Shown here in pieces: positions 1 to 64,000 of a stretch of 64,000 nt of DNA. The stretch lies in NCBI GenBank assembly GCA_902614065.1, contig CACMJT010000001.1:218501-282500 (forward strand), read 5' to 3'. The translations under genes and the position numbers were made by a program. The stretch is from an uncultured Bacteroidota bacterium (GTDB taxonomy: Bacteria > Bacteroidota > Bacteroidia > Flavobacteriales > Flavobacteriaceae). The number at the start of each line of letters is the position of its first letter. Within the stretch, counting starts at the first letter, position 1. The notes below the pieces were generated by a model that saw only the letters and a list, made by a program, of their open reading frames with translations, did not search any database and was not told the origin of the DNA.

Positions 1-792
1 AATTGCATTTTGCAAATTAACTTGTGCTTGCTTGAGGTAATTTTCAACGTTTTCCTGATTCAATTTCAAATAATAAGTAACTGCATTTTCCCAATACTGG
101 GAACCAACCCACGAATAATCGTGAGCCTTTAATTGTGAGTTCAGTGCTGTCTCATAATCTCCATTTTCGGCAGCTATTTCTGCTTTACTGTCTAAAATAT
201 TCGGGCCGTCATGTAATGCCAAACTTTTATCAATCATTTCATAAGCCATATTCAGGTCAGATTCACCACCATAATTTCCCCTCGCATACTGATATGCCAT
301 CATATTGTAAGAGCCTGAAGCCAATTTAGGGAACATCTCCGCAAACTTTTTGTTATCCTCAAAGCTAGAACCATCTCTTGAAAGCCAATTCAGTAAAGGG
401 CTATTTGGATTTGATTTAAGACCATCTGCAAGAGATTTTTGATATGTTTCTGAATCTGAACTTAGTGTTGCTTTTAACATTGAAAACCACACTTTTTCAA
501 CATTTCCTAGCTTAGATTTATCAATAGCTGAAAGTTTTGCTTCTCTGGAACCCCAATCTGCATTAGGGGAAGTTGCACCAGCCTTTACAAGATGAGCACA
601 TTGACAATCATCATCAATTAACAGAGCGGCATTGGCCATTGCATAAGCCATTGTATATTCAATATTAGATAAGTGATCAATTGCTTTGTTAACAATTTTT
701 GATGCTTTTTTATTACAAGAATCATCAATCCATTGTTGACCATTGAGATTGATTATCATCATGCAAAAAATTATAGTAATTATATTTTTCAT
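1..792 (-). CDS. Secreted TPR-like helical protein (C-terminal part outside window)
   Basis: The frame is open from an ATG at 792 to the window edge, giving 264 visible residues without a stop. Residues 1-18 form a hydrophobic signal peptide, followed by QQW, so the product is probably periplasmic. The rest is alpha-helical with repeated short helix pairs. Examples are the segment around LLIDDDCQCAHL (about 57-68), which looks like the 'A..lDP.Ca.Ah' helix of tetratricopeptide repeats, and the regions near 160-264. I infer a TPR-type scaffold and cannot name a function. It is the last visible gene on the minus strand after the esterase, with a 74-base gap. It may be co-transcribed with the polysaccharide locus or may be unrelated to it. 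Confidence 0.6.
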   Translation of the reverse strand, partial: MKNIITIIFCMMIINLNGQQWIDDSCNKKASKIVNKAIDHLSNIEYTMAYAMANAALLIDDDCQCAHLVKAGATSPNADWGSREAKLSAIDKSKLGNVEKVWFSMLKATLSSDSETYQKSLADGLKSNPNSPLLNWLSRDGSSFEDNKKFAEMFPKLASGSYNMMAYQYARGNYGGESDLNMAYEMIDKSLALHDGPNILDSKAEIAAENGDYETALNSQLKAHDYSWVGSQYWENAVTYYLKLNQENVENYLKQAQVNLQNAI

Positions 793-826
793 AGATTAAA
801 ATTTAAGTTTAAGAATTTACGAATAA

Positions 827-842
827 ATCTTCAACTGAAGAT
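827..842 (-). terminator. Weak hairpin after the esterase gene
   Basis: A 7-bp inverted repeat (ATCTTCA/TGAAGAT) starts about 25 bases past the esterase stop. On the minus strand it is followed by a T-rich but interrupted stretch (TTTATTC). It could be a weak intrinsic terminator, but the loop is very small and the T-tract imperfect. Confidence 0.25.
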
Positions 843-866
843 GAATTAATTGAGATGAGTATTATT

Positions 867-2288
867 TTAGTTGTCAGTTCTGAATGATGATGCAGGCAAA
901 CCCTGAATATTATAAAGCATACCTTCAATATAATTAGTCCAACCATATCTAATATATTTTGGTTCATTTACCTTTTCACTCATTAGTACTAAAGTGCTAC
1001 GTTTCCAGCCAGCTCCCCAATGAGGATCTATATCGGCTTGAGCTTTATAAAATATTTTATCTTCACCAGCTATCTCAAATCCAGACAGTTTTTTTCCATA
1101 ACTTGTGACTCCCCTTTCAGCATAATCAAAATCTACATATGCTTTGTTTCCTTCAATTTTAAGTGATTTAAATACAGGTCCTGAGTGTGGCAAACCATCA
1201 AACCCATAATCTTTAGCCAAAGCCCAATAAGCTAACCTCTTTCCAATCAATATTTTTTCCGGTGGGTGAATTGTTAATGTACTTCCAATATCAAGAGTAA
1301 CGACCATACCGGTATTCTTCATTGTTTGCATAGTTTTTAGTTGAGCTTCTCTTAAAAATGCTTGTTGTGATTTACCAATATTACCACAACAACCATTTGG
1401 GGCTATTTGAACAAAATAAAATGGGAAATCACCAATATTCCATTCATCTCTCCATGATTGTATCATGCTGTTCATCAGCATTGTATAATTATGTGCTCTA
1501 CCTACATTACCCTCTCCCTGATACCAAATTGCACCACGAATATTGAAAGGAATTAGAGGGTTAATCATTGCATTAAAAAGGACAGATGGTTCATCATCGG
1601 ATTGTTTTCGATTATAACTTAACTCCTCTTTTGTGAGTATTTTTGAAAGAGTTTCAGATGGAGTCCATGCTTCAGCAGGCGTACCTCCCCATGACGTAAG
1701 AATTATACCAATTGGGATATCCAAAACCTCATTTAAGTAATTGGCAAAAGAATAAGCAACTGCACTAAATCCAGAAGCTGTTTTGTGATTTGATTCAACC
1801 CAATTGCCTTCAAAACTATTGAGTCTCACATTACTAAATGTCTTCTTTACCGTTAACAAGCGAATTTCAGGGTTATTGGCCTTTGCAATCATATCCAAGG
1901 ATCTTAAAACTGGTTCTCTATTAAAACCTGATAGAGTCATTTCCATATTAGATTGTCCAGATGCAACCCAAACCTCACCTATCATGACATTTTTAATTTT
2001 GAGTACATTATCATTGCACAGTATATCAATTTGATAGGGGCCTCCTGCACTAGGTGTGGCAATATTTAAACGCCAGGAACCATCATTATTAACTTTAGTT
2101 GTATAAGTTTTATCTGACCAGGATACATTAAGAGATAGAACTTTTCCTTTGTCTGCCTTTCCCCAAACATTAACATCAGAATTTCTCTGAAGAATCATAT
2201 TATCGGAAAACAGTGGATTAGGCTCAATTTGTGAATTGAGATTAAAAACACTAAGGAAACTGATTAATATTAATAGATTAATTTTCAA
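867..2288 (-). CDS. Sialate O-acetylesterase-like SGNH esterase
   Basis: This is a 473-residue carbohydrate O-acetylesterase of the sialate-O-acetylesterase (DUF303/SGNH) type. A signal peptide (about 1-19, ending NLNSQ) sends it to the periplasm. A beta-rich N-terminal domain is followed by the catalytic block SGQSNM, with the presumed nucleophile Ser113. WYQGEGN is the conserved second block, which is usually WYQGESN, so the Ser is Gly here. The C-terminal block IHPPEKILIGKRLA holds the catalytic His. It starts with TTG one base after the stop of the upstream sulfatase, so it is very probably co-transcribed and translationally coupled. The family deacetylates sialic acid, xylan and other glycans. 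In this locus I infer removal of acetyl groups from a sulfated galactose-containing glycan, not sialic acid itself. Confidence 0.85.
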   Translation of the reverse strand: MKINLLILISFLSVFNLNSQIEPNPLFSDNMILQRNSDVNVWGKADKGKVLSLNVSWSDKTYTTKVNNDGSWRLNIATPSAGGPYQIDILCNDNVLKIKNVMIGEVWVASGQSNMEMTLSGFNREPVLRSLDMIAKANNPEIRLLTVKKTFSNVRLNSFEGNWVESNHKTASGFSAVAYSFANYLNEVLDIPIGIILTSWGGTPAEAWTPSETLSKILTKEELSYNRKQSDDEPSVLFNAMINPLIPFNIRGAIWYQGEGNVGRAHNYTMLMNSMIQSWRDEWNIGDFPFYFVQIAPNGCCGNIGKSQQAFLREAQLKTMQTMKNTGMVVTLDIGSTLTIHPPEKILIGKRLAYWALAKDYGFDGLPHSGPVFKSLKIEGNKAYVDFDYAERGVTSYGKKLSGFEIAGEDKIFYKAQADIDPHWGAGWKRSTLVLMSEKVNEPKYIRYGWTNYIEGMLYNIQGLPASSFRTDN

Positions 2289-2289
2289 T

Positions 2290-3894
2290 CTAGTTTTTAT
2301 AAATAAATTTCTGATCTAATTCTTCTGAATCTTTGTATTTTTTTCTCAGTTCAGCAAGTTGAATCTTTAGATCACTAACTATGTCCGAGTATTCTGGATC
2401 ATTATAAACATTATTCATTTCGTTAGGATCATTTTTTCTATCATAAAGTTCCCATTCATCGACATCATAATAAAATCTAACAAGTTTATAGTCCTTATTA
2501 ACTATACCATAGTGTCTTTTAACCATATGAACTGATGGATACTCATAATAATGATAATAAACTGCATCTCTGGTCCAGTCCTTTCCACTTTCAGTTAGTA
2601 AAGGAATTAAACTTTCACCTTGCATGTCTTTAGGGGCATCAATGCCAGCTGCTTCTAAAAAAGTTTGAGCAAAATCTAAATTTTGAACCATCTCATCATT
2701 AGTAATTCCAGCTTTAATTTTATTTGGCCATCTTATTAAAAGGGGGGTTTTGAATGACTCATCATAGATAAATCTTTTATCAAACCAACCGTGTTCTCCC
2801 AAGTAGAAACCTTGGTCAGACGTGTAAATAACTATTGTATTATCCGAAAGTCCAGACTCATCTAAATAATCAAGTACTCTTCCTACATTGTCATCAACAG
2901 AGGATATTGTAGCTAGATAATCCTGCATGTATCTCTGATATTTCCATTTCATTTTTTGAGTATCATTCATTGTTGGCCAATTTTTTTTAAAATCCTCATT
3001 AATCTTATCTAGTGTAACATCATAGGCTGCTCTTTGCTCTTCATCCCCCCTGTTGTACCTACTGAAAAACTGATTTGGATTTTCTCTAATCAATTGTTTT
3101 TTTTCACTTACATATGCTACTTCTGGCTCAGCACCACCCATTTCAATTAATGTACTTGGTCTAATTTTACTATCCTCCATGTATCTCATGTGAGTCAATA
3201 AGTTCATTTCAGCAGTTTTAGCAGCTGTTCCCCTGTTTGAATAATCATCAAAAAGTGTTTCTGGTTCAGGAAACTTTTTTTCATAAAACTCGGCAAACTT
3301 TTCAGCACTTGGCCACCATGCTCGGTGAGGAGCTTTGTGCAAATACATCATCATAAAAGGTTTTGTTTTGTCTCTTTTATCTTTTAACCATCCAAGTGTA
3401 AGGTCAGTTATAATATCTGTAACATATCCCTTGATTATAGTATCCGATCCTCTTCTCAAAAATTTAGGATTTATGTAGTCTCCCTGACCAGGTAAAATCA
3501 TGAAATCATCAACTCCTTTTGGATTATTTCCAAAGTGCAATTTTCCATACATGGCAGTTTGATAACCAGCTTTTTGAAAAAGTTGAGGAAAAGTTACCTG
3601 TGTTGTATCGAACGGCGAGTGATTATCAATTTTTCCATTAAGATGACTAAATTTTCCTGTCAAGATTGTAGCACGGGATGGGGCACAGATGCTATTTGTT
3701 ACACAAGCATTCGTAAAAAGGATTCCCTCATCTGCCAATCTGTCAATATTAGGTGTATTTATTAAATTATCATCGTAAGCACTAATTGCTTGGTATGCGT
3801 GATCATCGGACATTATAAATAAAATATTTGGTCGATCATCTGTCCTTTCACAAGCAAAAACGGTAATTAGAAGAATTAGAAAATATTTTTTCAT
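2290..3894 (-). CDS. Lipoprotein sulfatase, type I formylglycine family (mucin-desulfating/GlcNAc-6-sulfatase-like)
   Basis: This 534-residue S1-family sulfatase has a lipoprotein signal with Cys at residue 15 (TVFAC). The metal-binding pair SDD is at 29-31. The formylglycine motif CAPSR follows, with Cys70 to be oxidised to formylglycine. GKLHFG supplies active-site Lys and His, and SDQGFYLGEHG gives the C-terminal metal-binding segment. The long helical insertion about residues 210-330 (LFDDYSNRGTAA, HMRY) resembles sulfatases annotated as mucin-desulfating or N-acetylglucosamine-6-sulfatase, but no subfamily can be assigned by eye. It lies four bases downstream of the preceding sulfatase and one base before the esterase, so the three form one operon. 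It would remove a sulfate ester from glycan taken up by the SusCD pair. Confidence 0.9.
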   Translation of the reverse strand: MKKYFLILLITVFACERTDDRPNILFIMSDDHAYQAISAYDDNLINTPNIDRLADEGILFTNACVTNSICAPSRATILTGKFSHLNGKIDNHSPFDTTQVTFPQLFQKAGYQTAMYGKLHFGNNPKGVDDFMILPGQGDYINPKFLRRGSDTIIKGYVTDIITDLTLGWLKDKRDKTKPFMMMYLHKAPHRAWWPSAEKFAEFYEKKFPEPETLFDDYSNRGTAAKTAEMNLLTHMRYMEDSKIRPSTLIEMGGAEPEVAYVSEKKQLIRENPNQFFSRYNRGDEEQRAAYDVTLDKINEDFKKNWPTMNDTQKMKWKYQRYMQDYLATISSVDDNVGRVLDYLDESGLSDNTIVIYTSDQGFYLGEHGWFDKRFIYDESFKTPLLIRWPNKIKAGITNDEMVQNLDFAQTFLEAAGIDAPKDMQGESLIPLLTESGKDWTRDAVYYHYYEYPSVHMVKRHYGIVNKDYKLVRFYYDVDEWELYDRKNDPNEMNNVYNDPEYSDIVSDLKIQLAELRKKYKDSEELDQKFIYKN

Positions 3895-3898
3895 AGGT

Positions 3899-5296
3899 TT
3901 AATTTAAATTTTTATTAATTGTTGGCAATTTACCATTCATTTCAACAAGCATTTCATCCATTTTATTAGATAATTTTTTAACTATCAAAGGATACTTAAC
4001 TGAAAGGTCTGTTTCCTCAGCCAAATCATTCTTTAAGTTATATAATTCTAACTTATTTTCCTCATAAAATTTAAGTAGTTTCCAATCTCCATTTCTTATT
4101 GCTGAACCAGGTTTCCATAAACTACCATGATAGTGAGGAAAATGCCATAAAATGTAATCTCTTTTGATTTTTTTACTGGTTAGATTTGAAAGATCTATAC
4201 CATCTTTTTCATCAAGAATATGATTTAATTTTAAATGATTAAAAACTGTTGTAAAAAGGTCATAGGAAACTACTGGAACATCAATTAAATGTCGATTTTT
4301 TTGATTAATAAATTTTATTAACTGAGGTATTCTGATGCCTCCTTCGTAAAGCCAGCCCTTACCAGCCCTTAAAGGTTTCGTTGATGTTGGAGCAACCTTA
4401 GCTTGAGTTGACAAACCGCCATTATCAGATGTGAAAATAATTAGTGTATTATCGTACAGGTTTTTATCTTTTAAAAATGATAGTAATCTACCTATATTTT
4501 CATCCGTTGAATGGACCATTGAAGCATAACTAGTATTTCTTTGATTTAGAACACTGATTGCCTCACCCTCATTTGTTGTTTGAATAGCAGTATCTGAATA
4601 TTTTTTCAGCTTATTTTCATAATAATCTATGTGTTTCAGATTTGCTTGAATGGGTGTGTGGACATTGTAAAAAGATAAAAAGACAGCAAATGGTTTAGAA
4701 ACATCTCTTTTTTCGATAAATTCAATTGATTCATCAGTCAGACGGTCTGTTAAGTATTCTCCCCCAGGACCATCAGATAGTTTTGGGTTTTTATAAGGAG
4801 AATAATATCCTCCCATTGGACTCCCTTTTTCAAAACCTCCTTTATTGATTGTAAATCCTTGATCTTCAGGATAAAATCCTTCGCTACCCAAATGCCATTT
4901 CCCAGAGTACATTGTTGAATACCCATTGGATTCTAATATTTCAGCAATGGTAACTTCCTCTAGAGGAAGTTGATGAATATCTTCAGGACCAGTCAAGTAC
5001 CTATTTTTGGGATCCACACCCGGAATCCAATCTGTAATATTGACTCTTACATGGTGTTTTCCAGTCATGATTGAAGCTCTCGTAGGTGAACAGACTGGAC
5101 TTGCAGAATATGCAGAATTAAATACAGTACTATTGTGACTTAATTTATCTATGTTGGGGGTTTCATAAAAGTCTGAGCCCATATAACCAACGTCTTTCCA
5201 ACCCAAATCATCAACAATTATGAATACAAGATTGTGTGGGGTATTTTTTTCATTGCATGAAAAAATAAAAAGAAAAAAAATAAAAAATATTCTCAT
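3899..5296 (-). CDS. Lipoprotein sulfatase, arylsulfatase A-like
   Basis: This 465-residue S1-family sulfatase has a short lipoprotein signal with Cys14 (IFSC). The metal-binding VDD is at 28-30 and the formylglycine motif CSPTR follows with Cys69. GKWHLG carries the active-site Lys and His, and FTSDNGG gives the second metal-binding Asp-Asn. The GYYSPYKNPKL region and the C-terminal WKLLKFYEE stretch are typical of arylsulfatase A-like enzymes in polysaccharide loci. It is the first gene after the susD terminator and is followed by another sulfatase after 2 bases, so its expression should depend on readthrough or an unseen promoter. The exact sulfate position it attacks is unknown. Confidence 0.9.
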   Translation of the reverse strand: MRIFFIFFLFIFSCNEKNTPHNLVFIIVDDLGWKDVGYMGSDFYETPNIDKLSHNSTVFNSAYSASPVCSPTRASIMTGKHHVRVNITDWIPGVDPKNRYLTGPEDIHQLPLEEVTIAEILESNGYSTMYSGKWHLGSEGFYPEDQGFTINKGGFEKGSPMGGYYSPYKNPKLSDGPGGEYLTDRLTDESIEFIEKRDVSKPFAVFLSFYNVHTPIQANLKHIDYYENKLKKYSDTAIQTTNEGEAISVLNQRNTSYASMVHSTDENIGRLLSFLKDKNLYDNTLIIFTSDNGGLSTQAKVAPTSTKPLRAGKGWLYEGGIRIPQLIKFINQKNRHLIDVPVVSYDLFTTVFNHLKLNHILDEKDGIDLSNLTSKKIKRDYILWHFPHYHGSLWKPGSAIRNGDWKLLKFYEENKLELYNLKNDLAEETDLSVKYPLIVKKLSNKMDEMLVEMNGKLPTINKNLN

Positions 5297-5301
5297 AAAA
5301 C

Positions 5302-5336
5302 AAAAAAGGACCTAATAAAATTAGATCCTTTTTTTT
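5302..5336 (-). terminator. Rho-independent terminator/attenuator between susD and the sulfatases
   Basis: A 9-bp stem (GGATCTAAT/ATTAGGTCC on the minus strand, one G-T pair, 3-base loop) is flanked by a run of A and a run of T on both sides. It begins 15 bases after the susD stop and ends just before the next sulfatase ATG. It can work in both directions. It probably sets a higher level of susCD than of the sulfatases and esterase behind it. Confidence 0.85.
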
Positions 5337-5351
5337 CTGGGTTAATCCAGC

Positions 5352-7076
5352 TTAGTATCCTGGATTTTCAATAATATTTGGATTATCAGCTAATCTACCA
5401 TTTCCAAAAGGCAACCAATACATTTGTTCTAGGAATGGAGTGTTTTGTGAGAAATTCCATCTCCACATTCTAGCTTTGTACTTACCATCTGACTTTCTTC
5501 TAAACCATTTTGTTCCCCACTTGGCTCTCATATGGATAGCAGCTTCAGCATCTCTCCATGTCCTTAAATCCCAATAATGATGATTCTCAGCAAATAATTC
5601 AACAAAACGTTCATTTTTAATTAGGTCTAAAGTCAAATTATCTTTTGGTGGCATGCCAGCTCTTCCTCTTAATGTGTTTATAAGCTCCTTAGCTCTCACT
5701 GGTAAATTCATTTCAAATGCAGCTTCAGCACCATTCAAATACATTTCACCAGTTCTTAAAACTATGTAAGGAGTTTCATCAGTTCCAAATGGTGGAAACT
5801 CAATAGCTGGATCAATTCTCTTTTGAAGCAATCGACCACCTCTATTTCTGTTTCTTGGTGGTGCTCTTTGAGGTGCAGTATTACCTGCTCTACCCTTAAC
5901 AGTACCAGCTCCAACAGAGTTGTCATGGAACCAAACCTCTCTTCCCTGAAACACTTCCTCAGGTGTGAAAAATGTAGCTAAATACCTTGGATCCTTTGAG
6001 TAAATAACCTCCTCCAAATCAAAGAAAGTCCTATTGTTGAAAAGATTATGGTATTTATCACCAGCTGAACCATCTTTATGCTCAAATCTTGCATCAGAGT
6101 GAATATAAGGGTGCATATTTGAACCCCAACCAGCTTTGAATCCATCTGGCATTGCATAACCACTCCAAGTATGAGTTTTCCCTAGCGAAAGGTCATACTC
6201 TTCTACAAAAATGTGTTCTGAATTGGTCTTTTGATAAAATATCTCACCAAATGTCTTTTGGTAAGTTCCACCGCCCCTGTGCAAAGGGTGTTTTCCACCG
6301 TCAATAACAGCACTTGCTGATGCATGCGCCATTTGGTAATAAGCAGCAGCATCGCCAGCAGGTATAGACGTTAAACCATTGGACGATTGAGGGTGATACT
6401 TTGCAATTCTTGCAGCATAAAGTGCAGCCCTACTTTTTAAAGCGTGAGCAGCCCACTTAGTCGCTTTACCATTTAAAGCTACGCCAGGAAGGTCAGCGAT
6501 TCCAGCATCAAGATCAGCAATTATAAAATCATATGTTTCTTTTAACGTTGATCTCGGTATCATCAATTCATCAACTCCAGCATCAATTGATTTAGGCGTA
6601 TCTTCAATTGGCATTCCACCATATCTTTTCGCCATATCCAAATACATCCATGCTCTTAGGAATTTTGCCTCAGCTGTTTGAGCAGCAACTGTTGCTGGAT
6701 CAAAACTTGCTTCAGCCAGAATCTGAATAATTTCATTGGCAGAGCGTATATTGCCATAATGCCACCTGTTTATTAAACCGTGTGACCCAGCAGATGTTGG
6801 TATATTGGCGGATGCATGAACAGCACCTTGCCATGGGGCCATCAATGTATATTCACCACCAACAACACCATCCGTCAGACGGTTTTGTTGAGGAATACCC
6901 CCAACTTCATTGGGCTCAAAAACAGCATTTGCATAAATCTTCGTAAGGAAGGCCTCAACTAATTTAGGATCCTTCTTTACAGCATCTTCCGCAATCATGT
7001 TAGTTGGCTGCAAATCAAGGTCTGCACAACCAACAATAAGTGTAAATGAGAATAAAAATAAAATAAGTTTTTTCAT
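5352..7076 (-). CDS. susD: SusD/RagB-family glycan-binding outer-membrane lipoprotein
   Basis: This is a 574-residue SusD homologue, the surface lipoprotein that caps the SusC pore and captures oligosaccharide. The ATG at 7076 is chosen because it gives MKKLILF...IVGC with the lipobox Cys right after the hydrophobic stretch. A TTG 9 bases earlier only adds three residues. The N-terminal TPR-like helices (EAKFLRAWMYLDMAKRYGG) and the C-terminal SusD signature (LRTGEMYLNGAEAA, INTLRGRAGMP, ERFVELFAE, HYYWDLRTWRDAE-like) are present. It follows susC by 26 bases and is followed by a strong terminator. Substrate specificity cannot be read from the sequence. The neighbouring beta-galactosidase and sulfatases suggest a sulfated galactan-type ligand. 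Confidence 0.95.
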   Translation of the reverse strand: MKKLILFLFSFTLIVGCADLDLQPTNMIAEDAVKKDPKLVEAFLTKIYANAVFEPNEVGGIPQQNRLTDGVVGGEYTLMAPWQGAVHASANIPTSAGSHGLINRWHYGNIRSANEIIQILAEASFDPATVAAQTAEAKFLRAWMYLDMAKRYGGMPIEDTPKSIDAGVDELMIPRSTLKETYDFIIADLDAGIADLPGVALNGKATKWAAHALKSRAALYAARIAKYHPQSSNGLTSIPAGDAAAYYQMAHASASAVIDGGKHPLHRGGGTYQKTFGEIFYQKTNSEHIFVEEYDLSLGKTHTWSGYAMPDGFKAGWGSNMHPYIHSDARFEHKDGSAGDKYHNLFNNRTFFDLEEVIYSKDPRYLATFFTPEEVFQGREVWFHDNSVGAGTVKGRAGNTAPQRAPPRNRNRGGRLLQKRIDPAIEFPPFGTDETPYIVLRTGEMYLNGAEAAFEMNLPVRAKELINTLRGRAGMPPKDNLTLDLIKNERFVELFAENHHYWDLRTWRDAEAAIHMRAKWGTKWFRRKSDGKYKARMWRWNFSQNTPFLEQMYWLPFGNGRLADNPNIIENPGY

Positions 7077-7102
7077 AGTTTTCAAAGTTAATATTATTAT
7101 AA

Positions 7103-10100
7103 TTAAAATCCAATCTTAATACCTGCAGTCCAAGTTCTTACGTTAGGATAAGCTCGGTCAACGCCACCGTCTCCTTGACCCGGTGCTCGATCATTCAATC
7201 CTTGAATAATTTCTGGATCATAAGAACCTGAGTAAACTCCAAAATTATCCCACGTTAAGACATTTGAGCCAGAACCATAAACTTGTACATAGTCAAGTCC
7301 CCAAGAACTAGTTATTGACTGTGGAAGCATATAGGCTATATTCAAGGTCTTTAACCTTAGGTAAAAAGTATCTATTCTTGTAAAGTCATTGGCTCTCTGA
7401 TCAGATTGAGGCACACCACCGGTTGTAAAAGCAGGTGGGAATTTTCTCAAAACTTCAATGTCACCATTAGCACCTAATAGTGATCTGTTTTCGAACTGAA
7501 ACTTTTTTGCAATCGTTTGATGTCCTGAAATTCCTCCATAACCAGCAGCAGAACTAAAATTTGTTGTGTATCCTGATGCTCCTTGAAATAGCGCATCAAG
7601 ACTCCAATTTCCCCATTTAAAGTTTGTAAATGTACTAAAGTTCCATTTTGGCATTCCTGCCTGACCAATTACAACTTGATCTTTCCAGTCTATAATTCCA
7701 TCGCCATTTTGATCTACAAAAATCAGGTTCCCAACTATTATTGTTTGATTGCCAGCCAAATCAATATCCACAGGGTGGCCATCAATTTGAGCTTGGCTAG
7801 TGAAAAATCCATTTGTTTGGAATCCCCACTGTAAGTCATCCCATTTACCAGATCTGGTGTAACGATTATTCCAAAGAATATTTTCAGCAATTTGTTCTTC
7901 AGTAAGGTCATCACCAGATGTTGGCCTAACATTTTCCTCCCAATCAACATATTTACCTCTAGTATAAGAAATCATTGGATTCACTTCATACTCGACAGCT
8001 CCAATTTTTCCCTTGTGAGTTAACATTAATTCAAATCCGCGGTTATCTCTCGAATTTAAATTTGTTCTTGGAAGTGATGCACCGAAATGGAAAGGAATAT
8101 CAGATTGAGGAATTGCTAGAATATCCTCTCTAAGTCTGTAGAAAACATCGAGTTCAAACCCTAGTGCTCCATCCCAAAGCGTACCATCTATACCAATGTT
8201 AGCAATTTTCATAGTTTCCCATGTAACCAATGCATTTGCTAATCCAGCTGAAGAAATGATTGGATAAGGAGTTCCATTAAATAAATAGAAACCATTAGCA
8301 ATATTATAGCCAGTTAAAAAGTCAAAATTAGAAACAGCATCATTACCCATCAATCCATATGATGCTCTTAATTTTAAGTTATTCCATATTGGATTGTCTT
8401 TCATGAAATCTTCTTCAGAAATTCTCCATGCAGCACTCATGCTTGGGAAATAACCCCATCTACCCTCAACAGAGTATCTCGCGGTTGCATCCGCTCTCAT
8501 TATTGCTTCGAACAAGTATTTGTCTTTTAAGGAATAATTTACCCTACCGACGTAACTAGATCTTGCACTTTCTGAGAATATCTCTCCATTGTCTTTTTCA
8601 GCCTCAGAAGAATAATTCAAATAAGGCGCCTCAAAAGATAATGGGTCAGTCCTGGACGCAAACATGAAGTCCCTCTCAAAAGTCGTGGACTCAGCCACAA
8701 ATGTTGCAAGAATTTTATGATCGTCCCACTCTTTCTCATAATTAAGAGTAAGTCTAGGTAAGAGCTCCATGTCTCTGTCAGAATTAACATTTATAAAGTC
8801 TCTACCATAGGTTCCAAAAAGTTCATATGCTGCATCTCCCTCTCCTCTAGATGGATCATAAGTATACATTGGGAATTGCTTATTAATGTTTTTATTCCAT
8901 TCAGTCTGCGATTCCATATTTATGCTAACAGTAGCTTCAAGACCTTCAACAAATGGAACATCATAAGTTAAGGCTAGTCTAGCTCTCAAGTTGTTGTCTC
9001 TGTCCACTCTTGTACCTGAGAATTCCTTTCTCATCATGTAGATTGGAGAATAAGGTGTCGCTGCACCAGTTTGAGAAGCAAAAGATGGATCTGGAAAAAT
9101 TGCAAGATTTGTAGGTTTTCCTGTTGACAACCTATTATACATTTCATTGATTCCAAAATTTGCTCTGTCAAGTGTTGTTTGAAAATATGACATATCGACC
9201 TGAGCACTCAAATTATCATTAAACTGGGCATCTAAATTCGCTCTTAAGTTGTAACGATTTTGTTGGAAATCAGCAGCCCTAAAAGCACTTTCAGTATCAG
9301 TAAAGCCTAGAGAAACAAAATATCCGATTTTATTGCTTCTTCCTCTAGCACTGAGGTTATGTTGAGTCTGAGGTGTCCAATCCCTGTATGCAGCATCATA
9401 CCAATCAATTCCATCAAAATCCTCACCAGTTAAACTGTTGAAAACTCTTTGTCTTTGAGGGTCATAATCTAAATAATCAGGCATTTCATTTTCAGCTCCT
9501 AAACCAACCTCTTCCATCAATTGTGCAAATTGATGAGCATTAACTGTTTCAGGTCTTACCGTAAGGGTTGACCATGTTGTTGTTCCATGATAAGTGAATT
9601 TTGCACCCTCTGCGGCATCTGATCCTCTTTTGGTAGTAATAAGAACTACACCGTTTCCAGCACGTGCACCATATATTGACGCAGCACCGTCTTTAAGAAC
9701 AGAAATTGACTGAATGTCATTAGGGTCAACTTGACCAAAGGTTGCTTGTATACCATCAACCAAAACAAGTGGTGCACCAAAGTTTCTTATTCTTAAAGTA
9801 GCAAAATCAGAACCAGGCAAAGCCCCAGTTTGTCTGACAGAAAGACCAGCAACAGTACCAAACAGAAGTTCAGAGGTGTTCTGTGCGGGTTTTAGTGTAA
9901 GTTGTTCAGCTGAAACTGTACCAACAGCACCGGTAAGGGTTTTCTTGGTTTGGGCTCCATAACCTACAACAACGACTTCATCTAATTTTGCTACATCTTC
10001 CTCAAGAGTTACACTCATTGATGCAGATGTTGCGTTTTGTTCAATTGTAATGTATCCTATGTAACTAAACATTAGGACGGCATTCTCACCTACGCTTAGT

Positions 10101-10294
10101 TGAAAGTTACCATCAAAATCTGAAACAGTACCATTTGTAGTATTTTTTTCAACAATACTAACACCAGGTATTGGATTTCCATCAGAATCAGAAACTGTTC
10201 CTGAAACAGCTTGCTGAGCAAATAGCCCAACAGAAACAAACAATAATGATATAGTGAAGAATGCTCTAATTAAGTTAAAGCGAATAGATTTCAT
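7103..10294 (-). CDS. susC: SusC/RagA-family TonB-dependent oligosaccharide transporter
   Basis: This is a 1063-residue TonB-dependent outer-membrane receptor. A signal peptide ends at LFAQQ (about 27). A carboxypeptidase-D-like domain follows (GTVSDSDGNPIPGVSI, FDGNFQLSV, FSYIGY, about 30-105). Next are the DEVVVVGYG segment that marks SusC proteins and the plug domain (LRIRNFGAPLVLVDG, SISVLKDGAASIYGARAGNGV). The remainder is a 22-strand-type barrel ending in the aromatic beta-signal IKIGF. It precedes susD on the same strand and imports oligosaccharide using TonB energy. It belongs to the long SusC branch, not to siderophore receptors. A 167-base gap separates it from the upstream beta-galactosidase. 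Confidence 0.95.
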   Translation of the reverse strand: MKSIRFNLIRAFFTISLLFVSVGLFAQQAVSGTVSDSDGNPIPGVSIVEKNTTNGTVSDFDGNFQLSVGENAVLMFSYIGYITIEQNATSASMSVTLEEDVAKLDEVVVVGYGAQTKKTLTGAVGTVSAEQLTLKPAQNTSELLFGTVAGLSVRQTGALPGSDFATLRIRNFGAPLVLVDGIQATFGQVDPNDIQSISVLKDGAASIYGARAGNGVVLITTKRGSDAAEGAKFTYHGTTTWSTLTVRPETVNAHQFAQLMEEVGLGAENEMPDYLDYDPQRQRVFNSLTGEDFDGIDWYDAAYRDWTPQTQHNLSARGRSNKIGYFVSLGFTDTESAFRAADFQQNRYNLRANLDAQFNDNLSAQVDMSYFQTTLDRANFGINEMYNRLSTGKPTNLAIFPDPSFASQTGAATPYSPIYMMRKEFSGTRVDRDNNLRARLALTYDVPFVEGLEATVSINMESQTEWNKNINKQFPMYTYDPSRGEGDAAYELFGTYGRDFINVNSDRDMELLPRLTLNYEKEWDDHKILATFVAESTTFERDFMFASRTDPLSFEAPYLNYSSEAEKDNGEIFSESARSSYVGRVNYSLKDKYLFEAIMRADATARYSVEGRWGYFPSMSAAWRISEEDFMKDNPIWNNLKLRASYGLMGNDAVSNFDFLTGYNIANGFYLFNGTPYPIISSAGLANALVTWETMKIANIGIDGTLWDGALGFELDVFYRLREDILAIPQSDIPFHFGASLPRTNLNSRDNRGFELMLTHKGKIGAVEYEVNPMISYTRGKYVDWEENVRPTSGDDLTEEQIAENILWNNRYTRSGKWDDLQWGFQTNGFFTSQAQIDGHPVDIDLAGNQTIIVGNLIFVDQNGDGIIDWKDQVVIGQAGMPKWNFSTFTNFKWGNWSLDALFQGASGYTTNFSSAAGYGGISGHQTIAKKFQFENRSLLGANGDIEVLRKFPPAFTTGGVPQSDQRANDFTRIDTFYLRLKTLNIAYMLPQSITSSWGLDYVQVYGSGSNVLTWDNFGVYSGSYDPEIIQGLNDRAPGQGDGGVDRAYPNVRTWTAGIKIGF

Positions 10295-10310
10295 AAATAT
10301 TAATTAATAG

Positions 10311-10326
10311 TTGTATTGAGATACAA
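10311..10326. promoter_or_regulatory. Small inverted repeat upstream of susC
   Basis: TTGTAT-TGAG-ATACAA is a 6-bp inverted repeat 17 bases before the susC start codon. It could be an operator or a 5'-leader hairpin. The 10295-10461 gap around it is otherwise AT-rich, without an exact TAnnTTTG box. Confidence 0.2.
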
Positions 10327-10461
10327 TGTAGTGAATAATTTTATTTTTTACAATATTATATTCTTATTTTAACACTCAAAATATTAATAAATCCACAAGT
10401 AATTCAGCCAGAGTTAATTAAATCTATAAAAAAACTTAAAAAAAAAAGAGAATTTGATTTT

Positions 10462-13644
<3,183 letters not shown>

Positions 13645-13646
13645 CT

Positions 13647-15134
13647 ATGAGACACATTACACTATTAATTTTAATTTTTTTATGTTACTCATCAAGTAGT
13701 TATCAACTATCTAAACCCAATATAGTTCTTTTGATGGCCGAGGATATAAGTGTGGACCTTGAAACCTATGGCATGAAGGGGCTTCAAACTCCCAATCTAA
13801 ATTGGATGGCAAATAATGGCCTAAAATTTAATAGATTTTATGGGACAAATCCTATATGCTCACCAAATAGATCTGCGCTTATGATAGGTGTTCATCAAGT
13901 AAAAATGAACACCCACCAGCATAGAAGCAATAGAAAATATATTCTACCTAACGGAATAAAACCTTTTACTTATTGGCTTAGAAAAAACGGATATGCAACC
14001 CATATTGGTCTAGATCCAAAGATCTTGGGAAGCAAGGCTTATGGCGAAGGTAAGTTTGATACGAATTTTAAAAATTCAAAATTTGGAGAGTGGGATGGAG
14101 AAAACAATTTTGGTCTTTTTGATACTGCAAAAAATATTTCTAAAGAATCCCAAAAACCTTTTTTTGCTCAAATAACTTTGAATGCAACGCATAGAGGAAG
14201 ATGGTGGACATCTGTGAGAAATGAATCTAATGATCCTGTTAAAATTGATTCTGTTGAACTTCCACCCTACATGTATGACCATAAATTAATTCGACTTGAT
14301 TGGGCCAAATACTTAGATCAAGTAGAGTTTGTCGATCAACAAGTTGGTAAATTTTTCAACTATCTAAAAAAAGAGGGATTAGATCAAAATACAATTGTAA
14401 TTTTTATTGGTGACAATGGAAGATGCAATGTAAGAGGCAAAGGATATTTATTTGAGCCAGGAATAAATATTCCACTAATAATTTATAACCCTTTCAATGA
14501 AGGAAATAAAATTGTTAATGACCTGGTTACTGTTACTGATTTAACAGCTACCATTTTAGATTATGCTGGAATTGATAAGCCTGAATACATGACAGGAAAT
14601 TCATTTCTAAAGGATGATTTTAATAGAGAATACGTTTATGCGGCCAGGGATCAATGGGATGAAATAATGGATAAATCAAGAGCAATTGTTACAAAAAAAT
14701 GGAAATATATAAGGAATTATAAGCCAGAAATCCCATATGATGCAGGTCAAGCATACTTAGAATTTTATCGCCCAGCTATACATATCATGCGAACAGCAAA
14801 ATCTAAGAATTTACTTACTAACGCCCAATTACACTTTTTCAAGGAATCAAAAGATTTAGAAGAACTTTATGATTTGGAAAATGATCCACACGAAATAAAT
14901 AACCTTGCGTTAGACCCATCATTTCAAAATGTCATGAATAAATTTAGAATTGACATGGAAGAATATAATAAAAGATATAGACCTATGTCTGATGAATATG
15001 AGCCCATTATTGCTGAATCAGTTGTTATTCTTGAATGGGTTAAAAAAAATAGACCTGAGGAATACAAAAGAATGCTGGATGGTTATGAAATTGGATTCTC
15101 AAAATCCAAAGATGAATATTATAAGAATAATTAA
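13647..15134 (+). CDS. Periplasmic sulfatase of the heparan-N-sulfatase-like branch
   Basis: This 495-residue S1-family sulfatase has an ordinary signal peptide (about 1-19), with no lipobox. The first metal motif is AEDIS (Glu32-Asp33) instead of the usual DD, a feature of bacterial sulfatases annotated as heparan N-sulfatase. The formylglycine motif CSPNR (Cys71) is followed by SALMIG in place of the usual LTG. GDNGR gives the second metal segment. The THQHR stretch and the 'DPKILG' Lys replace the GKWHLG block seen in its neighbours. The fold is therefore sure, the substrate (O- or N-sulfate) is not. Its stop codon overlaps the stop of the convergent sulfatase gene by 4 bases. Confidence 0.85.
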   Translation: MRHITLLILIFLCYSSSSYQLSKPNIVLLMAEDISVDLETYGMKGLQTPNLNWMANNGLKFNRFYGTNPICSPNRSALMIGVHQVKMNTHQHRSNRKYILPNGIKPFTYWLRKNGYATHIGLDPKILGSKAYGEGKFDTNFKNSKFGEWDGENNFGLFDTAKNISKESQKPFFAQITLNATHRGRWWTSVRNESNDPVKIDSVELPPYMYDHKLIRLDWAKYLDQVEFVDQQVGKFFNYLKKEGLDQNTIVIFIGDNGRCNVRGKGYLFEPGINIPLIIYNPFNEGNKIVNDLVTVTDLTATILDYAGIDKPEYMTGNSFLKDDFNREYVYAARDQWDEIMDKSRAIVTKKWKYIRNYKPEIPYDAGQAYLEFYRPAIHIMRTAKSKNLLTNAQLHFFKESKDLEELYDLENDPHEINNLALDPSFQNVMNKFRIDMEEYNKRYRPMSDEYEPIIAESVVILEWVKKNRPEEYKRMLDGYEIGFSKSKDEYYKNN

Positions 15135-16549
15135 TAAATGTATCTATCAGGATTAAGTTTGTTATACAACTCATCATCTCTGAGGCCTAAAAAAATGGGA
15201 TCCATTAAAGTTTTATTCCACTCTATACTTTTCTTAACAAGTTCATTAAAAAGTGGTCTATTTTTTTCTATAATATTATTTTTCTCACCTATGTCTGAGT
15301 TCAAGTCAAAAAGCATTGAGTCCCCACGTCTAATAAACATTTTATAATTCTTAGATCTGACTGCGTGTGTTATATAACGTGCTCTAACACCATTTTCAAT
15401 GTAAGGTTGATGCCCGTTATTTCGCCAATAAAGATATTCATGTGGATAACCATTATCAAAACCTTTAATAAATGGTAATAGATCTTTTCCATGAATTTTA
15501 TTTTTTAACTCTAAATCGGGGTTTATAATGGCTTTGCTTGTTGCAAATATATCTAGCGATATTATTGGTTTTGTAAAAATAGTTCCACCTTTAATCTCAT
15601 CCGGCCATTGCATAACAAAAGGAATTCGAATTCCTCCCTCATAAAGGGTTCCTTTATGAGAATTTAGTGGTGCATTATTTGATGCATTACTTTTAGCACC
15701 ACCATTATCAGATAAGAAATATATAATGGTATTATTATAAATATTTTTTTCTTTTAAAGCTGATACAATATCACCCACCCCATCATCAATTGAGCTGACC
15801 ATAGCAGCATAGGTTTTTCTTCGCTTATCTTTGATATGCGAATATCTTTTTAAATATTTTTCTGTAGCCTGTAGTGGTCCGTGTGGAGCATTATATGCCA
15901 AATAAATAAAAAAAGGAGAATTTGAACTTCTTTCAATGAAGCTAACAGTTTCTCTAGAAAGAGCATCAGTTAAATAGTCTTTCTCATCAATCCTTTTCTC
16001 ATTCCTCAATAATTTAGTTCTGTAAGCACAAAAATTACACTTAACTTCAGTTTCATCTGCTAAATTCCACTGTTCAGGGAAATATTGGTGACCACCAGTT
16101 AAAAAACCAAAAAACTCATCAAAGCCCCTGTTCAATGGCCTTAAAGATTCGTGAGCACCTAAATGCCACTTTCCAACAGCTAAAGTTTTGTAATTCTTCG
16201 TTTTAAATAAATCTGCAATAGTAAATTCAGACAAAGGAAGCCCCATGTTAGGATCTTTAGGAGTATACAAGGCATTTAATCCATAACCAAAAGTGTCCTG
16301 ATATCTACCAGTTAGTAATCCAGCTCTGCTTGGTGAGCAAACAGCATAGGAAACATATCCATCTGTAAATATTACACCGTTTTCTGCCAAACCGTCAATA
16401 TTAGGAGTTGAAATTTCGTTTGAGCCCGTAAAGCCTAAGTCGGCATAACCCAAATCATCAACCAAAATCACAATTACATTCGGAAGAGTATCTTTTTTCA
16501 AGTTACACGAAAAAAGGACTATCAGACTAAATAGAAGTATTTTTTTCAT
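15131..16549 (-). CDS. Lipoprotein sulfatase, arylsulfatase A-like
   Basis: This 472-residue S1-family sulfatase has a lipoprotein signal with Cys15 (LFSC). The metal pair VDD is at 30-32 and the formylglycine motif CSPSR follows with Cys71 and AGLLTGR. GKWHLG carries the catalytic Lys and His, and LSDNGGA gives the second metal site. The GFLTGGHQYFP segment and GGIRIPFVMQWP are typical of enzymes in marine galactan loci. It stands alone on the minus strand between two plus-strand sulfatases. It shares TTAA with the stop of the left neighbour and is 43 bases from the start of the right one. Sulfate position is unknown. Confidence 0.9.
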   Translation of the reverse strand: MKKILLFSLIVLFSCNLKKDTLPNVIVILVDDLGYADLGFTGSNEISTPNIDGLAENGVIFTDGYVSYAVCSPSRAGLLTGRYQDTFGYGLNALYTPKDPNMGLPLSEFTIADLFKTKNYKTLAVGKWHLGAHESLRPLNRGFDEFFGFLTGGHQYFPEQWNLADETEVKCNFCAYRTKLLRNEKRIDEKDYLTDALSRETVSFIERSSNSPFFIYLAYNAPHGPLQATEKYLKRYSHIKDKRRKTYAAMVSSIDDGVGDIVSALKEKNIYNNTIIYFLSDNGGAKSNASNNAPLNSHKGTLYEGGIRIPFVMQWPDEIKGGTIFTKPIISLDIFATSKAIINPDLELKNKIHGKDLLPFIKGFDNGYPHEYLYWRNNGHQPYIENGVRARYITHAVRSKNYKMFIRRGDSMLFDLNSDIGEKNNIIEKNRPLFNELVKKSIEWNKTLMDPIFLGLRDDELYNKLNPDRYIY

Positions 16550-16592
16550 TAAGTTAGTGATATAATTACAACTAATTTAGAAAATTATTTTT

Positions 16593-18110
16593 ATGAAAAA
16601 ATTTATCCTTGTTTCGATTTTTTTTGCCTTTTTTTCATGTAATAAAGTTGACTTACCTAAACCAAACGTTATCATCATATACGCAGATGATTTGGGTTAT
16701 GGTGATGTAAGTTCTTACGGGTTAGGTACACTGCAAACTCCAAACATTGACAAAATTGCAAATGATGGTATCCGATTTACAAATGGATATGCAAGCTCTG
16801 CAACATGTAGTCCTAGTAGATATGCACTAATGACAGGAACCTACCCATGGAGAAATAAGAATGCTAAAATTTTAACGGGAGCAAACCTAATCATTGATAC
16901 AACAGAAATGACACTTCCAAAAATGTTTAAATCAATGGGCTATCAAACAGGCATTGTTGGTAAATGGCATTTGGGTCTTGGCGATGGTCCTGTTAATCAC
17001 AACGAATTTATTAGTCCTGGACCAAATGAAGTAGGTTTTGACCATTCATTCATCATGGCAGATACTCAAGATAGAGTGCCAACTGTATATATTGAAAATG
17101 GATTCGTTGTTAATTTAGATACCAATGATCCAATTGAAATCAATTTCAAGGGCAATGATTATGGTTTACCAAGTGGTCTTAAAAACCCTGAGCTATTATC
17201 AATGATGTGGCACCACGGGCACAATGCATCAATAGTGAATGGTGTACCCAGAATTGGATTTCAGAGGGGAGGAAAAAGTGCAATGTGGAGTGATATTGAC
17301 ATGGCAGATAAGTTTTTGGATGAAGCCAAGAAATACGTCAGCACGGTAAAAGATGAACCTTTCTTTTTATTTTACACACTGCAACAACCTCATGTACCAA
17401 GAACTCCTCATCCAAGATTTGAAGGATCCTCAGGAATGGGACCAAGAGGTGATGTAATTGTAGAAGCAGATTGGTGCATAGGTGAAATGTACAAATATTT
17501 GGAGGAGGAAGGTTTAATTGATAACACTATTATAATTATATCAAGCGATAATGGACCTGTTTTAAATGACGGATATTATGATGAAGCCGTTGAGAAATTA
17601 GGTGAACATGACCCTTTTGGTGGCTTAAGAGGAGGAAAGTATAGTTTGTTTGAGGCTGGTACAAGGGTTCCATTTATAACATATTGGAAAGGAAAAATAA
17701 AACCTCAAGTATCTGATGAATTGGTAACACAAATTGATTTTCTCGAATCATTCTCTTCACTAATTGGTTCTGATATAACATCTAAAGATGGTATTGATTT
17801 ATCTGATGTTTTTTTTAGAAACAAGGGGAAAGGAAGAACAGAGTTTGTTTTAGAAGCAACCTCTAGAACAGCGTTTCGTCAAAATAATTGGGTGATGATA
17901 CCACCATACAAAGGCTCACCATTTAATGAATCTGTGAACATTGAAGTTGGTAACTCCAAAAAACATCTTTTGTTCAACCTAGATAAAGATATGTCTCAAG
18001 AATATGATCTATCTGATAGATATCCAGAAAAATTAGATGATATGATTAAAAGGTATGAGGAAATAACAGGCGATGATTTAGGAGAGGTTAAGGAACTTAT
18101 TTTGGAGTAA
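16593..18110 (+). CDS. Lipoprotein sulfatase, arylsulfatase A-like, leading galE-galK
   Basis: This 505-residue S1-family sulfatase has a lipoprotein signal with Cys16 (FFSC). The metal pair ADD is at 31-33 and the formylglycine motif CSPSR follows with Cys72 and YALMTGTYPWR. GKWHLGLG carries the catalytic Lys and His, and SSDNGP the second metal site. The TGTYPWR sequence and the MMWHHGHNAS insertion resemble arylsulfatases of the long S1 subgroup. The stop codon is directly followed by the ATG of galE, so this sulfatase, galE and galK form one operon. That is the best evidence in the window that the desulfated product feeds galactose metabolism. A near-consensus promoter box (TAATTTAG) lies 12 bases before the start. 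Confidence 0.9.
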   Translation: MKKFILVSIFFAFFSCNKVDLPKPNVIIIYADDLGYGDVSSYGLGTLQTPNIDKIANDGIRFTNGYASSATCSPSRYALMTGTYPWRNKNAKILTGANLIIDTTEMTLPKMFKSMGYQTGIVGKWHLGLGDGPVNHNEFISPGPNEVGFDHSFIMADTQDRVPTVYIENGFVVNLDTNDPIEINFKGNDYGLPSGLKNPELLSMMWHHGHNASIVNGVPRIGFQRGGKSAMWSDIDMADKFLDEAKKYVSTVKDEPFFLFYTLQQPHVPRTPHPRFEGSSGMGPRGDVIVEADWCIGEMYKYLEEEGLIDNTIIIISSDNGPVLNDGYYDEAVEKLGEHDPFGGLRGGKYSLFEAGTRVPFITYWKGKIKPQVSDELVTQIDFLESFSSLIGSDITSKDGIDLSDVFFRNKGKGRTEFVLEATSRTAFRQNNWVMIPPYKGSPFNESVNIEVGNSKKHLLFNLDKDMSQEYDLSDRYPEKLDDMIKRYEEITGDDLGEVKELILE

Positions 18111-19121
18111 ATGCAAATACTAGTAACCGGCGGGTTAGGATATATTGGGTCGCATACAACTGTTGAACTTTTACAAAAAGGGTTTGATGTTGTGATAGTT
18201 GATGATTTGTCAAATTCCAAATTAAATGTCTTTGATAAAGTCAAAGAAATTACAGGAAAAAAACCCTATCTTGAAATAATTGATCTAAAAGATAAAATTA
18301 AAGTTGAGAAACTTTTCAGAGATTTTAATTTTGATGGAATTATCCATTTTGCTGCTCATAAATCTGTTAATGAAAGTGTAAATTTTCCCGAAAAATATTT
18401 TAAGAACAATATTGGTGCTCTCGAAAATTTGCTGGAAAATATTGACGAAGAAATGTACTTTATATTTAGCTCAAGCTGTACTGTCTATGGTCAAGCTGAT
18501 AGAATGCCTATAACAGAAACTTTCCCTATTAAAAAAAGTGAATCTCCTTATGGTGAAACTAAACAAATTTGTGAAGGTATTTTAAAAAATTTTTGCGAAG
18601 CTAATCCTCTTTTTAATAATATAACACTGCGTTATTTTAACCCCATAGGAGCGCATAAATCAGGAATGATTGGAGAACTTCCGCTCGGCAAACCTGAAAA
18701 TTTAGTTCCTTTTCTAACACAAACTGCAATTGGAAAAAGGGAGCAATTGGTCGTATTTGGAGATGACTACAACACATCTGATGGAACATGCGTTAGGGAT
18801 TATATTCATATTGAGGATTTGGCTGGTGTTCATGTATCGTGTTTGGAATACTTAATCCAGAAAAAAAATAAAGCGAATTATGAATTTTATAATGTAGGTA
18901 CAGGAAAAGGACTTTCAGTTTTGGAATTGATTAACCTATTTGAAAAGGTTAATAATGTTAAAATCAATTATAGAATTGGTGAAAGAAGAAAAGGTGATGT
19001 TGTAATTGCTTTTGCAGATGTTTCAAAGATTTTAAAAAATGTAGGATGGGAATGTAAATTTTCCGTAGAAGATGCCCTAAAATCATCATGGATATGGGAA
19101 AAAAACTTAAAAAATGAGTAG
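18111..19121 (+). CDS. galE: UDP-glucose 4-epimerase
   Basis: This is a 336-residue extended short-chain dehydrogenase that interconverts UDP-galactose and UDP-glucose with bound NAD. The N-terminal Rossmann motif GGLGYIGSH is at residues 7-15. The catalytic Ser/Thr region FSSSCTVYG follows, then the Tyr-Lys pair in SPYGETK. NPIGAH and the DGTCVRDYIH segment are typical of GalE. Length matches the family. It starts at the base after the upstream sulfatase stop and overlaps galK by 8 bases, so it is translationally coupled to both. It is cytoplasmic. It acts in the Leloir pathway, and here also links to UDP-sugar supply for cell-envelope glycans. Confidence 0.95.
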   Translation: MQILVTGGLGYIGSHTTVELLQKGFDVVIVDDLSNSKLNVFDKVKEITGKKPYLEIIDLKDKIKVEKLFRDFNFDGIIHFAAHKSVNESVNFPEKYFKNNIGALENLLENIDEEMYFIFSSSCTVYGQADRMPITETFPIKKSESPYGETKQICEGILKNFCEANPLFNNITLRYFNPIGAHKSGMIGELPLGKPENLVPFLTQTAIGKREQLVVFGDDYNTSDGTCVRDYIHIEDLAGVHVSCLEYLIQKKNKANYEFYNVGTGKGLSVLELINLFEKVNNVKINYRIGERRKGDVVIAFADVSKILKNVGWECKFSVEDALKSSWIWEKNLKNE

Positions 19122-20229
19122 TTTAATTATAGAATCTTCAGGAAGAATTAACATGATTGGTGAACATGTTGACTATAATGGCGGATGTGTATTACCTGGC
19201 TCTATAGATAAAAAAATACGATTTAAATTTTACAAAATTGAAGGAATAGATTGTCACGTAAAGTCAATAACACTTGATAAGGAATTCAAATTTAGTTTTA
19301 AAGATTTAAGTCCCCGAAAAGTTCATTGGGAAAACTACATCATTGGTGCAGTAAATTATTTAATAAATAAAAAGTTTTTGAGTTTGAGCACTTTTTCTTG
19401 TGAAATCAGCAGTTTTCTTCCCATTGGTGCTGGAATTAGTTCATCATCTTCACTTATATGTGGAATGGTTAAAGGCCTAATTGAGTTAAATGATTTGAAC
19501 CTTTCAAATAATGAAATTGTAGATATTGTTTTGGATGTTGAACACAACTACATTGGACTCAAGGGCGGAATAATGGACCAATTCACAATTTTAAATGGGA
19601 AAAAAGATCATTTGATTTTATTAAAATGCCAAAATCGTGAATTTAAACACATCCCCTCAAACCTTAAAAATTTTAAAATTCTTCTGTTAAATACAAATGT
19701 GGAGCACAACCTTGCTAATACTGCTTACAATGAAAGAGTAAATGAATGTAATGATGCTTTAAAAATTATAAATAAGAATGCTGATACCAATTTTAGTTTT
19801 CTGTGTGAGGTTCCTGAAAAAATATTAAATAATAATAAAAAGTTTTTACCTAAGACACTGTTCAGTAGAGCATCTTTTGTTATAAAAGAAAATTTAAGAA
19901 CCATAAAGTCTGCTGAAATATTGGAAAACAACAAACTTTCTGAGCTGGGGAACCTAATGTATGAGTCACATTTTGGGTTATCAAAACTTTACAAAGTTAG
20001 TTGCGAAGAATTAGATTTTTTAGTTGACTTAACTAGAAATCACCAAAAAATTATTGGTTCAAGGATGATGGGAGGTGGATTTGGCGGCTGTACAATAAAT
20101 TTGATCCAAGATGACTTTATAGGCCAATTTGTGGATGAATCTTGTAAAGCTTATTACGAAAAATTTGGAAAAGAGGCTACACCAATCCTTGCAGAACTTG
20201 ACAATGGCATCACGATAAAAAAGACCTAA
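19114..20229 (+). CDS. galK: Galactokinase
   Basis: This 371-residue GHMP kinase phosphorylates galactose to galactose-1-phosphate with ATP. It has the galactokinase signature region GRINMIGEHVDYNGG near the N-terminus and the ATP-binding loop LPIGAGISSSSSL. The catalytic Asp lies in KGGIMDQF, and the C-terminal GHMP motif is MMGGGFGGCTI. It overlaps galE by 8 bases and ends the sulfatase-galE-galK operon. The 3' end abuts an RNA gene on the other strand. The uridylyltransferase galT, needed between these two steps, is not in the window and would have to be encoded elsewhere or replaced by a UTP-dependent pyrophosphorylase. Confidence 0.95.
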   Translation: MSSLIIESSGRINMIGEHVDYNGGCVLPGSIDKKIRFKFYKIEGIDCHVKSITLDKEFKFSFKDLSPRKVHWENYIIGAVNYLINKKFLSLSTFSCEISSFLPIGAGISSSSSLICGMVKGLIELNDLNLSNNEIVDIVLDVEHNYIGLKGGIMDQFTILNGKKDHLILLKCQNREFKHIPSNLKNFKILLLNTNVEHNLANTAYNERVNECNDALKIINKNADTNFSFLCEVPEKILNNNKKFLPKTLFSRASFVIKENLRTIKSAEILENNKLSELGNLMYESHFGLSKLYKVSCEELDFLVDLTRNHQKIIGSRMMGGGFGGCTINLIQDDFIGQFVDESCKAYYEKFGKEATPILAELDNGITIKKT

Positions 20230-20370
20230 AGGCAGAAAGATTGTATAAACTCTGTTTATACAAGTTTAAGGCTAACTGAATATTCGATAATCCTTTTCAG
20301 GCACGCTCTAGCAAACAGACTCACCTTTTTTAATAAAATTAGTGTTGAGTTTACCAATGATTATCTGCCT
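20230..20370 (-). ncRNA. ssrS: 6S RNA-like regulatory RNA (6S-Flavo type) downstream of zapA
   Basis: The 165-base gap between galK and zapA folds on the minus strand as a long rod. The ends AGGCAGA and TCTGCCT pair. A second stem pairs ATTG+GTAAACTC with GAGTTTAT+CAAT with one bulged A. A large open bubble follows, then an apical arm with GCTA/TAGC and CTGAA/TTCAG. A closing stem, central bubble and apical arm make up the 6S layout that mimics an open promoter. The position just after zapA matches the zapA-ssrS linkage known from proteobacteria. A perfect 10-bp hairpin on the 3' side (20241-20263) competes with the closing stem. On the plus strand the same hairpin could help terminate galK. 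Bacteroidota have a known variant, 6S-Flavo. Assignment is from structure and context only. Confidence 0.65.
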
Positions 20371-20394
20371 AAGGTCAATATATTATGATCGTAG

Positions 20395-20679
20395 TTAATT
20401 GATATTTTTGTCAATTAACTCAATAAGTTCTTTAAGTTTTTCCTCCGTATTTGTTCCTAATTTGGATTGATCCATTGTGATTTTTTTGTTGTTCGTAAAA
20501 ATTTCTAATGCACACATTGCTAAACTGTCTTGTTTATCTTTAACTGCATAGCTTTTTTCATATTTTATTATCATCTCGTTAATTTCTTTCGCAGCTTTTC
20601 TCAAAACTTCCTCTTGCTCCATATTAACACTCAATGGATAAATCCTATTTCCAATATTTAATTTAATTTTTTGTTTCAT
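20395..20679 (-). CDS. zapA: Cell division protein ZapA
   Basis: This small cytoplasmic protein of 94 residues binds and bundles FtsZ at the division site. The N-terminal part (KIKLNIGNRIYPLSV, residues 3-17) is the beta hairpin typical of ZapA. The segment EEVLRKAAKEINEMIIKYE starts the long helix, and LAMCALEIFTNNK matches the family's central helix. Length is usual for the family in Bacteroidota. It is one base from the coiled-coil gene upstream on the same strand, and a 6S-like RNA follows it. The C-terminal third is Lys-rich and helical, as expected for the dimeric coiled coil. Confidence 0.85.
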   Translation of the reverse strand: MKQKIKLNIGNRIYPLSVNMEQEEVLRKAAKEINEMIIKYEKSYAVKDKQDSLAMCALEIFTNNKKITMDQSKLGTNTEEKLKELIELIDKNIN

Positions 20680-20680
20680 T

Positions 20681-21013
20681 TTAAGAAGAAAGATTTGAGA
20701 TGCAAAAATCTAAATCCTGAATCATTTTATCAATTCTTTTTTTGACATATTTTTTGCCATCAGATTCTAAAAATTTACCAATCCTTAATGATTGATAATT
20801 TAATTTTGAGTTTCTTAAATCTTCAACAAGCTTTTCATTTTGATTCTTTAATAAATCAATTTTATTTTTAATTTCTAAATTTTCTGATTTTAAATTATTG
20901 TAATTATTTATAAGCGAATTAATTTTATCATATAAAATTTCAATATTTTGAGTTGAATCTTTCAATTTATTTTTTATATATCTAAATTTAATTTTAGTTG
21001 TTATCAAATGCAA
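20681..21013 (-). CDS. Coiled-coil protein upstream of zapA, function unknown
   Basis: This 110-residue protein is almost entirely coiled coil, with heptads from about residue 15 to 80 (KINSLINNYNNLKSENLEIK). It closes with a conserved tail (LRIGKFLESDGKKYVKKRIDKMIQDLDFCI) that I recognise from a family found beside zapA in many Bacteroidota. The N-terminus is uncertain. The TTG at 21013 lies only 8 bases from the divergent TTG of the peptidase gene, so the true start may be further in. No ATG occurs near the start. A role with ZapA in division, like that of the coiled-coil ZapB of proteobacteria, is only a guess from position and shape. Confidence 0.65.
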   Translation of the reverse strand: MHLITTKIKFRYIKNKLKDSTQNIEILYDKINSLINNYNNLKSENLEIKNKIDLLKNQNEKLVEDLRNSKLNYQSLRIGKFLESDGKKYVKKRIDKMIQDLDFCISNLSS

Positions 21014-21021
21014 GGCTTTAA

Positions 21022-22659
21022 TTGAAAAACTTATTTTTAATATTATTCTTTCTAGGTTTAACCACTGTCAATTCTCAAGTAAATGTGGAAGAAGCAAATC
21101 CTCCAGTTAAAATTCCCCTCAAGCTTAGTGGAAATTTTGGTGAGTTAAGATCGAGTGGCTTTCACTCAGGAATCGATATAAAAACACTTGGAAAAGAGGG
21201 GGTTGAAATCAAGTCAATTGATGAAGGTTATATTTCAAGAATTTCTATTTCTTTAGGTGGTTTTGGAAAAGCTATTTATATTACTCATCCCAATGGGTTC
21301 ACATCTGTTTATGCTCATCTCAGTAGGTTTAATGATAACATAGAAAAACTAATACAAGCTTTTCAATATCAAAAAAAATCATTTGTAATTAATCGGTTTT
21401 TTAAGAAAGATGAATTTATAATAAGTAAAGACGATGTGATTGGTTATTCAGGGAATACAGGAAGTTCATTTGGACCGCACTTGCATTTTGAAATTAGAAA
21501 ATCCTCAGAAAATTTACCTATCAACCCTCTTCGTTTTGGGTATCCAATTGAAGATACAATTCCGCCAACAATTAGAGGACTATTTCTCTACAAGATTGGA
21601 GATAAGTTTAATAAAAGAAAAAAGATTAATATTAAAAGAATTTCATCAAATACATTCCAAAGTGAACCAATCAAATCAAATGGTAGATTTGGTTTTGGAG
21701 TAATATCAGATGATAGACAAAATAAATCTTACAACATTAATGGGACTTATAATTATAAGTTAATAAAAAATGATTCCACTGAATTTGAAATTGAATTTGA
21801 TAACTTTTCATTTGATGAGAAATCAAGCCAAATGAAATTAATGGATTATGGATACTATGTGGATAAAAACTCAAGATTAATAAAGATTTTTAGCGATGGT
21901 AGATTGAAAACAAACTTTATTAAATCTAAAAATTCAGGGATTATTGATGTCGCTGAAAACGACTCAATAAAAATTAAAATTTTGTTGAGTGATTATTCAA
22001 ATAATAAAACTCAAGTCAATATAAATTTAATAGGAACAAGCGACAATTTAGACTATTATTATGACGACTTTAGTAATTTCAATTCATTGATAAAAAAATC
22101 AGAGGATTTTAATTTTTACGAAAACGGCGCAGCGGTTAAAATAAAAAAGAACACTTTCAATAATGATACTTTTTTAGATATCAAATATTTAAGAGATACC
22201 CTTTTTGTAGTTAATCCCAAAGTTTATGTATTTAAAGGAATTGAAATTTCGATGCCTCAAAAGGTTCAAAACTCAAAACAAACTTATATTGCAAATATGG
22301 ATGATCGGGGAAACAAAATTTTTGCTGGTCGTACAAAAATTAAAAACAACTTTAGGTTTAAAACAAACAATCTTGGAAAGTTTTATGAGGACATTGACTC
22401 AATTGCTCCAACTATAAAGCAACTTAACAGAAAAAATAAAATAAGTTTCCAAATAAAAGATCATGAAACCGGAGTGAAAAAATATGATGTTTTTGTCAAT
22501 GGAAAGTGGCACCTTTTTGAATATGAGCCAAAAAGAAATGAAATATTTTGTTCACTAAATGGTTTAGAAATTTTTGAAAAGGAAATAAATATCAAAGTTG
22601 TTGTTGAAGACTTAGTTGGGAATAAAAAAATACTGAATGAGAGGTTAACACTCCGATAG
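21022..22659 (+). CDS. M23-family metallopeptidase (LytM type), secreted
   Basis: This 545-residue protein has a signal peptide (about 1-18, ending VNS). The M23 peptidase domain lies near the N-terminus (about 30-170). Zinc ligands are visible in FHSGIDIK (His and Asp) and in PHLHFEIR (the HxH motif). The GNTGSSFGPH block is typical. The remaining two thirds are beta-rich with no motif I recognise, which is usual for this Bacteroidota peptidase. Such enzymes cut peptidoglycan cross-links in the periplasm, or act as activators if inactive. Here all zinc ligands are present. It starts with TTG. Its 3' end overlaps the convergent cysteine desulfurase gene by 15 bases. Confidence 0.88.
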   Translation: MKNLFLILFFLGLTTVNSQVNVEEANPPVKIPLKLSGNFGELRSSGFHSGIDIKTLGKEGVEIKSIDEGYISRISISLGGFGKAIYITHPNGFTSVYAHLSRFNDNIEKLIQAFQYQKKSFVINRFFKKDEFIISKDDVIGYSGNTGSSFGPHLHFEIRKSSENLPINPLRFGYPIEDTIPPTIRGLFLYKIGDKFNKRKKINIKRISSNTFQSEPIKSNGRFGFGVISDDRQNKSYNINGTYNYKLIKNDSTEFEIEFDNFSFDEKSSQMKLMDYGYYVDKNSRLIKIFSDGRLKTNFIKSKNSGIIDVAENDSIKIKILLSDYSNNKTQVNINLIGTSDNLDYYYDDFSNFNSLIKKSEDFNFYENGAAVKIKKNTFNNDTFLDIKYLRDTLFVVNPKVYVFKGIEISMPQKVQNSKQTYIANMDDRGNKIFAGRTKIKNNFRFKTNNLGKFYEDIDSIAPTIKQLNRKNKISFQIKDHETGVKKYDVFVNGKWHLFEYEPKRNEIFCSLNGLEIFEKEINIKVVVEDLVGNKKILNERLTLR

Positions 22660-23781
22660 AATATTTTTTAGACTTTCTGCAGCATAAATTATTTCATTTT
22701 TTGAGTTGAGTTTTGAAAACGAAAATCTTATTGAAATTTTTTCCATCTCTTCATCGGTTAATATTTCGGATAACACATGTGAAGGTTCAGAGGAACCAGA
22801 TTGGCATGCACTTCCTGATGAACACGCAATTCCTGCAAGTTCAAGTTTAAAATTAATTAGGTCTTTTTTTTCTTTTGAAATCGGGAAGCGCAAATTTAAA
22901 ATCGTATAACTTGATTCATTAAAATTACCATTTACCTCTACATTTTCGACTGATTTATGGACCCTCTTTAAAAACAATTCCTTAAGAGATTTGACTTTTT
23001 TTTGGTCATCCAAAAGATTTTTATAAGCCTCCTCCAGGGCAATTTTTAAACCATGAATATTATGGGTACTTTCTGTTCCTCCTCTTAAGCCACGTTCTTG
23101 CTCACCTCCAATGATGAGAGGATAGGCTTTATTTTTTTGATTAATATAAGCAAAACCAACACCTTTTGGACCATGAAATTTATGTGCTGAGCAGGTGATG
23201 AAGTCGATATTTATCAATGATAAATCTAATGGAAAATGTCCTATGGTTTGGACAGTATCGCTATGAAACATAGCATTGTGACTATGACATATACTACCAA
23301 TTTTTTTAAGGTCTATCATAGTGCCTATCTCGTTGTTTATGTGCATTAAACTTACAAGTGTTTTTTTTGGTTTTAACAAAAGTGATTCAAGTTGATTTAA
23401 GTCTGGGTTTCCTTCATGGTCAATATTCAAAAATTCCAAGTCAACTTTTTTATCATGACTAAGATTTAAGACTGGGTTTAATACAGCTTTATGTTCAATT
23501 TTTGTTGTAATAATTCTCTCAACCCCATGCTCAATACAGGATTTGATAATCATGTTATTTGATTCAGTTCCGCCAGAGGTAAAAAATATCTCCTTTGGTT
23601 TTACGTTAAACATATTCGCAATAAATTTTCTGCTAAGTTCAATTATGGTTTTTGAATCTCTTCCAAAAGAATGTGTTGATGATGGATTACCATATGAATT
23701 AACCAGAACTGAAGTCATCTCATCAACAACCTTTTGATTTAGTTGAGTTGTAGCTGCATTGTCGAGATAAACTTTTTTCAT
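22645..23781 (-). CDS. Cysteine desulfurase, NifS/IscS type
   Basis: This is a class V PLP-dependent aminotransferase-fold enzyme that takes sulfur from cysteine for Fe-S clusters and thiolated tRNA. The ATG at 23781 (MKKVYLDNAATT) is preferred over a TTG 15 bases upstream because a consensus promoter box overlaps that TTG. TSGGTESNN binds the cofactor phosphate, SAHKFHGPKG holds the PLP Lys, and GSACQSGSSEPSHVL contains the catalytic Cys. At 378 residues it has normal length. It is divergent from an rRNA methylase gene with paired promoters, and convergent with the M23 peptidase gene. Sulfur could be passed to MnmA (48092-49258) among others. Confidence 0.92.
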   Translation of the reverse strand: MKKVYLDNAATTQLNQKVVDEMTSVLVNSYGNPSSTHSFGRDSKTIIELSRKFIANMFNVKPKEIFFTSGGTESNNMIIKSCIEHGVERIITTKIEHKAVLNPVLNLSHDKKVDLEFLNIDHEGNPDLNQLESLLLKPKKTLVSLMHINNEIGTMIDLKKIGSICHSHNAMFHSDTVQTIGHFPLDLSLINIDFITCSAHKFHGPKGVGFAYINQKNKAYPLIIGGEQERGLRGGTESTHNIHGLKIALEEAYKNLLDDQKKVKSLKELFLKRVHKSVENVEVNGNFNESSYTILNLRFPISKEKKDLINFKLELAGIACSSGSACQSGSSEPSHVLSEILTDEEMEKISIRFSFSKLNSKNEIIYAAESLKNILSEC

Positions 23782-23793
23782 ATAAAGCTGTAT

Positions 23794-23801
23794 CAAAGAT
23801 A
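23794..23801 (-). promoter_or_regulatory. -7 promoter box TATCTTTG for the cysteine desulfurase
   Basis: Exact match to the Bacteroidota sigma-70 -7 element TAnnTTTG, 12 bases before the ATG at 23781. It overlaps the alternative upstream TTG, so the ATG must be the start. No clear -33 element is visible. Confidence 0.65.
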
Positions 23802-23813
23802 TGTGATTTTCAC

Positions 23814-23821
23814 TAGTTTTG
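23814..23821 (+). promoter_or_regulatory. -7 promoter box TAGTTTTG for the rRNA methylase
   Basis: Exact TAnnTTTG match 11 bases before the ATG at 23833. It forms a divergent pair with the box at 23794-23801, with 12 bases between them. It rules out longer upstream reading of the methylase frame. Confidence 0.65.
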
Positions 23822-23832
23822 AATCAAGACAA

Positions 23833-24609
23833 ATGAAAATAATCTCCAGCATAAATAACATCAAAATCAAGTACCTAAAAAAGCTTAGATCGAGCAACTC
23901 GTTTAGAAAAAAAGAAAAAAAGTTCTATGTGGAAGGTTTAAAAGAATTGATGCTTTGTATTGAGTCAGGTTTTGTTGTTGATTCAATTTATTGTTCATCT
24001 AATATGAATGAAATATTGGAAAGAAACTCATTAAAAGCAGATTATATAATTGATAATAAAATCATGTCTCAAATAATCATGAGAGAGTCAGAGGGAATCT
24101 TTGGAATTTTTAATGAAAAAGTTAATGAAATAAATGCTATTGATTTATCAAAAGATGAGTTTGTTCTGATACTGGATAGACCAGAAAAGCCTGGAAATGT
24201 TGGAGCTATTTTCAGATCTTATGAGGCCTTTGGTTATAGAAACATAATCATTGCTGAAACTAATCTAGATATATACAACCCAATCATCATTAGGTCAAGC
24301 CTTGGTGCAGTATTTAAACTTAATGTGTTTAAATTCTCTTTTGCAGAAATAAAAACCCTATTAAAAAAGGAAAAATTCAAGATCATTATCTCAGATGTTG
24401 ATGCAAAAATCCCCTATACCAAAGTAAACCTTAGGGAAAAAATTGCTCTAGTGATGGGACCTGAAAAATCCAAAGTAAGTAATGATTTTAAAAAAGTGTC
24501 AGATTCTGTTATTGGAATTCCCATGTACGGAGATGTTGATTCACTAAACTTGTCAGTTGCAACGTCAATAATTTTAGCAGAGTCAGTTAATCAAAGAAAA
24601 ATCTCTTAA
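23833..24609 (+). CDS. SpoU/TrmH-family RNA 2'-O-methyltransferase
   Basis: This 258-residue SAM-dependent RNA ribose methylase of the SPOUT knot fold starts at the ATG at 23833. The frame is open 90 bases further upstream, but a promoter lies in between. The N-terminal part (about 1-95) resembles the substrate-binding domain (KEKKFYVEGLKELM). SPOUT motif 1 is RPEKPGNVGAIFRS with the catalytic Arg, motif 2 is VMGPEKSKVS, and motif 3 is IPMYGDVDSLNLSVAT. The family modifies 23S rRNA or tRNA guanosine or other ribose positions. The exact target is not readable. It is followed by the (p)ppGpp enzyme gene after 9 bases, and the two are probably co-transcribed. Confidence 0.9.
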   Translation: MKIISSINNIKIKYLKKLRSSNSFRKKEKKFYVEGLKELMLCIESGFVVDSIYCSSNMNEILERNSLKADYIIDNKIMSQIIMRESEGIFGIFNEKVNEINAIDLSKDEFVLILDRPEKPGNVGAIFRSYEAFGYRNIIIAETNLDIYNPIIIRSSLGAVFKLNVFKFSFAEIKTLLKKEKFKIIISDVDAKIPYTKVNLREKIALVMGPEKSKVSNDFKKVSDSVIGIPMYGDVDSLNLSVATSIILAESVNQRKIS

Positions 24610-24618
24610 ATTTAAGTA

Positions 24619-26817
24619 GTGGAATTAGTATCTGAGAAATCTTTCAACAGAAAATTAATTAGTGAGTATAAATCATTATTAAAAGTTAGCTATCAAGATT
24701 TATCAAAATCAGATAAGTTATTAATTAGAAAATCCTTAGATCTTGCTGTTAAAGCTCATACAAATCAAACTAGAAAATCAGGAATTCCGTATGTTTTTCA
24801 TCCCCTATCAGTTGCAAAAATTGTTGCTCAGAAAATTGGTCTGGATGCACAAAGTATCGCATCAGCTCTTTTACATGATGTTGTTGAAGATTCCGAATAT
24901 GATTTAAATTACATTGAAACAAAATTTGGAAAAAGTATTGCTAAAATAGTTGATGGTTTGACTAAAATCTCTAGACTAAAAAAAGAGAAAATATTATCAA
25001 TCCAAGCTGAGAATTTTAGAAAAATGTTGTTAACCCTAAATGATGATGTTAGGGTTATTCTTATAAAAATAGCTGACAGGTTACATAACATGAGAACACT
25101 TGGCTTTTTATCGGTTGAAAAACAAGCTAAAATTTCATCAGAAACATTATATATATATGCACCTATAGCACACAGAATTGGTTTATTTGAAATCAAGACT
25201 GAGTTAGAAGATTTAAGTTTAAAATATCTCGAACCAGAAACTTACCTTCAAATTAAGTCGAGTCTAAGTAAAACTAAAGATGATCAAAATTTATACATTA
25301 GAAATTTTGCTAGAAAAATTTCTGATAAATTAAAGTCTGAATCATTGGATTTTAAGATTAATGGTCGTACAAAGTCAATTTTTTCAATTCGTGAAAAAAT
25401 GTTGAATAAAAATATTTCAATTGATGAGGTATATGATCGATTCGCTGTAAGAATTATATATAAAGCAAAGCCCAAAGAGGAAAAATTATTAGCATGGAAA
25501 ATATACTCAATTGTAACAGACGTATATCGTCCAAATCCAACCAGGTTACGAGATTGGATCTCCAACCCAAAATCAAATGGTTATGAGGCATTACACATAA
25601 CAGTCGTTGGTCCAAGTAAAAGATGGATTGAAGTACAAATAAGATCGGAAAGGATGCATGAAATTGCGGAAAGAGGTTTTGCGGCACATTACAAATACAA
25701 ACAAGGTGATGAAAAAGAAAGTGGATTAGATTTATGGCTAAATAGACTTCAAAGTGTTTTAGAAAATCCAGACTCAAGCGCAATTGATTTTGTTGAGGAT
25801 TTTAAATTAAACCTATATTCAAATGAAATTTTTGTTTTTACACCAGAGGGTGATTTAAAATCTCTACCAAAAAATTCTACTGCTTTAGATTTTGCTTTCA
25901 ATATTCATACTCAACTAGGTTTAAAGACACGTGGAGCCAAGGTTAATGGCAAAATTGTTCCCTTAAACCATAAACTGAAAAGTGGTGATCAAGTTGAGAT
26001 CATAAAAAGTAATAAATCAAAACCAAATGCAAGTTGGTTAGATTATGTTATCACTTCAATTGCAAAGAAAAGTATTCGATCCTCCCTAAAGGAAAACAAG
26101 AGAATAATTGCTGAAGAAGGTAAAGAAATATTAAGAAGAAAATTAAAGCAACTAAAAATCAATTTTGACGAGAATAATATTAACAAACTATGCACCTATT
26201 TCAATCTACAAACATCATTGGATTTGTTTTTTAGAATTGGAATTGGGTCAATTGATAATTTTGAGTTAAAAAAATATGCTGGTAGTGAAAAGAACAGAAT
26301 TATCAAATTTTTTAGACGAAAGATAACACCCAAGTTCAAAAAGTCAGAAAATGAGACTATTAATAACAATTATGATCAATTAGTATTTGGAACAGAAGAA
26401 GAGAAATTAGATTATACATTGTCAAACTGTTGCAATCCACTCCCTGGTGAAAAAGTTTTTGGGTTTTTGACGGTAAATGAAGGAATAAAAGTTCACAGGA
26501 CAGATTGTAAAAATGCCGTAAGTCTTAGATCAAATTTTTCATACAGAATACTAGCTGCAAAATGGATAGATTCAACACAGCACGAATTCAGAACGACAAT
26601 TCAAATAATTGGAATTGATAATGTTGGCGTTTTAAACAAGATCACTACAATTATTTCAAACAGTCTTAATATAAACATGTTAAAGATGTCATTTGATACT
26701 GAGGGTGATACTTTCAAAGGTAAAATAACACTTAAAGTTTCCAATAAAAACATACTTGATAAATTGATCAATAGACTGAAAAAAATTCACGGGGTTGATA
26801 AAGTTGTTAGGTTTTAA
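24619..26817 (+). CDS. spoT: Bifunctional (p)ppGpp synthetase/hydrolase (RelA/SpoT homologue)
   Basis: This 732-residue stringent-response enzyme has a GTG start. The HD hydrolase domain carries HTNQTRKSGIPYVFHP and the metal site LLHDVVED (residues about 85-95). The synthetase domain shows GRTKSIFSIREKM, DEVYDRFAVRII and VQIRSERMHEIAERGFAAHYKYK. A TGS domain (FTPEGDLKSLPKNSTALDFAF), a zinc-finger-like CCNPLPG segment and a C-terminal ACT domain follow. All domains are complete, so both synthesis and breakdown of (p)ppGpp are expected. The gene order with fur, purA and the OstA-like gene is one I recognise from flavobacterial genomes. A near-consensus promoter box (TAAATTTA) sits 4 bases before the GTG, over the stop of the previous gene. 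Confidence 0.95.
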   Translation: MELVSEKSFNRKLISEYKSLLKVSYQDLSKSDKLLIRKSLDLAVKAHTNQTRKSGIPYVFHPLSVAKIVAQKIGLDAQSIASALLHDVVEDSEYDLNYIETKFGKSIAKIVDGLTKISRLKKEKILSIQAENFRKMLLTLNDDVRVILIKIADRLHNMRTLGFLSVEKQAKISSETLYIYAPIAHRIGLFEIKTELEDLSLKYLEPETYLQIKSSLSKTKDDQNLYIRNFARKISDKLKSESLDFKINGRTKSIFSIREKMLNKNISIDEVYDRFAVRIIYKAKPKEEKLLAWKIYSIVTDVYRPNPTRLRDWISNPKSNGYEALHITVVGPSKRWIEVQIRSERMHEIAERGFAAHYKYKQGDEKESGLDLWLNRLQSVLENPDSSAIDFVEDFKLNLYSNEIFVFTPEGDLKSLPKNSTALDFAFNIHTQLGLKTRGAKVNGKIVPLNHKLKSGDQVEIIKSNKSKPNASWLDYVITSIAKKSIRSSLKENKRIIAEEGKEILRRKLKQLKINFDENNINKLCTYFNLQTSLDLFFRIGIGSIDNFELKKYAGSEKNRIIKFFRRKITPKFKKSENETINNNYDQLVFGTEEEKLDYTLSNCCNPLPGEKVFGFLTVNEGIKVHRTDCKNAVSLRSNFSYRILAAKWIDSTQHEFRTTIQIIGIDNVGVLNKITTIISNSLNINMLKMSFDTEGDTFKGKITLKVSNKNILDKLINRLKKIHGVDKVVRF

Positions 26818-26822
26818 ATAAT

Positions 26823-26830
26823 TAATTTTG
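26823..26830 (+). promoter_or_regulatory. -7 promoter box TAATTTTG for fur
   Basis: Exact TAnnTTTG match that ends 4 bases before the fur ATG. The transcript would begin at or next to the start codon, so it may be leaderless. Confidence 0.6.
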
Positions 26831-26834
26831 AATT

Positions 26835-27284
26835 ATGTCTAAAAGTAAAGTAAAATCAAATCAAGAGGTTGTGAAGGATGTATTCACAAAATTTCTAGAA
26901 AAAAATTCTCACAGAAAAACACCTGAAAGATATGCAATCCTGAAAGAGATATATGACTTAGATGATCACTTTGATATTGAATCCCTAAACACGCTAATGA
27001 TTAAAAAAAAGTATAGAGTTAGTAGAGCTACATTATATAACACAATTGAACTTTTATTAGAGTGTCATTTAGTAAGAAAACATCAATTTGGTTCTAATTT
27101 GGCTCATTATGAAAAATCATATTTTGACAGACAGCATGATCATATTATTTTAACAGATTCGGGAAATGTTATAGAATTTTGTGACCCCAGAATTCAAAAT
27201 ATCAAAGAGTCCATTGAAGATATTTTTAATGTGAAGGTTGATAAACACTCTTTATATTTTTACGCAACGAAAAACAAGAAATGA
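26835..27284 (+). CDS. fur: Fur-family metal- or peroxide-responsive transcription regulator
   Basis: This 149-residue winged-helix repressor has the N-terminal DNA-binding domain [14 protein letters not shown] with the recognition helix [13 protein letters not shown]. The dimerisation domain includes [16 protein letters not shown], which has the family's metal-binding His cluster. The CxxC pairs of zinc-structured Fur proteins are not visible; one Cys occurs in IEFCDPRIQ. It could be Fur, Zur or PerR in function, so the symbol is provisional. It overlaps purA by 4 bases (ATGA) and has its own promoter box with almost no leader. Confidence 0.88.
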
Positions 27285-28552
27285 AAATTGATATGATTTT
27301 GGGTCTCCAATGGGGAGATGAGGGAAAGGGCAAAATAGTAGATGTTTTAACTAGGAATTATGACATCATAGCCAGATTTCAGGGAGGTCCTAATGCTGGA
27401 CATACACTAATTTTTGATGGAATTAAACATGTTTTACATACAATACCGTCAGGAATATTCCACAAAAATAAAATTAATGTTGTAGGAAATGGAGTGGTAA
27501 TTGATCCTGTTATTTTTAAAAATGAAATCGAAAAACTTAAGGAAGTTGGTGTTGACCTTAAAAACAAATTATATATTTCAAAAAAAGCTCATTTAATACT
27601 TCCAACACATAGACTAATTGACCAAGCCTCTGAGCTATCTAAAGGATCAAAAAAAATTGGTTCCACATTAAAAGGGATTGGTCCAACATATATGGACAAA
27701 ACAGGGAGAAACGGATTAAGAATTGGAGATTTAGAAGAGGATGATTGGACTAAGAAATACGAAAATCTTAAAAACAAGCACCTAGATTTAATAAGGAATT
27801 TTAATGTCCATATAGATTTTGACATAGAAGAATTATCAAACAATTTTTTTGATTCAATTGAGTACATAAAAGACATAAAATTTATTGATAGTGAGCATTT
27901 TTTTAACGAAAGTTTAAAAAATGGAAAAAAAATTATTGCGGAAGGAGCTCAAGGATCATTACTGGATATAGATTTTGGAACATATCCTTTTGTAACCTCA
28001 TCTACAACAACCGCTGCAGGTGCATGCACAGGTTTAGGAATTGCACCAAACAAAATCAACGAAGTAATTGGTATTTTTAAAGCCTATACAACTAGAGTTG
28101 GTAGTGGTCCTTTTCCAACCGAATTACATGATGATATTGGAAAGAAAATTGCACAAGTTGGTAAGGAATTTGGGGCGACAACTGGTCGTCCTAGAAGGTG
28201 TGGTTGGCTTGATTTAGTTGCCTTGAAACATTCAATAATTATCAATGGTGTAACAAAGCTTGCAATAATGAAAGGTGATGTACTTTCTGGAATTAAAAAA
28301 ATCAAAATATGTACAAAATATAAGTATAGAGGAAAATTAATTGATCACCTCCCATTCTCCTTAGAAAGCAAAAACTTGGAGCCTATTTATGAAGAATTTG
28401 ATGGTTGGGATGATGATATAACTGATTTAAATGATCATAAAAACCTTCCAAATACGTTCATAAATTATATAAACTTTATTGAAAAACAGGTAGGATTAAA
28501 GATTAAAATAATTTCTGTTGGACCTGACCGCAAACAAACCATAATTGTTTAA
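27281..28552 (+). CDS. purA: Adenylosuccinate synthase
   Basis: This 423-residue GTP-dependent enzyme converts IMP and aspartate to adenylosuccinate, the first step from IMP to AMP. The N-terminal [14 protein letters not shown] loop with its catalytic Asp is at residues 8-21. GGPNAGHT and [10 protein letters not shown] follow. The substrate-binding [22 protein letters not shown] stretch and the C-terminal [12 protein letters not shown] block are typical. Length is normal. It overlaps fur by 4 bases and the following OstA-like gene by 8 bases, so all three share a transcript. Its place behind the (p)ppGpp enzyme puts purine supply and stringent control together. Confidence 0.96.
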
Positions 28553-30119
28553 ACTAAATATTATATCATTAATAATTTTAATTTTTTCTTCACAAAATTT
28601 TTTGGCTCAAGAAAAAAAGATTGAAATAATTAGCGCAAACTCTTTGGATAAAGATGAATTATTATTTCCTGACGCAAATATTCTCAAAGGTTCACCCAAC
28701 AAGCAGGTCCACTTAAGTCATGATGAAATGGATATTTTCTCAAACAATGCAATTTTTTTTCAGAGAAAAAATAAGTTTATTGCCACGGGAGATGTTTTTT
28801 TAAAGCAGGGAGATTCGTTGGAATTAAAATGTGACTCTCTTAACTATGATGGAAAAATAAAAAAATTTTTTAGTTATGGTAAAGTATATTTAATCAATAA
28901 TAAAACAACATTAAATTCAAATGAACTACTGTACGATAGAAAAAAAAATATTGCTTCTTTTTTTAATGGTGGAAATATAATTGATAGTCTTACAACGATA
29001 CAAAGTAAAAAAGGAGATTATCTCTTAGAAATTGATAAATACAAGTTCAGAAATGATATAACAATAACCAACCCCGACTATGTCATTGAATCAGAAAGTC
29101 TGGATTACATTGTTGGGCAAGAAAAAACATATTTCCTAGATTCAACCAAAATCACAGGAGATTCCTATGAAATCACATGCAACAGAGGTTTTTATGATGG
29201 AAAGTTGATGAAGGGCTACTTTTTAGATAATGCAAAAATAGTTTTGAATGAAAGAATTATAAGTGGGGATAGTATTTTTTTTGATGATGACATGAAATAT
29301 GCTAGTGCTGCAAAAAATATTTCAATTTTTGACAAAAATGAAAAGCTTCAAATTTTGGGTGAATTTGCAGAGGTATTCGAGAAAAAAGATTCTGCTATTG
29401 TAACTAAGAATCCTGTTGCAATAAATACATCCGAAATTGATTCACTTTTTATTTCAGCTGACACATTATACTCTGTTGGTGATAGAGAAAATAGAATAAT
29501 AAAAGGTCTTAATAATGTTAAATTTTTTAAAAAAAATATGAGTGGAAAATCGGATTTTATTCTTATAAATGAAAATAGAGGATTAACAAGGCTAATCAGA
29601 AAAGTACTAGAAAAAAAAGAGTTGCAAATTCTGAGTCAAGAACAAATTAATATGCTCAACCCGATTATTTGGGATGGTAACAGTCAAATCAGTGGTGATG
29701 AAATAATTTTAAAGGAAAATAATGAAAATAATAAATTAGATTCATTAATAGTAACTAACAACGGTTTTATTGTAGAAAAAGATACCCTTGGCATTGACAA
29801 TTTCAATCAAATTAAAGGAATTAAAATTTTAGGCAAGTTTTTTAAAGGGAAAATTAAAAGTTTAAAGGTTGATCAAAATGCTGAAATAATTTATCACATG
29901 TATGATGATGATAATGACCTTATTGGAGTTGATAAAGCTGTATCAAGCTCTATCATGATTACAATGTCAGAAAATGGGATTGACAAAATTAGATTTATTA
30001 CGGACCCAGAGGGAATTTTGTATCCAGAAGATTTTTTAGATAAAAACGAAAAATTTTTAGAGGGGTTTATAAATCGGCAAAATGAAAAAATTAATGATAA
30101 ATTGGATTTGTTTGAATGA
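28545..30119 (+). CDS. OstA/LptA-like organic solvent tolerance protein
   Basis: This 524-residue envelope protein has a signal peptide (about 1-21, ending FLAQ). The N-terminal half is a beta-jellyroll-type repeat domain related to OstA/LptA (FIATGDVFLKQGDSLELKCDSLNYDG, KKFFSYGKVYLINNKTTLNSNEL), which carries lipopolysaccharide across the periplasm. Repeats of the same type continue to about residue 290. The C-terminal part has more beta strands without a motif I recognise. It starts with TTG inside the purA 3' end and overlaps the aminotransferase gene by 4 bases. A role in LPS transport is inferred from the fold only. Confidence 0.78.
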   Translation: MFKLNIISLIILIFSSQNFLAQEKKIEIISANSLDKDELLFPDANILKGSPNKQVHLSHDEMDIFSNNAIFFQRKNKFIATGDVFLKQGDSLELKCDSLNYDGKIKKFFSYGKVYLINNKTTLNSNELLYDRKKNIASFFNGGNIIDSLTTIQSKKGDYLLEIDKYKFRNDITITNPDYVIESESLDYIVGQEKTYFLDSTKITGDSYEITCNRGFYDGKLMKGYFLDNAKIVLNERIISGDSIFFDDDMKYASAAKNISIFDKNEKLQILGEFAEVFEKKDSAIVTKNPVAINTSEIDSLFISADTLYSVGDRENRIIKGLNNVKFFKKNMSGKSDFILINENRGLTRLIRKVLEKKELQILSQEQINMLNPIIWDGNSQISGDEIILKENNENNKLDSLIVTNNGFIVEKDTLGIDNFNQIKGIKILGKFFKGKIKSLKVDQNAEIIYHMYDDDNDLIGVDKAVSSSIMITMSENGIDKIRFITDPEGILYPEDFLDKNEKFLEGFINRQNEKINDKLDLFE

Positions 30120-31297
30120 TGATAGATAATTTTAAAAAATTTCAAGCTCAGACAACTAATCATCCATTAGGAATTGAGGTCATCAAAGCTGAGGGATCAT
30201 ATATTTACGATAGCAAAAAAAAATATCTCGATTTAGTTGCTGGTGTTTCTGTTCAAAACCTTGGACATTGTAATTATGAATTAAATAAAAGTATTATAAA
30301 TCAATTGAAAAAATATTCTCACGTTATGGTTTATGGAGAATTTGTTCAAAAGCCATCACTAAAACTCTGTAAATTACTCAACAAAATACTTCCTAAAAAT
30401 TTAAACTCTACATATCTGACTAATTCGGGAACTGAGGCAATAGAAGCAGCATTGAAACTAGCTAAAAGAGCAACTGGTAGGTCAAGAATAATCTCAGCTT
30501 TGAATTCCTATCATGGTAGCACACATGGTTCAATGAGCGTATCGGGGTTCGAACAACGCAAAAGGGCATACAGGCCACTTCTACCAAATATTGATTTCAT
30601 AAAATTTAATTGTGAAAGCGATATTAGTAAAATAAATCAGTCTACATCATGTGTAATTTTAGAAACGATTCAAGGTGGAGCAGGATTTATTGAACCAAAA
30701 CACAATTTTTTAAAAAAAATATCAAAAAAATGCAAAGAAGTTGGTGCTCTTCTTATTTTAGATGAACTTCAAACTGGTCTAGGAAGAACAGGTAAAATGT
30801 TTGCTTTTGAACATTATGAAATAAGTCCTGATATTCTTGTGCTTGGAAAATCTTTGGGTGGAGGTTTCCCAATTGGTGCAATGATTAGTGATAGATCCTT
30901 AATGAATAAGCTCAAGAGTAAACCCATTTTAGGACATATAACAACATTTGGAGGTCATCCAGTGATATCACAAGCTGGTTTAACTACATTAAAAATTATT
31001 TTGAGAGATAAACTGTTTGAAAAAGCTAAAATTTCAGAGCAAAAATTCAAGCAAAGACTCAAACATCCTGCAATAATCGAAATTAGAGGTAAAGGACTAA
31101 TGCTGGCATTAATCTTAGAATCTAATGAACTGGCTAAGAAATTGGTTATTAAATCACTTGAAAAAGGTTTGATTTTATTTTGGCTTCTTTATGAGTCAAG
31201 AGCTGTGAGAATAACACCTCCACTTAATATTACCGACAAAGAAATCAAAATCTCCACTGATATAATACTCAAAACTCTTGATGAGATTTATAATTAA
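30116..31297 (+). CDS. Class III PLP-dependent aminotransferase
   Basis: This 393-residue fold-type I aminotransferase is of the acetylornithine/ornithine/GABA type. The N-terminal YIYDSKKKYLDLVAGVSVQNLGH is typical. Cofactor phosphate-binding NSGTEAIEAALKLAKR is present, as is LDELQTGLGRTGKMFAFEH. The PLP Lys lies in GKSLGGGFPIGAM. Substrate cannot be decided from the sequence. No arginine biosynthesis genes are nearby. It follows the OstA-like gene with a 4-base overlap, an arrangement I know from other flavobacteria. Its product may act in amino acid metabolism. Confidence 0.88.
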   Translation: MMIDNFKKFQAQTTNHPLGIEVIKAEGSYIYDSKKKYLDLVAGVSVQNLGHCNYELNKSIINQLKKYSHVMVYGEFVQKPSLKLCKLLNKILPKNLNSTYLTNSGTEAIEAALKLAKRATGRSRIISALNSYHGSTHGSMSVSGFEQRKRAYRPLLPNIDFIKFNCESDISKINQSTSCVILETIQGGAGFIEPKHNFLKKISKKCKEVGALLILDELQTGLGRTGKMFAFEHYEISPDILVLGKSLGGGFPIGAMISDRSLMNKLKSKPILGHITTFGGHPVISQAGLTTLKIILRDKLFEKAKISEQKFKQRLKHPAIIEIRGKGLMLALILESNELAKKLVIKSLEKGLILFWLLYESRAVRITPPLNITDKEIKISTDIILKTLDEIYN

Positions 31298-31356
31298 ATG
31301 TTAATAAATATTTAATAAAGAAAATCTTTCCTGTTATCGACAGAACATATTGTATA

Positions 31357-31364
31357 TAATTTTG
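31357..31364 (+). promoter_or_regulatory. -7 promoter box TAATTTTG for the TPR-DUF368-aroE operon
   Basis: Exact TAnnTTTG match 9 bases before the ATG at 31374. It also argues against the longer TTG start at 31350, which lies before it. Confidence 0.6.
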
Positions 31365-31373
31365 AGTTTCGAT

Positions 31374-32378
31374 ATGGAAAGAGATAGAGATAATTTTAAA
31401 AGTCTAGAAAAATTTGAAAAAATGATTCAAGATGACAATACTGTTTATTTAGATTTAAATGAACTAGAGGAAATCATTATTTATTATTTTCATGATGCAA
31501 ATTATGAATTAGCTGAAAAGGCAATTGGACTTGCAAATCAAATTTTTCCAAAATCAATAAATATTTCCATATTAAGTTCTGAAATTCTTCTCCAAAAAAG
31601 TAAAGAATCTGAAGCTTATGAACTTATAGATGATTGTTTGAACCTAAATTCAGAAAATTGTGATTTGATATTCCAAAAAGCTAAGATCTTAAATAAACTT
31701 AAAAAATATAATGACTCAAATGATTTACTTTTGAAGCTTTCTGGTGTAAACGAAACAATTTTTTTAGTTGATGATTTAATGCTTAGAAATTATATGAATT
31801 TGGATAAATATTCAAAATCCATTAAGGTTGCCAAAAGGTTAATTTCTCAATTTCCTGACGACAAAAAATATATGGATAAATTGATTTCCTGTTACAGGTT
31901 GTCAAAAATGGAGAGTAAAGCAATTAGATTCCTTAATAAATTTTTAGAAAAATATCCCTACAACCAAAATGCATGGTTTGAAATTGGAAAGTTATATTTT
32001 GAAAGGAAGATGATAAAAGAAAGTATAGCATCTCATGAATTTAGCATCATTTGTAACGAAACATTTTCACCATCATATGTCGAATTAGGAAAAATATACG
32101 AATATAAGCTCGATTTTAACAAGGCCATATACTACTATGAAATTTTAAAGAGCCTAGATTCGGTGACATCATTTAGTCTTTACAGACTTTCTGTCTGCTA
32201 TGAAAAGATTGGTGCATATGACAAAGCAATTAATCATTTGAACGAAATAATTTCAAAAGACCCACTATACGAAAAAGCATGGATTTCAATTGCAAAGCAC
32301 TATCTAAGAAAAAATGATCACGATAAAGCACTTGAAAACTTAAACAAAGCCCTAAATATTATTGCTAATAATTATTAA
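31374..32378 (+). CDS. Tetratricopeptide repeat protein
   Basis: The product is 334 residues if started at the ATG at 31374 (MERDRDNF), downstream of a consensus promoter box. It has no signal peptide, so it should be cytoplasmic. Helix-pair repeats run through the whole length. Clear TPR units are near the C-terminus, for example YVELGKIYEYKLDFNKAIYYYEI and YRLSVCYEKIGAYDKAINHLNE, and WISIAKHYLRKNDHDKALENLNKA at the end. The function is unknown. TPR proteins act as protein-binding scaffolds. It is 9 bases upstream of two DUF368 genes, a gene order I recognise from related genomes. Confidence 0.85.
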   Translation: MERDRDNFKSLEKFEKMIQDDNTVYLDLNELEEIIIYYFHDANYELAEKAIGLANQIFPKSINISILSSEILLQKSKESEAYELIDDCLNLNSENCDLIFQKAKILNKLKKYNDSNDLLLKLSGVNETIFLVDDLMLRNYMNLDKYSKSIKVAKRLISQFPDDKKYMDKLISCYRLSKMESKAIRFLNKFLEKYPYNQNAWFEIGKLYFERKMIKESIASHEFSIICNETFSPSYVELGKIYEYKLDFNKAIYYYEILKSLDSVTSFSLYRLSVCYEKIGAYDKAINHLNEIISKDPLYEKAWISIAKHYLRKNDHDKALENLNKALNIIANNY

Positions 32379-32387
32379 GTTAGTCCT

Positions 32388-33278
32388 ATGATATCAAAGT
32401 TAGGCAATTCTATAATTATTTTTTTTAAAGGTATGTTAATGGGAATTGCTGATCTAGTGCCAGGAATTTCTGGAGGTACCATAGCCTTCATTACAGGCAT
32501 CTATGAAGATTTGATTGAGGCAATAAATAACATAAATCTTAACATATTTGATGGTGGTTTAGCTAATAATTTTAAAAAAAAAAAAATTGATTTTCTTTTA
32601 ATTTTATTTAGTGGAATTCTATTAAGTATTATTTCGTTCAGTAAATTTTTAGCTTATCTATTGGTTAATTTTAATAATGAGTTAAGATCGTTTTTTCTGG
32701 GTCTTGTACTGTATAGTATAATCATACTCTATAGATCCATTGATAAAAGAAGACTACTAAATATTTCTAACCTGATTTTATTGATTTTTTCAATAATAAT
32801 TAGTTTTATGATTTTCAACTCGCCATCATTTGATCCAGCAATTACAAATTGGTATATTTTTTTATGTGGAATTATTTGTTCTTTGGCAATGATTCTTCCT
32901 GGAATATCAGGGGCTTACATTTTAATTATACTTGGAACATATGAGTTTTTAATAAAAAAAATATCTGATTTCTCAGCAGAGTTAGACTCAATAACTACAA
33001 TAGTCATATTTGGGTTTGGATTTTTAATTGGTGTTATTATATTTTCAAGAATAATCAAATATTTATTGAAAAGTTTTAAAAAACAAACATTTGTCACTCT
33101 TATTGGATTAATAATAGGTTCACTTCCAAAAATATTACCTATCGAGGCTAATGATAGTTTAAGTTTTTTTGGAAATTTGACAGAGTTTTTTTTAAATAAC
33201 CCATCATCCATATTTTTTATTTTGATTGGAGTTTTAAGTGTCAGTCTCTTTTCTAGGTTAAAAATAAATACTCAATGA
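32388..33278 (+). CDS. DUF368 membrane protein, probable polyprenyl-phosphate translocase (first copy)
   Basis: This 296-residue inner-membrane protein of about eight hydrophobic segments belongs to DUF368. The signature GIADLVPGISGGTIAFITGIYE (residues about 18-39) is repeated in weaker form mid-protein as MILPGISGAYILIILGTYE, an inverted-repeat arrangement typical of the family. DUF368 proteins such as PopT have been shown to return undecaprenyl phosphate across the membrane for reuse in cell wall synthesis. It overlaps a second DUF368 gene by 4 bases (ATGA). I do not know whether both copies act on the same lipid. Confidence 0.88.
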   Translation: MISKLGNSIIIFFKGMLMGIADLVPGISGGTIAFITGIYEDLIEAINNINLNIFDGGLANNFKKKKIDFLLILFSGILLSIISFSKFLAYLLVNFNNELRSFFLGLVLYSIIILYRSIDKRRLLNISNLILLIFSIIISFMIFNSPSFDPAITNWYIFLCGIICSLAMILPGISGAYILIILGTYEFLIKKISDFSAELDSITTIVIFGFGFLIGVIIFSRIIKYLLKSFKKQTFVTLIGLIIGSLPKILPIEANDSLSFFGNLTEFFLNNPSSIFFILIGVLSVSLFSRLKINTQ

Positions 33279-34225
33279 AAGATTGGAACAAATCTTTTTT
33301 TATCGAAATTTTCCTACATGGACTTGTTATGGGAACCATTAATAAATTACCAGGAATATCAGGTGGTCTTTATGCAATTATTATTGGGTTTTATGATCAT
33401 TTTATGATATCCTTAAAAAAGATTGGATTAAGAAATTTATTAAAAAATAAAAGTCCAAAAATATTCTTGTCAGAGATTAATGCATTCTTCTTGATGACAA
33501 TATCATTGGGTATGATAGTCAGCTACTTTACAACATCTAAAATTCTTGATTATTTTTTACATAATTTTCAATTACAAGTTTGGGGTTGTTTTTTTGGGTT
33601 AATTCTTGGTTCAGTCTTTTTTTTAATAAGAAAAATAGATAAAATTGATATAACAAAATCATTGATTTTTTTAATGAGTTTGACTCTAGGATTGGTAATT
33701 AGTTTTGTCGATCCAATGATTGAAAATAGAAATCTAATTTTTATATTTTTTTGTGGTTATATTAGTATTTGTGGTATTACAATTCCTGGACTTTCTGGCT
33801 CTTTTTTACTCATTATTCTTGGAAACTATAAGTTAGTTCTAATTGATTCAGTAAATAATTTTTATAACTTAATTTCAAATTATTTGATTGGGACAAACTT
33901 TACTGTTAGTGAAGTTTTATTACACATATTAATCACTTTTTTCATAGGTTCTGTGATTGGTCTTATTAGTCTGTCAAGATTTTTAAGCTTTATTTCACAA
34001 AAATATCCCCGGCATTTAAATTTTATGATAATTGGATTTGTTATTGGTACTTTACCAATTGTTTGGCCCTGGAACCAAGTTAAAAAATTTGAGAATGATT
34101 TGCTTATGATTGAAAACTTAAATTTGATTGATCTATATACCTCATTAATAATTTTAATAGTATTATTTTTAATGATATTTATTGAAAAATATGCCAAAAA
34201 TAAAAAGATTCGGACTAATCGGTAG
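33275..34225 (+). CDS. DUF368 membrane protein, probable polyprenyl-phosphate translocase (second copy)
   Basis: This 316-residue membrane protein is a paralogue of its upstream neighbour. The signature appears as NKLPGISGGLYAIIIGFYDH near the N-terminus and ITIPGLSGSFLLIILGNYK near the middle. About eight to nine membrane segments are predicted by eye. It starts within the last codons of the first copy and runs 35 bases into aroE, an unusually long overlap. As for copy one, a lipid-carrier recycling role is taken from the family. Sequence divergence between the two copies is large, which suggests an old duplication and separate tasks or a hetero-oligomer. Confidence 0.87.
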   Translation: MKDWNKSFFIEIFLHGLVMGTINKLPGISGGLYAIIIGFYDHFMISLKKIGLRNLLKNKSPKIFLSEINAFFLMTISLGMIVSYFTTSKILDYFLHNFQLQVWGCFFGLILGSVFFLIRKIDKIDITKSLIFLMSLTLGLVISFVDPMIENRNLIFIFFCGYISICGITIPGLSGSFLLIILGNYKLVLIDSVNNFYNLISNYLIGTNFTVSEVLLHILITFFIGSVIGLISLSRFLSFISQKYPRHLNFMIIGFVIGTLPIVWPWNQVKKFENDLLMIENLNLIDLYTSLIILIVLFLMIFIEKYAKNKKIRTNR

Positions 34226-34913
34226 AGATATTGAATATTCATTTTCCAAACAATATTTTTCCATAAAATTCAAAAAGGAGAATCTGGACGGCTATCAATA
34301 TATTAATTGTGATATTAAAAAAGTAGAGGACTTTAAAAAGATTAAATTAAAGGAATTTGATGGATTCAATGTAACAATTCCTTACAAAGAAAAAATTATT
34401 AATTTTCTAGATTCATTAGATGAAAATGCAAAAAAAATTGGTGCAGTTAATACAATTAAAATTAAAGATGGAAGGCTTGTTGGCTATAACACTGATTATA
34501 TTGGGTTTTTGACTTCAATCGACGGCTTTGATTTCAAAAGGGCTGCAATTTTAGGCAGTGGTGGAGCATCTAAAGCTGTTGCTTTTGCACTAAAAAGTAG
34601 AAAAATACCATATGTAATTTTTTCTAGAAAATCAGATCCAAAATTTTTAAACTATTCTGATCAAGAAAATTATATCCCAAATTCTGATCTAATAATAAAT
34701 ACAACTCCGCTTGGTACTTTCCCAAATACAAATGATTTGCCACCAATAAATTTTGAATTAATATCAAATAAGAGTTTTTGCTATGACTTAATTTATAATC
34801 CTATTAAAACGAAATTTTTAATGAGGTCTGAGGAACTTGGTGCAACAATAAAAAATGGTCTGAATATGCTTGAAAACCAAGCAGAGGAAAGTTGGAAGTT
34901 ATGGAACAGTTAA
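34191..34913 (+). CDS. aroE: Shikimate dehydrogenase
   Basis: This 240-residue enzyme reduces 3-dehydroshikimate with NADPH in aromatic amino acid synthesis. The ATG at 34191 (MPKIKRFGLIG) is preferred to a TTG 9 bases earlier. The substrate-binding SFSKQYF replaces the usual S-x-S. FDGFNVTIPYK has the catalytic Lys, and GAVNTI and NTDYIGF follow. The NADP-binding glycine loop is LGSGGASKAV. The C-terminal NGLNMLENQAEESWKLW ends in the usual Gln and Trp. Length is slightly under the usual 270-280. It overlaps the upstream DUF368 gene by 35 bases. Confidence 0.92.
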   Translation: MPKIKRFGLIGRDIEYSFSKQYFSIKFKKENLDGYQYINCDIKKVEDFKKIKLKEFDGFNVTIPYKEKIINFLDSLDENAKKIGAVNTIKIKDGRLVGYNTDYIGFLTSIDGFDFKRAAILGSGGASKAVAFALKSRKIPYVIFSRKSDPKFLNYSDQENYIPNSDLIINTTPLGTFPNTNDLPPINFELISNKSFCYDLIYNPIKTKFLMRSEELGATIKNGLNMLENQAEESWKLWNS

Positions 34914-34952
34914 TAAAATATTATTAACTTAAAGAAATTTTACTTTCTATAG

Positions 34953-36362
34953 ATGAAGAATTTAAAAAGGAAAAAATTTATAGATTTTAGAGAAAATTTT
35001 CAAAAAAAAACAAAACTAATTGAAGATTTAAAAGTTCTAATTTCAAGCGATTTAAATTTAAAAGAGAAAGAAGATATATTCAATAGCATAAGAAGGAAAT
35101 GGATTACTTTTGGAAAAGTTCCAAGTCACTTAGCATTTAACCTAAATAATTCTTACCACCACCAAGTAAAACTTTATTATGATTTAGTCTATCTTGATAG
35201 AAATTATAAAGAAAAAGATTTGGATAAAAACTTATTAGAGAAGAAAGAATTAATAGTGAAAATTAAAAAATTAAATGATTATAGCAATAAGATTAAAAGC
35301 TACAAAGACTCTCTAAAAATAATTAAAAGATGGAATTTTTTGACTGGGCCGACACGGCAAAATTATGAGAGAAAATTAAATGATGAATTTGATCAATATG
35401 TTAAAAAAATTAAAGATTCAAAAAGAGAGTACTTAAATAATAAAGAAAAGTACGTAGATACATTTATTGAAAGTAAAAAAAGTCTAGCAAAAGAAATGGA
35501 ATCAATAAACGAGCAAAATTGTAGTGATAAAACATCCTGGATAAAAAAAATTAGGGCGTTTGAATCATTAAAACAAAAATTTATTGATATTGGTCCAGTT
35601 GATCATCAAGAAAACGATGAGTTATGGATAAACTTTAAAAAAATAAATAAGAGTTTTTTGCAAGAAAAAAACTCATTTTTTAAGAATTTAAAAAAAGAAT
35701 ATTCTGCTAACATCAAAAATCAAATCGAATTGATCAATGCCTTAAAAGATATACAAAATAAAGAGAAATTAATCAAACACACAGAGTTACAAGAATTAAA
35801 GAAAAAGTTTAATAGCATAGAAAATGTGCCTTATAAAAAAAATAAAGAGAACAGAAAAATTTTCTTTGAATTATTAGATCATTGTTACGAAAAGATTGGA
35901 GAAAACATTTCCAATAAAAAGATGATTGAAAAAAAGAATTCTGAAAAAATTAAAGGGATAATTAATGAAATTAAACAGAATCTTTCAAAACAAAATATTG
36001 ATGATGAAATTCAAAAACTTTCGAACATCGAAGTATCAATACCAATTAAGCAATTAAATGAGCTTTCGGTTTTTTTAAGCAAAAAATTTAAAGATGAGGG
36101 TCATGTTCAATCAGATATTGATAAGAATATTTCAAAAATAAAATCTAGTTTGATGTCTGATGAGGAAAAAAGCTTGGCAAAAATGAAAATAAAGAAAAAA
36201 ATTGATGAGATAAAAAAGCAAATTGGTCAACTTGAGAATAATCTAACATTTATAAAATCAGAAAAATCTGACAATTCAATTTTTAATAACGTTCACAATC
36301 AGATAGAAAAATTTAATCAGGATTTAATTTTACAAAAGAAAAAATTAAGTCATTTCATTTGA
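34953..36362 (+). CDS. DUF349 helical repeat protein
   Basis: This 469-residue, Lys- and Glu-rich, helical cytoplasmic protein has several DUF349 repeats. Each is a three-helix unit of about 75 residues with the motifs W...G.vp (WITFGKVPSHLAF, FIDIGPVDHQENDELW, FNSIENVPYKKNKE). The C-terminal 100 residues are coiled coil. Homologues in the same position behind aroE are known to me as longer proteins with an acidic N-terminal extension. That extension is absent here. Function is unknown. An RNA- or ribosome-related role has been suggested for DUF349 but is not established. It overlaps mazG tail to tail by 18 bases. Confidence 0.82.
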   Translation: MKNLKRKKFIDFRENFQKKTKLIEDLKVLISSDLNLKEKEDIFNSIRRKWITFGKVPSHLAFNLNNSYHHQVKLYYDLVYLDRNYKEKDLDKNLLEKKELIVKIKKLNDYSNKIKSYKDSLKIIKRWNFLTGPTRQNYERKLNDEFDQYVKKIKDSKREYLNNKEKYVDTFIESKKSLAKEMESINEQNCSDKTSWIKKIRAFESLKQKFIDIGPVDHQENDELWINFKKINKSFLQEKNSFFKNLKKEYSANIKNQIELINALKDIQNKEKLIKHTELQELKKKFNSIENVPYKKNKENRKIFFELLDHCYEKIGENISNKKMIEKKNSEKIKGIINEIKQNLSKQNIDDEIQKLSNIEVSIPIKQLNELSVFLSKKFKDEGHVQSDIDKNISKIKSSLMSDEEKSLAKMKIKKKIDEIKKQIGQLENNLTFIKSEKSDNSIFNNVHNQIEKFNQDLILQKKKLSHFI

Positions 36363-37118
36363 TTTAAATATTTCTTTAGACTCTTCCCATATTATTTCTA
36401 ACTCATTCTTATCAATCTGACTAATTTTTTGTTTTTTTCTTTTTATAATTTCTTCTAAAATCTTAAATCTACCAATAAACTTTTCAGTTGATTTTTTTAA
36501 GCTTAGTTCAGGGTCAATTTTTAAAAATCTAGAATAGTTAATTAGAGTGAAAAGGACATCACCAAATTCATCCTCAATTTTGTTTCTATTTTTATCATTC
36601 ACTTCTACATTTAACTCTTTCATTTCTTCCTCTAGTTTAGATTTTACTGAATTGATTGAATTCCAATCAAATCCAACACTGGAGGCTTTGTCTTGAGCTC
36701 TTTGAGCTTTAAGAATTGTTGGCAACTTTTTAGGTATACCTGAAAGTATACTTTTTTTTGTTTTCTTCGATTTTAAATTTTCCCAATTTAATTTCACTTC
36801 TTCCTCGGTCTTAACAACTAGACCACCATAAATATGAGGATGTCTGTAAATTAATTTATCACATAAATCATTAACAACGTCCTTAAAATTAAATTTCTTT
36901 TTCTCTGATGCTATTTTAGAATAAAAAACAATGTGTAGCAACAAATCTCCCAGCTCTTCTTTGAGATTTTCAAAGTTTTCACTCTCAATTGCGTCATTTA
37001 ATTCATATACTTCCTCTATTGTCAAGTTTTTAAGACTTTGAATTGTTTGTTTTCTATCCCACGGGCATTTGGATCTTAAATCATCCATGATATTTAATAA
37101 CCTTTGTAATTCTTTCAT
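36345..37118 (-). CDS. mazG: Nucleoside triphosphate pyrophosphohydrolase MazG
   Basis: This 257-residue all-alpha NTP pyrophosphohydrolase removes abnormal nucleotides. It has two MazG domains, as in the full-length enzyme. The N-terminal one has LRSKCPWDRKQTIQSL, EEVYELNDAIE and EELGDLLLHIVFYS, with the metal-binding ExxE...ExxD pattern. The C-terminal one has KLEEEMKELN and EDEFGDVLFTLINYSRFL, again with the E..D ligands. RHPHIYGG is a typical link. It is the last gene of ruvX-def-mazG, overlapping def by one base, and is convergent with DUF349. Confidence 0.93.
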   Translation of the reverse strand: MKELQRLLNIMDDLRSKCPWDRKQTIQSLKNLTIEEVYELNDAIESENFENLKEELGDLLLHIVFYSKIASEKKKFNFKDVVNDLCDKLIYRHPHIYGGLVVKTEEEVKLNWENLKSKKTKKSILSGIPKKLPTILKAQRAQDKASSVGFDWNSINSVKSKLEEEMKELNVEVNDKNRNKIEDEFGDVLFTLINYSRFLKIDPELSLKKSTEKFIGRFKILEEIIKRKKQKISQIDKNELEIIWEESKEIFKSNEMT

Positions 37119-37684
37119 TATAAAAAACTCATTTTATATTGGGTTTCGATTTTACCTTTTTTAATTCGATCTAGTTTATTTTGAATAATTTTTCTTTTAA
37201 AACTGGATATTTTATCAGTAAATAAAACTCCATTTATATGGTCATTTTCGTGTAGAATTACTCTTGCTAGTAATCCCTTAAAAATTACAGAATTATGATT
37301 GAAATTTTCATCAAGAAATTCAACTTTGATCATATTTGGTCTTTTAATTTCAGCTCTAATATCAGGAATACTTAAGCAACCCTCATTAAAATAACATTGA
37401 TCACCATCCATTTCTGTAATCTCAGGATTTATAAATACTTTTTTGGAATTAAGTTTTTCAAAATCAGAAATCTCTTGGTCCTTAGGAAATAATGGATTTG
37501 CATCGATTATAAATATTTTTTTATTAACTCCAACCTGAGGCGCGGCCAATCCTACTCCTTCCGCATTATACATAGTTTCCCACATGTTGGAGATTAAACT
37601 TTTAATCTCCTCTGAATTTTCCTCTACTGATTTACATTTTTTTCTCAGTATTGGATGTCCATATGCCAGAATTGGTAATATCAT
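37118..37684 (-). CDS. def: Peptide deformylase
   Basis: This 188-residue metalloenzyme removes the N-formyl group from new proteins. All three motifs are present: GVGLAAPQVG, EGCLSIP with the Cys ligand, and HENDHINGVLF with the two His ligands and catalytic Glu. Length is normal. It sits between ruvX and mazG with one-base overlaps on both sides (TAATG type), so translation is coupled. Confidence 0.95.
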   Translation of the reverse strand: MILPILAYGHPILRKKCKSVEENSEEIKSLISNMWETMYNAEGVGLAAPQVGVNKKIFIIDANPLFPKDQEISDFEKLNSKKVFINPEITEMDGDQCYFNEGCLSIPDIRAEIKRPNMIKVEFLDENFNHNSVIFKGLLARVILHENDHINGVLFTDKISSFKRKIIQNKLDRIKKGKIETQYKMSFL

Positions 37685-38094
37685 TAAAATTTTTTTAAAA
37701 ATGACTGTAATATTATTGTAGCGCTTATTTTATCAATTAATTTTTTATTCTTTCTTTTTGTTTTTTTTAAATCAGATTTTGCAATTAAAAGTTTTGCTAA
37801 ACTTGATGTGAATCTTTCATCCTCTCTGAAAATTCCTAGTTTTGGATAATCTAGTTTAATTTTTTTTATAAATAATTTAATTTCACTTTCAAGATTAAAT
37901 AAATCATTCGTGTTAGTTCTTGGTAAACCAATGACAAATTTCACAATATTCTCATTTTCAGTGATATTTTTTATGTATTGGTAAATCTCTTTATTGTCCA
38001 CCGTCTCTAGTGGAAATGCGATTGATTGATCTTCATCACTAATAGCAAAACCACATCTTTTCTTTCCATAATCTATTGCTAATACCTTACTCAT
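37684..38094 (-). CDS. ruvX: YqgF/RuvX-type putative Holliday junction resolvase
   Basis: This 136-residue RNase H-fold nuclease has the first catalytic Asp in LAIDYGKKRCGFAISD near the N-terminus. VIGLPRTNTND is the conserved second strand, and the C-terminal part has DERFTSSLAKLLI with the catalytic Glu. The family acts in 16S rRNA 5'-end maturation and was first named as a Holliday junction resolvase. Size is usual. It is the first gene of ruvX-def-mazG. Its promoter box is 4 bases before the ATG. Confidence 0.9.
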   Translation of the reverse strand: MSKVLAIDYGKKRCGFAISDEDQSIAFPLETVDNKEIYQYIKNITENENIVKFVIGLPRTNTNDLFNLESEIKLFIKKIKLDYPKLGIFREDERFTSSLAKLLIAKSDLKKTKRKNKKLIDKISATIILQSFLKKF

Positions 38095-38098
38095 TTGA

Positions 38099-38106
38099 CA
38101 AAATTA
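38099..38106 (-). promoter_or_regulatory. -7 promoter box TAATTTTG for ruvX-def-mazG
   Basis: Exact TAnnTTTG match that ends 4 bases before the ruvX ATG. The mRNA is probably leaderless. It is divergent from the dapD promoter 36 bases away. Confidence 0.6.
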
Positions 38107-38141
38107 AATATTTAAGTGTAAGTAATTGATTTTGTATAAAT

Positions 38142-38149
38142 TATATTTG
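38142..38149 (+). promoter_or_regulatory. -7 promoter box TATATTTG for dapD-tsaC-cca
   Basis: Exact TAnnTTTG match 10 bases before the dapD ATG at 38160, so a leader of only a few bases is expected. Confidence 0.6.
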
Positions 38150-38159
38150 CAAAAAAAAG

Positions 38160-38966
38160 ATGAAAGAACTCATTGACATTGTTTGGAATAATAGGGACCT
38201 TTTGAAAGAAAAAAAATATTCAGATGCGGTTAAATCCACACTTGAAAAATTAAACAAAGGAGAAATAAAAGTTGCAGAAAAAATTGATAGTAAATGGATT
38301 GTAAATGAGTGGGTTAAAAAGGCTGTAATTTTATTTTTTCCTTTGATGGAGATGAAAACCATCGAGTTAGGCCCATTTGAATTTCATGATAAAATTAAAC
38401 TTAAAACCAACTACAAAAAACAAGGAGTTCGAGTCGTTCCTCACGCAATCGCAAGATATGGGTCTTTTATTCACAAAGGTGTTGTCTTGATGCCAAGCTA
38501 TGTGAATATTGGGTCAAATATTGGATCAGGTACTATGATTGATACATGGGCTACAGTTGGAAGTTGTGCTCAAATTGGTAAAAATGTACATGTTAGTGGA
38601 GGAGTTGGAATCGGCGGTGTTTTAGAACCTGTTCAAGCTGCTCCTGTTATTATTGAAGATGATGTTTTTATTGGATCAAGGTGTATCATTGTAGAGGGTG
38701 TAAGGGTTGAGAAACAAGCAGTTTTAGGTGCTAATGTTGTTTTAACAGCATCCACTAAAATTATTGATGTTTCGGAAAAAAAGCCAATATTTTATAAAGG
38801 CTACATCCCAGAAAACTCAGTTGTAATTCCGGGCTCTGTCACTAAAGATTTTAATGCAGGTCCTTACAATGTGCCATGTGCTCTCATTATTGGAAAAAGA
38901 AAAGAGAGCACTAATAAAAAAACTTCATTAAATGATGCTTTAAGAGATTATAATGTTTCTGCTTAG
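38160..38966 (+). CDS. dapD: 2,3,4,5-tetrahydropyridine-2,6-dicarboxylate N-succinyltransferase
   Basis: This 268-residue trimeric acyltransferase of the succinylase branch makes diaminopimelate for lysine and peptidoglycan. The C-terminal two thirds are a left-handed beta helix of hexapeptide repeats (IGSNIGSGTMIDTWATVGS, IGKNVHVSGGVGIGGVLEP). The segment PVIIEDDVFIGSRCIIVEG is highly typical of DapD. It heads the dapD-tsaC-cca series. The next step enzymes of the pathway are not here, except for lysA at 46894. Confidence 0.96.
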   Translation: MKELIDIVWNNRDLLKEKKYSDAVKSTLEKLNKGEIKVAEKIDSKWIVNEWVKKAVILFFPLMEMKTIELGPFEFHDKIKLKTNYKKQGVRVVPHAIARYGSFIHKGVVLMPSYVNIGSNIGSGTMIDTWATVGSCAQIGKNVHVSGGVGIGGVLEPVQAAPVIIEDDVFIGSRCIIVEGVRVEKQAVLGANVVLTASTKIIDVSEKKPIFYKGYIPENSVVIPGSVTKDFNAGPYNVPCALIIGKRKESTNKKTSLNDALRDYNVSA

Positions 38967-38975
38967 TACATTAAA

Positions 38976-39515
38976 ATGGTTACAAAAAAATGTTTAAAAA
39001 TATTGTCATCAGGGGGGGTTATTATTTACCCAACGGACACTGTATATGGAATAGGTTGTGATGCAACAAATTTGAGTTCAATTTCAAGAATTAATGAGAT
39101 TAAAAATAGAAAACCTAACACACCTCTGATATGTTTGATGAACGGATTAGAAATGTTAAAAAATTATGTCACCGATTTACCTGATGTATCAAAAAAATAT
39201 TTGTTAGACTCAAATGAGCCAACAACCGTAATTTTTAACAAGAGTAAGAATATAGATAGTTATCCAACTAGTATTGCTGTAAGAATTCCAAAAAATAAAA
39301 TCTGTCTTCAACTCATCAATAAACTAAAAAAACCAATTACATCAACATCAGCTAATTTTTCAGGTGAAAAAATTCCAAAATATTTTAAAGAAATTGATAA
39401 AGATTTGTTGAAACTTGTTGATTATAGTATAAATTTTGATGAAAATCAACAAAACAAAGCCTCAAGAATAGTGAGTATTGATGAGATGTCCAATGTAAAA
39501 GTAATTAGAAGTTAA
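38976..39515 (+). CDS. tsaC: Threonylcarbamoyl-AMP synthase (Sua5/YrdC/YciO family)
   Basis: This 179-residue enzyme makes threonylcarbamoyl-AMP for the t6A modification of ANN-decoding tRNAs. YPTDTVYGIGCDA at about residues 18-30 and the KNRKPNTPLICL segment form the nucleotide site. SIAVRIPKN and PITSTSANFSGEKIP are also conserved. It is a single-domain YrdC protein without the Sua5 C-terminal domain. Its stop overlaps the cca start by one base, so two tRNA maturation steps are coupled. Confidence 0.9.
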   Translation: MVTKKCLKILSSGGVIIYPTDTVYGIGCDATNLSSISRINEIKNRKPNTPLICLMNGLEMLKNYVTDLPDVSKKYLLDSNEPTTVIFNKSKNIDSYPTSIAVRIPKNKICLQLINKLKKPITSTSANFSGEKIPKYFKEIDKDLLKLVDYSINFDENQQNKASRIVSIDEMSNVKVIRS

Positions 39516-40939
39516 TGGGTGTGTTAGTAAATGAAGGATTGAATGTAGAAATTATAAATTTAATTTCAAATATATCAACTAAACTAAAAACCAGAACATT
39601 CCTTGTTGGTGGATATGTCAGAGACTTGCTTCTTGGAAGAAAAAGTAAGGATATTGATGTTTTGGTAATCGGTGATGGAATATCCTTTGCTAGCGAAGTA
39701 AAAAAAAAGTTAGGTTCTAAGGCTAATTTGCAAATCTTCAAAAACTTTGGTACTGCGATGATTGCTTATAATGACCTTGAAATTGAATTTGTTGGATCAA
39801 GAAAAGATAGTTATCAAAAAAGCTCAAGAAATCCAGTGGTATCAATTGGAACTTTTGAGGATGATATTTCAAGAAGAGATTTTACAATTAATTCAATCGC
39901 AATTTCTTTAAATGAGGACAGCAAAGGAAAAATAATTGATTTGTTTGATGGTGTCCATGACTTAAAGAAAGGCATAATTAAAACCCCAAAAGATCCCAAA
40001 ATAACTTTTTATGATGATCCACTAAGAATGATGAGAGCTGTAAGATTTGCATCACAATTAAATTTTGAAATTAAAAATTCAAATATTGAAATTATAAAAA
40101 GTGAAAAAGAAAGAATTAATATTATTTCAAAGGAAAGAATTCACGAGGAATTAAATAAAATTTTATTATCTCCAAAGCCCTCAATCGGATTTATTTTGTT
40201 GATGAAAACTGGCTTACTTGAGATAATATTGCCTGAGCTAATAAAGCTCGAGGGTATTGATGAAATTGAAGGAAAAACTCATAAAGATAACTTCTACCAT
40301 ACACTACAAGTTCTAGATAATATTTGTAAAAATACAAACAACCTATGGTTGAGGTGGGTCGCACTTTTACATGATATTGGTAAACCTAAGACAAAAAGAT
40401 ACAACAAGAAAAAAGGATGGTCATTTCACGGACATGAATATGTTGGATCAAAAATGGTTTTTAAAATTTTTAAAAGACTTAAGCTTCCTCTAAATCATAA
40501 ATTAGATTATGTGAAAAAGCTAGTGTTGTTAAGCTCTAGACCTGTTATACTTTCCTCAAGCGAGATTACTGATTCAGCAATTAGAAGATTAATTTTTGAT
40601 GCTGGTGATGATATTGATGACTTGATGACACTTTGTGAAGCAGATATAACCACAAAAAATGCTAAACTTGAAAAAAAATATTTGAATAACTTCAAGGTTG
40701 TCAGAGAAAAAATTAAAGATGTAGAGGAAAGAGATAAAATAAGAAACTTTCAACCACCAATATCAGGTAAGTATATCATGGATTATTTTGGTATAAAACC
40801 GTGTAAGGAAATTGGTCTTATTAAAGAAAGAATTAAAGAAGCTATTTTAAATGGTGATATTAATAATGATGTGATTCAAGCTAAAGAATTGATGATGATT
40901 GTTGGTGAGGGATTAGGATTAAAGAAGTATGAAAAATAA
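39515..40939 (+). CDS. cca: CCA tRNA nucleotidyltransferase with HD domain
   Basis: This 474-residue class II nucleotidyltransferase adds or repairs the 3' CCA of tRNA. The catalytic motif is RTFLVGGYVRDLLLGRKSKDIDVL, with two metal-binding Asp in DID. RRDFTINSIAI, DPLRMMRAVRFA and ERIHEELNKIL follow as in the family. A C-terminal HD domain shows LLHDIGKPKT and HGHEYVG. Its start overlaps tsaC by one base and its 3' end overlaps the heme A synthase fragment by 11 bases. Confidence 0.94.
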   Translation: MGVLVNEGLNVEIINLISNISTKLKTRTFLVGGYVRDLLLGRKSKDIDVLVIGDGISFASEVKKKLGSKANLQIFKNFGTAMIAYNDLEIEFVGSRKDSYQKSSRNPVVSIGTFEDDISRRDFTINSIAISLNEDSKGKIIDLFDGVHDLKKGIIKTPKDPKITFYDDPLRMMRAVRFASQLNFEIKNSNIEIIKSEKERINIISKERIHEELNKILLSPKPSIGFILLMKTGLLEIILPELIKLEGIDEIEGKTHKDNFYHTLQVLDNICKNTNNLWLRWVALLHDIGKPKTKRYNKKKGWSFHGHEYVGSKMVFKIFKRLKLPLNHKLDYVKKLVLLSSRPVILSSSEITDSAIRRLIFDAGDDIDDLMTLCEADITTKNAKLEKKYLNNFKVVREKIKDVEERDKIRNFQPPISGKYIMDYFGIKPCKEIGLIKERIKEAILNGDINNDVIQAKELMMIVGEGLGLKKYEK

Positions 40940-41528
40940 GTATATTATAATTTCTAAAATATCTCTTTTGCTTGTTTTCTTAGTGATTTTTGCTGGTTCC
41001 ACTGTAAGGATGACAGGAAGTGGTATGGGTTGTCCTGATTGGCCAAAATGTTTTGGATATTACATTCCTCCAACCGATGAAACCAAACTAATTTGGAAGC
41101 CCAATTCCCACTACAACAAAAATATCATGATATTATATGAAGGTGCCTTTTACAATGCAAAGGTTGAATTTATTTCGAAAGAAAGATTTGAAAAAAATAA
41201 TTGGGTAAAATATACCAAACATGATTATACGGACTTTAATGTAGTTCATACTTGGTTTGAATATATAAATAGATTACTAGGTGTTTTGGCGGGGTTTTCA
41301 GTTCTTATCATGTTCATTTTTTCCTTTTTCCTTCAAAATAACAAGAAGGTTTTTATCCCACTTAGCTCAATTATATTAATATCAATAGGTCTTCAAGCAT
41401 GGCTGGGAAAATTAGTTGTTGATTCAAATTTAGCACCTTATAAAATTAGCACTCATTTACTTATGGCTATTATAATAGTTTTATTGATGGTTTATAATAT
41501 TAAAAAAACTGATGAAATCAAGAATTAA
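40929..41528 (+). CDS. ctaA: Heme A synthase (CtaA/COX15), N-terminal half
   Basis: This 199-residue membrane protein has four hydrophobic segments and matches the first half of COX15/CtaA. FAGSTVRMTGSGMGCPDWPKCFG is the typical start. His107 in VHTWFEYINR and His176 in ISTHLLMA are the heme-ligand pair of this half-bundle. The usual enzyme is one chain of about 340 residues with two such bundles. Here the frame ends by TAA right after the fourth segment, and the second half starts in the +1 frame 17 bases earlier. Removing one A from the A7 run at 41502-41508 would join both into a normal protein. It may be a sequencing error, a slippage site or a true split gene. Confidence 0.85.
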   Translation: MKNKYIIISKISLLLVFLVIFAGSTVRMTGSGMGCPDWPKCFGYYIPPTDETKLIWKPNSHYNKNIMILYEGAFYNAKVEFISKERFEKNNWVKYTKHDYTDFNVVHTWFEYINRLLGVLAGFSVLIMFIFSFFLQNNKKVFIPLSSIILISIGLQAWLGKLVVDSNLAPYKISTHLLMAIIIVLLMVYNIKKTDEIKN

Positions 41529-41922
41529 TTTCTTTTTAATTATTGCGATCATCCTAATGCTTATACAAATATCATTAGGCATTTCTGTAAGGGAATTTAT
41601 TGACAATCAAATTGATATTCTTGGCTTTGAAAAAAAAGATTTTTGGCTTAATAAACCCGAATTAAATTTTTATATACACAGAACCTTCTCGCTATTGGTT
41701 TTCTTATCCAACTTCTACTTGTTCTTTCTGGCAAAAAAATCTAAAATTGATTTGAAATTTATAAAAATGATAAATTTTTTAATATTAATTGAAATTATTA
41801 TCGGAGCATCTATGTACTACTTTTCTTTTCCAATCTTAACTCAGCCAATTCACTTACTAATCTCAATTTTTATACTAAGCTTACAGTTTTACTGGTTGCT
41901 AAAACTCAGAAAACCTTATTGA
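41512..41922 (+). CDS. ctaA: Heme A synthase (CtaA/COX15), C-terminal half
   Basis: This 136-residue protein has four hydrophobic segments and matches the second half of COX15/CtaA. ISLGISVREFIDNQ follows the first segment. His56 in FYIHRTFSLLV and His114 in TQPIHLLIS are the second heme-ligand pair. Its own ATG overlaps the upstream half by 17 bases, so it could be translated separately as well as by frameshift. All expected ligands are kept, so no sign of decay is seen beyond the frame break. It ends 17 bases inside the convergent hypothetical gene. Confidence 0.82.
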   Translation: MKSRINFFLIIAIILMLIQISLGISVREFIDNQIDILGFEKKDFWLNKPELNFYIHRTFSLLVFLSNFYLFFLAKKSKIDLKFIKMINFLILIEIIIGASMYYFSFPILTQPIHLLISIFILSLQFYWLLKLRKPY

Positions 41923-42973
41923 TCCTTAGCATTTCATGATTCTCATAATTTGATATTAAATAATTGAAAGATTTTTCTAGAACCTCTCCCATTGACTTAA
42001 GGTTTTTAAATGAATTGTCCTTTGTTAAAAAATAAATTTGTTGAGATAGTTTATTGACTTTTTCATCACTAGAAATTTTATCAAACTTCATTGATTCAAT
42101 CAAGCTCTCAATCTTATTTTTTGACCCTAGTAACCTTTTAACAACAATTGCTCTCTCCTCAATTTTATATTGATTGATTGACTCCACTAATAATTTATTT
42201 TTTACTAAATCAATAATGGGTTCATTATCTTTAAACAGCTGAGGTCTGTACAAACTAAATTCACCTTCATAAGATTGCTGATCAAAATCTATGGCTCTTA
42301 TCTTGTATATCACTTGATCAAAATCATGAATTGGGACAATTACATAGTTATATGAACGCATATCGCCTAGAAGTCTAATCATGCATCTTTCACTAAATTT
42401 CACAAATTCCTTCGCAATCTGTGATTTTTCAGACTCACTGCAAGCTAAGATCTGATTTTTAAAAAAATAATCACCAGGAATTCCTGAAATGTGCTCTTCA
42501 ATTAATGTTTCATTATAGTATATATAATTCAAGTTATTGGGCGAAGTAATATGTTCTAACTCTAGTCCATATATTCTAGAGGAATCTGCAACTTTTATAT
42601 AGTAGTATGTAAAATTATCATTGAGTTTATTTTTGACTTTAATCCTAAAGGGATTTGAATTTCCAAAAGTGCAAAAATCAACAGAATCAATTTCTAAATC
42701 ATCCAAATTTGAAGAACTTCCATCACTATACAGTAAGTTATATACCAATTTTAGATTTTGGTCTATTTCTATTCTTTCAGAATCATTATAAAAAACTCTG
42801 TGCCATAATGTATTTTCATCATTTCTGTCAAACAATTCTACAGAACCAGTATACCTTCGTAAATCTGAGTACTCTATTGGAATTTTTTGAAATCGATTAT
42901 TTTCTTTAAGGTATTTCTCAAAATTTTTTGAGATCTTGAATGAAGGTTTTTTCTTTGAGATTTCAATTTCCAA
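41906..42973 (-). CDS. Conserved hypothetical protein with kinase-like motifs
   Basis: I do not recognise this 355-residue family by name. It has no signal peptide or membrane segment. Several parts recall protein-kinase/aminoglycoside-phosphotransferase folds. YYYIKVAD (123-130) is like the ATP-binding Lys strand, and LIEEHISGIPGD (157-168) is like a hinge. LGDMRSYNYVIV (202-213) looks like a catalytic loop (HGDxxxxN in known kinases, with Leu for His). RAIDFDQQSYEG (226-237) looks like the metal-binding DFD segment. The last 100 residues are helical. It begins with TTG, has a consensus promoter box 23 bases upstream, and lies divergent to uvrB. Kinase activity is an inference. Confidence 0.6.
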   Translation of the reverse strand: MEIEISKKKPSFKISKNFEKYLKENNRFQKIPIEYSDLRRYTGSVELFDRNDENTLWHRVFYNDSERIEIDQNLKLVYNLLYSDGSSSNLDDLEIDSVDFCTFGNSNPFRIKVKNKLNDNFTYYYIKVADSSRIYGLELEHITSPNNLNYIYYNETLIEEHISGIPGDYFFKNQILACSESEKSQIAKEFVKFSERCMIRLLGDMRSYNYVIVPIHDFDQVIYKIRAIDFDQQSYEGEFSLYRPQLFKDNEPIIDLVKNKLLVESINQYKIEERAIVVKRLLGSKNKIESLIESMKFDKISSDEKVNKLSQQIYFLTKDNSFKNLKSMGEVLEKSFNYLISNYENHEMLRINKVF

Positions 42974-42996
42974 TTTTATCCAAATTAAAATTGAAT

Positions 42997-43004
42997 CAAA
43001 TCTA
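42997..43004 (-). promoter_or_regulatory. -7 promoter box TAGATTTG for the kinase-like gene
   Basis: Exact TAnnTTTG match 23 bases before the TTG start, which implies a short ordinary leader. Confidence 0.55.
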
Positions 43005-43054
43005 TGACATTTAAAATTAAAATTATAGATCTTTGCAGATTGTCATAATTTACT

Positions 43055-45034
43055 ATGGGTTTTAAACTAAAATCAAAATATTCTCCAACAGGTGACCAAC
43101 CAAATGCAATTGAGAAACTCGTTGATGGTATACAAAAAGGCGAAGTCTACCAAACCTTAGAGGGTGTTACTGGTTCAGGCAAAACTTTTACGGTTGCTAA
43201 TGTTATAAACAAGTTGAATAAACAAACTCTTGTTTTGGCTCACAACAAGACTCTAGCAGCTCAACTATTTTTGGAATTAAAAGATTATTTTCCGGAAAAC
43301 CGGGTCGAGTATTTCGTATCATATTATGATTATTATCAACCTGAAGCATATATTCCTGTTACAAATACATATATTGAAAAAGATCTTTCAATAAATGAAG
43401 AAATTGAGAAGATGCGCTTGAGCACAACTTCCAGCCTTCTTTCAGGCAGAAATGATGTAATAGTAGTTGCTTCGGTATCTTGTCTTTATGGAATTGGGAA
43501 CCCTGCTGATTACAAAAAAAATACGATCACACTAAATAAAAACTCAAATATTTCAAGGACAGATTTATTAAAAAAACTATCTCACTCACTTTACAGTAGA
43601 GCTATCGATGAAATTGAGCCAGGAAGTTTTAGAGTTACAGGAGACATTGTCGAGGTATTCTTAAGTTACTCTGATAAAATAATTAGAATAAATTTTTTTG
43701 GGGATGAAATTGAATTTATTGAGGAAATCTACTATATGCCAAATAAAATAGTCAAAAGGATTGATGGTGTTAAGATTTTTCCAGCTAATATGTTTTCGAC
43801 ACAAAAGGAAGTTTTGAATAAGGCTATGGATAAAATTAGAATTGATTTAGGAAAACAAGTTTCGTATTTCAAAGAAATTTCAAAAAATTTAGAGGCAAAA
43901 AGATTAGAAGAGAGAACACTATTTGATCTCGAAATGATGCAGGAATTAGGATACTGTTCAGGAATTGAAAATTACTCTAGGTACATTGACGGAAGAGATC
44001 CCGGAACCAGACCGTTTTGTCTTCTCGACTACTTTGATGATGATTTTTTGACAATTATAGATGAGAGCCATGTGACACTTCCCCAAATTAAAGCAATGTA
44101 CGGTGGTGATAGAAGCAGAAAAGAAAACTTAGTTGAGTATGGTTTTCGACTTCCTGCTGCTATGGATAATAGACCCCTTAAATTTGAAGAATTTGAGATG
44201 TTACAAAATCAAATCATCTATGTAAGTGCAACACCGTCAGACTATGAACTTCAAAGAAGTGAAGGTATAGTTGTTGAACAAATTATCAGACCAACTGGTC
44301 TTCTAGACCCTGTAATTGAGTTAAAACCGACTAAAAATCAGATTGATGATATACTAGACGAAATTGAAAAAGTTGTAAATAAAAATGAAAGAGTTTTAAT
44401 CACAACACTAACTAAAAAGATGGCTGAAGAGTTGGTTAAATTTTTTCAAAATTTAGAAATAAAATCAAAATATATCCATAGTGATGTAGATACACTAGAG
44501 CGTGTAAAAATTTTAAATGATTTAAGATTGGGTAATTTTGATGTATTAGTAGGTATAAATCTTTTGAGGGAGGGTCTTGACTTGCCTGAGGTATCACTAG
44601 TCATAATATTAGATGCGGATAAGGAAGGTTTTTTGAGGAGTAAAAGATCTTTAATTCAGACAATAGGTAGAGCTGCAAGAAATTTAAACGGAAGAGCGAT
44701 AATGTTTGCAGATCGAATGACTGAAAGTATGAAAAAAACAATTGATGTTACAAATCAAAGGAGGAAAAAACAATTAAAGTATAATAGAGAAAATAATATA
44801 ACTCCTACACAAATTATAAAGAATATAAATGAAAGTTTTAACTATGAATCTAATGAAACCCAAAAGATAGATGTAGTTGAAGAAAGTTTTGACTTGAATA
44901 TTTCCGAAATTGAAAAACAAAAAAGAATTAAATCCTTGAGAAAAGATATGGAAAAAGCTGCTAAGGAATTAAATTTTGTTGAAGCAGCAAGGCTGCGAGA
45001 TATTATGCTAAAGTATAAAAAAAGCGGGTCGTAG
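43055..45034 (+). CDS. uvrB: Excinuclease ABC subunit B
   Basis: This 659-residue helicase-like subunit does nucleotide excision repair and loads UvrC at lesions. The Walker A loop is EGVTGSGKTFTVA near residue 40. The beta-hairpin region SYYDYYQPEAYIP and DEIEPGSFRVTGD follow. IDESHVTLPQ is the DEAD-like motif II, and INLLREGLDLPEVSLVIILDADKEGFLRS and QTIGRAARN form motifs V and VI. The C-terminal UVR motif (KDMEKAAKELNFVEAARLRD) is complete. The last codons form part of a hairpin that terminates the opposite hsp20 gene. Confidence 0.97.
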   Translation: MGFKLKSKYSPTGDQPNAIEKLVDGIQKGEVYQTLEGVTGSGKTFTVANVINKLNKQTLVLAHNKTLAAQLFLELKDYFPENRVEYFVSYYDYYQPEAYIPVTNTYIEKDLSINEEIEKMRLSTTSSLLSGRNDVIVVASVSCLYGIGNPADYKKNTITLNKNSNISRTDLLKKLSHSLYSRAIDEIEPGSFRVTGDIVEVFLSYSDKIIRINFFGDEIEFIEEIYYMPNKIVKRIDGVKIFPANMFSTQKEVLNKAMDKIRIDLGKQVSYFKEISKNLEAKRLEERTLFDLEMMQELGYCSGIENYSRYIDGRDPGTRPFCLLDYFDDDFLTIIDESHVTLPQIKAMYGGDRSRKENLVEYGFRLPAAMDNRPLKFEEFEMLQNQIIYVSATPSDYELQRSEGIVVEQIIRPTGLLDPVIELKPTKNQIDDILDEIEKVVNKNERVLITTLTKKMAEELVKFFQNLEIKSKYIHSDVDTLERVKILNDLRLGNFDVLVGINLLREGLDLPEVSLVIILDADKEGFLRSKRSLIQTIGRAARNLNGRAIMFADRMTESMKKTIDVTNQRRKKQLKYNRENNITPTQIIKNINESFNYESNETQKIDVVEESFDLNISEIEKQKRIKSLRKDMEKAAKELNFVEAARLRDIMLKYKKSGS

Positions 45035-45042
45035 ACCCGCTT
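45017..45042 (-). terminator. Rho-independent terminator of hsp20 lying in the 3' end of uvrB
   Basis: A 9-bp GC-rich stem (AAGCGGGTC/GACCCGCTT, loop 3) starts 12 bases after the hsp20 stop. On the minus strand it is followed by seven T. It includes the last codons and stop of uvrB. On the plus strand no T-run follows, so it should work mainly for hsp20. Confidence 0.85.
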
Positions 45043-45054
45043 ATGTAATATTAA

Positions 45055-45459
45055 CTACTTAATAGTTATTGTCTTTTTCTTATTCTGCAAAATGATTTCC
45101 TTCTTTTTAGGGATTTTTATCAAAAGTACTCCATTTTCATACTTTGAGCTAATATTTGATTGATCGACAGAATCTGGAAGAAAAAAAGACTTTTCAAATG
45201 ACTTAGTATCAAATTCTAATCTTGAGTAAGTTCTATCTTCAATGGATTTTTTTGATTTTCTAACAACCCTTAAATTATCATTCTCAAGCTCTATGGTAAA
45301 ATCTTTTTTATCTGAACCAGGTACTGAAAACTCAACAGAAAACTCAGTATCATTTTCAAAAATATTATGTGGAGGGACAATATTATTTGAGACATTAAAA
45401 AAATCAAAAATAAAATCATCAAACATTAAGTTATTATTTGTTCTATTTATAATATTCAT
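45055..45459 (-). CDS. hsp20: Small heat shock protein, Hsp20/alpha-crystallin family
   Basis: The protein has 134 residues from the ATG at 45459. The frame is open upstream, but that part has no homologous look. The alpha-crystallin domain starts near FENDTEFSVEFSVPGSDKKDF and ends with YENGVLLIKIPKK (the family's G-V-L motif), followed by a short tail. It should act as an ATP-independent holdase against protein aggregation. A strong terminator follows. Upstream, 64-99 bases before the start, are repeats of TGTCATAA that may be an operator. Confidence 0.9.
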   Translation of the reverse strand: MNIINRTNNNLMFDDFIFDFFNVSNNIVPPHNIFENDTEFSVEFSVPGSDKKDFTIELENDNLRVVRKSKKSIEDRTYSRLEFDTKSFEKSFFLPDSVDQSNISSKYENGVLLIKIPKKKEIILQNKKKTITIK

Positions 45460-45522
45460 ATTTAAATTTTTAAAATTATTTACGTTTACAATAGAACAAA
45501 TTCTAAACCCAATTGAAATATA

Positions 45523-45558
45523 TGTCATAATGTCATATATTAAAATTTTTTTATGACA
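45523..45558. promoter_or_regulatory. Inverted and direct TGTCATAA repeats upstream of hsp20
   Basis: TGTCATAA (45523-45530) is directly repeated as TGTCATAT (45531-45538) and inverted as TTATGACA (45551-45558). The pattern lies between hsp20 and sucC, before the hsp20 start. It differs from the CIRCE heat-shock operator. It may bind an unknown regulator of hsp20. Confidence 0.35.
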
Positions 45559-45560
45559 GA

Positions 45561-45579
45561 TTGTCTTATTTTAAGACAA
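45561..45579 (-). terminator. Hairpin over the sucC stop codon
   Basis: TTGTCTT-loop-AAGACAA is a 7-bp stem with a 5-base loop that includes the sucC stop. No good T-run follows directly, but a run of A/T lies 15 bases further. It is a candidate end of the sucC transcript. Confidence 0.35.
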
Positions 45580-46764
45580 AACCTCTTTGATTTGAGTTGT
45601 TACTTCTTTAAACTCAATTGCAGAATAAATTTTTAAACCTGAGTTATCAATAATATTTTTCGCTTCTTCAGAATTTGTACCCTCAAGCCTTACGATGATA
45701 GGAACATTAATTTTTTCACCTAAATTTTTATAAGCATCGACAATTCCATTAGCAACCCTGTCGCACCTAACAATCCCTCCAAAAATATTAACAAGTATTG
45801 CCTTAACCTTTTCATCCTGTAAAATTAAATTGAAAGCAGTTTCAACTCTTTTTGCATCCGCTGTTCCACCAACATCGAGAAAATTAGCGGGTTCTCCACC
45901 AGATTGTTTTATGAGATCCATAGTAGCCATGGCCAATCCAGCTCCATTCACCATACAACCTATATTTCCATCTAAGTCAACATAGTTTAATCCAGCCTCC
46001 CTTGCTTTAACATCAACTGGGTTTTCCTCACTATTATCTCTTAAGTCTTCAAATGATTTATGCCTAAATAATGCATTATCGTCAAGCGTCATTTTTGAAT
46101 CAACAGCTAAGATTTTATTATCCGATGTTTTTAGAACTGGATTGATTTCGACTAGCGAAGCATCAAGCCCACAATAAGCATCATATAATTTTTTGACAAA
46201 TACCTGCATTGACTTAAAGCTCTCACCGGATAAATTTAAATTGAAGGCAATTTTTCTTAGTTGATTAGGCATAATACCAGTCAAGGGATCAATCAATTCA
46301 TAAAAAATTAGTTCTGGAGTTTTTTCTGCAACCTGCTCAATATCTACCCCACCCTCTTTTGAATACATGATCATATTGCAAGATTCTTTTCTGTTTAAAA
46401 GTATCGACATATAATACTCCTGTGTTTCACTGTCGCCAGGATAATAAACATCCTCAGAGATTAATATTTTTTTTACCAATTTACCCTCTTTTGGGGTTTG
46501 GGGTGTTTTTAACATCATTCCCAATATACTACTGGCATGGTCATATAATTCTTTATCATTTTTTGCTAGCTTTACTCCACCACCCTTACCTCTTCCACCT
46601 GCATGTATTTGAGCTTTTACAATTAACCACTCTGACCCAGTATTTTTTTTAACTTCCTGAGAAATAGATTGTAATTGGTCAATATTTTCAACCACCATTC
46701 CTCTTTGGATGGGAACTCCATATGAGCTTAACAATTCTTTGGCCTGGTGTTCGTGAAGATTCAC
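45571..46764 (-). CDS. sucC: Succinyl-CoA ligase (ADP-forming) subunit beta
   Basis: This 397-residue ATP-grasp subunit interconverts succinyl-CoA and succinate in the TCA cycle. The start MNLHEHQAKELLSSYGVP is typical, with a GTG initiator. VKAQIHAGGRGKGGGVKLA is the nucleotide-binding region. NPVLKT and DSKMTLDDNALFRH give metal-binding residues. MVNGAGLAMATMDLI and FLDVGGTADAKRVETAF lie at the CoA ligase domain, with GGIVRCDRVANGIV at the end. The partner sucD is not in the window. Confidence 0.96.
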   Translation of the reverse strand: MNLHEHQAKELLSSYGVPIQRGMVVENIDQLQSISQEVKKNTGSEWLIVKAQIHAGGRGKGGGVKLAKNDKELYDHASSILGMMLKTPQTPKEGKLVKKILISEDVYYPGDSETQEYYMSILLNRKESCNMIMYSKEGGVDIEQVAEKTPELIFYELIDPLTGIMPNQLRKIAFNLNLSGESFKSMQVFVKKLYDAYCGLDASLVEINPVLKTSDNKILAVDSKMTLDDNALFRHKSFEDLRDNSEENPVDVKAREAGLNYVDLDGNIGCMVNGAGLAMATMDLIKQSGGEPANFLDVGGTADAKRVETAFNLILQDEKVKAILVNIFGGIVRCDRVANGIVDAYKNLGEKINVPIIVRLEGTNSEEAKNIIDNSGLKIYSAIEFKEVTTQIKEVLS

Positions 46765-46768
46765 AATA

Positions 46769-46776
46769 CAAAATTA
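46769..46776 (-). promoter_or_regulatory. -7 promoter box TAATTTTG for sucC
   Basis: Exact TAnnTTTG match that ends 4 bases before the GTG start, so the mRNA is probably leaderless. On the other side of the gap, before lysA, a near match (AATGTTTG) is also 4 bases from the GTG. Confidence 0.6.
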
Positions 46777-46893
46777 ATAAAAGAAATTTTTAAAAAGGTT
46801 TTTAATGTTGTTACAAATTTAACTTTTAATTGTTTTTTTATTAAATAAGGAAATAAAATTTTTTCATTACAATATATTAATAATGTTTGCAGC

Positions 46894-48099
46894 GTGAATA
46901 CAAAATTATTGCTTAAAATCGCTGATGAATTTGGTACGCCCACTTATGTTTATGATTCGGAAAAAATCAAAAGTCAATATTTAAGACTTAAAAATGCGTT
47001 CAAGAGAGTCAAAGACTTACAAATCAACTATGCAGTAAAAGCGTCGTCAAATATATCAATTTTAAGGTTTTTAAATAATTTAGGATCAGGAATTGATGCT
47101 GTATCAATACAAGAGGTAAAATTAGCATTAAGTTGTGGTTTTAAGGCTGAAAAAATTATATATACACCAAATGGAGTTTCAATTAAGGAAATTGAAGATG
47201 TTTCATCTTTAGGTGTAAAAATCAACATTGATAACCTATCAATTTTGGAGGAATTTGGAAATAAGAATTCAGGAATTGATGTATGTGTAAGAATTAACCC
47301 CCACATACTAGCTGGTGGAAACTCTAAAATATCTGTAGGACATATAGATTCAAAATTTGGCATTAGTATTCACCAAACACCACATTTATTGCGTATTATA
47401 AAAAACACAAATATTAAAGTTAACGGAATACACATGCACACAGGTAGCGATATTTTAGACACTAGTGTTTTTTTACAAGCTTCAGAGATCCTTTTTGATT
47501 TAGCATCAAAACTTGACTTTCTAGAATTCATTGATTTTGGAAGTGGATTTAAAGTTCCGTATTATCAAGGTGACAGTGAAACAAATATTGAAGAGCTAGG
47601 AGATAAGCTGTCCAAAAGATTCAATGAGTTTTGCTCTGCTTATGGTAGAAATTTAAAATTAATATTTGAGCCTGGTAAATACATTATAAGTGAGGCAGGA
47701 GTATTTCTATGCCGTGTGAATTCAATTAAACAAACCACCTCTACTGTGTTTGCACAAGTTGACTCTGGATTTAACCATCTAATAAGACCAATGATGTACG
47801 GAGCAAACCACTCAATTGAAAACATTTCAAACCAAAAGGATGTAGAAAGATATTATTCTGTTGTTGGTTATATATGTGAAACTGACACTTTTGCAACAAA
47901 TATTAAATTAAAAAATGTTTCAACAGACGATATTTTGTGTTTTAAAAATGCTGGAGCATATTGTTTTTCAATGAGCAGTAATTACAATTCAAGATATAAA
48001 CCAGCAGAAGTTATGCTAATTAATAATACATACAAACTTATAAGGGAAAGAGAAAGATTTGAGAATTTACTGATAAATCAGATTGATATTTTTAACTGA
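46894..48099 (+). CDS. lysA: Diaminopimelate decarboxylase
   Basis: This 401-residue PLP enzyme makes lysine from meso-diaminopimelate. It is a fold-type III alanine-racemase-like barrel. The PLP Lys is in INYAVKASSN (about residue 48). GSGIDAVSIQEV, HMHTGSD and FIDFGSGFKVPYY follow. EPGKYIISEAG binds the cofactor, and CETDTFATN with GAYCFSMSSNYNSRYKPAEV forms the C-terminal active-site part, including the Cys and Tyr of the dimer partner. It starts with GTG. Its 3' end overlaps mnmA by 8 bases tail to tail. Confidence 0.96.
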   Translation: MNTKLLLKIADEFGTPTYVYDSEKIKSQYLRLKNAFKRVKDLQINYAVKASSNISILRFLNNLGSGIDAVSIQEVKLALSCGFKAEKIIYTPNGVSIKEIEDVSSLGVKINIDNLSILEEFGNKNSGIDVCVRINPHILAGGNSKISVGHIDSKFGISIHQTPHLLRIIKNTNIKVNGIHMHTGSDILDTSVFLQASEILFDLASKLDFLEFIDFGSGFKVPYYQGDSETNIEELGDKLSKRFNEFCSAYGRNLKLIFEPGKYIISEAGVFLCRVNSIKQTTSTVFAQVDSGFNHLIRPMMYGANHSIENISNQKDVERYYSVVGYICETDTFATNIKLKNVSTDDILCFKNAGAYCFSMSSNYNSRYKPAEVMLINNTYKLIRERERFENLLINQIDIFN

Positions 48100-49258
48100 T
48101 CACACCTGAAGCCAAAAGTACGTCATCTTTATACACAGCAACAAATTGACCACTTGTAATAGATTTTTGGTACTCATCAAAAATGAAAAAATATTTGCTT
48201 TTTTTTCTTTTAATCTGAACTGATTGCAATGCTTGTCTATACCTAATTCGTGCCTTTAAACCATGAAATTTAGTTATATCACAACCATCATCTATATTGT
48301 GAAATTGGGATTTTTTAACACTCAACACTTTTCTCAATAAACCTGGGTGATTATCCCCCTCCCCGACGTAAATAATATTTTTTTTGGTATCTAGCGCTAT
48401 AACATATAGCGGATCTTTGGTTCCACCCACTGAAATTCCTTTTCTTTGACCAATTGTATAAAAATGAGCACCAAAATGTGCACCTACAACCTCACCATCA
48501 TTTTCACTATAAACATATCCATTGGATAACTCATCTAAATCATTAATTTTTTTATTTCTGCTGTAAATGGATAAAGTCTTAGGAACTAAAATAATTTTTC
48601 CTGATTTTTTCTTCAGTTTTTGTTGTAAAAATATCGGAAGCTTAACCTTTCCTATAAAGCATAAACCTTGAGAATCTTTTTTATCAGCTGTTACTAAATT
48701 ATTTTTTTTAGCAATTTCTCTTACCGCTGCTTTATTGAGATTCCCTAAGGGGAATATTATTTTACTAAGTTGGTTTTGATTTAGCTGACACAAGAAATAG
48801 GATTGATCCTTTTTTTTATCAAGACCTGAAATCAACTCGAACATATTTCCTTTTTTTCTTACAGAAGCGTAGTGTCCAGTTGCAATATAATCTGCATTAA
48901 ACTCCAATGCTTTTTTTAAAAATAAATCAAACTTTATCTCCTTATTGCACAAAATATCTGGATTCGGGGTTCTACCAACTTTATATTCACTGAACATGTA
49001 ATCCACTATTCTTTTTTTGTATTCCTTACTAAAATCTATCACCTGAAAAGGAATCATCAGTTTTTTTGCAACAATCATTGCATCGTAACTATCCTCTAAC
49101 CACGGGCACTCATCTGAAATGGTAACTGTTTCATCATGCCAGTTTTTCATAAATATTCCTATAACGTCATATCCTTGTTCCTTCAAGAGATAAGCTGCAA
49201 CACTGGAGTCAACGCCACCAGACATACCAACAACAACTCTAGCTGTTTTATTGGTCAT
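48092..49258 (-). CDS. mnmA: tRNA-specific 2-thiouridylase
   Basis: This 388-residue enzyme thiolates U34 of Lys, Glu and Gln tRNAs. The PP-loop [15 protein letters not shown] is at the N-terminus. The two catalytic Cys are in NPDILCNKEIKF and GLCFIGKV. ATGHYASVRK and KDQSYFLCQLNQ are also typical, as is the C-terminal YTIGQRKGISVGG. Length is normal for the family. It directly follows yidC (next base after its stop). Sulfur would come from the cysteine desulfurase route. Confidence 0.96.
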   Translation of the reverse strand: MTNKTARVVVGMSGGVDSSVAAYLLKEQGYDVIGIFMKNWHDETVTISDECPWLEDSYDAMIVAKKLMIPFQVIDFSKEYKKRIVDYMFSEYKVGRTPNPDILCNKEIKFDLFLKKALEFNADYIATGHYASVRKKGNMFELISGLDKKKDQSYFLCQLNQNQLSKIIFPLGNLNKAAVREIAKKNNLVTADKKDSQGLCFIGKVKLPIFLQQKLKKKSGKIILVPKTLSIYSRNKKINDLDELSNGYVYSENDGEVVGAHFGAHFYTIGQRKGISVGGTKDPLYVIALDTKKNIIYVGEGDNHPGLLRKVLSVKKSQFHNIDDGCDITKFHGLKARIRYRQALQSVQIKRKKSKYFFIFDEYQKSITSGQFVAVYKDDVLLASGVIS

Positions 49259-52736
<3,478 letters not shown>

Positions 52737-54146
52737 CTATTTGTTAGTCAAGTCAATGACTTCAAGTTCTTTGTGTTTTACTATATAAAAAGATTGATTA
52801 CGTAAACCTTGTTGATCTGTCTCTTTATAATTATACTTGTTATTTAATAAATTACTCTCATAATCAATATCAAAACCATTGTAGTTTCTGTAATATATAA
52901 ACCTTTCTAATAAATCTTTAACTAAATCATAAGCCTTAATTGAGATCCTGTTAGGATAGCTTCCAAATTGATTAAGAAAATTTAACTTAAAAACATTCAA
53001 AGCCTCACTCTGGCGAGGAAAAGAATTTGAAGGATAAATAAAATTTAGGTTTCCAAGTTTTTCATAACTAATGTTCGGGTTGTCAAAATTTTCTACACTC
53101 ACAGAACTAATCAATTTAATTTTTCTTTCTTCATTTATTTGAGAATTAAGCAAGGAACTCACACTTGAAATAATGTTACTGCGTTTAGTTTCAAGAAATA
53201 CCCAATTTTCTTTGTTTGCATACATCAATGAGTCTGTTATTTTTGGGTCTACAAAAAGGTTTTCATCACTTAAATCTATTTTTTCAGCATTAGGAAATTT
53301 CATTAGTAATTCATTCTTTGTTTTTTCATTCTCCTGATCAGATATAATTAAAACACATTGATCATTTTTTAATTCAATCATTTCATCAATAATTTTGTAA
53401 ACAAATTTTCTTTTAAGTGAATCAGGTGCAGTTGTAATTATTGTATTAGCTCTGAGCTCAACATTGGAGGTGATTAATGGAGATACTACTTTAGTTTTAA
53501 TATTATTAGAATTGAAAAAATTGAAATTTCTTGTAATGAGTGGTCCAATTACGAAATCATAATTATTAAAATCAATCTTTTCCTTCAACATTTTAATTAC
53601 ATCAATCCTATTTTTTGTATCGAAAACATCCAAATTGATTTTTATATTTTGATTAGATTCTTCATCAATTGCCATTTTCATTCCATTATAAAAATCAATT
53701 GAAATTGTAGTTAAATTAATTTTTTTTAAAAATTCTTTGGTCTGATTAATTGAGTCATATTCAATTTCGTCAGTTTTTAATGGTGCAAGCAATGCAAGAT
53801 TTATATTATTTTTTTTTGGGTTTTTATTCTTAGTAATTTGATTCAAAAATTTATTTTCATCAATTGTTTTTTTATCAATACCAGAATCTAAATAAATATT
53901 CTTTTTAATTCTTTTTAAGGGAATATTTATAATTGATTTTTTCTTTAATTTTTGACCTCTCAGCTCTGGGTTAAATAGGAATATATCTTCAATATTAATT
54001 TTAAATTTTTTTGAAATATTAAAAAGTGTTTCCTTTTTTTTTATTTCATATGAAACAATGGAGTCATAATCTTCAATTCCATTGGATTGGCAGAAACCAA
54101 ATTGAAAAAACAAGACAGCAATTATGTTTAAAATCCAGTTTTTCAT
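52737..54146 (-). CDS. Periplasmic LysM protein with substrate-binding-protein-like domain
   Basis: The product is 469 residues from the ATG at 54146, which forms an ATGA overlap with the guaA stop. Another ATG 6 bases upstream is possible. A signal peptide ends near FGFCQ. A LysM domain ([16 protein letters not shown], about 32-76) binds peptidoglycan. The rest resembles a type 1 periplasmic binding protein fold ([35 protein letters not shown]). The product may hold or sense cell-wall material, but no substrate is known. Position between guaA and pyrG is one I know from other flavobacteria. Confidence 0.82.
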
Positions 54147-55672
54147 TCCCATTCAATTGTTGAGGGCGGTTTAGAGCTAATGTCGTAAACAACTCTGTTT
54201 ATTCCTTTAACATTATTAATGATTTTATTTGAGACATCTTGAAGGAAGCTATGAGGAAAATCGAACCAATCAGCCGTCATTCCATCGGTAGATATTACAG
54301 CTCTCAACGCAACACAATTTTCATAAGTTCTTTCATCTCCCATAACCCCTACTGACTTTACAGGTAATAAAATAACCCCGGCTTGCCATATTTGATTGTA
54401 AAGGTTTTTTTGTTTAAGTGATTCGATGAATATATGATCAGCTTCTTGTAGAATTCCTACATTTTCTGCATTTATTTCACCAAGTATTCTAATACCAAGA
54501 CCTGGCCCTGGAAATGGATGTCGACTGAGGATTTCATTTTTGATCGCCAGTTCAACGCCAACCTTTCTAACTTCGTCCTTAAAAAGCATTTTTAAAGGCT
54601 CGATAATAGACAAAGACATTTTTTTTGGCAAACCACCAACATTGTGATGTGATTTTATTGTGGCGGAAGGGCCTTTAACAGATATAGACTCTATTACATC
54701 GGGATATATGGTTCCTTGGGCAAGCCATTTGACATTGGTTATTTTCTTAGATTCTGACTCAAAAACATCAACAAACACTTTTCCAATAACTTTTCTCTTC
54801 TTTTCTGGGTCGGTAACGCCACTTAAGGCAGAGTAAAATTTTTCTTTTGCATCAATACCAACAACATTTAATCCCATTCCCTTATAGTTTTCCAAAACTT
54901 CATCAAATTCATTTTTTCTCAAAAGGCCATTATCAATAAATAAACAGGTTAAATTATTTCCAATAGATTTATTCAATAGAACTGCAGCAACTGACGAATC
55001 TACACCTCCAGAAAGACCCAAAATAACCCTATCATTTTTGATCTTTGATTTGATATCGAGTACAGTTTTTTCTACAAAAGATGATGGTGTCCAATTTGGA
55101 TTTACTTTAGAAATATCGATTATAAAATTCTTTAATAAAGTTTTACCATCGCTTGAGTGGTAGACTTCAGGGTGAAACTGAATTCCATAAGTGAGTTGAT
55201 CATCAAACTCAAAACAAGCGTTTTCAACATCCTCAGTACTGCCAATTTTTTTTGATTTTGGTGGTAATTTAGTTATTGTATCTGCATGGCTCATCCAAAC
55301 TTGAGAACCATTATCAATACCCTTTAATAATTTGGAGTTTTTATTTATTGATATTAACCTTGCCCTGCCGTATTCTCTTTTGCTTGACGGGGAGACCTCT
55401 CCACCATTTTTATGTGCCAAGTATTGGGCACCATAACAGATACCTAAAAGTGGAATTTTACCTATGAAATCTGAAAAATCAATATCCAAACAATCTTTGG
55501 ACATCACAGAAAAAGGGGAGCCAGAGAAAATCAAACAAGAGTAGTCCTTAACATCAAAATTTTTAGAATTATATGGAAATATTTCACAGAAAACATTTAA
55601 TTCTCTAACTCTTCTAGCAATTAGCTGGGTATATTGAGAACCAAAGTCAAGAATCAATACGCGATTTGGCAT
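54143..55672 (-). CDS. guaA: GMP synthase (glutamine-hydrolysing)
   Basis: This enzyme makes GMP from XMP. The ATG at 55672 ([17 protein letters not shown]) gives 509 residues. A TTG 6 bases upstream lies inside the promoter box and is rejected. The class I glutaminase domain has ICYGAQYLA with the Cys nucleophile and QFHPEVYH. The PP-loop [16 protein letters not shown] and [21 protein letters not shown] and the C-terminal [11 protein letters not shown] follow. Its 3' end overlaps the LysM gene by 4 bases. Confidence 0.96.
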
Positions 55673-55675
55673 TCT

Positions 55676-55683
55676 CAAAAATA
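55676..55683 (-). promoter_or_regulatory. -7 promoter box TATTTTTG for guaA
   Basis: Exact TAnnTTTG match that ends 3 bases before the guaA ATG, implying a leaderless message and fixing the start codon. Confidence 0.6.
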
Positions 55684-55706
55684 CATCATTCAGATGATTA
55701 ATAAAA

Positions 55707-57278
55707 TTATATTTCTACAAGAATAATATCAGAGTTGTACTGAGCTATGCTTTTATATAATTTATCTATAAATGATTTACCCTGATAAGAGTAATATTCA
55801 GAAAAATTTATTTTTCTCTCCATTAATTTACCATTAAAGAAAATTTTGTTTCTAATGGTACTAATTTTTTTGATATCAGATTGATATATTTTTTTTTGAG
55901 ATTTAATGATCTTTTTTTCTAGGCTGTTAAGGTCTTTAATTTGTTTTTTTTCTATTGAATTTAAAAAGGAAACTAAATTTTCATCAATTTTTTGAACAGA
56001 TTTTCTAATCTGATCAACAAAATCTAAATAATATTTAATATCGATCTTCGAATTCGTATTATTATTCTCTTTTATAAATTTTGTTTCTGCATAGGTTTCA
56101 TTTTTAAAGAAATCATCAACTTTAATATTCAACTTTTCTAATTGTTTGATATCTCTGGTTGAAAGGAAAATCATCGAATTTCTTAATGAAAGAATTGGAA
56201 ATGGAACATCTAAGAAATCAAAAGTGCTTTTTAATTGTATCCAGTAAGCAATTTCGGATGGCCCTCCAACGTAAGATAAATTAGGAAGAATAAATTCTTG
56301 GTAAATAGGTCTGATTAAAACATTTGGGGAAAAATTTTCAGGAGCAGATTCAACTAAATTTAAAAGCTCATTTTCTGAAAAATTTTTTTTATCAATTTCG
56401 ATGTGATTCGGTTTTAGTTTTATTCTAGACCTAACATTTTCTGTATCTACATAGAAAAGATTAATCTTTCTAGGATTTACTTTTTTAAAAGACTTATCAA
56501 TTTTTTTATCGATTTGTTTGATAGTCTCCGTCACTTTTTCATGAACAACGGATCCAGAAATTTCTTTTCTTAAAATATCTTTAAATTCATTTTTCAATTC
56601 CTTTTCAGAGGGATCCAATACGACAAGCCCATAGTCCTTGAAAATCTCGTGAACCAAATGCCTAGTAGCATCTGCTATATTTTTAAACTTTAAATAAGAA
56701 TTTTTATATAATTCTAATAATTCATTTTTAAACGGCTTACCGTCAAAGTGTTCACTTATTTCATGATATATTTTTTCAAAACCAAGTGTATCAAGAGAAC
56801 CAATACACTTATTATTACTATTTTTTTCAATTGAAAACTCTTTTTTACTGGTATTGAAACACTTTATCTCTTCAAAATCATGGTCCTCAGTTGCCATCCA
56901 AAAAATTGGAACGAAATTGTAATCAGAAAATTTATTTTCTAAATCCTTACAAATTTTGATCGCTTGTAAGATCTTGATTATAAAAAAAATCGGACCTGTG
57001 AATAAACAAAGTTGATGTCCAGTTGTAATAGTAAAAGTGTTAGAAAATTTTAGTTTTTTAATATTTTCAACTTGAATATTGTTGTTTTTTAATGACTTGT
57101 TTTGTTTTAAAAGAACTTTTGAAAGAAGCTGTCTTTTTTTGATGGAGAAGTCTTTTCTAGATCTAATTTTATTAGTATATCCGTCTAAGTCATTTTCATA
57201 TGAAATAAAATCTTTCATATTTCCCGATAGATATTTTTTCAAAATATCAGAGTGTAAATTTACATTTTGTATTTTCAA
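55707..57278 (-). CDS. bshC: Putative cysteine ligase BshC (bacillithiol biosynthesis)
   Basis: This 523-residue protein is of the BshC family, which adds cysteine to glucosaminyl-malate to form bacillithiol, the low-molecular-weight thiol of many Firmicutes and Bacteroidota. The Rossmann-like core shows [20 protein letters not shown] (about 77-96), [20 protein letters not shown] and [11 protein letters not shown]. These blocks are characteristic. A coiled-coil insert lies at the C-terminal part (about 420-490). It starts with TTG 15 bases after the rimO stop. bshA and bshB are not in the window. Confidence 0.92.
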
Positions 57279-57293
57279 ACTATTATTTTTAAA

Positions 57294-58595
57294 TCATACT
57301 AACTCAGCCATCAAGTCATAGGTTAAAGCATTAGTGATTTTAACTTGTACAAATGAGCCTAATCTTAAATAACCTTTTCTTTTCTCAAGAAGAACATTGT
57401 TATCAACATCGGGTGAGTCATGTTCAGTTCTTCCGACGTAATAATTACCCTCACTTCGATCGATACAAACTTTAAATTTTTTACCAATCTTCAATTTATT
57501 TTTATCGTGTGAAATGTTGGCTTGAATTTTCATCAACTTATCAAGTCTTCTGTTTTTTTCCTTGTCTGGAACATCATCTTTTAAATTAAATGCATAGGTA
57601 TTTTCCTCATGACTATATTTAAAACATCCAAGTCTATCAAATTTTATTTCTTTAATCCAATTACAAAGTTCATCAAAATTCTCCTTGGTCTCACCGGGAA
57701 ATCCAACAATAACTGTTGACCTTATTGCAATACCAGGAACTTTTTCTCTGAATTTTGAAATTAAAGAATTTATTTTTTCTCGATTGGAACCTCTCCTCAT
57801 GGAAGCCAATACGTTGGTGGATATATGTTGAAGTGGAATATCAATATAATTACAAATTTTAGGTTGGGAGGACATAACATTTAAAACATCTAAGGGAAAA
57901 CCATTTGGGTATGCATAATGTAGTCTTATCCATGATATACCCTCAATCTCGCACAAATTTTCTAAAAGCTTAGAAAGTTTTCTTTTCTTATAAATGTCCA
58001 AGCCATAGAATGTTAAATCTTGAGCAATTAAAATCAGTTCTTTCACACCTTGACTTGCAAGCTTTTTTGCCTCCATTACTATTTCTTCAATTTTTCTTGA
58101 TTTATGCTTGCCCCTCATTAACGGAATAGCACAAAACGAACACTTTCTATCGCAACCTTCTGAAATTTTTAGATATGCATAATTTTTTGGTGTACTTAAA
58201 AATCTCTCCCCAATCAATTCCGATTTATAATCACACTCTAATTGTTTCAATAAATTTGGTAAATCTGTTGTGCCGAAATAACTATCAACATCGGGTATTT
58301 CTGATTCTAAATCATCTTTATACCTTTCACTTAAACAACCTGTTACATAAACTTTATCTACAATTCCTTTATTTTTTTTATCAACAAAATCAATGATTGT
58401 ATCAATTGATTCTTGTTTTGCATTTTCAATAAAGCCACAAGTGTTTATTACAACAATATTTCCGTCTTCTTGATGTACTACATCTTTATTATTTGCTTTA
58501 AGCTGTGAAATAAGAACCTCCGAATCATATAAATTTTTAGAGCAGCCTAATGTAATAACATTGATTTTATTTTTTTCGGATGTTTTTGTCCTCAT
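57294..58595 (-). CDS. rimO: Ribosomal protein S12 methylthiotransferase RimO
   Basis: This 433-residue radical SAM enzyme adds a methylthio group to a conserved Asp of ribosomal protein S12. The N-terminal UPF0004 domain carries three Fe-S Cys (TLGCSKNLYDSEVL, INTCGFI, TGCLSERY). The radical SAM motif is EGCDRKCSFCAIPLMRGKHKSR. The C-terminal TRAM domain ends at the end of the chain. GCSKN and the RGKHKSR sequence point to RimO rather than MiaB. It follows ftsY by one base. Confidence 0.95.
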   Translation of the reverse strand: MRTKTSEKNKINVITLGCSKNLYDSEVLISQLKANNKDVVHQEDGNIVVINTCGFIENAKQESIDTIIDFVDKKNKGIVDKVYVTGCLSERYKDDLESEIPDVDSYFGTTDLPNLLKQLECDYKSELIGERFLSTPKNYAYLKISEGCDRKCSFCAIPLMRGKHKSRKIEEIVMEAKKLASQGVKELILIAQDLTFYGLDIYKKRKLSKLLENLCEIEGISWIRLHYAYPNGFPLDVLNVMSSQPKICNYIDIPLQHISTNVLASMRRGSNREKINSLISKFREKVPGIAIRSTVIVGFPGETKENFDELCNWIKEIKFDRLGCFKYSHEENTYAFNLKDDVPDKEKNRRLDKLMKIQANISHDKNKLKIGKKFKVCIDRSEGNYYVGRTEHDSPDVDNNVLLEKRKGYLRLGSFVQVKITNALTYDLMAELV

Positions 58596-58596
58596 T

Positions 58597-59850
58597 TTAG
58601 TTTTTATTAAAAAATGATTCTACAAAATCTTTTTTATCAAAAAGCTCTATATCATCAATTTTTTCACCAGTTCCAATATACTTTACAGGTACACTTAGTT
58701 GGTCAGAGATTCCGATGACAACTCCACCTTTAGCAGTTCCATCTAATTTAGTAACCATTAAAGAAGTAACTTTTGTAGCCTCAGAAAATTGTTTAGCTTG
58801 TTCGAATGCGTTTTGACCTGTGGAACCATCTAAAACTAATATTATTTCGTGAGGAGCATTATGTACAAGCTTATTCATGACCCTACCAATTTTTGATAAT
58901 TCAGTCATTAAATTAATTTTATTATGCAGCCTACCTGCAGTGTCTATTATCACAACATCATAATTTTTATTTAATGCCGAGTTTAGAGTATCGTATGCAA
59001 CAGAAGCGGGATCACTACCCATGTTTTGTTTAACTATTTCAACATCAGCCCTTTCAGCCCACATTTCAAGCTGTTCGATTGCAGCAGCTCTAAAAGTATC
59101 TGCGGCACCTATCAAAACAGATAAACCTTGGGAGCTGAAAAATTTAGCCAATTTTCCTATGGAAGTTGTCTTACCAACTCCGTTAACGCCGACAACCATA
59201 ATTACATGAGGTTTGTCTTTTAATTCAAAAATTGATGAATCTTTTTCGTCGTAAATAATGTTTTGAATTTCTTCCTTTAAAATTAAATCTAGCTCCTGCG
59301 CATTTGTATATTTTTCGTTTTTAACTCTTTCTTCAATTGCATCAATGATTTTGAGAGTTGTTTCAACCCCAACATCAGATGTAATCAAAATTTCCTCTAA
59401 ATCATCTAATACAGCTGCATCAACTGTAGATTTACCTAATACAACTGTTTTTAATTTTTCAAGAAAAGATTTACTAGTCTTTTCTAAGCTCTTGTCCAGT
59501 TTCTTTTTGTCTGTTTTTTTAAATAATCTTTTAAAAAAACTAGTGGGTTTTTTTAGCTCTGGTTCTGGCTCAGGTTCTGGCTCTGGTTCTGGATCTGGTT
59601 CTGGATCTGGTTCTGGATCAGGTTCTGGATCAGGTTCTGGATCAGGTTCTGGCTCAGGTTCTGGCTCAGGTTCTGGCTCTGGTTCTGGTTCTGGAGCAGG
59701 TTCTGGTTCTCGCTTTATTTTTTTGTTTTTTAACTCTAATTTATCCTCTTCAACAACCTCCTCTGAATCTAGGCTTTGATTAACATCGGACTCTACCTCA
59801 TCTTCCTTCTTCTTCTTTCCGAAAGAAAAGAGTCTTTTAAAAAAATTCAT
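58597..59850 (-). CDS. ftsY: Signal recognition particle receptor FtsY with Pro-Glu/Asp repeat rod
   Basis: This 417-residue receptor brings ribosome-SRP complexes to the membrane. Residues 1-15 ([15 protein letters not shown]) look like an amphipathic membrane anchor. An acidic part follows, and residues 48-98 are a perfect alternation of Pro with Glu, Asp or one Ala. Then [16 protein letters not shown] repeats the anchor motif (FFKRLF at 3-8 and 105-110). The N domain and GTPase follow, with [35 protein letters not shown] and [10 protein letters not shown]. The GTPase is complete. The long rod is unusual and probably varies in length between strains. Confidence 0.95.
59557..59709. repeat. 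Tandem hexanucleotide repeat within ftsY
   Basis: 153 bases of a near-perfect 6-base unit (GGTTCT or GGATCA-like on the plus strand, read as Glu-Pro or Asp-Pro on the minus). Twelve-base super-repeats (GGTTCTGGATCA) form the middle, where Asp alternates with Glu. Such short tandem repeats gain or lose units by slippage in frame. Confidence 0.95.
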
Positions 59851-59896
59851 TGGTTCAAGTTAAATTAAATTTTAACCTGTTACAAAAGTAAAGTAT

Positions 59897-60046
59897 TTAT
59901 TTTTTTGACAACCAGTCGTTGACATGGTCAGAAGGTAACATCTTTTCAGAAAATATATAAGCATTAGATTTACCTCTTATCATTTTAATGGCCTTAGTCA
60001 ATTTTTTTGACCCTGTTTGTAATGTAGCTACGGTTTTTTTTGCCAT
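59897..60046 (-). CDS. DUF4295 small basic protein
   Basis: This 49-residue basic protein was found by reading the gap between ftsY and rpmG. It starts [16 protein letters not shown] and ends VNDWLSKK before TAA. This matches DUF4295, a small protein encoded after rpmG in Bacteroidota and often taken as ribosome-associated. Its ATG overlaps the rpmG stop by one base, which supports translation coupling. The function is unknown. It fits a ribosomal accessory protein by charge, size and context. Confidence 0.9.
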   Translation of the reverse strand: MAKKTVATLQTGSKKLTKAIKMIRGKSNAYIFSEKMLPSDHVNDWLSKK

Positions 60047-60228
60047 TATTTAATTTCTTTATGAATAGTATATTTTTTTAGGACTGGATTAAATTTCTTT
60101 AATTCTAATCTGTCAGGCGTATTTTTTTTGTTTTTTGTTGATATGTACCTTGATGTTCCAGGCATACCAGAATCTTTGTGCTCTGTACACTCTAAAATTA
60201 CTTGAACCCTATTTCCTTTTTTTGCCAT
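60046..60228 (-). CDS. rpmG: 50S ribosomal protein L33
   Basis: This 60-residue protein has the typical [18 protein letters not shown] start and the [20 protein letters not shown] core with C-terminal YTIHKEIK. A single Cys (Cys14) is present, so it is the form without the full zinc ribbon. It lies 2 bases after rpmB and overlaps DUF4295 by one base. Confidence 0.95.
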
Positions 60229-60230
60229 AA

Positions 60231-60467
60231 TTAAACCTTAATTCCTTTGGCTCTGGCCTCTTTTAAAACAGCTGAAATTCCTTTCTTGTTAATAGTTTTT
60301 AAAACAGAGGTTGAAACCTTTAGTGAAATCCACTTGTCTTCTTCAGGAATATAAAATCTTTTAGAAACAATATTAGCATTAAATCTTCTTCTTGTTTTAT
60401 TTATTGCCTTTGAGACATTGTTACCAAACTGCACTTTTTTACCTGATATTTGACAAATTTTTGACAT
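60231..60467 (-). CDS. rpmB: 50S ribosomal protein L28
   Basis: This ribosomal protein has 78 residues from the ATG at 60467 ([21 protein letters not shown]). The frame continues 21 bases upstream with a poor extension that I reject. [17 protein letters not shown] and the C-terminal [18 protein letters not shown] are typical of L28. It leads rpmB-rpmG-DUF4295-ftsY-rimO. A consensus promoter box lies 46 bases upstream. Confidence 0.95.
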
Positions 60468-60513
60468 AATATTTGTTATGGGTTGCAAATAAACAACTTT
60501 TTTAGTTTTTTGG

Positions 60514-60521
60514 CAAATTTA
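60514..60521 (-). promoter_or_regulatory. -7 promoter box TAAATTTG for rpmB-rpmG-DUF4295-ftsY
   Basis: Exact TAnnTTTG match 46 bases before the rpmB ATG, overlapping the stop codon of the cinA-like gene. This is the only clear box in the window that would leave a normal-length leader. Confidence 0.5.
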
Positions 60522-60983
60522 TTCTTTGAGGTTTTGCAATATGAAATCAAGTGAAACTCTTACTGCTTTATTTATGTTTGATTCTCTATCACTGCCGAGT
60601 TTAAAAAATTTAGTATTTGTCTCACCTTCATAATAAAATGAAATGTATAACTCACCTAATTTAGATTTTTCGTCGTTAAGTCCTGGACCTGCATTTCCAG
60701 TTGTTGAAAAGCCTATATCTGACTTAAAAAGATTTTTGACATTACTTGCCATTAAACCTGAGATTTGCTGACTGACAGCTGAATGTTTCCGTATTTTTTC
60801 CTCTTCAATTTTTAAAATCTCAATTTTTGACTCATCAGAATAAGTTACTACAGAACCTTTAAAAAAACTGGATGAACCTGCAAGTGACATTAATTGATTC
60901 GACAAGGCTCCACCTGTAATGCTTTCGGCAACCGAGATTGTTAGTTTTTTGGAGTTCAGTAAATCAAAAATGGTCTTGATCAT
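60519..60983 (-). CDS. pncC: CinA C-terminal domain protein (nicotinamide-nucleotide amidohydrolase type)
   Basis: This 154-residue stand-alone CinA C-terminal domain recycles nicotinamide mononucleotide to nicotinate mononucleotide by deamidation. The typical segments are TISVAESITGGALSNQL near the N-terminus, GSVVTYSDESKIEIL, and GFSTTGNAGPG. The N-terminal MoCF-like domain of the full CinA is absent, as in E. coli PncC. It overlaps the FAH gene by 4 bases. Confidence 0.9.
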   Translation of the reverse strand: MIKTIFDLLNSKKLTISVAESITGGALSNQLMSLAGSSSFFKGSVVTYSDESKIEILKIEEEKIRKHSAVSQQISGLMASNVKNLFKSDIGFSTTGNAGPGLNDEKSKLGELYISFYYEGETNTKFFKLGSDRESNINKAVRVSLDFILQNLKE

Positions 60984-61591
60984 TTAATTTTTATTTCAAA
61001 AATTTTCTCTTTATCAATGAAACCCTCTAAAAAATCACCTATTTTAACTTTACCCACCCCCTCAGGTGTACCAGTAAACATTATATCACCAATTTTTATG
61101 GTGAAGTATTTGGATGCATAATGTATTAATTCTGTTATTTTCCAAATCATTTTAGATGAATTGCTTTTTTGAACTATTTTTCCATTTTTTTTTAATGAAA
61201 AATTAATGTTATTCAAATCAATTTTATCATCATAAGGTATCCACTCACCAATTAATGCGGAGTTGTCAAATGATTTTGAAATTTCCCAAGGTAAACCTTT
61301 CAACTTTAGATCATTTTGCAAATCTCTTGCTGTAAAATCAATACCTAAACTGAAATGACTTATGTAGTTTAAACAAAAATCTTTGTCAATATGTTTTCCA
61401 ACTTTAGAAAACTTCAAAATCAGTTCTAGCTCGTAATGGATTTCATCAGAAAACTCAGGAATGAAGAATGGTTGATTTTTTTGAATAATTGATGAGTCAG
61501 GTTTCATGAAAATAGTAGGGTTATCGTCGAAAGAACCATTCAATTCTTGAATATGTTTCACATAGTTCTTACCTATACAAATAATCTTCAT
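60980..61591 (-). CDS. Fumarylacetoacetate hydrolase family protein
   Basis: This 203-residue short FAH-fold protein has the conserved metal-binding residues in IHYELELILKF (the EIE-like motif) and FSLGIDFTARDLQ. The PWEISKSFDNSALIGEW segment and FTGTPEGVGKVKIGD are also typical. Small members hydrolyse acylpyruvates or decarboxylate oxaloacetate. The precise substrate here cannot be told. It is co-transcribed, with 4-base overlaps, between the exonuclease and the cinA-like gene. Confidence 0.88.
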   Translation of the reverse strand: MKIICIGKNYVKHIQELNGSFDDNPTIFMKPDSSIIQKNQPFFIPEFSDEIHYELELILKFSKVGKHIDKDFCLNYISHFSLGIDFTARDLQNDLKLKGLPWEISKSFDNSALIGEWIPYDDKIDLNNINFSLKKNGKIVQKSNSSKMIWKITELIHYASKYFTIKIGDIMFTGTPEGVGKVKIGDFLEGFIDKEKIFEIKIK

Positions 61592-62364
61592 GAGATCTTG
61601 TTATTAAGTTCTGATAACCTTATTTTATTGAGCATATTTTTAGTGTACTTTGGAAAGTCTGATTTCATTATCCAGCTGTAATAACCTGGATCATTTTTTA
61701 AAACTTCACTTACTTCATTTCCTTTATACTTTCCAAATGAAAATATTGGTTTGCCTTTTTCATTTTCAAGAATATAGCCTGAGAGATCTAAATTTCGTCT
61801 CATCCTAGAAAAGTTTGACAAAAACTTTATATTTTTTTCTAACTCTGAATATTTTTCTAATTGTGATTTGAATACCTCATATGTAGCTTTAGCATCACTT
61901 AAAGAAGAGTGGGCATTTTCATGTTCTTTTCCACAGTAGAACTTATAGGCAGCTGATAAAGTTCTCTTCTCCATTTTATGAAATATATTTTGAACATCAA
62001 TCAATTCAATAGTGGATATGTCAAAATCAAAGTCTGCTCTTAGAAATTCTTCGATGAGCATTGGAACATCAAACTTATTTGAGTTGAACCCCGCTAAGTG
62101 ACAATCTTTTATAAAACCACTAATTTCTGATGCAAGCTCAGAAAAGTTTGGCTTGTCCTTAACCATTTCATCCGTTATTCCATGAATAACTGACACTTTT
62201 ACAGGGATTGGAATAGTTGGATTAATCAGCCAAGTTTTTGAATCCTCAGTTTTATCTATATTAATTTTAATAACTGAAATTTCGACTATACGATCATTAG
62301 TTACATTGACCCCTGTCGTCTCAAGATCAAAAAAACATATTGGTTTATCTAGTTTTAAATCCAT
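61588..62364 (-). CDS. DnaQ-like 3'-5' exonuclease
   Basis: This 258-residue DEDDh exonuclease has Exo I FDLETTGVNVTNDRIVEI (Asp and Glu), Exo II LAGFNSNKFDVPML (Asp) and Exo III NAHSSLSDAKATYEVF (His and Asp). The C-terminal tail about 205-258 (PIFSFGKYKGNEVSEV) looks like the small quorum-like domain found behind such exonucleases in Bacteroidota. It may proofread replication or trim DNA ends. It lies 8 bases after the E2 gene. Confidence 0.92.
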   Translation of the reverse strand: MDLKLDKPICFFDLETTGVNVTNDRIVEISVIKINIDKTEDSKTWLINPTIPIPVKVSVIHGITDEMVKDKPNFSELASEISGFIKDCHLAGFNSNKFDVPMLIEEFLRADFDFDISTIELIDVQNIFHKMEKRTLSAAYKFYCGKEHENAHSSLSDAKATYEVFKSQLEKYSELEKNIKFLSNFSRMRRNLDLSGYILENEKGKPIFSFGKYKGNEVSEVLKNDPGYYSWIMKSDFPKYTKNMLNKIRLSELNNKIS

Positions 62365-62372
62365 ATCTATTT

Positions 62373-63626
62373 CTAGCTGTCACTTTTCCAGTTTTCAATC
62401 AAACTCTTGATTTCTTTCAAGAAAAGTCCACCGGTTGCACCATTAATAATTCTATGATCAAAACTCAATGACAACAAAATAATTTTTCTAATTGCAATAA
62501 AATCTCCCTTATCTGTCTCAACTACTCTCGGAAGTTTTCTTATGGCGCCAAAGGCTAATATTGCAAGTTGAGGTTGATTAATAATGGGTGTACCCATTAT
62601 GTTATCGAATGTTCCAATATTTGAGATTGTGAAAGTACCATCTTGAACATCATCAGGATTTAAATTGTTGTTTCTAGCTTTATTAACTAAGCTATTGGAT
62701 GATTTAGAAATGCCTGCTAGGCTTAGCTCGTCAGCATTTTTAATTACAGGGACAATCAAACTTCCGTCTTGCAATGCTGTAGCCAAGCCAATATTTATAT
62801 CCTTTTTGTAAATTACCTTATCATCAAGTAAACTTGCATTTAAAATTGGAAAATTTCTCAAAACTTTTGACACAATTTGAATCAAAGGGTGAGTATAAGT
62901 TAATTTTTCACCATAACTATCCAAAAATTTAGTCTTTTGATTGTCTCTCCAATTTGCTAGATTAGTTATGTCTGCCTCAATGAAGGTTTGAACATGTACG
63001 GCACTATTTTTACTATCAAGCATATGCTTTGATAATATTTTTTCCATCCTTGTAAGATCACGTACCTGGCTTTCATTTTTTGTAACATTTACTAATTCTG
63101 CTGTATAATCAACATTTTTATTATTAGATTTTTTAATGTAACTGAGCAGATCTTTTTTTGTTATTCTTCCTGATTTACCAGTTCCCTTAATTTGATTCAA
63201 TTCATCTGATGAAATATTTTCTTTTTTGACAATATTTCGCACTAATGGTGACAAAAAAACATCATCAATTTGTTCAATTTTAGTGCTTTTATTATCGTTC
63301 TCTTGCAACATTTCAATATTTGGTATTTCTGCAATTCTGGGTTCATCAACTATTATTTCCTCATCTATATTTTTTTCAACATCTGATTTTGTTTCTATGA
63401 CACAGAGCGTGTCACCTACCTTCACTACATCATTTACTTTAAAGCAATGCTCAACGATGACTCCCTCAACTTCCGTTGGTACCTCAGAATCAACTTTATC
63501 AGTTGCAATTTCTACCACAAAATCATCTGCAGATACCTCATCGCCAACATTTTTAAGCCAACTAACAATAGTTGCTTCATCAACACTCTCCCCCATTTTA
63601 GGTAATGTCAAATTAAATTTTGCCAT
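62373..63626 (-). CDS. 2-oxo acid dehydrogenase E2 acyltransferase
   Basis: This 417-residue dihydrolipoamide acyltransferase is the core of an oxo-acid dehydrogenase complex. A single lipoyl domain at the N-terminus has the lipoyl Lys in EIATDKVDSEVP. An E3/E1-binding domain (SPLVRNIVKKENI, GTGKSGRITKKDLLSYI) follows. The catalytic domain ends with SFDHRIINGATGGLFLKEI (the family's DHRxxxG motif). Substrate may be 2-oxoglutarate, branched-chain oxo acids or pyruvate. No E1 or E3 genes are adjacent. Confidence 0.93.
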   Translation of the reverse strand: MAKFNLTLPKMGESVDEATIVSWLKNVGDEVSADDFVVEIATDKVDSEVPTEVEGVIVEHCFKVNDVVKVGDTLCVIETKSDVEKNIDEEIIVDEPRIAEIPNIEMLQENDNKSTKIEQIDDVFLSPLVRNIVKKENISSDELNQIKGTGKSGRITKKDLLSYIKKSNNKNVDYTAELVNVTKNESQVRDLTRMEKILSKHMLDSKNSAVHVQTFIEADITNLANWRDNQKTKFLDSYGEKLTYTHPLIQIVSKVLRNFPILNASLLDDKVIYKKDINIGLATALQDGSLIVPVIKNADELSLAGISKSSNSLVNKARNNNLNPDDVQDGTFTISNIGTFDNIMGTPIINQPQLAILAFGAIRKLPRVVETDKGDFIAIRKIILLSLSFDHRIINGATGGLFLKEIKSLIENWKSDS

Positions 63627-63671
63627 AGTAATACAGTAAAATTACCAAATTAAATTTATAAAGATTTATAT

Positions 63672-64000
63672 TTAGTTTTGATCAAAAGGGATACGCTTAA
63701 CAATGCTTCTTCCCAACGTAATTTCATCTGTGTATTCGAGATTATCTCCAACAGAAACCCCTCTGGATATTGTACTGAACTTAATTGAATAATCATTAAT
63801 CTTTTTGAATATGTAGTAATTAGTTGTATCACCCTCCATTGTTGCACTCAAGGCAAATATAATTTCATTAATATTATTTTTTTTTACCCTATCCATCAAT
63901 TTATCAATTGTAAGTTGATTAGGGCCAACACCGTCTACTGGTGATATCTTTCCACCAAGAACATGATATAATCCATTAAATTGTCCAGTATTCTCAATGG
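63672..64000 (-). CDS. recR: Recombination protein RecR (N-terminal part outside window)
   Basis: Only the last 109 residues are visible; the frame continues without stop to the edge. [53 protein letters not shown] and TLGRSIVKR form the C-terminal Toprim half of RecR. RecR forms the clamp that loads RecA at gaps with RecO. The zinc finger and helix-hairpin-helix lie beyond the window. It is 45 bases upstream of the E2 gene. Confidence 0.95.

Follow-up and report, generated by a model that had tools for sequence, protein, structure and literature searches.

6S RNA is a small RNA that inhibits cellular RNA polymerase; for the relatives in E. coli and B. subtilis, binding of the housekeeping-sigma polymerase and its block are both known. 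In E. coli the 6S gene (ssrS, RF00013) lies 41 nt after zapA. A 9-bp hairpin on the 3' side of the E. coli central bubble shares the 3' strand of P2, the inner closing helix, and drives release (PMC8876501). The closest described family to the RNA treated here is 6S-Flavo (RF01685), which it resembles in sequence, in apical structure and in taxon, Flavobacteriaceae (Weinberg et al. 2010, PMC2864571). Transcription of 6S has been documented in F. psychrophilum (PMC9723704), and for B. thetaiotaomicron 6S together with its product RNAs has been reported (PMC7366714).

The window, that is the whole 64,000-nt stretch of flavobacteriaceal DNA analysed here, encodes a real and already catalogued 6S RNA, a member of the 6S-Flavo family. 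With cmscan, RF01685 matches the minus strand at 20247-20350 over its full length (1-108) with 91.8 bits, where 85 are needed to pass gathering; this is the sole Rfam match at gathering in the 64-kb window. The 6S identity put forward in the original prediction is thereby borne out. Of the two Infernal models named there, 6S-Flavo matches and the classical 6S model, RF00013, does not (no match at E<=1 in a 271-base search), as is to be expected because 6S-Flavo has a model of its own. RF00013 was rejected as a better home for the RNA on the same ground. The RNA also has the AAACUCA and GAGUUU strands at P2 in common with Bacteroidales-1, a suggested Bacteroidales 6S (RF01693), but it reaches only 20.4 bits there against a cut-off of 60, and that family was rejected as well. 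RF01685 is present once in the window's own genome. The comparative sample consisted of one genome per genus of the window's family (151 genomes) plus same-genus genomes, from which 126 sequences were oriented; RF01685 was found in 148 of the 151 family genomes, a single copy in each, and in 126 of the 126 complete genomes.

The RF01685 model is made up of 108 central positions only, and the present comparison adds to it P2 and a covarying terminal stem that includes the terminator. The RNA begins with GACCUUAGGCAGA (20376-20364), and at its 3' end UCUGCCUUUAGGUC (20236-20223) leads into U6 (20222-20217). The originally proposed extent of 140 nt (20230-20370) therefore lies within the 6S RNA and falls short of its actual span of about 160 nt (Table 1). 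In a 78-sequence alignment of relatives, 97% of cells are paired in the terminal stem and P2 taken together, and P2 alone has 99% of cells paired, with compensatory changes. Changes on both sides occur in 9 of the 10 terminal stem pairs, and in 13 of 17 pairs when P2 is included. Cells with both-side changes number 114, compared with 33 after shuffling and between 1 and 26 in slid controls; such counts ignore kinship among the sequences, which the slid controls retain. The RNAalifold consensus has the same closing helices and an apical arm, and the folded window RNA has a z of -2.8 relative to dinucleotide shuffles. The long-range pairing of the ends, the bubble and the apical arm that had been proposed from the single sequence are all recovered, and they follow the general 6S architecture. 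The long-range closing stem, the central bubble, the apical arm and a zapA gene directly upstream are likenesses to E. coli 6S; unlike the latter, the window RNA has neither an RF00013 match nor ygfA/fau downstream.

Table 1. Positions of the 6S RNA gene, its structural parts and the neighbouring genes in the window
Feature	Position	Strand	Basis
galK, convergent neighbour, 3' end overlaps 6S terminator	19114..20229	+	PF10509, PF00288, PF08544
6S RNA gene (6S-Flavo, ~160 nt, terminal stem through end of U-run)	20217..20376	-	cmscan, fold, ends conserved in 78 relatives
U6 run after closing stem, intrinsic terminator of 6S RNA	20217..20222	-	sequence
Terminal closing stem, 3' strand UCUGCCUUUAGGUC	20223..20236	-	pairs with 20364-20376
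10-bp hairpin UUGUAUAAAC-AGA-GUUUAUACAA, 3' side of central bubble, excludes P2	20241..20263	-	exact inverted repeat
P2 3' strand GAGUUUA, common to P2 and hairpin	20246..20252	-	pairing with 20347-20353
P2 5' strand UAAACUC	20347..20353	-	paired, compensatory changes
Terminal closing stem, 5' strand GACCUUAGGCAGA	20364..20376	-	pairs with 20223-20236; covaries in relatives
Degenerate boxA-like element ACGATCATAATATA (relatives: ACGTTC[A/T]TTAAAATA)	20379..20392	-	sequence comparison with relatives
zapA, upstream neighbour of 6S	20395..20679	-	PF05164 E 2.1e-15, 57.2 bits
zapB-like ORF, first gene of putative zapB-zapA-6S unit	20681..21013	-	weak PF06005; position as in relatives

Read from its sequence, the closing stem with its U6 run doubles as the intrinsic terminator of the 6S RNA. 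A U-run after the closing stem is present in nearly all relatives. In the window the 6S 3' end and terminator share 13 nt (20217-20229) with the 3' end of galK, the galK stop codon among them. The 10-bp hairpin is itself a strong inverted repeat between two convergent genes, and it could for that reason be taken for an ordinary transcription terminator of galK or zapA instead of a part of a regulatory RNA. Its composition (all A-U except two pairs), the lack of a U-run after it on either strand and the existence of a minus-strand terminator in the closing stem and U6, conserved also where the downstream gene is not galK, make such a role very improbable.

As a part of the 6S RNA, the hairpin at 20241-20263 is exactly as originally described, with 10 perfect pairs; on the plus strand it reads TTGTATAAAC (20241-20250), TCT and GTTTATACAA (20254-20263). 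The two exclusive folds that had been proposed along with it are also found, since positions 20246-20250 are shared with P2, so that hairpin and P2 are mutually exclusive, and the folds are nearly isoenergetic by RNAfold (-40.1 kcal/mol with the hairpin, -39.7 with P2 enforced). Together with P2 the segment folds to -7.8 kcal/mol, whereas versions with a shuffled bubble strand average -1.8 (p about 0.01). P2 has a median probability of 0.98 across the family and of 0.68 in the window's genus. When the 5' strand is blocked, which mimics a product RNA, the 3'-bubble hairpin is predicted with a probability above 0.5 in 16 of 16 genus members and in only 16 of 110 other genera. Hairpins of 8-10 bp form in the window's genus, which is thereby set apart from 6S-Flavo generally by a longer exclusive hairpin, and only there does the hairpin reach the perfect 10 bp. 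Elsewhere in the family the counterpart is a shorter helix in another register, in which the bubble strand (UAAACUU or UAAACCU) nearly copies the P2 5' strand UAAACUC, both being able to pair with GAGUUUA. This general 3'-bubble helix has 90% of cells paired, compared with 20-67% in slid controls; covariation beyond shuffles was not found for it, and its conservation could therefore be due to something else. By these comparisons, the 10-bp hairpin is a genus-level elaboration, with a weaker competing helix predicted in most of the family. This weaker helix, too, is similar to the E. coli 3'-bubble hairpin, which pairs with the P2 3' strand.

The window hairpin is like that of E. coli in sharing the P2 3' strand, and because the equivalent E. 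coli hairpin drives release (PMC8876501), a function as a release switch, strengthened in the window's genus, is plausible by analogy. The E. coli hairpin forms once P2 opens, whereas the window hairpin is nearly isoenergetic with P2 beforehand. Its competition with P2 begins already in the free RNA, and it may instead be a quirk of the lineage or a structure that pre-forms in free RNA and aids binding, as a small 3'-bubble hairpin does form in advance, and may help binding, in B. subtilis 6S-1 (PMC8876501). Such a reading, in which the RNA is a 6S RNA but the hairpin is not its release switch, has a substantial probability somewhat short of even. The restriction of the perfect form to one genus and the missing covariation signal of the general helix would agree with it. 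It has to contend with two further observations: the 16 genus members have changed in sequence, yet all keep a hairpin on this P2 strand in either of two registers, and the two near-repeats, P2 5' strand and 3'-bubble strand, have changed in parallel in two genomes (L052 and L065).

With the hairpin as a release switch, the working of the RNA could be as follows. Mature 6S RNA would mimic an open promoter and sequester the housekeeping RNA polymerase. When nucleotides return, the polymerase would copy a short product RNA from the 5' side of the bubble into P2, whose 5' strand is, by analogy, the expected template side. Synthesis of the product RNA would free the P2 3' strand, which could then snap into the 10-bp hairpin of the 3' bubble and so help to eject the polymerase. 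The 6S RNA is probably the untranslated final cistron of a zapB-zapA-6S unit, and it ends at the closing-stem terminator. We infer polymerase binding, the product RNA, the hairpin release switch and co-transcription with zapA. As a joint claim, it is likely that the locus specifies a 6S-Flavo RNA that is probably the last cistron of zapB-zapA-6S, self-terminated, polymerase-sequestering and hairpin-released.

The linkage to zapA holds well beyond the window. The window's upstream gene matches PF05164 with 57.2 bits, and its stop codon lies 18 nt before the 6S terminal stem. Of 111 genera, 110 have an ORF that matches ZapA of the window and stops shortly ahead of the 6S core; in the remaining one a contig end cuts the locus. 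The gap from zapA to the 6S core is 30-69 nt over all 126 sequences. The zapB-like ORF has 22.5 bits against PF06005, below the cut-off of 31.5. Downstream of 6S, galK is found in the window's subclade and a rny-type gene in other relatives. Beyond galK, three sulfatase-like ORFs and a galE-like epimerase ORF, recognised by eye, occupy window positions 13647-19121 and are followed by galK; this is perhaps a cluster for the use of sulfated polysaccharide. On one Aequorivita MAG contig (JAGXGE010000027.1; L241 and L266) the zapA-6S region occurs twice, inverted and identical over at least 6.3 kb, which is either a real duplication or an assembly artefact.

Two order-level genomes keep the zapA-6S arrangement. 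In other classes of the phylum an RF00013-type 6S follows zapA, with 47.1 bits, above the cut-off, in one member (L171), weaker RF00013 matches after zapA in two (L180 and L185), and further members recognised by eye. In several further families of Bacteroidia, a gene of another kind, rny-like by its start (by eye), comes immediately after zapA and leaves no space for 6S. The original comparison with proteobacteria is apt in that zapA lies directly upstream of ssrS in E. coli. The very old gene neighbourhood suggested there is shared by the other classes and E. coli and is missing from several Bacteroidia families; an old zapA-6S linkage, with losses or moves, is supported. Within the same class, a family designated f3, which we tentatively take to be Sphingobacteriales-like, has 6S-like RNAs, 164-177 nt long and placed between zapA and a rny-type gene, with closing stem and U-run (L146:319-495:+, L147:309-472:+, L149:460-628:-, L151:373-545:-, L154:385-557:-). 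In these five genomes the RNAs are unmatched by Rfam 15 at E<=1, and the Rfam search of the class-level regions downstream of zapA found no 6S, though five of them carry an evident 6S-like RNA.

Elements of the boxA type are known from rRNA operons and CRISPR arrays (PMC5725501, PMC7862264); non-coding RNAs were outside the scope of the published boxA survey (PMC5725501). In 86 of 110 genera GTTC[T/A]TT is found in the interval from the zapA stop codon to 6S (1.2 expected in shuffles), its G being 0-3 nt past the stop codon in most. The longer form GTTCTTTAAAA, with up to one mismatch, is found in 78 of 110 (0.45 expected). From the element it is roughly 20-25 nt to the 6S terminal stem and about 50 nt to the 6S core (e.g. 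L002-L031). Elsewhere in 30 three-kilobase loci GTTC[T/A]TT has 10 occurrences on the same strand in 93 kb. The same core stands at the expected rRNA boxA sites of 16S leaders and 16S-23S spacers (GTTCATTGACATATTG, GTTCTTTGACATATTG, GTTCTTTAAAGAAA). The f3 loci have exact GTTCTTT in four of five and GTTCTTA in the fifth, and in other classes G[T/C]TCTTT occurs in 5 of 11 6S-bearing members (0.13 expected). No boxA was seen in the E. coli zapA-ssrS gap, a difference from the relatives of the window. Like the known boxA elements, those of the relatives precede an untranslated RNA. Unlike them, they are associated with 6S, an association for which a literature search on boxA together with 6S RNA returned only unrelated papers, and which appears not to have been reported before. 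A further difference is that the element is degenerate in the window's subclade (L001, L121, L123, L127), where ACGATC replaces ACGTTC and the core thus has GATC for GTTC; other genus members keep AACGTTCATT. The boxA proposal thus has its basis in the relatives and not in the window. The element was rejected as a general mark of stable RNAs, being absent before rnpB in 28 of 28, and the 13-mer GTTCTTTAAAATA was rejected as a genome-wide unique tag, having 2-3 copies per genome.

A position shortly before the terminal stem would also suit a promoter or a cleavage site, and 6S RNAs are often processed. GTTC[T/A]TT might then be no boxA but serve an alternative sigma factor as the promoter of 6S, or mark a site of RNA processing. 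This is rather unlikely. The element has its core in common with the rRNA boxA of these genomes and comes without the sigma-A -7 box; it is missing throughout before rnpB, a gene with a promoter of its own; and GTTCTTTAAAA is identical to the boxA of the Legionella CRISPR array, where it is functional and was shown to raise transcript about tenfold (PMC7862264).

The sigma-A -7 box is TAnnTTTG (PMC9723704). It occurs within 150 nt upstream of 6S in only 5 of 109 genera, and a sigma-A promoter right before 6S was rejected on this count. Before rnpB it is present in 25 of 28, mostly right at the rnpB 5' end, with boxA in 0 of 28. Each of the 30 long family loci (L002-L031) has a conserved TTG-TAACTTTG promoter ~30 nt before zapB and ~690 nt ahead of 6S; within the window's genus this promoter is matched weakly, as in the window's subclade, or not at all. 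Taken together, the lack of a sigma-A promoter at 6S, the boxA-like element after zapA and the promoter before zapB suggest that 6S is read through from zapBA with the help of NusB/S10. The simplest reading would be a single unit, promoter-zapB-zapA-boxA-6S-terminator, from which 6S is cut out afterwards. A boxA at the zapA stop codon would recruit the rRNA antitermination factors NusB/S10 and so protect the untranslated 6S stretch. We lean slightly towards the general form of this proposal, in which 6S in much of the Bacteroidota is promoterless and made by zapBA read-through under a boxA that recruits NusB/S10, the window's subclade having lost the intact element.

The RNA itself is of an already known kind, to which the present analysis adds full gene boundaries, a terminator and a clean candidate for a two-fold switch; the main weight lies mostly on the boxA-zapA-6S arrangement. 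If true, a conserved zapB-zapA-boxA-6S-terminator unit would account for the making of 6S in a large phylum. It would be an instance of a small regulatory RNA served by a boxA, and the zapA-6S linkage, puzzling in its great age, would have a concrete reason. Production of an RNA polymerase inhibitor would then be tied to the rRNA transcription machinery and to cell division.

In two deep lineages without the boxA-like element (L174 and L178), the zapA-6S gap has an apparent sigma70-type promoter (for example TTGACA ... TATCCT), as though 6S were served by one or the other, a boxA or a promoter of its own.
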